Part shown: piece after piece, positions 1 through 32,194 of the stretch
Layout: every line of letters begins with the position of its first letter
How positions within the stretch are numbered: position 1 is the first letter of the stretch
Virus record (IMG/VR): IMGVR_UViG_3300005613_000261
Location: 1 to 32,194 of that record
Direction: 5' to 3' (one strand)
DNA from: a virus
Length of the DNA stretch: 32,194 nt
The notes under the pieces: generated by a model
The model's input: the letters and a program-made list of their open reading frames with translations, nothing else
What the model was told of the DNA's origin: nothing
Database searches by the model: none
Program-made: the position numbers and the translations under genes

Positions 1-144
1 GTCCAACGTGACGCCGTGGTCGATGACGGGCGCACCCGTGATGGTTCCGCCGTCCGCGATGACCTGGGCGGCGTTCTCGAAGCGTGAGGCCCAGACACAC
101 CCTCGTGCTCGTTCGGCTGCTTGACTGGCAGTTAGTAAACTCAT
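1..144 (-). CDS. LamG/concanavalin-like structural protein, N-terminal part only
   Basis: Open frame of 48 codons running off the left edge of the window. It begins with ATG at 144, sharing one base with the TAA stop of the gene before it (TAATG), which suggests translational coupling. The visible residues (start MSLLTASQAAERARG; later TITGAPVIDHGVTLD) resemble the start of a LamG or concanavalin-like jelly-roll domain, where a phrase such as GAPVIDHGVTLD precedes the first strands. Such domains occur in phage tail and capsid appendage proteins. The coding DNA here is clearly richer in G and C than the genes that follow. The rest of the gene is outside the window, so the assignment rests on about 45 residues. 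Confidence 0.6.
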   Translation of the reverse strand, partial: MSLLTASQAAERARGCVWASRFENAAQVIADGGTITGAPVIDHGVTLD

Positions 145-452
145 TACTTCTCAACAATCTCCAAACCTAGATCTTTGCCATCTCCAATGGGTTTAACATC
201 TTTGGTAAGATCAGAGATCTTGGCTTTTACGCGCTCGTGGATCAGACGTACTCTCTTGTGGGAGATACCTACTAGTCGCGCGATACCATGGTATCCATTA
301 TTCTTCTCAATTTCTTTGAGAAGGGGAATAGTTGATTCGACCTCAGCGGGAGACAGTGCTCTCGGTGTATTGTCAGAGGTCTCTTTCTCGGCCTGCAAGT
401 CAGCAAGCTCCTTGTCTTTTAGAACATTATCAATGACTTCTTTGTCTGCCAT
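144..452 (-). CDS. Small helix-turn-helix-like protein
   Basis: A 102-residue acidic, helix-rich protein. An AGGAG ribosome site lies six bases before its ATG. Residues around 53-70 (HGIARLVGISHKRVRLI) read like a helix-turn-helix: an Ala in the first helix, a Gly at the turn and a basic recognition helix. The family is not one I can name. It sits between tail or appendage genes, directly upstream of the LamG-like gene and overlapping it by one base, so it could be a small structural or assembly protein rather than a regulator. CDS status is solid from the start context and packing; function is open. Confidence 0.75.
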   Translation of the reverse strand: MADKEVIDNVLKDKELADLQAEKETSDNTPRALSPAEVESTIPLLKEIEKNNGYHGIARLVGISHKRVRLIHERVKAKISDLTKDVKPIGDGKDLGLEIVEK

Positions 453-460
453 GATTACTC

Positions 461-574
461 CTATACGCTTGTTACAAAACCATCATCATTAAGGGGCTTC
501 CAGTGACAGCGCCAATGAATAGCTCCAGACGTTCCTACTCCAAATTGTGTCACTTCCAGATGTCCCATTAACAT
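461..574 (-). CDS. Small ORF in a second frame, possibly the 3' half of a frameshifted gene
   Basis: A 37-residue frame starting at ATG 574 (or ATG 568) and ending at TAG 461, nine bases before the next gene. It overlaps the 53-residue frame at 489-650 in a different register. Its product (for example GVGTSGAIHWRCHWKPLNDD) reads like real protein and ends close to the next ribosome site, whereas the other frame ends in a less convincing tail. Joining the two with a one-base skip around 560-575 gives a 62-residue protein. This may be a natural indel, a programmed +1 shift or a sequencing error. No independent ribosome site is obvious. Confidence 0.35.
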   Translation of the reverse strand: MLMGHLEVTQFGVGTSGAIHWRCHWKPLNDDGFVTSV

Positions 575-650
575 AATGGATCACCCCAGAAAACTTAGGG
601 ATCCGTTCGGTAGAGGCTGCATCTGCAGCCGATGTGAGGCGGGTACCCAT
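489..650 (-). CDS. Small unknown protein in the tail gene cluster (possible 5' part of a split gene)
   Basis: A 53-residue frame with ATG at 650, three bases after the TAA of the 178-residue gene. A purine-rich AGAGGA lies within the end of that gene at suitable distance. Residues 18-35 include IPKFSGVIHYVNGTSG. The phrase YVNGTSGSD resembles the opening of parallel beta-helix appendage domains, such as WFVAKSGADTNNG in the neighbouring 443-residue protein, which could be chance. The frame overlaps another open frame (461-574) that reads more naturally at its C-terminal end. Too short for family assignment. Confidence 0.45.
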   Translation of the reverse strand: MGTRLTSAADAASTERIPKFSGVIHYVNGTSGSDTIWSRNVWSYSLALSLEAP

Positions 651-653
651 GAC

Positions 654-1190
654 TTAGTACATCCTCTTGGCGTATACGGTTAGGTCGCAGTCATTACCAG
701 CATCATTACTGGTCACATACTTCACACGCACATATTTGAAAGGACACGCTGTGTCACAGATAGCAAATGCATCTGTATCTACCCAACTAGCCACACCAAA
801 CCGTCCGTTCGTTACATCCTGGTATGTACAAGACGCGGGTGCAGTCCCATCATCTTGGTTAGAACCCTCTACAGTTATAGTTAAAACATCTGTAGGAGCT
901 GTCCCCGATGTCTCCATCTGTAAGGAGAAATATCTGAATCCGTCCATATCAAGATAAGCATAGCCAGTAGTATTAGTTGCGATGTTGGTTAGGTCTAACA
1001 GGGTCTCTTCTACATGGTGAGATGATAGTGGGTTAATCTCCATGATACGAAGAGCATTCGCCGCAGCGTCTTCAACAGCCAGCCGAATACGCCCGTATAG
1101 GTCTACAAGTATATTTGCGGACTCACCATCAGCCACTGCAGTGGGAAGGGCCGATTTTGCTAGTCCGGAAACTTTAGAAATCCATGTCAT
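654..1190 (-). CDS. Phage structural protein, probably tail or appendage
   Basis: A 178-residue protein with an AAAAGGAG ribosome site six bases before ATG. It is rich in Thr, Ala, Asp and beta-branched residues. The C-terminal half (SLQMETSGTAPTDVLTITVE, then VRVKYVTSND and DLTVYAKRMY) has the alternating pattern of a beta-sandwich typical of phage virion proteins in which a measured mean or offset domain is used as an appendage. It lies between the beta-helix protein and the small genes at the left end, in one minus-strand run. No catalytic motif is visible. Name and role are inferred from composition and neighbourhood only. Confidence 0.7.
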   Translation of the reverse strand: MTWISKVSGLAKSALPTAVADGESANILVDLYGRIRLAVEDAAANALRIMEINPLSSHHVEETLLDLTNIATNTTGYAYLDMDGFRYFSLQMETSGTAPTDVLTITVEGSNQDDGTAPASCTYQDVTNGRFGVASWVDTDAFAICDTACPFKYVRVKYVTSNDAGNDCDLTVYAKRMY

Positions 1191-1202
1191 GTCGTTCTCC
1201 TT

Positions 1203-2534
1203 TTATCCGACAAACCAATTTGAGCCGTCAGAATATAGACATACTACATTATAATCATCGTCAATAACTAGAGTGTCTTGTCCAGCAATAGTTTCAGCGC
1301 CTTCTGTAGAAACAGTGATGTTGTTGGTTCCGGCATTTCCACCTTCATCAACAATTTCAATCTTTCTACCGGGCCACATATCAGCAGTTTGTAATTCAAT
1401 TGCACAAGCACCTGTTGCTGTTCTAGTAACGCCGAGCACGTTATCAGTTGGTACTGTATCATAAGAAGCGACATCTACTTCTCGTCGAGACCAACTATTA
1501 GCAACAACGATACTGCCAGCAGCTTCTGTTCTTGTTCCTGTAATTTCAGGAGCATCAATTTTTAATATACTGGTTGCATCAATATCCCAAACCGTAGCAC
1601 AATTGATTCGAGTGCAAGAACAATAGAACTTTGCAACATTGTCTCCAGCCAGAGCAGTGCCGGAGCCATCATCTGTAATCCACCCACCTTTAGCATAGGT
1701 CGTACCAGCATCACTATTCATCGCTATACCGGTTCCACTAATATAGATGCCTTCATAGGTAGCTGTAATACCATTTCCATCAGCATTATTCAAAGCGATA
1801 CCGTCTTCACAAACCATATATGAACAATCAATATTTAAAGAACCGCCACTAGTAACAAATAGATCGTCCGACCCAGTAGCTAGTGCAATATGATCACAAA
1901 AGACATTTCCTTCTCCAGTAATACAGTCCCCACCAGAGGCCACTAAGTTGTAAACATACAAGGCAGCAGCAGCCTCAATTGTATGTGAACCGGTAATCAT
2001 ACAGTTACGTGCATCAATATAAATGCCAGCTTTGATAGTTAGATCTTCTGTGTATTCACCACAATATACTTTGATGCATTCCCCGGCGCTAGATGCAGCA
2101 ATCGCAGCTCCAATAGTGAGAAAGGCACTACCAGGAGTCATACCGTTATTGGTATCAGCACCTGACTTAGCTACGAACCAGGTATTAGCGACGACACCAC
2201 CGCTATTACCTAGATTATCCCAGGTCGCTCCGTTCCATACGATTTCATCATACTGAGAGAAATTCTGACCCGTGTTGGTTCTAGTGGCATCATTATCAGT
2301 GACATTTGCCGTAATGGTATAAAAATCGCCATTATTCACTGCAGCCAAAGTAGGGAAGTCTGCTGGCAAACCAATAGCTCCCTTATAATCCATTGGTGCT
2401 GTAAGGCCAAGTTGTGCAGCAGTAACCTGATGTGGGTTTGCCAGATCAGCTAAGTGAGCAGCCAGTCCAGCAGCCAATGCAAATGGGCCAAGAACTGCAT
2501 GCTCCTTAATATGTTTTGGAATGTCCATTCCCAT
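1203..2534 (-). CDS. Tail fibre or appendage protein with right-handed beta-helix
   Basis: A 443-residue protein with a GGAG ribosome site before ATG. Residues about 27-50 (HLADLANPHQVTAAQLGL) match the NPHQVT-type repeat common in phage fibre and neck proteins. Residues about 115-160 (NTWFVAKSGADTNNGMTPGS, then LTIGAAI and VYCGEYTEDLTI) are the typical start of a pectin-lyase-like parallel beta-helix, followed by about 180 residues of repeated short strands with Gly, Asn and Asp turns. The C-terminal 80 residues (from NVLGVTRTATG to SDGSNWFVG) resemble a capping domain found at the end of phage fibres. There are several Cys in the helix. Likely host-recognition or virion surface role; no lyase catalytic residues could be identified. 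Confidence 0.85.
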   Translation of the reverse strand: MGMDIPKHIKEHAVLGPFALAAGLAAHLADLANPHQVTAAQLGLTAPMDYKGAIGLPADFPTLAAVNNGDFYTITANVTDNDATRTNTGQNFSQYDEIVWNGATWDNLGNSGGVVANTWFVAKSGADTNNGMTPGSAFLTIGAAIAASSAGECIKVYCGEYTEDLTIKAGIYIDARNCMITGSHTIEAAAALYVYNLVASGGDCITGEGNVFCDHIALATGSDDLFVTSGGSLNIDCSYMVCEDGIALNNADGNGITATYEGIYISGTGIAMNSDAGTTYAKGGWITDDGSGTALAGDNVAKFYCSCTRINCATVWDIDATSILKIDAPEITGTRTEAAGSIVVANSWSRREVDVASYDTVPTDNVLGVTRTATGACAIELQTADMWPGRKIEIVDEGGNAGTNNITVSTEGAETIAGQDTLVIDDDYNVVCLYSDGSNWFVG

Positions 2535-2542
2535 AATTACTC

Positions 2543-2926
2543 CTAGACTGTATCTCCTACATTGGGAAGATCAGACATATCAATACGCACTGTAGTTCCA
2601 CCAGCATCAAACTCAAACCAGTCGAAATTAGTAGTATCAATGTTTAGGAACCCATCAAGCACTTCAATTTCAGCGACAACACGAGCGCCACCCATATAGA
2701 AGTTGCTACTGGCAAGTTGTCTTCCGTTACTACTATGAAAGATCCAGGCTCCCCAATCTCTAACTGGGAATCCATTGCTGGTGGTAAGTTCTCTACGATA
2801 AGAGTATGCGTTTTTTCGGATGAGATACCCAGAGATAGACACAGTATCAATGCGTAGGACTTCACCAGCTGCGTTTTTTAAGATGCGATCTAATCGGGCA
2901 CTCGCAAAAGGTTGACCATTACTCAT
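2543..2926 (-). CDS. Small phage structural protein
   Basis: A 127-residue protein with a textbook AGGAGGT ribosome site that overlaps the stop of the gene before it. The sequence is dominated by predicted beta strands (VLRIDTVSISGYLI, then GARVVAEIEVLDG and TVRIDMSDLPNVG) with many aromatic residues (FDWFEF, DWGAWIFH). There is no signal peptide, membrane segment or catalytic motif. It lies between an Ig-like domain protein and the beta-helix fibre, eight bases upstream of the latter, so it is probably a tail or decoration component. I do not recognise a family. Confidence 0.65.
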   Translation of the reverse strand: MSNGQPFASARLDRILKNAAGEVLRIDTVSISGYLIRKNAYSYRRELTTSNGFPVRDWGAWIFHSSNGRQLASSNFYMGGARVVAEIEVLDGFLNIDTTNFDWFEFDAGGTTVRIDMSDLPNVGDTV

Positions 2927-2935
2927 GGTTACCTC

Positions 2936-4018
2936 CTAAATAGTAATTGTTAATGTAGATCCACTGACCTCTAGTGCTTTCGCAATTTCGCCTGGAGCAG
3001 AATCCTCCTCTCCATCATAGGAGCCTAGGACCGATTCGGCAAAGACACGTACTGATTCTTGAGTAATAGTGTCTGGATCAATAGCCTTGTTGAACGTTAC
3101 AACGATTTCTTTTCGACCAAGAGGAACATTGATTGCTCTATGTTCAGGAGATATTTCATCTACACCAAAAGGCTCTGTGATAAATGGTGGAATGTTTGGG
3201 GCAGGATCACCAGTTGGAGATGTAGATGTTGTACTAGGAATAGTCTCAATAGATCCACTACCTGTAGTAAACTCATAAGTATAAATGGCATCCATAACCT
3301 CTGCTGGTGTCAGAGCAATAGTATAAGTATCTCCTAATCTAAAATCTGTTCCTGTGAAATAAAACTCAACCCCTGAATCTAATGGTCTGTCTTGACTAGA
3401 ACATATGCCACTATGTCGAATAGATGGTGTGTTCTGCCAATACCAATCGTATTCTGCCACACCAACACCACCAGTTTTGGTGATTTCAATTACAGCAGTA
3501 ACATTAGCTGTCCCTGTATAACTACCACCAGTAACCACATTGCCGTCACCAAGATTAGAACCTAGTTGAGTATCCCAAATAGTTCTACTACGAATACCTC
3601 TACTAGATGGGAATCCCGCCTCTTGACCTGCTAAAAATACAGTAAAGTCTGTCAATGCTGCCATGAAATTAGTTGGAGTGAAGATTGCTTTACTACGATA
3701 ACCTCCACCTGGAGAATATGATGGTGCGGATACTGAATTACCATCATCATCAATTTTCTCGACAGACCATTCTCCTTGTACAATACCGTGATAACCAGGG
3801 GAGTCTAGAAACTCCTGTGGTTCTGGGGTCAATAGTTTGTTCCATCTTACCTGATCCGGTCCTGTCCAAAGACTATGATCTGGACCAATCACGAAGAAGG
3901 CTCCCTCTACTTTCTCTGGATCAATTTCTTGATCAAAGATAGCAAACACAGTCGCACCGATAGGTATGCCTGTGGCACCATTAGACGGATATACACTATC
4001 AACAGTAGGTGCTGTCAC
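2936..4018 (-). CDS. Ig-like (SbsA/Big_5-type) domain virion protein
   Basis: A 360-residue protein that starts with GTG at 4018, three bases after the TAG of its neighbour overlaps it (TAGGTG), with GGAGG just upstream. The N-terminus (VDSVYPSNGATGIPIGATVF, then FDQEIDP) is a classic SbsA-type bacterial Ig-like domain: P-x-(D/N)-G-A, then a hydrophobic strand, then F(D/N)xxIDP. A second copy is at residues about 288-360 (ISPEHRAINVPLGRKEIVVT, then FNKAIDPDTI). A central region of about 150 residues carries Gly- and Thr-rich strands. Such domains decorate phage tails and capsids and are often carbohydrate or surface contacts. Domain assignment is firm; virion location is inferred from neighbours. 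Confidence 0.8.
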   Translation of the reverse strand: MTAPTVDSVYPSNGATGIPIGATVFAIFDQEIDPEKVEGAFFVIGPDHSLWTGPDQVRWNKLLTPEPQEFLDSPGYHGIVQGEWSVEKIDDDGNSVSAPSYSPGGGYRSKAIFTPTNFMAALTDFTVFLAGQEAGFPSSRGIRSRTIWDTQLGSNLGDGNVVTGGSYTGTANVTAVIEITKTGGVGVAEYDWYWQNTPSIRHSGICSSQDRPLDSGVEFYFTGTDFRLGDTYTIALTPAEVMDAIYTYEFTTGSGSIETIPSTTSTSPTGDPAPNIPPFITEPFGVDEISPEHRAINVPLGRKEIVVTFNKAIDPDTITQESVRVFAESVLGSYDGEEDSAPGEIAKALEVSGSTLTITI

Positions 4019-4348
4019 CTAGCCTCCAATACCAAGCCAACCAAGGACTCGACAAAATTGTTTCCGGAGCCAATTACGTGCTCTATTATACCATTTACGT
4101 TGGATAGCGTTCTGTCGTTTCATCTCTGCAATTTCAGCATCTGTTGGAAGAGGCTGACCACCAAACATGATAACCATTTCTGTTTCTTCAACACCATCTT
4201 TTTCTATAGTCTTGACCTTCAGGTCACCTTTGAGAGTAGCATCGCCATGATGCAATCCTTTACGGTCATCACGTTTACCAAGATCTAGTGGTGTAAAAAT
4301 AACTTCTTGATTTCCAAAACCATTATAATGTTTTCTTTGAGCCTCCAC
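4019..4348 (-). CDS. Small basic-tailed protein following the capsid gene terminator
   Basis: A 109-residue protein. The open frame extends upstream to an ATG at 4444, but that start would place an intrinsic terminator (4377-4413) inside the coding region. The better start is GTG at 4348, preceded by AAAGGA at seven bases. Residues 25-65 contain a beta-strand and charged stretch (LKGDLKVKTIEKDG, EMVIMFGG). The last 30 residues (RKWYNRARNWLRKQFCRVLG) form a basic, tryptophan-rich amphipathic helix that could bind membrane or nucleic acid. It is the first gene downstream of the major capsid gene and overlaps the next start in TAGGTG. Function unknown. Confidence 0.7.
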   Translation of the reverse strand: MEAQRKHYNGFGNQEVIFTPLDLGKRDDRKGLHHGDATLKGDLKVKTIEKDGVEETEMVIMFGGQPLPTDAEIAEMKRQNAIQRKWYNRARNWLRKQFCRVLGWLGIGG

Positions 4349-4376
4349 GCCATTATCCTTTCTTTTTAGGCAGTAA

Positions 4377-4413
4377 ACAAAAAACGGGGTAGGAGCACTA
4401 GCCCCTACCCCGT
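4377..4413 (-). terminator. Intrinsic terminator after the major capsid gene
   Basis: Perfect 10-base-pair inverted repeat, ACGGGGTAGG (4384-4393) and CCTACCCCGT (4404-4413), with a 10-base loop. Read on the minus strand the stem is followed by TTTTTTGTTT. It lies 41 bases past the capsid stop, so most capsid transcripts probably end here and downstream tail genes are expressed at a lower level by readthrough. Confidence 0.88.
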
Positions 4414-4454
4414 GATTATAGCCTACGTGAGGCCAGCCCAACAACCTGTCGGGA

Positions 4455-5687
4455 CTAGACTACAGGCTGGTTAGGTGGAATGATGCCAACTGCACCGCTA
4501 ACCGAGATGTTAGTCTGAGCAGGCAGTACGATCTGGTTAGGAACAACCTTGATATTCTTAGCAATAGAAATGGCTTGGCCCTCACTGTAGATACCAATGG
4601 TATAACGTTCCCGCAGCTTGATCTTACGGACATCAACCTTAGGATCAGTCCACTCGTCAGTCATTAGATCTTCATCAACGATAAGAGCGCCTAGCTCACC
4701 TTGGGTGAACATGATGACGTCAGTTAGCATTGTGTCTGGATCGAATGGCATGAACGGGCTGACATGGATAGTCATTGGCCATGGCCAGTAGCTTGGGGTG
4801 CTAGGAGCCGAGGTCATAGTCTGATCATAACCAGTTAGTGGAGTAGCGCTTTCACCAGAGGTAGCGCTAGCAGGAACAGCATTGCGTCCCATGCCCATGC
4901 CCAGGTTGCCCTGACCACCATTGGACCATGGAGTTTGCTTGTTGACCTGACCCTGCCAACCATAGAACATGGTGCCTCCACCAGAGTTCAGTGCGAAACG
5001 ACGCATGGTTGGGTCCTGGACCCACATTAGCCAAGTTAGGGGGTGCATAAGCAGAGCATTAGGCACGTAACCATTATGGAGAATCTGAGCATACATCTCG
5101 AACAGGTCATCCATAATCATGGCACCATTTGGATTGCCCTCTAGGTCTCGACCATGAGTAACACCCTTGTGGGTAGAAGTTGGGCTAAGGTTGTCGAATA
5201 CTAGAGTACCCAAGCTCAGGATATGCTTGAAGATCTTCCACTCTTTATGGCGAGCCATTGCCTTACCAGCTTCACGCATCCAGATATTCATCAGATTCCA
5301 GTTGGAATACCGAATCATTTCCTCGGTGAAACCGAATGCCAGACCGGATTTACCGATCTGAGCTGTGACAGTTGCCCCACCAATCTGTGGTTGGACTTCT
5401 GGGTACTCTTCGCCCTCAGCGATGTCCTCTGCGACGACAGCACCAATTGCTGGGAATACGATTTGCTGTCCAAAGCGGAACTCCAGACGATCTAGCAGAT
5501 TGACACCTACAAGTAGAGGCTCCTGGCTTTCCTTGATTACCTGAGTGATAACCTTTGGAAGTAGAGGACCAGCGTTGGAGGTGTTCATTACGTCCTCGAA
5601 CTTGGTGAACTCACCAGAAACTGGATCGTAACCGCCGTCTGCGAAGACCGATTTGAGATGGGCTATGTCTTGAATCTTAAAAGCCAT
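4455..5687 (-). CDS. Major capsid protein (HK97 fold)
   Basis: A 410-residue protein with AGGAGG before its ATG. Features of HK97-type capsid proteins: an N-terminal helix region, then strands around residues 70-120 (QQIVFPAIGAVVAEDIAEGE, EYPEVQPQ, ATVTAQIGKSGLAFGFTEEM) matching the E-loop and spine-helix entry, a long helical spine (residues 120-160, NIWMREAGKAMARHKEW), and an A-domain region that includes PNALLMHPLTWLMWVQDP. Position supports this: protease-scaffold, structural protein, then capsid, and a strong terminator immediately after it, as expected for the most abundant virion protein. Expected to form hexamers and pentamers of the head; it may be processed by the upstream protease. 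Confidence 0.92.
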   Translation of the reverse strand: MAFKIQDIAHLKSVFADGGYDPVSGEFTKFEDVMNTSNAGPLLPKVITQVIKESQEPLLVGVNLLDRLEFRFGQQIVFPAIGAVVAEDIAEGEEYPEVQPQIGGATVTAQIGKSGLAFGFTEEMIRYSNWNLMNIWMREAGKAMARHKEWKIFKHILSLGTLVFDNLSPTSTHKGVTHGRDLEGNPNGAMIMDDLFEMYAQILHNGYVPNALLMHPLTWLMWVQDPTMRRFALNSGGGTMFYGWQGQVNKQTPWSNGGQGNLGMGMGRNAVPASATSGESATPLTGYDQTMTSAPSTPSYWPWPMTIHVSPFMPFDPDTMLTDVIMFTQGELGALIVDEDLMTDEWTDPKVDVRKIKLRERYTIGIYSEGQAISIAKNIKVVPNQIVLPAQTNISVSGAVGIIPPNQPVV

Positions 5688-5699
5688 TTCTTTGCCTCC

Positions 5700-6965
5700 T
5701 TATCGGCTGATCAGGTTGATGACGATTTCCTTGTCGGATGCACCAGCATAGGTTAGGTTGTCAGGATAGCCTGCCGAAGCAGTACCTGGCATCTGGTCTA
5801 GGACACCGAAGTTATCCCAAGCTGTTTTAACCCTGTCCAGGAAGTCGCGGGGATGGCGTACCGAAGTAAGAGCCTGTCCCATAATATCACGGAATGTAGT
5901 GTTAGTAGCCACAACAAAGTTAGAGTCTGCATCGCACTCAACAAAGTCACCAGGCTTGATATCGCCAACAGCAGAGACATAGTTGCTCACTGTAGCAGGG
6001 GCACTTGTATAGCTATAGAAAGTAACATTGGTTCCACTAACATGTGCGGGAACTGTTGCACCACCATTGACGTAGAAGAAGTAAACACCAGCTTCATAAT
6101 CAATGTAGTAGTCACCAGTTGTAGAAAGAGCATCTGGGCCCGACCGACGTCGCACTAGCAAACTAGCATTGTCGGCACTAACTGGTGTATAAGTGGTATC
6201 CTTTGCCACCGGCCAAGCAGTTGCAGCATATGCTACAAAGTTGGTATTGGTGATCGAAGAATAACGAGTTGCAGCAATAGTATTAGCTCCGCTGAATAGG
6301 TTGCCAGACCCGAAAGCCAGAGTGCTACCAGTTAGGGCAGCAGGCAAAGTTTCAGCGCTCTGGACTGCAGGAACGTGTGGGAGACGCAGAGCGTAGTCAC
6401 ACAGGATAGCAGTCTTGTGTTGCATATAGAAGTTATGGAACTTCGCATCAATAGCAAAGTTACGTCGACTTAGCGCCGAGTTATCATTGTTGCCATAAAA
6501 TGCCCACGAGTACATGCAGTGAGCAGCAACGCCGATTGGACGAGAAATAAAGTCGTCACAATCTTCTAGAGTTGTAATGAAACCGCGAGCCTGTAGAGCT
6601 GCAGTGACCTGGGCTTTAGTATAAGAAGTCGCTGCTGTAACAGGACTTCCAGTAGTCAGGTCAATAACTAGTTCCGCAACATCGTTGGCAGTATAGGTTA
6701 GGATGGTTGCCCCACCACCTGCAGCTGCCCATGCCACCTTCAGACCAGCTGGCACAATCTCCTCAATACGGTCCAGAGCAACTAGCTTGCCAGCCATGAT
6801 GGTGATATAAGTCTCATACCACTTATCATAGTAAGCAACGGGTAGCCAGTTAGCAGGAGCGCCATGGATATGTGGCCGTTGGCCTTCGGAGTGTTCGAAG
6901 TTCGGAACAAGGTTCCCTACGTGATCCCAAGTGCGGTGATTAGCGGCTGGTTGAACAGTTGCCAT
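5700..6965 (-). CDS. Head-associated structural protein upstream of the capsid gene
   Basis: A 421-residue protein with AGGAGG nine bases before ATG. The start (MATVQPAANHRTWDH) and a mid-region rich in Thr, Ala, Ser and Tyr (for example NTNFVAYAATAWPVA, YYIDYEAGVYFFYVNGG, SYTSAPATVSNYVS) suggest beta-rich virion protein. Residues about 365-385 (GDIKPGDFVECDADSNFVV) look like the capsid-decoration motif in which a parameter value of a coat-associated domain is written GDxV. It lies between the protease-scaffold and the major capsid gene, the usual place for a head decoration or vertex protein. There is no similarity I can name with certainty, so the role is an inference. Confidence 0.7.
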   Translation of the reverse strand: MATVQPAANHRTWDHVGNLVPNFEHSEGQRPHIHGAPANWLPVAYYDKWYETYITIMAGKLVALDRIEEIVPAGLKVAWAAAGGGATILTYTANDVAELVIDLTTGSPVTAATSYTKAQVTAALQARGFITTLEDCDDFISRPIGVAAHCMYSWAFYGNNDNSALSRRNFAIDAKFHNFYMQHKTAILCDYALRLPHVPAVQSAETLPAALTGSTLAFGSGNLFSGANTIAATRYSSITNTNFVAYAATAWPVAKDTTYTPVSADNASLLVRRRSGPDALSTTGDYYIDYEAGVYFFYVNGGATVPAHVSGTNVTFYSYTSAPATVSNYVSAVGDIKPGDFVECDADSNFVVATNTTFRDIMGQALTSVRHPRDFLDRVKTAWDNFGVLDQMPGTASAGYPDNLTYAGASDKEIVINLISR

Positions 6966-6979
6966 GGAACACTTCCTCC

Positions 6980-9277
6980 TTAGTTCTCATCCTCTTGCGA
7001 GAGATGTTCTGTGATATCGAAGTCAGTAGGGATAAATTTTCTGCTTGTCATATTGAGTAGATACCCTTCTGCTTCGGCTTTGCTTTTTTCCAAAAGGTCC
7101 TGATACCGTTTAACGATCATCGGAACCAAGTCCGGATCAAACTCGCCATGATTGACGTTTTCATCCTGAACTGTCAAAGTTGGATCATTTAGTTGCTCAG
7201 GAAGCTCCTGGTTAGATCCGACACTAATAGTATCAAAGTTAAAATTACCATGCAAGTCATTGTAATCATTTTCTAGTTCAGAACGGGTTTTATCTACAAT
7301 TTCCTCACATAGATCTTGATAAGAGACCTCAGAACCGTTCATCTTCTTCATCGAAGCAACGTTTTCTACTAGAAGCTTACGATATGCGGTTACAGTGTCT
7401 CCCCATTGCTCCATATAAGATTCAGCATCGCGTTTCGTATCATGAAGCTCTTCACGTGTCGCTACTAGATTTTCATTGAGTTCATCGCGCTGAACGCGCA
7501 TTTGATCTAGCTTTTGCTCTACATCACTGCAATTAGCACACTCGACAGCAGGAATAATATCCCGCTCTGTAACTGCAGATTCGACAGCTTGATAGATTGC
7601 TACGATCTCAGTGTTTTCCATATCCTTGACAGTGTCACGGAATAGACCTAATACAGTAACCTCATCGGCGGTGTCTTTGACCTTCTTCTTGGAATCACAA
7701 CCCATAGCCCGAGCCTTGCGATCTACACAAGCCAAGATCTTATTCTTGTCGCCAGGACCTTTGTATTTACCGATTAGACGTTTCGCTGCAGTTACGTGAG
7801 CACAATCTGGAACTGGGAAGCTACGACCTGGACCACAGAACGTTCCGCTTGACAGCTTCTTCCTCTGCTCGGACGATAGTTTTGCATCAGCTAGAACAAC
7901 CTCTACAACTTCCGATGTGGCCAGATCGAGCTGAGTACACTCTACATCGTCAGAGATCATACCGTCAATTTCCTTGCTGATAAGCTCATACATGACATCA
8001 GCTTCAGCGTCAGTAAGCTCGGTATCTTCAACCATCTTATCTAGAAGATCATCAAAGGTAAGCTTGTTGTCGTCATCAGTCAAGTCGGCTGCGCCAGCAT
8101 CGGGATCTGCATCAGAAGCATTATTTTCATCTTCATCATCATCAGAACCATCTTCATCGGCATTCTGATCAACATTTTCTACATCGTCTGGTACTTCAAT
8201 ACCAAGACGTTTGGCTAGCTCTACGAGACCGGGGATTTCTTCTGTATCCTGGAACAGGCCATGGACTTCTTGAAGAGTTTCATCGTTGATGGAATCATCG
8301 ATCTTCTCGAATAGATCCTGTGCATCCTTGGGCCAGACCTCCTTCAGAGCAGTTAAAATCTCTTCACGAGTCTTCATTGTATGACCTCCTTCTGGGTCAA
8401 AAGTGTCATTGAATGTGGCATGCCACTTCAGTTCATAGGGTTCATATGTATCAGATACAGCAGCCGTATAAATACTGCCATTGGGTGCTGTGCTAGTGTT
8501 CTCCATGGAGAGGACAATCGCTTCTTCATCTCCAGGACGATGGGCGACAGAGATCTCCTCATATTCCATACTACCAGGAACCAGGAAGCACTTGTGCTTC
8601 TCTCCATCCTTTTCATACCACTGGCCAGGTTTGTGTTCACAAGGCTCACCTAAATCAGCCCAATCTTCTCGACAAATTGAACAGACTGCTTTGTCAGAGG
8701 CAAACGATGTGGACACGGTAACATATCGTCCATCAAGAAACTTCTCAATAGAGTCTTGGTTTGTGATATTCAGGATGGCGCGAATATAACCACTACCCTT
8801 GAATTCTTTATTATATAGGGCACCAGATGCCATTAGTAGATCTAGAGCATCCATGAACTGATAGAACTGTTGTTCTGGACGATCCAGATTCATATCTTGG
8901 ATGACATCACCAAATGCTGAATCTAGTAGAGAATTCTGAAGATCAATGTATTCTGCCCCACGGACACGTCCAATTGGATCACCATTTGGATCGTATTTAT
9001 TGTGGTTGATAAAGACAGGTGGTGGGCTGGGAGAAGTGCCTCCATCTTGTCTGCTAAGTAGACTGGGTAAACCCTGTTTCATCTTAGTGGGCAAATACAA
9101 CGTATTGTTACGAGTGATCCGAGAGGCATGTGTAGCAGCCACTGTTACGTTAAGCTGATTGACGCCTCTCATGACATTATCGGTAATCTTGAGTTTCTGA
9201 CCTTTGTCTAAGTAATTAACAAACTTAGGCGGAGTAATAATCAGATCGTCATAAAACCGTGCAATCTTACGTGCCAT
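6980..9277 (-). CDS. Prohead protease fused to a scaffold-like region
   Basis: A 765-residue protein. An in-frame ATG exists upstream at 9325, but the start at 9277 (MARKIARF) has GGAG nine bases before it and lies one base after the stop of the portal gene. Residues about 88-260 look like a phage prohead protease: His92 in FINHNKYD, GRV at 103-105, the strand YVTVSTSFASD (184-195) with candidate Ser188/190, and MEYEEISVAHRPGD. A Cys cluster, C199, C202, C213 and H215, is inserted and may bind zinc. Residues about 300-500 are very acidic (EDGSDDDEDENN), and the rest is helical with coiled coil (EQKLDQMRVQRDELNENL), as in scaffold proteins. A segment CGPGRSFPVPDC with a following ACVDRKARAMGC is a small Cys motif. 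It would cleave itself and head proteins during maturation. Confidence 0.85.
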   Translation of the reverse strand: MARKIARFYDDLIITPPKFVNYLDKGQKLKITDNVMRGVNQLNVTVAATHASRITRNNTLYLPTKMKQGLPSLLSRQDGGTSPSPPPVFINHNKYDPNGDPIGRVRGAEYIDLQNSLLDSAFGDVIQDMNLDRPEQQFYQFMDALDLLMASGALYNKEFKGSGYIRAILNITNQDSIEKFLDGRYVTVSTSFASDKAVCSICREDWADLGEPCEHKPGQWYEKDGEKHKCFLVPGSMEYEEISVAHRPGDEEAIVLSMENTSTAPNGSIYTAAVSDTYEPYELKWHATFNDTFDPEGGHTMKTREEILTALKEVWPKDAQDLFEKIDDSINDETLQEVHGLFQDTEEIPGLVELAKRLGIEVPDDVENVDQNADEDGSDDDEDENNASDADPDAGAADLTDDDNKLTFDDLLDKMVEDTELTDAEADVMYELISKEIDGMISDDVECTQLDLATSEVVEVVLADAKLSSEQRKKLSSGTFCGPGRSFPVPDCAHVTAAKRLIGKYKGPGDKNKILACVDRKARAMGCDSKKKVKDTADEVTVLGLFRDTVKDMENTEIVAIYQAVESAVTERDIIPAVECANCSDVEQKLDQMRVQRDELNENLVATREELHDTKRDAESYMEQWGDTVTAYRKLLVENVASMKKMNGSEVSYQDLCEEIVDKTRSELENDYNDLHGNFNFDTISVGSNQELPEQLNDPTLTVQDENVNHGEFDPDLVPMIVKRYQDLLEKSKAEAEGYLLNMTSRKFIPTDFDITEHLSQEDEN

Positions 9278-9278
9278 A

Positions 9279-12200
9279 TTAGTCTTCTCCGAATTTCGAG
9301 TTACAAATTGCATAAGCCCGAGCAATGATTTCCTTCTCAGGAAGTTCGGGATGTTGTGCGCGCAAACTGATCTTGACTCTCTTTACACAACGTTCACGCT
9401 TTTCATCGTCCACGAAAGAGTCTTCATGCTTATCCGCATATTGTGTGCGCTCTTCTTTAATACTTGCAACTGCTTCTTCAAGGTGTTCCTTGCTAACAAT
9501 AGCAATATCATCATCATTAACAGAATCAGAGTCTATTGCCATTGAAACGGCGCGCATAGCAACCTCTCGGATGTAAGCACCCGTTAATCCTACTACATCT
9601 TGGGCAATGCTGTCTATTAGCGTTTCATCAACGATTACATTGCCTAAGAACAATTCGAGCATTTGTTTGGCCTCTGGAAGGTCTGGAGCATCCATATGAA
9701 TCTTAATATCAAATCTACCGGGACGATCCCTGAGGGCTTTATCAAGCTGACCCACAAAGTTAGTACTAGCCAATGTCACAATGCCAGAATTGCTTTTCAT
9801 GCCATCAAGTTGGTTTAAAAGTTCTCCTGTATATGGATTCTGAGCATCACGCGCTCGTTCCCCACCATGTGTGTCAATATCTTCTAGGAAAATAACAGAG
9901 GGAGACAGATCTCGTGCTTGTTCGAACAACCAAGCAATATGTGCTGGTCGACTAATATCTCCTGAGGTAACCCATAAACATGTAGTGTCATCACTAACTT
10001 CTTGAGACAACGCCTTAAAAATCATTGATTTCCCAACACCAGGAGGTCCCTCTAATAGAATTCCACGCTTGGTTGGCTGCTTATTCTTGACATAGATAGG
10101 CAGCTTCTTCAAGAAACCAGTGACACTACTTTTAATAGTTTTCTTTATGTCGTCCTTGAGGATTACATCCTCAAAGGTTACGAGATCTGGAGTAACAAAA
10201 GAACCATGTAAATCGATCAGGTGGCCTCGTAAGAAGTTATTATCCTTGGTATATTCGTCAAATTCTTTGATAATCTGCTTGGCCAACTTACGATCAGTAT
10301 CTTTGGAGTGGACTGTGAGCCCTGGCCAAAATCCATTAAAGTCTAGTTGAATGACAAAGTTGTTGCCCTTATCATCCTGAATGAAATGGTGGCCTGAGAA
10401 CAGAACCTCAGAATATTCACCAGGAGCAGATTCGATATCTACATGAACCAGTGGGGTTTTTGCTCCAGTTATATAATGGAAGTTATAGATCTTTTGCAGT
10501 GTGTACTGACTCTGTTCTAGATAATCCGGGAATGCTAGGGCGAGTGCATTGCGTTTAGGTGGAATCCATTCTCTATATACAGTAGCTTTATTAGACCATG
10601 TGCCAGAAAGATGTTTCTCATATAGTCTGGTATGGACGGAGTCTGCAAACTCTACTGAGTCTCTCATTTGCACACTGTTGTCTTTTGGTGGTTCTTGAGA
10701 GAAAGCGTCTTCTACAGTTTGAAGTACCAGCGGACAATACATATCATGAATAGCCCGTGGGTCTGTAGCCTTCTGTAGTTTGCTATCCATTTTATCTAGC
10801 AGCTTAGTGATAGACTTAATAGTATGTGCGCGTACCTCTTTATTATCAGAGACAATTCTGCTTACATTCTCAGCTAAGCTAGCCCAGTTCTTGCTCGCAA
10901 ATGCTTGGTCTACTAGATCAAATGCGAGATCCTTTGTTTTCCCAGTCTTTGGCCCATTACGGGTACCATGTTGATTAGAGGGGCGGTTACGACTGGCACC
11001 CTGACGAGCACCAGCACTAGGAGCGAATGGAGTAGGCTTCGCCTTTTCTACAGCCACCTTTTGCTTGGTCTCACGCTCAACTTGTTTGTCCTTCAATTTC
11101 TCGCCCTCTTCTATATCTTTGTCATCCAGGGCTGTATTTGGCATACCCTTCACGACAGCCAAGTAAGCTTCATCACCTGCTACAATTAGATCCTCTGGTT
11201 GTTTGATCATATCCCAGAACATCTTATCTCTGAAGTCACGATCATCAAGGTCTTTAGGTTGGCGACCAATAGCTCGTCTACCCTCATCTTCATTGATGAG
11301 ATACTGCATATACATTTGGGCAGTATGGTTCTCAACAGCAATCTTGGAGTCCAGATCGATCTCTTTGAAGTGAAGTTTTACTTCATGGTCTTTATGGATG
11401 GCATTAAAACTGAACCCACCCTCTAGGAGTAGTTCGCGCAAGACTTGCCAATCGAACTGCATTTCAAGATCATCTTGGATGTCTTTTACGTCGTCAATTG
11501 TATTGCCAGACAAAGTATTTGCCGTGGCGCGGTTGGATGTCCCTCCTTCGCCAAAGTCTACAGTAGAGGCACCGAGACCACCGAAAACACGTTCTTTAAA
11601 ATACTTGAGAAGACCCTCAGCTTTAAGAGCCTTACCATCTGCTCCAATTAGACGTACTTCATGACGCTCTGGAGTGACAATAACACCTTCTGGTGGTAGA
11701 TATTCTACTTTGGCCTGAACAACGTCGATCTCGCTACTGCCATCAGGATAAACCATGGCAGGACGTTCTTTCGTTCCGACGACATATTGGAATAGAGGGA
11801 AGAGATGTTGGTAGATTAAAAGGTCTACGTGCTCTTCCATACGTCGAAGAGTTCGGATATCATCCTTGACAGGCTCTACGATAGGTGTCCCAATCGGGTG
11901 TCCCACCTTTTTGTCCAGAGTAAAGTGGACGACATCGCGCCCGTTTATCTCAGGGCCTCGTTTCCCATTAGGCATAACCTGACGAGCTTTGACAATAGTA
12001 CCATCGTTCTTGCGACGGATTTGAATTGTCTCTGCAGGAACAATGAAATATCCAGCTACAGGCTGTAGAGTGACTCCTCCTACTTTACGAGGCTTGCCGT
12101 TTGAGGCTTGGGTCTTGCGGACCTTAATCCAATAACAGTTAGACTTCTGCAGCAGCTCATGCATCGTCTCTTTAAATAAGAAACGGAAAGATTTGCCCTG

Positions 12201-12572
12201 AGCGGTTTCCAACCACATGATGCGGTCATGGATATATTCGAGCGTTGTTGGGTCTCGGCCAATGAACTCATAGCCTTCTTTAAAGGCCAGTCCTTTCTTC
12301 TTTCGAATGAACTGCCTAAAATAAGACTCTGTATCTTCTACAACACCAGGTTCCCAAAGATCGTATTCTGCTTCTTCCCAAGTGTGGCGAGTGCCATATT
12401 TGCCATACCGTTCTTTATAGGCTAGCGCAGGATTTGCCAGGCCCTTGACAACAGCAGGAGAAATTGGTTTGGTAGCGTCCACAAACTCAGCCGATGCTAC
12501 ATGGACGTCTGCAAACCCGATTTTCTGTGTTACATGGCCCTGTTTTGGAGGACGGACTGGTAAATTTGGCAT
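9279..12572 (-). CDS. Portal protein fused to an AAA+ ATPase
   Basis: A single 1097-residue frame with no internal stop. Residues about 40-470 match phage portals: RQFIRKKKG, a clip-like region, DVVHFTLDKKVGHPIGTPIV, a hydrophobic helix at 248-265, and FGGLGASTVDFGEGGTSNRAT followed by DDLEMQFDW. Residues 485-550 are a charged, low-complexity linker (ARQGASRNRPSNQHGTRN). Residues about 775-1040 are a complete AAA+ module: Walker A GPPGVGKS (842-849), Walker B VIFLEDID (893-900), sensor-1 TLASTN (933-938), Arg-finger region RDRPGRFD (948-955) and a sensor-2 helix GAYIREVAMRA. The last 45 residues hold a CVKRV...AYAICNSKFG motif. The next gene overlaps closely and is the protease, the normal order. 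The upstream ribosome site is weak. No internal ATG at the junction has a good ribosome site, so a fused product is favoured. Confidence 0.85.
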   Translation of the reverse strand: MPNLPVRPPKQGHVTQKIGFADVHVASAEFVDATKPISPAVVKGLANPALAYKERYGKYGTRHTWEEAEYDLWEPGVVEDTESYFRQFIRKKKGLAFKEGYEFIGRDPTTLEYIHDRIMWLETAQGKSFRFLFKETMHELLQKSNCYWIKVRKTQASNGKPRKVGGVTLQPVAGYFIVPAETIQIRRKNDGTIVKARQVMPNGKRGPEINGRDVVHFTLDKKVGHPIGTPIVEPVKDDIRTLRRMEEHVDLLIYQHLFPLFQYVVGTKERPAMVYPDGSSEIDVVQAKVEYLPPEGVIVTPERHEVRLIGADGKALKAEGLLKYFKERVFGGLGASTVDFGEGGTSNRATANTLSGNTIDDVKDIQDDLEMQFDWQVLRELLLEGGFSFNAIHKDHEVKLHFKEIDLDSKIAVENHTAQMYMQYLINEDEGRRAIGRQPKDLDDRDFRDKMFWDMIKQPEDLIVAGDEAYLAVVKGMPNTALDDKDIEEGEKLKDKQVERETKQKVAVEKAKPTPFAPSAGARQGASRNRPSNQHGTRNGPKTGKTKDLAFDLVDQAFASKNWASLAENVSRIVSDNKEVRAHTIKSITKLLDKMDSKLQKATDPRAIHDMYCPLVLQTVEDAFSQEPPKDNSVQMRDSVEFADSVHTRLYEKHLSGTWSNKATVYREWIPPKRNALALAFPDYLEQSQYTLQKIYNFHYITGAKTPLVHVDIESAPGEYSEVLFSGHHFIQDDKGNNFVIQLDFNGFWPGLTVHSKDTDRKLAKQIIKEFDEYTKDNNFLRGHLIDLHGSFVTPDLVTFEDVILKDDIKKTIKSSVTGFLKKLPIYVKNKQPTKRGILLEGPPGVGKSMIFKALSQEVSDDTTCLWVTSGDISRPAHIAWLFEQARDLSPSVIFLEDIDTHGGERARDAQNPYTGELLNQLDGMKSNSGIVTLASTNFVGQLDKALRDRPGRFDIKIHMDAPDLPEAKQMLELFLGNVIVDETLIDSIAQDVVGLTGAYIREVAMRAVSMAIDSDSVNDDDIAIVSKEHLEEAVASIKEERTQYADKHEDSFVDDEKRERCVKRVKISLRAQHPELPEKEIIARAYAICNSKFGED

Positions 12573-12603
12573 AGTGTTAACACCGATAAGATTATAACTG
12601 TTA

Positions 12604-14115
12604 TTAGTCTATGGCGTCCAGTTGTTCAATCCAATCATTGATTTGTGAACGATCTGCATCTTTAAGCGCCCCAAGGCACATGGGAATCTTGGTAGATTGA
12701 TTTGTGATTGTGTTTGTGACGACAACTGCATTTCCAACGTCATCGAATGATATATCTGTAACTGGCGAAAGTCCAATCGATCTAGATAGGTTCACAGAAG
12801 AATTATTGTCTTGACTGAGATCTCTCATCCGATTGATTACGTTTTTAACGTCGTCTTCAGAGAGAGGGATAGTGGGGTCTGTACAAATCTGTTCGCCTTG
12901 AATAAGATCAATGATTGCCTTGATAAACCCAATCAGTCTAATGATAGACGCAATGCCAAGCATGATCTGCATTTTGCTCATAATTGAATCATTCATCATT
13001 TCTGTTAAGGTTTCTAAGATATCTTTGAGCATATTAAAGAACGCTGGTATACGAATCTGCATAGAACTTAGGCTCAACAACAAGGTCTCTATAGAACTCA
13101 TAGAAGCTAATAATCCTGTCATGGACTCATCTAACATCTCATTCCGCATGGGAATTTCAACATCACCATATACGCCGGGAATATAGCTAGGACCGGCCTC
13201 CGTACCAGCACCAAACTCTCTTATATAGGTACCGAAGTCTACATTAGCGTCCCCGACAATAGAGGCGTTCTCTCCAGTAACTTTAGTGAATGAATACATA
13301 AACTCTAATAGGTCCTGCAAACAAGACATTGGATTCATACCAATAGAAATCATCATGTCTAATAGCGCTACTAATAAGGTTAGTAGAGGCAACAGAATAA
13401 TCCCTACCAAAGCCAACCAGTCAATATCAAACTTCAGAGATAGTGTGATGTACTTGGTAAGTAAGAAGTTAAGCATTGCAATAAGCAACACTAGATCCTG
13501 TGGACATACTATTCTTAACATATCAATGAACTGACATAGATCAGCATAGAAGTTAGTAGGATCCATGAGTTTCTTCAAATACTCAATAAACTTCTTGATC
13601 TCATCAATAAACTTTTGATAGTTCAGACTCCAGTCAGGTAATGGCAAACCCTCGGCCATCATGTTAAGACGGAATTTACAAGGGAAACATTGTGCAAAGA
13701 TATTTGGAGAACCGTCTGGGTTCGTATCTGGTGTACTAACCGAAAAGTCGAGGAAAGCATTTCCTGTGCTGCCAACAGTACCAACTACACCGCTAGCCAC
13801 AGTAGTATCACTACCAGCTGGATCTGTAGCAGTTATACTTACACCTGTATCTACCCATTCTCCGGTTTCTAGATCCACCTCTTCATCGGCCATACCACCG
13901 TACATCATTGAGCCTTTACGGAATGCGCCAAGATTAGACTCGTGTTTACCGATATCTCCATACATAGAACACAAGACACCATCTTCGGTGCGCTTTTGAC
14001 GGTTGCCTTCTTCAAATGTAGAGATGATCATATGTAGATGCGTCTCAATGAGAGGATCTAAAGTGATCAGCTTGACATCAGAATCAGCAGCAGCTTGTTC
14101 TATTACACTAGCCAT
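12604..14115 (-). CDS. Membrane-segment structural protein next to portal
   Basis: A 503-residue protein, start ATG 14115 shortly after the TAA of its neighbour. Residues 1-80 are soluble with repeated Met and Glu; residues 90-130 are Ser/Thr/Val rich. Two strongly hydrophobic stretches follow (about 206-222, VLLIAMLNFLLTKYI; about 232-258, ending LLPLLTLLVALLDMMISIG), and further helices at about 330-400 are Leu/Ile/Met rich (SSIETLLLSLSSMQIRI, GIASIIRLIGFIKAIIDLI). Four Cys-containing patches include QCFPCKF. It lies directly upstream of the portal-ATPase, so it may be a head-neck or DNA-ejection channel component. No family recognised; membrane association is inferred from hydrophobicity. 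Confidence 0.7.
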   Translation of the reverse strand: MASVIEQAAADSDVKLITLDPLIETHLHMIISTFEEGNRQKRTEDGVLCSMYGDIGKHESNLGAFRKGSMMYGGMADEEVDLETGEWVDTGVSITATDPAGSDTTVASGVVGTVGSTGNAFLDFSVSTPDTNPDGSPNIFAQCFPCKFRLNMMAEGLPLPDWSLNYQKFIDEIKKFIEYLKKLMDPTNFYADLCQFIDMLRIVCPQDLVLLIAMLNFLLTKYITLSLKFDIDWLALVGIILLPLLTLLVALLDMMISIGMNPMSCLQDLLEFMYSFTKVTGENASIVGDANVDFGTYIREFGAGTEAGPSYIPGVYGDVEIPMRNEMLDESMTGLLASMSSIETLLLSLSSMQIRIPAFFNMLKDILETLTEMMNDSIMSKMQIMLGIASIIRLIGFIKAIIDLIQGEQICTDPTIPLSEDDVKNVINRMRDLSQDNNSSVNLSRSIGLSPVTDISFDDVGNAVVVTNTITNQSTKIPMCLGALKDADRSQINDWIEQLDAID

Positions 14116-14118
14116 GTG

Positions 14119-14394
14119 TTATTCACCGGACTCTTCCATATCAACGAGGTCTTCGTATTTGCTGTCTTTGCCTTGTTCAATGTTCTTCTTATATTCATTG
14201 GCTCTGCTAATAGCTCGTGCGTTGGTAATAGGTGGGATAATGACACCTAGAGGTGCCAAAGATAATCTCAGGATAGCTAACCAAGCATTAAAGTCATCAA
14301 TATGGATAAACTCCCGCCCAATCTTAGCGAACATCTTTTCATAGTCTTCTTCACGCTGCTTATTTTGCCGCCCGCTCTCGTCCGACTGAAACAA
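14119..14394 (-). CDS. Small helical protein with a TTG start
   Basis: A 91-residue protein whose best start is TTG at 14394, eight bases after GGAGG, a ribosome site that lies inside the 3' end of the preceding gene; the two overlap by 35 bases. It is charged at both ends (QNKQREEDYEKMF; EYKKNIEQGKDSKYED) with a hydrophobic centre, LAILRLSLAPLGVIIPPI. It ends three bases before the 503-residue gene. Not recognised. Could be an accessory head or assembly protein. Confidence 0.65.
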   Translation of the reverse strand: MFQSDESGRQNKQREEDYEKMFAKIGREFIHIDDFNAWLAILRLSLAPLGVIIPPITNARAISRANEYKKNIEQGKDSKYEDLVDMEESGE

Positions 14395-15007
14395 TGTTCT
14401 TACCTCCTCCGAAGGGGTTGTCTGCTAGTGCGCTATCCATATCTTCTTTATTGAAACGATCTCGTAGTGCTAAGGCTTGCTTATACATATCATATGTGAC
14501 CTTGGTGCTGTTCTGACCAAAGATCTTTCTAATAGCCTGCCGTAAGGCAACATTCCCACCGGGACCATTGTTCCCTGTGCCTTCTACATCGAGTTGATCC
14601 TTGACAGCTTCTAAACGGCGGTCAAGTTGGTCTTTGACATCTCGCAAAGCTTTTTCAGTTCTGACACCATCACTGATAGTATCTTTAACAAGCTGCTTGA
14701 GTTCATCTGGATCAAACTCAGTAACATGTCTCCGTTTAGATCCAGGGGGAAAACCTTTAAGTCGGGGATCGTTTGGAGGAAGCATAGTCTGGTCTACTTG
14801 ACCAGTACTAGGATTAGTGACACTTGTCAGGAGGTCGGCTATCTTTTGGCGAGCTTTACCCGCCTCTTGCATAATCTCTTCTAACTGTTCAGGAGACGCA
14901 TCAGGGAGAGCTTTTTGAATAATCTCTTCCTGAATCTCCTCAAGTGGGCGAAGAGAGCGCAGCTCATCAACAATTTCTTGGTATGCGTCAGTTTTATCTC
15001 GTGGCAT
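14360..15007 (-). CDS. Coiled-coil protein, possible head assembly factor
   Basis: A 215-residue, highly charged, helical protein. Its ATG shares a base with the stop of the upstream gene (TAATG). Residues 1-60 are acidic helix (EEIQEEIIQKALPDASPEQL), residues 105-140 are heptad-like (ALRDVKDQLDRRLEAVKDQL), and a Gly/Asn linker (GTGNNGPGGN) separates a basic C-terminal helical part. There is no enzymatic motif. Composition and the position between terminase and portal genes suggest an internal scaffold or assembly factor, but this is an inference. Confidence 0.65.
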   Translation of the reverse strand: MPRDKTDAYQEIVDELRSLRPLEEIQEEIIQKALPDASPEQLEEIMQEAGKARQKIADLLTSVTNPSTGQVDQTMLPPNDPRLKGFPPGSKRRHVTEFDPDELKQLVKDTISDGVRTEKALRDVKDQLDRRLEAVKDQLDVEGTGNNGPGGNVALRQAIRKIFGQNSTKVTYDMYKQALALRDRFNKEDMDSALADNPFGGGKNIVSVGRERAAK

Positions 15008-15447
15008 TATGAACCAATCACATGGGATACAGAACGATAACGTAGTTGGATAGACTCCTTGGTCTGGGCAGGTAGATTTCCTGGTGATGTTGTTTTAACC
15101 CAGAATGGATAGTAATCTGTGGTATTGGCTCTTTCCGATGAGCCAATGTTCGGCATATTAATAGTATCTCCAGCTAATATATTATCCCACTCAGCAGGAG
15201 TAGGTTGTCTGGCACCAGCAGATAACTTTACACCCCAACCAGTACCATAGATACCTAGTGTATCATCTGGAGTCTCAGTATCATAGGGCCAAACTTGGAT
15301 ATTGGTATAATATCTTTGTGTCGTATCATTACGTAAGTAGACCAGCATCTCTACCGATTCACCAGACACTCCATCATGACTTGTGATTACTTGACCTTCA
15401 CCATCGATAATCATGATGCGATTAGAGTTATAGAATTCTAGTCCCAT
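15007..15447 (-). CDS. Small beta-rich structural protein
   Basis: A 146-residue protein starting at ATG 15447 with GGAGAG upstream. Sequence (RIMIIDGEGQVITSHDG, VEMLVYLRNDTTQRYYTNI, WGVKLSAGARQPTPAEW, ESIQLRYRSVSH) has the alternating hydrophobic pattern of a beta-sandwich. A Pro-containing loop, ARQPTPAEWDNILAGD, is exposed-looking. No signal or membrane segment. It lies in the run between terminase and portal. Probably a head or neck structural protein; family not recognised. Confidence 0.65.
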   Translation of the reverse strand: MGLEFYNSNRIMIIDGEGQVITSHDGVSGESVEMLVYLRNDTTQRYYTNIQVWPYDTETPDDTLGIYGTGWGVKLSAGARQPTPAEWDNILAGDTINMPNIGSSERANTTDYYPFWVKTTSPGNLPAQTKESIQLRYRSVSHVIGS

Positions 15448-15469
15448 TAAAACATCTCTCCATAATGAT

Positions 15470-15586
15470 TTAACGACCTGTTAACCGACGTGTTTCATAT
15501 CTAGACCGAATTTGTATATCATTAGATTTTAATAGCTTAGATACGGTTGTTCGACTAATCTGATGTTGCTCTGCAATTATATTATA
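15470..15586 (-). pseudogene. Helix-turn-helix remnant in frame after the stop of the preceding gene
   Basis: A 38-codon frame, without an ATG, begins directly after the TAA of the 311-residue gene and in the same frame. Its product (IAEQHQISRTTVSKLLKSN, followed by a basic tail ETRRLTGR) is a clear helix-turn-helix: Ala in the first helix, an I-S turn and the TTVSKLL recognition helix. Such segments occur at the C-termini of homing endonucleases, recombinases and transposase-like proteins. A -1 shift at the AT-rich run near 15578-15590 would join it to ATG GCG 28 bases upstream. Probably a decayed mobile-gene fragment or a frameshifted small gene. Confidence 0.5.
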
Positions 15587-16522
15587 TTAAAACAGTTCGC
15601 CATAGTGGGACAATGTGCCCATCGATTTTCTACGTCTGCTGTTTCCGAACATATTCCCACCAGCCCAGGCTCCAGCAAAACTACCCATAGTGGCTCCAGT
15701 ATATAGACCAGCTCGACCCCAACTTACAGATCCCATTCCACCGCCTGGAGCGAACTTGCCTCCCTTAGCAAGATTTCTTCTAGAATATGTGAGACCCGTA
15801 GGACCTATTGATCCTCCCAATTGCATCCCTGGCATCCGTTTGCCTCCCATACGAAAAAATCCGGATTTGTTGGATATCCCTGACATATATCCAGCGCTTC
15901 TTGCTCTACTAGCACCATAACCACCAGCCATACCCAAAACTGCACCACCAGCTGCACCGCCAACGATATGTCCAGCACTAAAGTCTCCAGGACCTAATCC
16001 CCAAGCAGCTTGAGTTCCACCACCGATAGCAGCCCCCATTGCTGCTCTCCTGGCGAACATAGAGAAAGCGTCAGCTGTGTTAGTAGCTGTGTTAGTAGCT
16101 GTGTTAGATGGAAGGGAAGGGCCAGTTCCAACTGGGGCTTGGGTTCTAACACGTGCTGCTGCGGGTTCTCCAGGCAGAAAAATTGGCGGTTTATAGGCTG
16201 GCATTTCGGGTAGAGGAATGCCCCCTTCAATCTCTACAGGAGCCGCTCTCTGACGGCGAACGTTTCTCAGTCTGAGTGCTTCTTGTCCACTGACTTCAGG
16301 TAGTGCATTTTGAAGAATAGGCATACCAGGACCAGCTGATGGCATAGGTGTAACTTCTGGAACACCACTAGCAAGACTGCTAAGATCGGTAGCCAAACTT
16401 CCATGTTTCCATCTCTGCGCTATGATAGCGTCTTTGGCAGCAGACAATTGACGATGGGCATCCATGAGTCGTTTAAGACCTACATATCCTTGTTCGGCAA
16501 GTGTTTGCTGGATTGTGGCCAT
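15587..16522 (-). CDS. Gly/Ala-rich hydrophobic protein, possibly virion or ejection protein
   Basis: A 311-residue protein whose ATG overlaps the TGA of TerL (TGATG). Residues 1-50 are helical (LKRLMDAHRQLSAAKDAIIA), 51-130 are Pro-rich and likely extended, with a 12-base tandem repeat that encodes repeated Asn-Thr-Ala-Thr. Residues about 150-300 alternate Gly and Ala with hydrophobic residues (GGAAGGAVLGMAGGYGASRA; GLYTGATMGSFAGAWAGGN), a pattern of glycine-zipper-like membrane-active proteins. It ends in RRRKS. The 280-residue protein beyond the HNH gene has a similar character, so both might be injected or membrane-inserted virion proteins. Inference only; no family named. Confidence 0.65.
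   Translation of the reverse strand: MATIQQTLAEQGYVGLKRLMDAHRQLSAAKDAIIAQRWKHGSLATDLSSLASGVPEVTPMPSAGPGMPILQNALPEVSGQEALRLRNVRRQRAAPVEIEGGIPLPEMPAYKPPIFLPGEPAAARVRTQAPVGTGPSLPSNTATNTATNTADAFSMFARRAAMGAAIGGGTQAAWGLGPGDFSAGHIVGGAAGGAVLGMAGGYGASRARSAGYMSGISNKSGFFRMGGKRMPGMQLGGSIGPTGLTYSRRNLAKGGKFAPGGGMGSVSWGRAGLYTGATMGSFAGAWAGGNMFGNSRRRKSMGTLSHYGELF
16073..16107 (-). repeat. 12-base tandem repeat inside the Gly/Ala-rich gene
   Basis: About 2.8 copies of a 12-base unit (agctgtgttagt on the plus strand) inside the coding region. The unit is four codons long, so copy changes keep frame and vary the length of an Asn-Thr-Ala-Thr linker. Confidence 0.85.
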
Positions 16523-19500
16523 CAGAATGTTCTCCTCTGCGGTTTGCTATGTGATCTTCGGACCATTTTGGAACTAGCGAACTTTCGCTTCTCTTGATTC
16601 TCAGTATCACTACTCCAACCGTATCTATATTCAGGTGGTTCGTTATGTTTAGGGTGCTGATCTAGTTTAGAGGTACGGGAGTAGTTTTGTTCATTATACC
16701 TTTCTGCCATTTTTTCAGCTACATAACCTGGTTCATATTGAGCCCTTAGAGCAATCATACCCATTGCTGGTGCACCATGTTGATCTCTAGGGACATTAGC
16801 CATATATTCTTCATAGGTGACATCACCTTTTTGAACAGTTTGGCGGATCATACTAGAACCAAAACCAGTGAATCCTACTGAAGTAGCCACTTCACCTTCT
16901 GGGGCAAAGGCTGACATATGTAGTCTATAGGGGATCAGTGCAAGATTTAAAGCATCTAATCTATGGTCACCGACAGAGATACTATTCATTCCATATCTTG
17001 GAACTCCAGAAGGAGAGACACCGGCTACGATATAGTTTAATAGCTGTTTAGTTAGGAAAGGATCCTTAGCCGGAAAGTGAATACGTGCTTCTTCAAACCG
17101 ACGCACCGAGTTCTCTACCAAGAAAGCCTTGGCATCCGTCTTCTTCATCTCTCCGGTCATTGGGTCTCTGTATTCTTGCTTACCACCAAAGTCATAGGAA
17201 TACAGAGTTTTAACTAGTTTGGCAATAGGTAGTTCAGGATTGGTCTGTGACGCTTCTAACGCCATGCGTTGCATGATTTCGATCTGTGTATTATGGAGTA
17301 AGAACCCATTACCACAGAACGATTTGTCTTCTTGAATTTCTAGATCAAGGAGTCCGTGTGTCTCGCCAATTTTCTCGAAGCTAGCGATTGGGACCAAGAT
17401 ATAGTTTGGAGTATCGACCCATTTTCTGCGGTCAATACGATCCGGATTATATAGATCGATACCAATGATTTTAGATACTTGATTGATATCTTGTGTATTC
17501 CCACCTAGATTGATTTTTAATTGATCATGGTGGTTGTCTTTCTTAGAGGGGGCAAGGTATAGACTGGGCAGTATGCCTCTGTCTATAAAATATTGTCTGA
17601 CCTGCATGATCAGAGAATAGCTTGTAAGGGCTAGCTCAACATAGGGTTGATCTTGATGGATGTGACCGTCACCATATAAAAGCCCTTGCATCAATGATGT
17701 TAAATCAAAATCTAACAAATGGGGATGGATACGCTTGTTACGAGCATATTTACCGCCAAAGAGTTTCATAATGTGTGAGACTATACGGCCTGTGACAGTA
17801 ACACGCCGAGAAGACTGAGCGTTTCCACCACGTCGATGTTCAACTGTTACTACAGGGAACAGTGTCATTGCGGCATCAATCAAGTCATCAAATTCTTTTT
17901 GATTATGATGATCACATTGTGATAACTCAACAAAACGAGGATCTACAGACCCCTCAGATAAGTACCACCCTAAAAACAAGAGAAACTCATGTGAGGCAAC
18001 ATCCAGGTATCGATTGAATCTTACTTGCTGAATGTGGACCCAATCCAGGCCATACTTATCTGTTAAATAGGAAGCAATCTCTTTCTGTTTGGGTTGTGTG
18101 GGAGTAACACCGTTTTTTAAAGTTTTACGTGCTCGTCGGATAGTAGCCTCTCCACAATCACATTCTATAGCTAGTTTCTTTGCTGATAGAGGATTGTTTG
18201 GTGAGAAACCATGATCACACCACATATGATTATCATCATAGCTAATACCTTCCATATCAATCCATTCAGTTAGATCAATTATGGATGGTTTTGTTTCTGA
18301 TGTTCTGTGTGTTTTTGGGATTGCAACAAAATCTAGTTCGGGATCAATCTCTTTACAGCTACGCCAGCTTAACTCCTCTTCATCAAATGATGAATCGTGG
18401 AATCTATTTATGGTGCGATAGGTTAAAAACGGGTGTTCCTCACTGATAATTGTTTCCAGACATTTTGAAGGACGTATCCTATATGCTGTTTTTGGAGCTG
18501 CAACACATTTATCCAACACAGGCTTGTAGTGGCCTGACTTAGTCAAGACAAGATCCCCTGGGACAATGTCTTTGATCGTCTTGCAGCCGTCTAGCGTTTG
18601 GATAATGGTCTCTGGCCCTACACATGCTCCATAGCCACGGTCAACATATACGAAGTCTGGTGTCCACTTAGCATTCATCTTGACAATTGCGTCGACTGCT
18701 TTAGTTTGTTGCCAGTCTTGTTTGGGTACATTTAAAGCATCAACGGCCCAACAGTGCATGGTTGTCCTGTCCATACCTACAACAATGATTTCAGTACCTG
18801 CATTGGTGTTCCAGTCTACACCCATCGTATAGTACCAAGTAGAATTTCGTTGGTGAATTGGTATCTGTATACCATCAGGACCGATATAAGGTTCTCTTTG
18901 ATTATAAGTATATGCTGTTTCCGCTGCGGCAATATATGCAGGTTGATAGACACCAGCAATCTGAGCAATGAACAAAGCCATATACTCAGTAAGGAAGTGT
19001 TCGTGGGTGCCGTCTGCTTCTGCTTCTTCTTTAACCTCTTCCCAGTGGGGCAGAATAGTGGACGGGAAGAAGAACTCTTTGAACCGAGCATCAGCCATCG
19101 AGCGATTATAGAACCACTCTCTCTTACCAGTAGGTGTACTGGACACCATTAGACGAACATTAGGGCTAGTGATCTGAATAGGACGGATAGCACGTGTAAT
19201 ATCTGCTGTATCCATCCTGTCAACCTCATCTAATAGGATGACATCTGCTGCTTGACCCAGAACAGTCCCAGCCTCTTGTTTGGAGTTAGTCCCGGTGGTG
19301 AACCCTTGAATCTTAGAACCATTACTGAATTCAATAGAGTGGAATGGGGTCTTGACTCTCCTGATAACCCGAATGGCTTTATTTCGGGAGACCATTGTAT
19401 CAACGATGCCAAAAATGAGTTCAATCTGCGATAAGAATGGTGTAGCGACCAGGACTTGTGGCCCTCGATAAACATCATTCCCCTCGGCGTCTTTACCCGT

Positions 19501-20277
19501 ATGAATCTCTGTAGTGAGGCAATAGTGTAAGATGCTCATACACTCGCCCCAAGTTTTACCAGCTCGACGTCCCTCTCGCAGAACTATGTTCTTGGAGGTA
19601 CACATCAAATTGAGTTTTTGATTATCACGTGGGTCTAAACCAGTCCATTCACGAACCCACTTGACTGGATCTAGATAGGTTAACAGCTTATCTTGTTCTT
19701 CTGGTGTAGAGGTCTTCTTAATCTTGGCAGGGAGTTCATACTTAGACGGGATAAACTTACAGGGACACTTAAAGAACGTAAGGTGTTCCCACTCGACCCA
19801 GCCCTCTTTGCGTTCAGAAATAATGCGTAACCGACTATCACACTTGAGACAGTGGGCTTGTTCCATCATTGCTCTGTCATCAGAATAGACAACAGGATGC
19901 TTTTCTTGATGCTCTAGACAAACACCACGGATAGTCGCTGTATTGATTCGGCACCAGTTTCCTTTTCTCTGTAATATAGAGACGATCTGCCCAGCTCTAA
20001 GAGTAGCTACCTTTTTGCCTTTTACAGTAGGCTCTTGTCGCATTGGGGCCTTAGGAGTGCGGACAGCATACTCGTTGGAGTCTTTGTATTTCTCAATCTG
20101 ATTGATCTGACAATTCAGACAAGCGTTATGTACTTTTTGGCCTCGCTTGGTATGCGTATTAAGGTTGTACTCTTTTACATAATGACGCACTACTTTGGGA
20201 TCAGGAGGAGCCCAATAGTCAATATGCTTAACGCCGTATTCGTTTTCTACGAGGGATAGTGGTAGATCTTCTAACAT
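16522..20277 (-). CDS. terL: Terminase large subunit (TerL) containing an intein
   Basis: DNA-packaging motor ATPase and nuclease. ATG 20277 is chosen because AGAGG precedes it; a GTG at 20316 in the same frame has no ribosome site. Length 1251 residues, of which 445 are an intein. Motifs: Walker A-like REGRRAGKT (234-242), Walker B VILLDEVDRM with D350/E351, coupling motif SSTPTG (379-384), RNase H-like nuclease GVDWN with D488, VDRGYG with D546, and the third acidic site GDHRLDALNLAL after the intein. N-terminal extras: C53/C56 and C143, C146, C171, C173 look like zinc ligands, and residues about 71-119 (RTPKAPMRQEPTV, WCRIN) resemble a bacterial SH3 domain. It overlaps the HNH gene by 50 bases. 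Confidence 0.93.
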   Translation of the reverse strand: MLEDLPLSLVENEYGVKHIDYWAPPDPKVVRHYVKEYNLNTHTKRGQKVHNACLNCQINQIEKYKDSNEYAVRTPKAPMRQEPTVKGKKVATLRAGQIVSILQRKGNWCRINTATIRGVCLEHQEKHPVVYSDDRAMMEQAHCLKCDSRLRIISERKEGWVEWEHLTFFKCPCKFIPSKYELPAKIKKTSTPEEQDKLLTYLDPVKWVREWTGLDPRDNQKLNLMCTSKNIVLREGRRAGKTWGECMSILHYCLTTEIHTGKDAEGNDVYRGPQVLVATPFLSQIELIFGIVDTMVSRNKAIRVIRRVKTPFHSIEFSNGSKIQGFTTGTNSKQEAGTVLGQAADVILLDEVDRMDTADITRAIRPIQITSPNVRLMVSSTPTGKREWFYNRSMADARFKEFFFPSTILPHWEEVKEEAEADGTHEHFLTEYMALFIAQIAGVYQPAYIAAAETAYTYNQREPYIGPDGIQIPIHQRNSTWYYTMGVDWNTNAGTEIIVVGMDRTTMHCWAVDALNVPKQDWQQTKAVDAIVKMNAKWTPDFVYVDRGYGACVGPETIIQTLDGCKTIKDIVPGDLVLTKSGHYKPVLDKCVAAPKTAYRIRPSKCLETIISEEHPFLTYRTINRFHDSSFDEEELSWRSCKEIDPELDFVAIPKTHRTSETKPSIIDLTEWIDMEGISYDDNHMWCDHGFSPNNPLSAKKLAIECDCGEATIRRARKTLKNGVTPTQPKQKEIASYLTDKYGLDWVHIQQVRFNRYLDVASHEFLLFLGWYLSEGSVDPRFVELSQCDHHNQKEFDDLIDAAMTLFPVVTVEHRRGGNAQSSRRVTVTGRIVSHIMKLFGGKYARNKRIHPHLLDFDLTSLMQGLLYGDGHIHQDQPYVELALTSYSLIMQVRQYFIDRGILPSLYLAPSKKDNHHDQLKINLGGNTQDINQVSKIIGIDLYNPDRIDRRKWVDTPNYILVPIASFEKIGETHGLLDLEIQEDKSFCGNGFLLHNTQIEIMQRMALEASQTNPELPIAKLVKTLYSYDFGGKQEYRDPMTGEMKKTDAKAFLVENSVRRFEEARIHFPAKDPFLTKQLLNYIVAGVSPSGVPRYGMNSISVGDHRLDALNLALIPYRLHMSAFAPEGEVATSVGFTGFGSSMIRQTVQKGDVTYEEYMANVPRDQHGAPAMGMIALRAQYEPGYVAEKMAERYNEQNYSRTSKLDQHPKHNEPPEYRYGWSSDTENQEKRKFASSKMVRRSHSKPQRRTF
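17290..18624 (-). mobile_element. Intein with LAGLIDADG homing endonuclease in TerL
   Basis: Residues 552-996 of TerL. It begins with Cys (CVGPETIIQTLDG, splicing block A), carries block B-like SEEHPFLTY, and ends FCGNGFLLHN followed by Thr as the +1 residue, the standard class 1 splice site. Two dodecapeptide motifs for a LAGLIDADG endonuclease are visible, FLLFLGWYLSEGSVD and LMQGLLYGDGHIH. It interrupts the terminase nuclease motif DRGYGA/TQIEIM, a conserved site that inteins favour. Length (445 residues) fits a full intein with endonuclease. It is probably able to splice and perhaps home. Confidence 0.92.
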
Positions 20278-20644
20278 AAACCTCTGGGTGTTTCTTTTTG
20301 TTTTGAGCCACAACACGTTGCAGCTTTTTGATCATTTGTTGATTACCGTTATGTAAGTCTGTTTCATAACGATGGCATTTCCAACACAATGTTACACCAT
20401 TATCTATATTGAATACCAATTCCGGGTACTTGGCCTTCATCAATATATGGTGTGGTTCAATATATACTTTTGTCGCGTGGCATAGTTGGCAAGTATAATC
20501 ATCTCTACGGTAGACTGCTGCTCTCCACCTAGCCCAAGCCTTCGAGTGACGAAGACGTTCCATCTTACTCTGACTTGTAGTACTCTTTGCCTTCCGGCGC
20601 TTTTTTGACTTGGTCTTCTTACGTTTTCGTTCGTAAACTTTCAT
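20228..20644 (-). CDS. HNH endonuclease next to TerL
   Basis: A 138-residue, very basic protein. HNH features: C52 and C55 (CQLC), EPHHI with H65/H66, N82 (DNGVTL), C87xxC90 and H91 (CWKCH), giving a zinc-bound His-Asn-His nuclease. Phage HNH proteins beside terminase are often required for genome packaging and cleavage together with TerL; others are free homing nucleases. Its ATG overlaps the stop of the gene before it (TAATG) and it overlaps TerL by 50 bases, a tight arrangement that favours a packaging role, although the intein in TerL shows mobile nucleases are active in this locus. No clear ribosome site; translation is probably coupled. Confidence 0.88.
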   Translation of the reverse strand: MKVYERKRKKTKSKKRRKAKSTTSQSKMERLRHSKAWARWRAAVYRRDDYTCQLCHATKVYIEPHHILMKAKYPELVFNIDNGVTLCWKCHRYETDLHNGNQQMIKKLQRVVAQNKKKHPEVYVRRSTTIPRRKRIRR

Positions 20645-21486
20645 TACATCATACGTAGTGAAGACACATGCATGTAGTTCGCTTCGTTACCAAGTGCACT
20701 CCGAGCATTCATGTGGTGCCTTTGGATAGCCTGTAAAGATCTTTGTCTCATAGTCTGTGCCTTACCTGTTTGGAATGCGGCCATATTGCCGGTGATATCA
20801 ACGGGTATATGTCTGGGACTGGCTGCAATATCTGCCTTAAATTTACCCGCCATATGGGCATAACCAGCTGCATGGGCCATTACAGGAATTAATCCTGGAC
20901 CCATTACTCTGCTGGCCAGATGGAAACCGGCGAAGAACAGAGACTCTTTCGCCACTCCTCCTGCTGCCCCAACAAGACCACCTTTATGAAAACCTTCTAT
21001 ACCAGATTTAATGGCAAAATAGGGACCAAGGGCATACATAGCCAATGGGACACCACGAGAGATATATTTTCCAGCGGTTTTCCCGAAGATCCTAGCTGTC
21101 GTTGCTCCAGTCTTTGTACCTGCCCATTCTGCACCTTTATCTGTGAGCATGTGACCTTCCCATGCAAACGGTGACTGACCTTGGGCTATTTGAGATAGAG
21201 AGCCTGTCTTTTCAAAACCAAAACCCATCCAATGAGCAGCGAAGTTACTCTTGCCATATATGACATCACCGCCAGCCATCTCCAACACACCGCGTGTAAA
21301 TGGAGATGCCATTTCACCGAGTGCTGCAGGGACACTAGCAACAGCGGCGCTGCCAATAGAACCTGTCTTTCTATAGGCGCTTCTCCATGCTTCTGATCCA
21401 GCAGGCATACCAATAAGCTGCATCTGCCGATAGGAGCGCTTCTCTAGAAAGCTCATCCCCTCTAGTCTTGGGTCTTGTCCATACAT
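20644..21486 (-). CDS. Ala/Gly-rich virion-like protein
   Basis: A 280-residue protein with GAGG before ATG. Residues 1-40 are basic and helical. From residue 40 there are repeated hydrophobic and Gly/Ala-rich stretches (GSAAVASVPAALGEMASPF; GVPLAMYALGPYFAIKSG; GGLVGAAGGVAKESLFFAGF; GPGLIPVMAHAAGYAHMAG). Many Met and His occur at the C-terminus. The pattern resembles membrane-penetrating ejection proteins. It lies between the giant exonuclease-SNase protein and the HNH/TerL pair, and resembles in style the 311-residue protein after TerL. Function inferred from composition and context; no family match. Confidence 0.65.
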   Translation of the reverse strand: MYGQDPRLEGMSFLEKRSYRQMQLIGMPAGSEAWRSAYRKTGSIGSAAVASVPAALGEMASPFTRGVLEMAGGDVIYGKSNFAAHWMGFGFEKTGSLSQIAQGQSPFAWEGHMLTDKGAEWAGTKTGATTARIFGKTAGKYISRGVPLAMYALGPYFAIKSGIEGFHKGGLVGAAGGVAKESLFFAGFHLASRVMGPGLIPVMAHAAGYAHMAGKFKADIAASPRHIPVDITGNMAAFQTGKAQTMRQRSLQAIQRHHMNARSALGNEANYMHVSSLRMM

Positions 21487-21491
21487 TTACA

Positions 21492-24400
21492 TCAACCTCG
21501 ATTAGAACTACGCCAGGTAGCATAGTCCTTGTTTGCTAGTCTATCAGCTTCTTCATTTCCTGGCGCCATACGTTGGTGGCGCTTAACTCTATTAGCTTTT
21601 GTAGAGAACTCCATCTTCTTGCGGTGAGTTGCCACTAAATCTGTATCAGCCATACCCGATCTAGGAGGGGTTATCGAAACAGTCGGGGAACCACCTGTAT
21701 GTGGCTGAGCTTTGGAAATATGGATAGCATCATTGGTTGCCTTGGCTAAAGTATCTCCTCTATCACCACGATTCATATAAGCTAGTACTTCATCATCTTT
21801 CATCTTAAAGATATGTTGCCACTCACTATCATCATTCATCTGAGAGATGCGTTTCCATACCTCGTTATCATGTCTTTTGGTGATACCTAGAAGGACCTTG
21901 GTGCTTGCAGGATCGTTTTGCATCATGTCCTGCCACATAGACAGATACTCTCCTCGTTTCATACGTTCGTGTAGAGGAGACTTTGTTGTCATATCGATAA
22001 CATCAGCATAGGGTAAATTAGCGGGTGGCTGGTCAATAATCTGAGCTATTTGTTCTAGATCTTGACGGCCCCGAATCAGACCCTCTTTCACCATAGCTCT
22101 ATAGCCTTCTGGAGTGACACGTTGCCCCACAGCTATATTGACCAATGCAGCTCTGGTGTCTCCAGCATTTCTGAGTTGTTCAGAAATACCAGTAGGATGT
22201 GAAGCAGGTTCGATTGCTTTAGCCGCCCATTTGGTTTCCATAGGAATAGAGTCAGCTAGGATCTCAGCGGCCATTGCCTTGCGGATTTTAACAGCTCTAT
22301 ATTCATTCTTAAGAGCTACTTCAGCAGCTTCGGAGATTCCTAGTTTGAACGGGCTACCCCAACCATAATACTGACGGTTCTGTTTGGACGTACCTCGACC
22401 TTGCATACCTACCACAGTATTGTATGGTCCTGGTTGGCCTGCAATGCGACTGGTCTCGGTTTGTTTCCAGAACCTGCGTTTATTGTAGGAACCGAACCGC
22501 CCATATGTATAACGTAGTCTATTTCCGACAGCACCAGCTTCAACAAGATCATCTTGGGTGACATAACCTTGGTATTGTGTATGCCACATTGTGGTCATTA
22601 GTTCAGTGAGGTGTTGATCTTTTACAAGCTTGTCCATTCTGGTCAATGTGTTGAAGGTAATAGACATACCTGTCGCCTCGGCAGCTTGTTTGTAGGTTTG
22701 CCAGAAAGGTTCTTTCCACATACCCCTGCGGGCGGCTACAGACTGTTGTTCTGCTATCTTGAACTGAGGACGATCGATTACCGAGGAACCAGCTTCTCCG
22801 TAAGGAAGGAATGCGGCGAGCCCTTGCTTGACAAGCTGCATGTTGATGTTCTGCATTTGATCGCCATACAGAACACCAATATGTCTGCCATATGTCTTCT
22901 GATTAGGATTAAACACAACAGTTAATGTATCTTGTGCTTCTAGGATTCTCCGGAATGCTTCGGAAGATTGTCTACCCCAGGGTTGGTCCTGTTGAATACG
23001 AACAGGCCGCAGAGGGTCACCTTTGTGACCTCCTACCTCTGGTGCGTCTAGACCAGCTAATCGGATGGAGATCTTTTTGCCTGTAGCTTGCCCGTGCCAT
23101 CCTCTTTTCTGAAGAATCAGGGTGTCAGCATCATCAAACTCATAGATATATTTATTAGGATTGATCTTAAGCGCATAAAGATCATCACTAAAGTTTGGGT
23201 TAATACCTTCAAAGGCAGACAGGTCTTGTACTCGGATAGCATCGGCTGTGCTTAATGAGCCCAGATCCTTTTGTGCTTTCTTTTGACGGCGCTCAATATC
23301 AGCTTCCATCGCTGCTCTACGACCTGGTTCCTGCCAAACAGTACGGTTAAAACGATCGATACGATCACCAATCGACCAGGAAGAATGCATCATTAGGCTT
23401 GGTGGGAGAATTGCACTAAGAATACCTTGCCAACCCGAACCAAATTCAGTAGACAAGGCTCTCAATTCAGGAGACAAACCCTCTTCAGGAAAACCGTCAA
23501 TGTCTCGCTGACTATCGTTATCTAATCCTTTGCGTTTAGATGTGGCAACCAACAGAGACACACCAACAGCAGCTAATCCGAATGCAGCAATGGCATTACC
23601 TGTACGAAGATTCTTAGGCATGATGGACTGTAGTGCTTTTTGTACATCTTTAGCACCAGCTTTTGAAGTAAGCCTGAGTGGTGTGCCTTTAGTCCCAGCT
23701 TCAGCCCAAATACGCTCCACGGTTTCTTTGCCGAGGATACGCTCTGCTAGTCGCTCGTCGTGAAACATCATTCGTACTTCATCATCAGATAGGCCTGCTA
23801 CATACTTCTCTATCTTGCTATAGTCGATATTATATTGTCTGCGTTCAGAGAACTGTCTCACAGCTTCTTGAAACTGTTCCCAGTTCTCTGGAGTGACACG
23901 CCGAGTATATGGAACTTCTGCTTTGAAAATCTCTTGGCCAGCTTTCATCTTCTGGACAAAACCAGAACGTTCAATCTCAATACCAAATGTGTCGGCACCA
24001 GCTTTAGCTCGTGGACGGAGACTTTCTCTACCCTCTGTGGCGTAGTAAATTCTACCCTCCATTAAGTTCTTGGCATAAGCTTCCGTAGCCATAACTGATT
24101 CGACATCACCTAAAATGCCTAAGAATTTCATCTTATCCTTAGCGAGTTGCTTACCAGCACTTAAGTCACTAGCAATGCTCCACAGATAGGTGCCTACTTT
24201 ACGCTCATTGCCCACATCAATAGCAGCACGGTGAGAAAAAGAGCGAATAGCTTCATCAGCCTGAGGTGCTGCATTACCAGCCATATCCATAGCTTTATTA
24301 AGGACGTCCATAGACGCAATACCAATAGGTTGCTTTCCATAGACCATACTGAATAATGTACGAGCCAGGGTTAGTGTATCCCGGATTGCATAACGACTTG

Positions 24401-25283
24401 GGGCCTCAGAAGATCCAAAGGCTCTTAGGACACGCCAACCATCTCCGCCACGTATCCATGACATCTTAGCTTGTAGAAGACGTTTGCCGCTTTCAAATAA
24501 GATTCCACGGTATCTGGCCTTAGCAGGTGCTGTTTCCGACAGACCATGAAGTCTTTCCATGATCTGTTCTGCACGTGATACATCATTCGCAACACCAGTT
24601 TTGGTGACGGCTTGTAAAGTCTTCCCAATTTGCTTCATATCAAATGGAACATTGTGTAAGACTAGTGCTCTTTCAGAGCCACCTTTGGACTCCAAAATAT
24701 GAACAAATTCATCCATTGCGTCCAGGAAGCTAGTCCGTTTATAGTTATGATATGAACCAGGAGTTTGAGCAGCCGTTAGTTGCTGGGCTCTTTTAGCATA
24801 TGCGTCAAGTTCGGTCCTGTTGGTAGTGGCATCTAGGAACTCATTATAGATAGCATCTTTACCTACTGCTCTTTTGGTGAACCAGGATCCAATATCCAAG
24901 ATGCCTCTATAGTTGCCTTTGTGTGCTTGTTCAACACGTCTAGCAAATGCATTGCGAGACATAGTCCTGTACTTGCCCGTCTTGTCGATAAATCCCGGAT
25001 CAACTACCCAGGTGTGATAAGTGGGACCTTTAGGACCTTTAGGATCAAACAGAGATATCTCAGTAATAACTGCATTGTCTGCTAATCCCGTGGTCTCAAT
25101 GTCTGCCCAAGCAGCATTTTCCCAGGGGAATAGTTCCGGTAGTGGAGTAGAGGGTTTTCTTATCTGGCGGCGGGATGCCTTGGCGGCAGCTGTGGCGAAT
25201 AAAGGATTATTAGAGAATGGATAATCAGCCTCTTCAACAGCCTGTGATTCAATCTCTTTGGCCCATATAGGTCGATTGGCCAC
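21492..25283 (-). CDS. Giant nuclease: DEDDh exonuclease, membrane segment and staphylococcal-nuclease domain
   Basis: A 1263-residue protein starting at GTG 25283, shortly after the previous gene, with GGTGA upstream. N-terminal domain (about 55-375) is a DnaQ-like 3'-5' exonuclease: ADIETTGL (D61, E63), LHNVPFD (D215), IRDTLTLARTLF (D302) and SHRAAID (H351, D356), so all five DEDDh residues are present. A hydrophobic helix at about 563-581 (IAAFGLAAVGVSLLVATSK) could span a membrane. Residues about 710-862 are an SNase (thermonuclease) domain: EFDDADT (D720), R741, GLDAPE (D746, E749), KTYGR (R800) and GMWKEPFW. The last 30 residues carry a fragment like the RNase H final motif (HQRMAPGNEEADRLA). 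It lies upstream of TerL and may process DNA or be carried in the virion. No such fusion is known to me. Confidence 0.88.
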   Translation of the reverse strand: MANRPIWAKEIESQAVEEADYPFSNNPLFATAAAKASRRQIRKPSTPLPELFPWENAAWADIETTGLADNAVITEISLFDPKGPKGPTYHTWVVDPGFIDKTGKYRTMSRNAFARRVEQAHKGNYRGILDIGSWFTKRAVGKDAIYNEFLDATTNRTELDAYAKRAQQLTAAQTPGSYHNYKRTSFLDAMDEFVHILESKGGSERALVLHNVPFDMKQIGKTLQAVTKTGVANDVSRAEQIMERLHGLSETAPAKARYRGILFESGKRLLQAKMSWIRGGDGWRVLRAFGSSEAPSRYAIRDTLTLARTLFSMVYGKQPIGIASMDVLNKAMDMAGNAAPQADEAIRSFSHRAAIDVGNERKVGTYLWSIASDLSAGKQLAKDKMKFLGILGDVESVMATEAYAKNLMEGRIYYATEGRESLRPRAKAGADTFGIEIERSGFVQKMKAGQEIFKAEVPYTRRVTPENWEQFQEAVRQFSERRQYNIDYSKIEKYVAGLSDDEVRMMFHDERLAERILGKETVERIWAEAGTKGTPLRLTSKAGAKDVQKALQSIMPKNLRTGNAIAAFGLAAVGVSLLVATSKRKGLDNDSQRDIDGFPEEGLSPELRALSTEFGSGWQGILSAILPPSLMMHSSWSIGDRIDRFNRTVWQEPGRRAAMEADIERRQKKAQKDLGSLSTADAIRVQDLSAFEGINPNFSDDLYALKINPNKYIYEFDDADTLILQKRGWHGQATGKKISIRLAGLDAPEVGGHKGDPLRPVRIQQDQPWGRQSSEAFRRILEAQDTLTVVFNPNQKTYGRHIGVLYGDQMQNINMQLVKQGLAAFLPYGEAGSSVIDRPQFKIAEQQSVAARRGMWKEPFWQTYKQAAEATGMSITFNTLTRMDKLVKDQHLTELMTTMWHTQYQGYVTQDDLVEAGAVGNRLRYTYGRFGSYNKRRFWKQTETSRIAGQPGPYNTVVGMQGRGTSKQNRQYYGWGSPFKLGISEAAEVALKNEYRAVKIRKAMAAEILADSIPMETKWAAKAIEPASHPTGISEQLRNAGDTRAALVNIAVGQRVTPEGYRAMVKEGLIRGRQDLEQIAQIIDQPPANLPYADVIDMTTKSPLHERMKRGEYLSMWQDMMQNDPASTKVLLGITKRHDNEVWKRISQMNDDSEWQHIFKMKDDEVLAYMNRGDRGDTLAKATNDAIHISKAQPHTGGSPTVSITPPRSGMADTDLVATHRKKMEFSTKANRVKRHQRMAPGNEEADRLANKDYATWRSSNRG

Positions 25284-25285
25284 AA

Positions 25286-26107
25286 TTATTCACCGTCATA
25301 ATCCTCCGCTTCTGTAATGTCAATTACATCAGCCTCTTCAGCATCTAATAGCTGACGGACTTTGGAAGCGAGTCGCGTAGTTTCTTTGACAGCATCCATA
25401 ACTTCTTCACTATTACCAATAATTTTAGCCTTTTCTCTACGGGTCGCAACCATTTCCCTAAGGAGATCTTTACGTTGCCGGTGGACCTTTTCTTTCATTG
25501 CAAATGCTGGGTGTTCTCTCAGTGTTGTGTGGACATTGCCATTCTCATCAATATGAGATGTCTCTTCTATAACAAGGCGCTGGGCCGATTCTTTGGCTAA
25601 TACAAGGTTCAGTCTATGATCCATAACATCTAGTTCGGCTAATTTAGTAACGATAGCAATATCAGTAATATCCTCTGGATCAATTCGATATTCTTCAACC
25701 ATATCCATGATTTTTCGAGCCAGGACATTAGACTCTACTGGACATTGTGAGAGTACAGGCCACACAGAATCCTGAGTGCTTATCTCACCACTTTTATTAT
25801 ACTCGGTAAAAGGACAAGTTTCTACGAATGGACATTGTACTCCGGTACAAATCAATGGCACTGTCGCGTGTGTCCCTGTGCGTAATGAAGAAACATGAGC
25901 GATTAGCCTTTTGGCTTGCTTCTTGGTGAGTTGCATGTTGTTGACACGTTCTGCGGGAAGTTTTAAGAACTTGAAAAAACTTTGTTTTTCTTGCCCTGAC
26001 AGAAAACGATCCTCGACTTCAACCAAAGCTGTGCTATTGTCTTCTTCCTCAGTCTCAACTTCTTCGTTGGCAATCTTACGAAGGATTTCTCGTTCTCTAT
26101 TATTCAT
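25286..26107 (-). CDS. Four-cysteine protein, possible small-terminase-like
   Basis: A 273-residue protein. ATG 26107 is chosen over a TTG at 26113 because GAGG sits at correct distance; the start overlaps the end of the neighbouring gene. Residues 80-125 contain four cysteines, C87, C92, C98 and C122, in the arrangement C-x4-CP-x5-CPF...CP, a probable metal site. The rest is acidic N-terminal helix and long helices (EKVHRQRKDLLREMVATR; SKVRQLLDAEEADVIDI). I recall this Cys pattern from hypothetical proteins in large phages located near terminase, so a small-terminase role is possible but not shown. It is five genes from TerL. The C-terminus is rich in Asp and Glu. Confidence 0.7.
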   Translation of the reverse strand: MNNREREILRKIANEEVETEEEDNSTALVEVEDRFLSGQEKQSFFKFLKLPAERVNNMQLTKKQAKRLIAHVSSLRTGTHATVPLICTGVQCPFVETCPFTEYNKSGEISTQDSVWPVLSQCPVESNVLARKIMDMVEEYRIDPEDITDIAIVTKLAELDVMDHRLNLVLAKESAQRLVIEETSHIDENGNVHTTLREHPAFAMKEKVHRQRKDLLREMVATRREKAKIIGNSEEVMDAVKETTRLASKVRQLLDAEEADVIDITEAEDYDGE

Positions 26108-26453
26108 CAGCAATCCTCTTTAACCAACCATCTAGCCTATCCCGAATAGATGTGATCTGTTTAACAATGCCATCTTTCTGCTGTGTTGTCCATAACTTAT
26201 GAGTCTTCTGGGCATAGTTGCAGTCAGCACCAATAGTCGTATCATAGATGAACGTATGATACATCCCTACAGCTGTTTTGTTCATAAGATTGGTACTGAT
26301 ATTGATCATATCTGAACACAAATCAGCTAGTTCCAGCAATAACTCGTCTGGCTCGTGTTTCCCAGTCTGATTGATCGTTCCAGTCGATGTGGACTGTTTG
26401 TTTGTAGTACCATCTACCTGCGGAGTCTTGGTAAGGTTCTTGGACTTGGCCAT
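26100..26453 (-). CDS. Small unknown protein overlapping the M15 peptidase gene
   Basis: A 117-residue protein with ATG 26453, eleven bases after AGGAGG; a GTG at 26465 touches the ribosome site and is unlikely. Its first 30 residues are Thr/Ser/Gln rich (TKTPQVDGTTNKQSTSTGTI) and probably disordered; the rest is helical (LLLELADLCSDMINIS; QITSIRDRLDGWLKRI). The first 131 bases overlap the 3' end of the M15 peptidase gene in another frame, an unusually long overlap. It overlaps the next start by eight bases. Unrecognised. The long overlap suggests that either this start or the other stop is not the one used. Confidence 0.55.
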   Translation of the reverse strand: MAKSKNLTKTPQVDGTTNKQSTSTGTINQTGKHEPDELLLELADLCSDMINISTNLMNKTAVGMYHTFIYDTTIGADCNYAQKTHKLWTTQQKDGIVKQITSIRDRLDGWLKRIADE

Positions 26454-26931
26454 ATAGCAAAGCACCTCCTAGTGAGTCAATACTTCTACAAGGAAGGCTA
26501 ACATGGATCCATGAAAATCTTCCGCTGACCTCATGTCGTACTTGTCCAAAAGCATTAGGACACTTGTTTATAAACCATAACCATACATCTTGGAAAGCAA
26601 TACCAGGTACATAAATATCGGCGGCTTGTCCTCTTGTGTGGGGAGACCGACCATCATAGTTCTTCCGCTGTCGTACTGTGCGGACAGCGTAGTCTAAACC
26701 ATCCCATTGATTATCAGCATTTGTAATAGAATATCTAAATCCGCTATAAATCATAACGGGAACCATGAAATATTTGCGTAGTGGTTCTAAGATACCGTCA
26801 CAAAGAAGTTGCATATCGTCTAAATAAGGATGCATCTTCCCATAATGAAAATTCTTATCTCGATAGTCTTTCATCCAGGTATCACAGAACTCACTCAATT
26901 TAAAGTGAGGACTTAGTTGTATATCACGCAT
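26323..26931 (-). CDS. M15-family peptidase (endolysin-like)
   Basis: A 202-residue protein. It shows the M15 (DD-carboxypeptidase or L-Ala-D-Glu endopeptidase) signature: SPHFKLSEF at the start, YSGFRYS, SPHTRGQAADI with zinc ligands H98 and D105, and SWIHVSL with H143. These bind Zn2+ and cleave peptidoglycan peptides, so it is probably the endolysin or a virion wall hydrolase. There is no signal peptide. ATG 26931 overlaps the previous gene by eight bases. The last 45 residues extend beyond the enzyme core and overlap the next gene in another frame for 131 bases. The core ends about residue 150, so the tail may be dispensable. Confidence 0.86.
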   Translation of the reverse strand: MRDIQLSPHFKLSEFCDTWMKDYRDKNFHYGKMHPYLDDMQLLCDGILEPLRKYFMVPVMIYSGFRYSITNADNQWDGLDYAVRTVRQRKNYDGRSPHTRGQAADIYVPGIAFQDVWLWFINKCPNAFGQVRHEVSGRFSWIHVSLPCRSIDSLGGALLYGQVQEPYQDSAGRWYYKQTVHIDWNDQSDWETRARRVIAGTS

Positions 26932-27328
26932 AGTCTTGTTCCTTCATAGCATCGACAAAAGGATCTAATTCTCCATCTAATGTGGCATTATAAGGACAAA
27001 CGATCTTGGTCCTGTGGTCCTTGGCTGTACCTCGAATAGCATGATAAGTCCGTACAATCTGTTGATTCGTTTGTGAAATCGGTCGATTATCGGTCGTTTT
27101 TAGATCCAGATGGGCCATGAGACGATCTACTAAGGTCAGAAAGGCTTCTTTCTTATTCTGCTCTCTAGACTTATGTCGAGTAGAAACAGCTGTGACACCT
27201 GTCTCTCTATGTGTCATCCGGCAACATAAAGCCTTCTTGTTTCTCTTCTGTCCACCAGGACCTCGACCCGTGAAATACTCAATATCAAAGTCTTTCTTTC
27301 TGGCAGAAAAGATAACTTCCTTACTCAT
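26924..27328 (-). CDS. RF-1-like GGQ protein (peptidyl-tRNA hydrolysis domain)
   Basis: A 134-residue protein holding the class I release-factor catalytic domain: GRGPGGQKRNKK (GGQ at 25-27), then RMTHRETGVTAVSTRHKSR, as in RF-1 domain proteins. The GGQ loop enters the ribosomal peptidyl-transferase centre and hydrolyses peptidyl-tRNA. It lacks the codon-recognition domain of RF1/RF2, so it is more like ArfB/ICT1 or RF-H rescue factors. The C-terminus (KTTDNRPISQTNQQIVRTY, DGELDPFVDAM) contains no obvious basic tail. A phage copy could help free stalled ribosomes late in infection. ATG 27328 overlaps the upstream stop, with GGAG upstream. Confidence 0.85.
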   Translation of the reverse strand: MSKEVIFSARKKDFDIEYFTGRGPGGQKRNKKALCCRMTHRETGVTAVSTRHKSREQNKKEAFLTLVDRLMAHLDLKTTDNRPISQTNQQIVRTYHAIRGTAKDHRTKIVCPYNATLDGELDPFVDAMKEQDYA

Positions 27329-27578
27329 CTTCCCCCATCTCCTCTAAAACACCATTAATCATTTCTCTCATCTTCAAAAGCATTTCTTTGTCCATGGAAT
27401 ATACATCTACGTTGTTATGGACAATCATAAAAGGCTGATCTGGCAAAACATCTTCTACCTGCTTGCAGGTATCATCACAGACCTTGCCCCACATCAGTGG
27501 ATCTACATCCTCTTCAAATACAATCACCAATAGGGTATCTTTCCCCAGGTCCAGTGTCTTCCAATTTGTTTCACTCAT
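27321..27578 (-). CDS. Small acidic unknown protein
   Basis: An 85-residue acidic protein. ATG 27578 (MSETNWKTLD) overlaps the neighbour stop and has AAAGGA nine bases upstream; a TTG at 27596 is in frame but lacks a site. The pattern is strand LVIVFEEDVDP, then two Cys (CDDTCKQ), strand FMIVHNNVDVYSM and a helix KEMLLKMREMINGVLEEM. This has the look of a small alpha/beta domain. No family recognised. It lies in a chain of overlapping small genes. Confidence 0.7.
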   Translation of the reverse strand: MSETNWKTLDLGKDTLLVIVFEEDVDPLMWGKVCDDTCKQVEDVLPDQPFMIVHNNVDVYSMDKEMLLKMREMINGVLEEMGEDE

Positions 27579-27816
27579 TAGTATCAATCCTTTCAATAGT
27601 GGAATTACTGGTCAGGCGCACCTGTGGGAACTCTTCACCCTCTGCTACTTCTTGCATTAAACTACTGAACAACTCTTGAGTGATCTTCATCACGAACCCT
27701 TTCTTGGCCTCTCTAGGATCCATCTCCCAACCACTCCTATCTACCAGACGAATATAGATATCATCTGTCCTACTAGCTTCATATACATCTGCTTCTACTC
27801 TAGACTCTACTAACAT
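27571..27816 (-). CDS. Small unknown protein in the right-hand minus-strand chain
   Basis: An 81-residue protein. ATG 27816 is preferred; a GTG at 27819 is adjacent. GGAGG lies at good distance and the start overlaps the stop of its neighbour. The sequence is mixed strand and helix (DVYEASRTDDIYIRLVDRSG; GFVMKITQELFSSLMQEV). No motif is recognised. Overlap of eight bases with the next gene implies coupled translation. Confidence 0.7.
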   Translation of the reverse strand: MLVESRVEADVYEASRTDDIYIRLVDRSGWEMDPREAKKGFVMKITQELFSSLMQEVAEGEEFPQVRLTSNSTIERIDTNE

Positions 27817-28142
27817 CACTTAACCTCCGTCCGAACAAACCGTCTAATCTTCCCCAGTTCTCCTGTATCCTCAAAATAATCACATTCCATCGTAATCCAT
27901 CCCCATTTTTCTCTCTCTCCTTCTCCAATTGTTCCAAATAATCCATTCAGGATCCCTAATAGAGATATACTAAAGACACCTTCTCCCTCATCTCGTACCT
28001 GGATTACCGGATGATCTGCCAATTCCTCATTACACTCAACTCGATATTGGAACAATTTCCTGATGGCTTCTTCATCTAAATCAATTGCTTCATTCAATAC
28101 CTGAATCATTTCATCAGGTGTTACTCCTTTAGGTTCTGTCAT
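27816..28142 (-). CDS. Hypothetical protein of a phage-wide family
   Basis: A 108-residue protein with ATG 28142 after AAAGGA; an upstream in-frame start at 28202 lacks a ribosome site. The segment MIQVLNEAIDLDEEAIRKLF, then VECNEELADHP, GLLGILNGLFGTI-like ISLLGILNGLFGTI and GWITMECDYF resembles a hypothetical family I recall from many phage and bacterial genomes in which a LLN..L..D..A followed by CN..LADHP occurs. No biochemical role is known to me. It is the first gene of the minus-strand chain, with a 109-base spacer to the divergent lipoprotein. Confidence 0.75.
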   Translation of the reverse strand: MTEPKGVTPDEMIQVLNEAIDLDEEAIRKLFQYRVECNEELADHPVIQVRDEGEGVFSISLLGILNGLFGTIGEGEREKWGWITMECDYFEDTGELGKIRRFVRTEVK

Positions 28143-28251
28143 AGTATCCTTTCTGTAGCAAAGTACGTACCTATAGTGTGTATAGGTGTTAATATAGTAC
28201 ACGTTCTATTCTTATATGAAGATCCACCTCTAGCAGATCGTCTAACACGTT
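28143..28251. promoter_or_regulatory. Divergent control region with inverted repeat
   Basis: A 109-base spacer between a minus-strand chain and the plus-strand lipoprotein. It holds a 7-base inverted repeat, ACCTATA (28169-28175) and TATAGGT (28181-28187) with a 5-base spacer, a likely operator or hairpin. The plus-strand text TATAGGTGT-TAATATA (28181-28196) is similar to text at 29400-29417 before the small plus-strand genes, which suggests a shared promoter-type element. Exact promoter positions cannot be fixed by eye. Confidence 0.45.
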
Positions 28252-28494
28252 ATGAAGAAATTAATTATCCTCTTGTCTCTCTTATCTTTTCTCTTTTTGC
28301 TTCCTGGCTGTTTTGTGCAGGTAAGATATGTGACTCGTTATGAACCTGTTGTACATCATGTACATCATCACAAGCATCACGTGAAACATCACGGGCAAAA
28401 GTCACACCGGAGGCCACCTGTGGTACATCACCATCACCACAATCACAAAGGCAAGAAGCATCAGCACAATAAGAGATCTCATCGGCGCAGATAA
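28252..28494 (+). CDS. His-rich lipoprotein
   Basis: An 80-residue protein on the opposite strand to all its neighbours. Residues 1-20 are a lipoprotein signal peptide: basic MKK, a Leu/Ile-rich core (LIILLSLLSFLFLL) and lipobox LPGC with C20 as the acylation site. The mature part holds 19 His among about 60 residues (VVHHVHHHKHHVKHH; PPVVHHHHHNHKG) with many Lys and Arg and no acidic residues after E31. It would sit on an outer or cytoplasmic membrane face and could bind metals (Zn, Ni, Cu) or anionic surface polymers. Alternatives: superinfection-exclusion or lysis lipoprotein. Weak ribosome site. It ends five bases before the convergent RCC1-like gene; no terminator seen. Confidence 0.85.
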   Translation: MKKLIILLSLLSFLFLLPGCFVQVRYVTRYEPVVHHVHHHKHHVKHHGQKSHRRPPVVHHHHHNHKGKKHQHNKRSHRRR

Positions 28495-28498
28495 AAGA

Positions 28499-28939
28499 TC
28501 ATTCTACCGACCAACACGTCCCATATTCTTCTAGATCTCCATCTTGGTTAAGACCTACTGTGGTCCACATTCCTGTGTTGATCATGTCGTACTTGATATA
28601 GCCAGGAGGATTACATTGGCCTTTATTGACATCTTCTCCAAAGAATATTCCAGTACATCCCCAACATACTGCATAACCTTCTACAGTTAATGCACATGTA
28701 TGGAAGTCTCCCGCGTCGACTAACTTGAACTCATCATCTGGAACCTCACATTGCCCAAAGTCATATGTATCTGAGCAGCCCCAGCACTCAATAGTGCCAT
28801 CTTCATGTAAACCACAGGTATGAGCAAGCCCTGCGGAAATCATGACCCAATCTGTGTCTGATCCTGCATTAGGATCTTCTGTTAAACAACTGAGGAAGAG
28901 AAGAAGAAAAAGTGCCGCAAGAGGGACCAATCTGTTCAT
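28499..28939 (-). CDS. RCC1-repeat-like lipoprotein
   Basis: A 146-residue protein with a signal peptide (NRLVPLAALFLLLFLSC, C18 a lipid site) and two repeats of the RCC1/BLIP-II type: ISAGLAHTCGLHEDGTIECW and VDAGDFHTCALTVEGYAVCW, with GQCEVPDD and GQCNPP between them. A third degenerate unit (MINTGMWTTVGLNQDGDLEE) follows. The usual seven-blade propeller would need more repeats, so this is a short form. Ten or more Cys may pair in the periplasm. ATG 28939 overlaps the stop of the metallopeptidase-like gene (TAATG). Envelope location is inferred; such repeats are common in delta-proteobacteria-like hosts, hence a hint of host-derived gene capture. Confidence 0.85.
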   Translation of the reverse strand: MNRLVPLAALFLLLFLSCLTEDPNAGSDTDWVMISAGLAHTCGLHEDGTIECWGCSDTYDFGQCEVPDDEFKLVDAGDFHTCALTVEGYAVCWGCTGIFFGEDVNKGQCNPPGYIKYDMINTGMWTTVGLNQDGDLEEYGTCWSVE

Positions 28940-29256
28940 TACAGTCCTTTCAAAAAATCATTATCTCTGAATACTTGATGGAGACCGACTGAAAGATTAC
29001 TTAAATCTCTATGTTCTAATTCCATATCTAATAAACAATGAATAGCTTCCAAGATCTCATGGAAAAGTATCTCCCGGATCCTGTCTCTATTCCCTGCTAA
29101 AAGATTAATAGAAATCTCCCCACGAGTAATATCCATATACCCGTCAACCTCTTCATCTGGATCATCCTTGTTTAAACTGGTCCCCTCGATATAAAGAACT
29201 TTCCACGTATAACCAAGAATCTCTAACTCAGTAGGAAAATATTTTGGCTTGTTCAT
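28939..29256 (-). CDS. Metallopeptidase-like protein (HE...H motif)
   Basis: A 105-residue protein, ATG 29256; an upstream TTG frame to 29304 is not credible. Residues about 75-86 read LFHEILEAIHCL, with HE and a His seven residues later, the pattern of small phage metallopeptidase-like proteins in which HExxxxxH is followed by DMELEHRDL and a final helix. It has no signal peptide, yet is immediately upstream of the RCC1-like lipoprotein, with overlapping stop and start. The N-terminal part (TELEILGYTWKVLYIEGTS; ISINLLAGNRDRI) looks like a beta sheet with binding surface. Zinc binding is likely, catalytic function is unproven. Confidence 0.68.
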   Translation of the reverse strand: MNKPKYFPTELEILGYTWKVLYIEGTSLNKDDPDEEVDGYMDITRGEISINLLAGNRDRIREILFHEILEAIHCLLDMELEHRDLSNLSVGLHQVFRDNDFLKGL

Positions 29257-29455
29257 GTGACTTCCAATCACCTTAATTATAACCTTCCATGTGACATAAG
29301 ACAACTATATATAGGGAAAAATGTGGTGAAAAATATATAGAAATTGAGATGGGGAAAGGTGTACTGAAAAATAATAATCTGTAGATCATGAGGTCTCTTT
29401 ATAGGTGTAAAAATATAAAAACTGTAGATCATGAGGTATATAAGGAGGTAAGTGA
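29257..29455 (+). promoter_or_regulatory. AT-rich switch region with 43-base-spaced direct repeats
   Basis: This AT-rich stretch lies between the divergent minus-strand and plus-strand gene blocks. A 16-base exact repeat, CTGTAGATCATGAGGT, occurs at 29379-29394 and 29422-29437 (start to start 43 bases). Each copy is preceded by AGGTGTA and an A/T run, and a weaker copy can be traced at about 29317-29354. The second copy lies just before AAGGAGG (29442-29448). It could be a set of promoters or protein-binding iterons that control the two divergent blocks. Confidence 0.55.
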
Positions 29456-29492
29456 GTTAGAGACATGGTGTTTCGAGCCCACCCCTTCTAAC
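29456..29492 (+). promoter_or_regulatory. Stem-loop before the first small plus-strand gene
   Basis: Inverted repeats GTTAGA (29456-29461) with TCTAAC (29487-29492), and nested GGTG (29467-29470) with CACC (29480-29483), give a two-part hairpin. It contains a tRNA-like TTCGAG loop, but no acceptor partner exists upstream, so it is not a tRNA. It ends 13 bases before the start codon of the 75-residue gene. Confidence 0.5.
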
Positions 29493-29505
29493 CGGGAGAT
29501 GCCTG

Positions 29506-29733
29506 ATGTTCAACGATATCCTTTGGATATTGAGGGAGCATAAGGCGACGAAGAGTGTTGCTGATCGTCTGATGATGCAGCGTATTCGCACTAATGCCAT
29601 GAAGGCAGGCGATGCTGTTGTCTCAGGAGAGTGGCGACCCGGCTCACACACGCAGGCTACTAAGGCTGTGTCCTTAGTAGGTGACTGTGGTGGTAGCTGG
29701 ACTATCTTCGATCGTCTGACTGCGATTCAGTAA
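29506..29733 (+). CDS. Small basic protein, first of the plus-strand series
   Basis: A 75-residue protein with GGGAG about eight bases before ATG 29506. It begins with an amphipathic helix (FNDILWILREHKATKSVADR) and is basic in the first half, then GDAVVSGEWRPGSHTQATK and a short strand end (CGGSWTIFDRLTAIQ). Not recognised. Codons end more often in G or C than those of the minus-strand genes. It opens a series of seven small genes with hairpin-rich spacers, typical in layout of early or accessory phage genes that alter the host. Confidence 0.7.
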   Translation: MFNDILWILREHKATKSVADRLMMQRIRTNAMKAGDAVVSGEWRPGSHTQATKAVSLVGDCGGSWTIFDRLTAIQ

Positions 29734-29913
29734 TCTTCTCTCCTCTACTGTGTGGTAGCAGTAGAGGACATGGGCGTGCGTACAGCCACCTCCACGTGGT
29801 GCGCCTGGGTAATGCTGAGTGCTGTACACATAGTAGCAATAACGCTGCTATGAGCTACCTTCTTCTATTACTATCCTAGCTAGGTAGTAGACAGGTAGAA
29901 GAAAGGTAATACC
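29734..29913 (+). promoter_or_regulatory. Structured leader with ribosome-site-masking hairpin
   Basis: Inverted repeats in order: TCCTCTACTG (29741-29750) with CAGTAGAGGA (29759-29768), 10 pairs; GTACAGC (29780-29786) with GCTGTAC (29821-29827), enclosing CCACGTGG; TAGTAGC (29831-29837) with GCTGCTA (29844-29850); and a 12-pair stem, TACCTTCTTCTA (29856-29867) with TAGAAGAAAGGTA (29896-29908), one bulged A. Inside the last lies TACTA/TAGTA and the palindrome CCTAGCTAGG. The AAAGG ribosome site of the next gene is paired within that stem, so its translation should depend on the hairpin opening. Confidence 0.75.
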
Positions 29914-30255
29914 ATGCGCAGCAAGCACAACAGTTTCTGGCTCGAATGCCATGTCGAGATGGCTACTGAGTATACTGAAAAGTATCTCAAGTACGCCAAC
30001 GAGGGTCAGCGTGGAATGGCCGACCACTGTCGCAAGGTGGCCAACCACGAAATGGAGTGCATCGGGGTCCTCAATGCTAACCCCGTTTACATGGTGATGT
30101 CCTGCACGGATAAGCACTCCCTCTCCCACATGATGAAAGCGCTCGCGCACGTTCGTCATGCCAAGAACGAGACCGATCGGGGGTTCTGGATGCGGTCCGC
30201 CGAGGCGTGGCGTGACCACGTCTACGACAACGTGCGGGATCAGGTCTCGGGTTAG
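29914..30255 (+). CDS. Small charged protein
   Basis: A 113-residue protein with GAAAGG before ATG 29914, that site being part of a hairpin. It is rich in His, Met, Glu and Arg (HNSFWLECHVEMATEYTEKY; VANHEMECIGVL; KHSLSHMMKALAHVRHAKNE) and looks all-helical, with three Cys. No metal motif with clear geometry is visible, although HxxxxC-type spacing occurs. Codons prefer G/C ends (GAC, GTC, CGG). Unrecognised; its position between structured leaders suggests a tightly controlled early product. Confidence 0.7.
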   Translation: MRSKHNSFWLECHVEMATEYTEKYLKYANEGQRGMADHCRKVANHEMECIGVLNANPVYMVMSCTDKHSLSHMMKALAHVRHAKNETDRGFWMRSAEAWRDHVYDNVRDQVSG

Positions 30256-30310
30256 TCTCTGGACACTGGACACTACTGCCTCAATGCTAGGTAGAGGCAG
30301 ATTTGTGTCC

Positions 30311-30354
30311 AAAAAAACAAGGGTCGACTAGCACTTTAATCGGTGCTAGTACCC
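30311..30354 (-). terminator. Candidate minus-strand intrinsic terminator in the plus-strand region
   Basis: Read on the minus strand, the hairpin GGGT-ACTAGCAC / GTGCTAGT-ACCC is followed by TTGTTTTTTT (complement of 30311-30320). This is a good Rho-independent layout, yet no minus-strand gene lies to the right of it. It may stop antisense transcription entering from the right, or the hairpin has another role in the plus-strand leader. Confidence 0.5.
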
Positions 30355-30406
30355 CTTACTAATGGACTATTGCTCCTATGTAATAGTCTATTAGTAAGAG
30401 GTTTCC

Positions 30407-30435
30407 CTACTGTGCCTATCCATAGATAGGAATAA
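30407..30435 (+). repeat. 29-base hairpin element, copy 1
   Basis: CTACTGTGCCTATCCATAG... matches copy 2 (31732-31760) at 27 of 29 positions (30414 G/A; 30432 A/G). Its core is CCTATC-CATA-GATAGG, a 6-pair stem with a 4-base loop. It ends 20 bases before the next ATG. Confidence 0.9.
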
Positions 30436-30455
30436 CCCTAGACTAGGAGGAAACC

Positions 30456-30680
30456 ATGTTTCTCTGTGTTGACAGAGAAAAGGTTCTCTCGGTTGATCGT
30501 ATCGATGGCGTGGGCGAAGATGTTTACGTCGTCGGGCGGTTTATCGGCTTCGTCGATTGTGACGAACATGGCCAAGAATGGGTCAATGGAAGACCTGTAA
30601 CGAGGCAGATGTGCATTACATGGGCGGAGTACGATGAGTGCGAGCCGTTCGCGCTCGTCGCCTATTACCCGATCGACTAG
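30456..30680 (+). CDS. Small acidic beta-strand protein
   Basis: A 74-residue protein with AGGAGG before ATG 30456. It contains four Cys (one near the start, FLCVDREK; then FVDCDEHG, QMCITW and YDECEPF). Pattern is strand-rich (KVLSVDRI; DVYVVGRFIGFVD; PFALVAYYPID), an SH3- or OB-like small barrel is possible. CxxC-type spacing is absent, so zinc binding is not obvious. Not recognised. Codons favour G/C endings. The upstream ribosome site may be sheltered by a CCTAG/CTAGG pair. Confidence 0.7.
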   Translation: MFLCVDREKVLSVDRIDGVGEDVYVVGRFIGFVDCDEHGQEWVNGRPVTRQMCITWAEYDECEPFALVAYYPID

Positions 30681-30843
30681 TTTTTAGCGTCCTGAGGATA
30701 AGGCGCTATATAAGTATATCCTCACTCACAGGTGGCGCTGTGAGCGTGCTCTCTGGGAGCAATACATACACAATAGTGTGTAGCTGTGTTGCGATGAGAG
30801 TAATGTGTATCGCGGAATGATACATATTAACCAGGAGGATGTG
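30681..30843 (+). promoter_or_regulatory. Structured leader before the 97-residue gene
   Basis: TAGCG with CGCTA just after the previous stop competes with GAGGATA/TATCCTC across the same bases, so two alternative folds exist. Downstream are CTCACA (30725-30730) with TGTGAG (30739-30744), GCTC/GAGC, ACACA/TGTGT, and TGTATC (30806-30811) with GATACA (30819-30824), which overlaps GCGAT/ATCGC. The AGGAGG site lies 10 bases after the last stem. Confidence 0.55.
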
Positions 30844-31137
30844 ATGTTGCATTACATCTCCAGTCCGGATGTTGTCACTGCCCTGGATTTCCTGGGCATG
30901 ATCGATGAGGTTGACGATCTCATCGATCTGTCTCAGATCTACACGCCTCTCAGTGAGGAGTGCGTGATGGACCAGGAGGCGGTGAAGGCGGACGTCTGGT
31001 ACAGATCCTTCAACTACTGGGTCGTGACTCACAACCGCTGTGAGTCGCCCGAACACAAGAGTTGGGGCCTGATCCAGAGAGAGGGTCGCCTGAAGGACAG
31101 AAGGTTCTCCCGCACTGACAAGGTGTGGGGAATCTAG
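30844..31137 (+). CDS. Small acidic protein
   Basis: A 97-residue protein, ATG 30844 preferred to the more distal ATG at 30805 because AGGAGG sits six bases upstream. It begins with an acidic helical half (HYISSPDVVTALDFLGMIDE; VDDLIDLSQIY) and ends basic (REGRLKDRRFSRTDKVWGI), suggesting intra- or intermolecular charge pairing. WYRSFNYWVV is aromatic rich. No family recognised. Acidic N-terminal halves are common in small phage inhibitors of host DNA-binding proteins, but nothing here proves it. Confidence 0.68.
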   Translation: MLHYISSPDVVTALDFLGMIDEVDDLIDLSQIYTPLSEECVMDQEAVKADVWYRSFNYWVVTHNRCESPEHKSWGLIQREGRLKDRRFSRTDKVWGI

Positions 31138-31371
31138 ATTCGAAGGGGTCCTGGCCCCGCAGTGAGTAGCTAGCAACTACTCTATACTGCAAAGGTATTA
31201 AGCCAGGAGCGTCACAGCACGTTATGCTAGTGCTGTGGGTTACCATACCTACATGGTAGAGGTTGAACGTTGTTGTTCCCTCCTGTGTGTGGTGTGATTG
31301 CCAAATACAGTCAAGTAATGTCCCGGCCTGACTGTATATATATCTAGGGACTGGACTACTGGGAGGTAGTT
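31138..31371 (+). promoter_or_regulatory. 234-base structured leader
   Basis: Hairpins in order: GGGG/CCCC (31145-31158); GCAGT-GAGTAG (31159-31169) with CTACTC-TAT-ACTGC (31177-31190); CACAGCAC (31213-31220) with GTGCTGTG (31230-31237); TACCAT (31241-31246) with ATGGTA (31253-31258); ATACAGTC (31305-31312) with GACTGTAT (31330-31337). Finally ACTAC/GTAGT flanks the GGGAGG ribosome site of the next gene, putting it in a hairpin loop. The spacer between 31259 and 31304 shows no clear stem. Confidence 0.7.
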
Positions 31372-31602
31372 ATGCGCGAGATCACTCGTATCGGTTTGTT
31401 CAATGGGATCCTCTTCTGGACGGAGGATTTCGAGGACATCGAGTTCATGACCGATATCAGCCAGGCCAAGAAGGCTCAGCTGACCGTTCTCTGTGAGGAG
31501 AACGATGCGGAGTTCTGGGAGGATGATGGCTGTGGGCTCGTTTACGATCCCAATATGTCTTGGACCGACGAGGAGTACATTGCCGATATCGTGCTCCTGT
31601 AG
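31372..31602 (+). CDS. Small very acidic protein
   Basis: A 76-residue protein with GGGAGG before ATG 31372. Over a quarter of its residues are Asp or Glu (WTEDFEDIEF; CEENDAEFWEDDGCGL; WTDEEYIADIVL), giving a DNA-mimic-like or inhibitor-like charge. It has two Cys. The N-terminus IGLFNGILFW is hydrophobic. Not recognised. Strongly acidic small proteins in phages are often anti-restriction or polymerase-binding factors; this is speculation from composition. GC-rich codons. Confidence 0.7.
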   Translation: MREITRIGLFNGILFWTEDFEDIEFMTDISQAKKAQLTVLCEENDAEFWEDDGCGLVYDPNMSWTDEEYIADIVLL

Positions 31603-31615
31603 ACCGCCGTCCGGA

Positions 31616-31757
31616 AGGACTAGTCCTACGCCCTGACACCACGGGCGTTAAATAAAAGGTGTCGGTACGCCTGCTATGCAGGTGCCTGTGTAATTCAGGC
31701 TTAAAGTACCGTGACGGTATTCAAACCGTCGCTACTGTACCTATCCATAGATAGGAG
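31616..31757 (+). ncRNA. Candidate structured RNA: pseudoknot, three-way junction and hairpins
   Basis: After the acidic gene: the palindrome AGGACTAGTCCT (31616-31627); an H-type pseudoknot with stem 1 ACGCCC (31628-31633) / GGGCGT (31643-31648) and stem 2 GACACC (31635-31640, in the stem 1 loop) / GGTGTC (31658-31663), with a 1-base loop 1 and A-rich 9-base loop 3; then GGTAC (31664-31668) / GTACC (31706-31710) closing a junction with CCTGC/GCAGG (31670-31682) and GCCTG/CAGGC (31684-31700); GACGGT/ACCGTC (31713-31730); and the conserved CCTATC/GATAGG hairpin (31740-31755). Loop lengths fit a classic pseudoknot. Could be a leader, a riboswitch-like element or a stable RNA. Confidence 0.6.
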
Positions 31758-31760
31758 TAA
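31732..31760 (+). repeat. 29-base hairpin element, copy 2
   Basis: Second copy of the element at 30407-30435. Same 6-pair stem and CATA loop; it differs at two positions, and both copies end 20-22 bases before a start codon. The sparing of the stem suggests function, but two copies cannot show covariation. Confidence 0.9.
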
Positions 31761-31782
31761 TTCCTTTGCATAAGGAGTAGAT

Positions 31783-31932
31783 ATGAATTTCTACTATTAT
31801 GTGGAAGAGGATAAAGTTTCCCGCACCTGGAGTGTCAAGTGTGGGGAAAGAATCCTCTACACGACCTATGATAGGTCGAAGGCGATGTTGTGGGCCAGGA
31901 GGCAAGGCTTTCTGATCCACTACGTCAAGTAG
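31783..31932 (+). CDS. Small 49-residue unknown protein
   Basis: ATG 31783 with AAGGAG five bases upstream, a strong start, and TAG at 31930-31932. Product (FYYYVEEDKVSRTWSVKCGE; then TYDRSKAMLWARRQGFLIH) resembles DUF2188-like small domains: aromatic strand, W-x-V-K strand, then a helix with A--W-ARRQ. It is basic toward the end. A strong ribosome site and codon use like the adjacent genes support it as real despite its size. Confidence 0.75.
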   Translation: MNFYYYVEEDKVSRTWSVKCGERILYTTYDRSKAMLWARRQGFLIHYVK

Positions 31933-32036
31933 GCTCTTTCCCTGAGCCGTGGGGCAGGAGGGATAAAACTCTCCTGTCTCATACTGAGGGAATGAACCCT
32001 CTAACATGCTCCAATAGGAGCAGAAAGGGACTAACC
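31933..32036 (+). promoter_or_regulatory. Leader with three hairpins
   Basis: GGCAGGAG with CTCCTGTC (about 31954-31979, one G-U), GAGGG with CCCTC (about 31985-32001), and TGCTCC (32007-32012) with GGAGCA (32017-32022) around an AATA loop. The AAAGGGA ribosome site (32024-32030) lies just after the last stem and stays open. Confidence 0.6.
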
Positions 32037-32194
32037 ATGTCCTTCGTGATCTTCACCCTGTTCGCGCTGTTCACCATGCCCATCGTGGCGTGTGTGACCA
32101 GCACCATGATCCACCTGCTCGTCACCTGTGGCGAGTGGCTGGATGCCAACATCCCGCTGGAGGCTTCGGTCTCCATCGTGGACGGCAAGCTCAC
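32037..32194 (+). CDS. Small membrane protein, N-terminal part only
   Basis: ATG 32037 after AAAGGGA; the frame runs off the right edge. Visible residues are a hydrophobic N-terminal helix (SFVIFTLFALFTMPIVACVT) with HLLVTCGEWLD after it, consistent with a transmembrane segment and Cys residues. GC-rich codons. It continues the series of small plus-strand genes. The rest is outside the window. Confidence 0.75.
   Translation, partial: MSFVIFTLFALFTMPIVACVTSTMIHLLVTCGEWLDANIPLEASVSIVDGKL

Follow-up and report, generated by a model that had tools for sequence, protein, structure and literature searches.

What would a large phage gain from joining two nucleases of different chemistry in one protein, and from encoding that protein close to its packaging genes? 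The window analysed here, a virus record of 32,194 bases that is probably a piece of a larger phage genome, encodes TerL and a portal protein and has matches to a major head protein and a baseplate protein. On its minus strand, positions 21492-25283 hold an ORF of 1263 residues with a GTG start, GGAGG upstream and no internal stops; a close relative, L002, is 50% identical along the whole chain. From N- to C-terminus the layout is a DEDDh exonuclease, a hydrophobic helix and a staphylococcal nuclease (SNase) domain.

Two nuclease domains in one chain

An earlier, sequence-only reading had proposed both nucleases with a membrane-like helix between them, and the residues it named as catalytic (D61, E63, D215, H351 and D356; D720, R741, D746, E749 and R800) all lie at the positions it gave. 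The structure prediction it had suggested as a check, with AF2 models compared through Foldseek, assigns both folds. The putative exonuclease domain (aa ~55-372; 24168-25121, minus strand) matched no family in Pfam and was matched weakly in PHROG by phrog_192 (DNA polymerase exonuclease subunit; 0.0049), so that its assignment needed independent support. In the PDB, the model of aa 1-400 (pLDDT 72.7, pTM 0.76) is matched foremost by RNase T, a TREX1 homologue, T4 DexA and ExoX (Foldseek probability about 0.9-1.0, best E 3e-3), and the motifs D-x-E, N-x-x-F-D and H-x4-D follow one another in order on a predicted RNase H-like exonuclease fold. The acidic pair of motif I (D61, E63; aa 58-66; 25086-25112, minus strand) and the His/Asp pair of motif III (H351, D356; aa 351-356; 24216-24233, minus strand) are invariant in 15 family members, the relatives being 17-53% identical to the 1263-residue protein. 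At motif II (D215; aa 210-216; 24636-24656, minus strand) nearly all 15 aligned sequences have D or E: D occurs in the protein studied here, in L002 and in L043, while most of the others have E, and the exonucleases of some relatives may therefore be weakly active. In a further, more divergent set of N-terminal domains all five residues are retained, including D at motif II.

In a profile built from the 15 sequences, the three motifs line up in order with the PolC-type DnaQ structure 2p1j at a suggestive E-value of 0.038; a two-sequence profile had returned irrelevant PDB matches only (a Thoeris anti-defence protein, E 0.45) and was discarded. The exonuclease pattern, in a looser form, occurred in 9 of 1300 shuffled sequences. 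In its fold and its catalytic residues the N-terminal domain resembles RNase T, TREX1-like enzymes, DexA and ExoX; it differs from them in the large insertions between its motifs (61, 215, 351) and in its fusion to an SNase.

The SNase domain (aa ~712-860; 22704-23150, minus strand) is matched by PF00565 at aa 740-857 (E=4.9e-14; 53.1 bits against a curated Pfam cut-off of 21), and its best PHROG match is phrog_8809. An AF2 model of aa 587-991 (mean pLDDT 72; ordered over about aa 637-926) matches S. aureus nuclease with E 9e-7, probability 1.00 and a TM-score by target of 0.71-0.76, the probability being 1.00 for 1stn and for other structures as well; the family SNase profile likewise matched thermonuclease sequences in the PDB (E 2e-7). 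D720, T721, R741, D746, P748, E749 and R800 are invariant in eight family members (31-64% identity to the 1263-residue protein), and the catalytic pattern was found in none of 1300 shuffled sequences. Profile score, fold and the catalytic D/R/D/E/R set thus all place the domain in the SNase superfamily, with D720/R741/D746/E749/R800 as what we take to be the equivalents of D21/R35/D40/E43/R87 of staphylococcal nuclease. Unlike that thermonuclease, with which it shares the fold and the catalytic residues, the phage domain is embedded in mid-chain, behind a conserved helical lead-in and a linear motif.

The helix between the two nucleases lies at aa 564-582 (23538-23594, minus strand), with a Kyte-Doolittle value of 2.05 over 19 residues. 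A helix reaching 1.6 or more anywhere in the ORF is found in 29 of 65 family members, more than half falling below that value. The sequence-only reading had thus correctly described two intact nuclease domains of different chemistry and a hydrophobic segment near the packaging module.

A modular family and its linear motif

That reading had regarded the arrangement as unfamiliar; the homologue search shows that it is no singular case. Viral contigs scanned with the conserved middle segment gave 13 loci and, with the SNase alignment, 80/125; after removal of duplicates, 65 non-redundant SNase ORFs of 312-2418 aa remained, some of them truncated. The SNase catalytic pattern is kept in 57 of these, 50 are hit by one or more of seven exonuclease profiles (some built from the same sequences), and at least 34 carry both catalytic patterns, as judged by crude patterns. 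Some relatives have no exonuclease match, and other modules occur in place of the exonuclease or besides it: kinase-like domains above the Pfam cut-off in L007 and L083, and HExxH motifs (HEGLH/HERVH) in several relatives. These counts and the variable modules argue that the exonuclease-SNase combination is a recurrent, modular architecture. By eye, L006 has a GNAT-like stretch and L015 an NlpC/P60-like stretch, neither with a Pfam match and neither claimed here as a domain.

The same alignments bear on whether one or both domains have lost activity and now serve as nucleic-acid-binding or structural modules. The glutamate at motif II in most relatives and the absence of an exonuclease match from some would suit such a loss, which is nevertheless very improbable given that the five DEDDh residues are canonical in the 1263-residue protein and in L002, and that the SNase pattern is so widely intact.

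Directly behind the helix, at aa 586-621 (23421-23528, minus strand), lies a first copy of an FGSGW linear motif (motif HMM E 8.8e-16, the protein being itself one of the 12 seed sequences), across which AF2 pLDDT falls below 50, and which is thus predicted to be disordered. A degenerate second motif of this type, at aa ~949-980 (22344-22439, minus strand), aligns with a copy in L002 (HMM E 0.0024), though the HMM does not report it in the 1263-residue protein itself. The short consensus is GxxExGxAxxxRKxxTDFGS, and in fuller form G-[LM]-x-[EH]-x-G-x-A-x3-R-K-x2-T-[DE]-F-G-S-[PG]-[YW]; a degenerate DNA pattern for it gave no match. We counted 80 occurrences in 53 of the 65 family proteins, with one to six copies per protein and most commonly 82-97 residues ahead of the first SNase aspartate. 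Across 10 whole virus records (45-243 kb; eight with a match), as across about 1.5 Mb of loci, the motif is confined to the dual-nuclease gene, which points to a role in cis or together with a single partner and rules out a general virion-targeting tag. A prohead-protease site of the I/L-x-E type was also rejected, the E position not being conserved. Docking, processing or translocation can be offered as guesses at its role.

The family is widespread and undescribed in uncultivated large phages. In tblastn searches with the 1263-residue protein, L058 and L009 no relative was found among cultured phages, where the middle segment gave weak SNase matches only and the exonuclease part matches at chance level only. 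A genome scan for host or prophage copies gave no clear family member among the matches listed; judged by their E-values (best 3e-11) and the titles of their records, these appear to be common SNases of bacteria. We found no SNase-DEDDh phage fusion in the literature searched; each domain singly, and multi-enzyme phage proteins as such, are already known, and what is new relative to the literature and collections searched is the dual-nuclease chain, its wide spread in uncultivated phages, its fixed slot before TerL and its gene-specific motif.

Gene neighbourhood and cultured relatives

The dual-nuclease gene occupies a conserved position in the order g275, dual-nuclease gene, g280, TerL, g146, g215, g503, portal. 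TerL lies downstream in 63 of 65 loci, g280 is present in 62 and g275 in 54, and most loci that lack these neighbours are cut by contig ends; two without synteny, L089 and L057, are probably not orthologues. In the window, all on the minus strand, g275 (25286-26113) is a homologue of ME3_9 (E 6e-48) and KLEB27-3 gp005 (3.5e-37), and g280 (20644-21486), a Gly/Ala-rich hydrophobic protein of 280 aa, of ME3_12 (5.8e-6) and KLEB27-3 gp009 (9.8e-12). An HNH endonuclease gene follows (20228-20644; PF01844 7.9e-6, phrog_144 1e-16), present among the first loci only here and in L002, and then TerL (16522-20316; phrog_2 5.6e-17; Terminase_6N, Hint and LAGLIDADG matches), which carries an intein (17290-18624; aa 565-1009) that is missing from the TerL of L002. 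The sequence-only reading had placed the nuclease gene beside TerL: it is close, though not adjacent, since g280 and the HNH gene intervene.

Searches with profiles of g275, g280, TerL and portal show homologues of all four, in unchanged order, in the cultured phages ME3 and KLEB27-3; in Moorella phage MTATph1 the TerL and portal profiles match, and that of g275 does so more weakly. While the Pfam sheath model matched nothing in 12 long records, homologues of the ME3 sheath protein occur in 10 of them, and the lineage is therefore contractile-tailed and related to ME3, itself annotated as related to 0305phi8-36. Between its g275 and g280 homologues ME3 encodes a T4 gp4-like/TnsA-like head-closure protein and ME3_11 (KU935715), a 529-aa protein annotated as hypothetical with a phrog_192 match (4.7e-5). 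ME3_11 shares with our protein the slot (ME3_9 upstream; ME3_12 and TerL downstream), N-terminal DEDDh-type motifs (DTETTG, NHRFE and a later histidine/aspartate pair) and a hydrophobic helix, here near the C-terminus; it differs in stopping soon past the helix, in lacking the SNase and a detectable FGSGW motif, and in having E as the motif II acid. The exonuclease-plus-helix half of the arrangement therefore exists in a cultured phage as well.

The SNase of ME3 is found in ME3_37, a 2329-aa baseplate hub and phrog_8809 member that also carries an M23 peptidase (PF00565 4.7e-14), and an SNase-related domain has been reported in the hub homologue of BtI1 (PMC2147016). These precedents might suggest that the dual-nuclease protein is itself a baseplate-hub or tail-tip component with nuclease modules. 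Those hubs are proteins of the tail block, whereas the gene studied here keeps company with TerL and portal, away from tail genes, and in 10 of the 12 related records an ME3_37-like ORF (1919-3492 aa) stands apart from it, elsewhere in the record. The hub identity is thus largely refuted for the lineage and highly improbable for this protein, whose own record ends short of the region concerned. In the uncultivated lineage both nucleases share one chain and the hub has an ORF of its own; in ME3 they are split between ME3_11 and the hub ME3_37.

A candidate virion-carried effector

We favour, with a probability of roughly 55%, the reading that the protein is a virion-carried, ejected multi-enzyme effector of large contractile-tailed phages. 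It would be synthesized late from the head and packaging gene block, built into the particle, and carried into the next cell together with the phage DNA, helped by its hydrophobic helix, and possibly by the hydrophobic g280 too, to arrive at the inner membrane or attach to it. At that site the SNase domain might cut internally and the DEDDh exonuclease digest 3' ends, so that DNA of the host (or else RNA, or competing DNA) would be destroyed and recycled early in infection, while the FGS motif could act as a disordered separator or as a docking or processing site that lets enzyme modules swap in one slot. The two folds with their conserved catalytic sets support this proposal, as do the fixed slot between g275 and g280-TerL-g146-g503-portal, present also in ME3, the helix with its hydrophobic neighbour, and the sheath homologues and separate hub ORFs of the long records; the kinase-like domains and HExxH motifs of relatives are of a kind seen in injected effectors. 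Against it count the absence, from over half of the relatives, of any helix that reaches a hydrophobicity of 1.6, the motif II glutamate of most, and the lack of a Pfam LPD domain in the 1263-residue protein.

By analogy, the proposal has a precedent in the polyvalent proteins of phages and conjugative elements, single chains joining unrelated enzyme domains that are encoded with portal and terminase genes and for which packaging and injection have been predicted (Iyer et al. 2017, PMC5512222), and in the SNase of the BtI1 hub homologue as a virion-type protein (PMC2147016). The 1263-residue protein resembles the former as a large chain with at least two disparate domains in a portal and terminase context. 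It differs from them in its fixed syntenic slot and repeated linear motif, and in its SNase, which the main text of PMC5512222 does not mention; with no LPD or other polyvalent-associated Pfam domain found in it at E<=0.1, it may be said to work like a polyvalent protein without being a filed member of that group.

The proximity of TerL and portal at almost every locus, and the head-closure protein in the ME3 gene group, would suit a packaging or head-completion nuclease that works with TerL in the producing cell, trimming concatemer branches or DNA ends, and is no effector in the next host. We consider this unlikely. SNase-type enzymes have poor sequence specificity, and one acting during packaging would endanger the phage genome; the hydrophobic helix is not explained by such a role, and the kinase-like domains and HExxH motifs that occupy the slot in relatives are ill-suited to end trimming. 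The sequence-only reading had offered trimming of phage ends as one of its options, and this has become less likely because these other modules would not act on DNA, the ME3 head-closure nuclease notwithstanding; its other option, in which the enzyme is ejected or packaged in the head and degrades the DNA of the host, is still the best reading in view of the packaging-block synteny and the effector-like modules, with virion location and ejection as its conjectural parts. Two complementary nucleases would also serve complete turnover of host DNA by an intracellular, non-virion enzyme, which would degrade the host chromosome for nucleotides or block superinfecting phages. This we regard as quite unlikely, given the conserved place of the gene within the structural and packaging block, and a hydrophobic helix and motif-separated modular layout that are unusual for such enzymes.

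Extending the proposal of an ejected effector, we tentatively suggest, as a possibility well short of even odds, that the slot before TerL in large phages like ME3 and 0305phi8-36 is a modular injection cassette, in which exonuclease, SNase, kinase-like and metalloprotease-like modules are combined in varying sets on one chain, with a dedicated, gene-unique docking, processing or translocation motif of about 37 residues between them, here giving the phage two nucleases with which to strike host DNA as it enters. If true, this would widen the known phage means of takeover and self-protection in a newly infected cell by a dual nuclease that is ejected and by a slot that shuffles domains and has a linear motif of its own. 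The analysis defines an undescribed protein family of uncultivated large phages, and its link to ME3_11 of a cultured phage makes virion location and nuclease function directly testable.

Motif II of the exonuclease

In most relatives of the dual-nuclease protein, the third DEDDh acid (motif II) is a glutamate (NAxFE) and not an aspartate, as seen in the alignment of 15 family exonuclease domains; ME3_11, the exonuclease-like protein of Acinetobacter phage ME3, likewise has glutamate there. At L081 (2677-6912), a locus on another uncultivated viral contig, the exonuclease appears to be split by intein-like sequence directly after this motif (WIANTAFE|CLGENTLL...).

Inteins and inserts in TerL and g275

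The TerL gene of the window (16522-20316, minus strand) carries an intein with Hint and LAGLIDADG-like parts (17290-18624, minus strand), which is lacking from the TerL of L002, and its N-terminal part matches an SH3-like domain at residues ~89-125 (SH3_3, 7.9e-7). TerL reading frames of at least 1000 aa occur in several relatives, where inserts may also be present. The L002 homologue of the conserved neighbour g275 (L002 457-2520) holds an intein-like insert that is absent from g275 of the window, and the ME3 homologue, ME3_9, also gave an intein match (PF14890).

Portal and genes upstream of g275

The portal protein (9279-12572, minus strand) has an AAA ATPase domain joined to its C-terminal end (PF00004, 5.4e-22), a fusion not found in the other loci compared, many of which end inside the portal. 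Upstream of g275 lies an M15-type peptidase/endolysin gene (26323-26931, minus strand), a position shared by only a few relatives, and a 134-aa RF-1 domain protein with a GGQ motif (26924-27328, minus strand; PF00472, 1.1e-15) resembles ArfB-type peptidyl-tRNA rescue factors.
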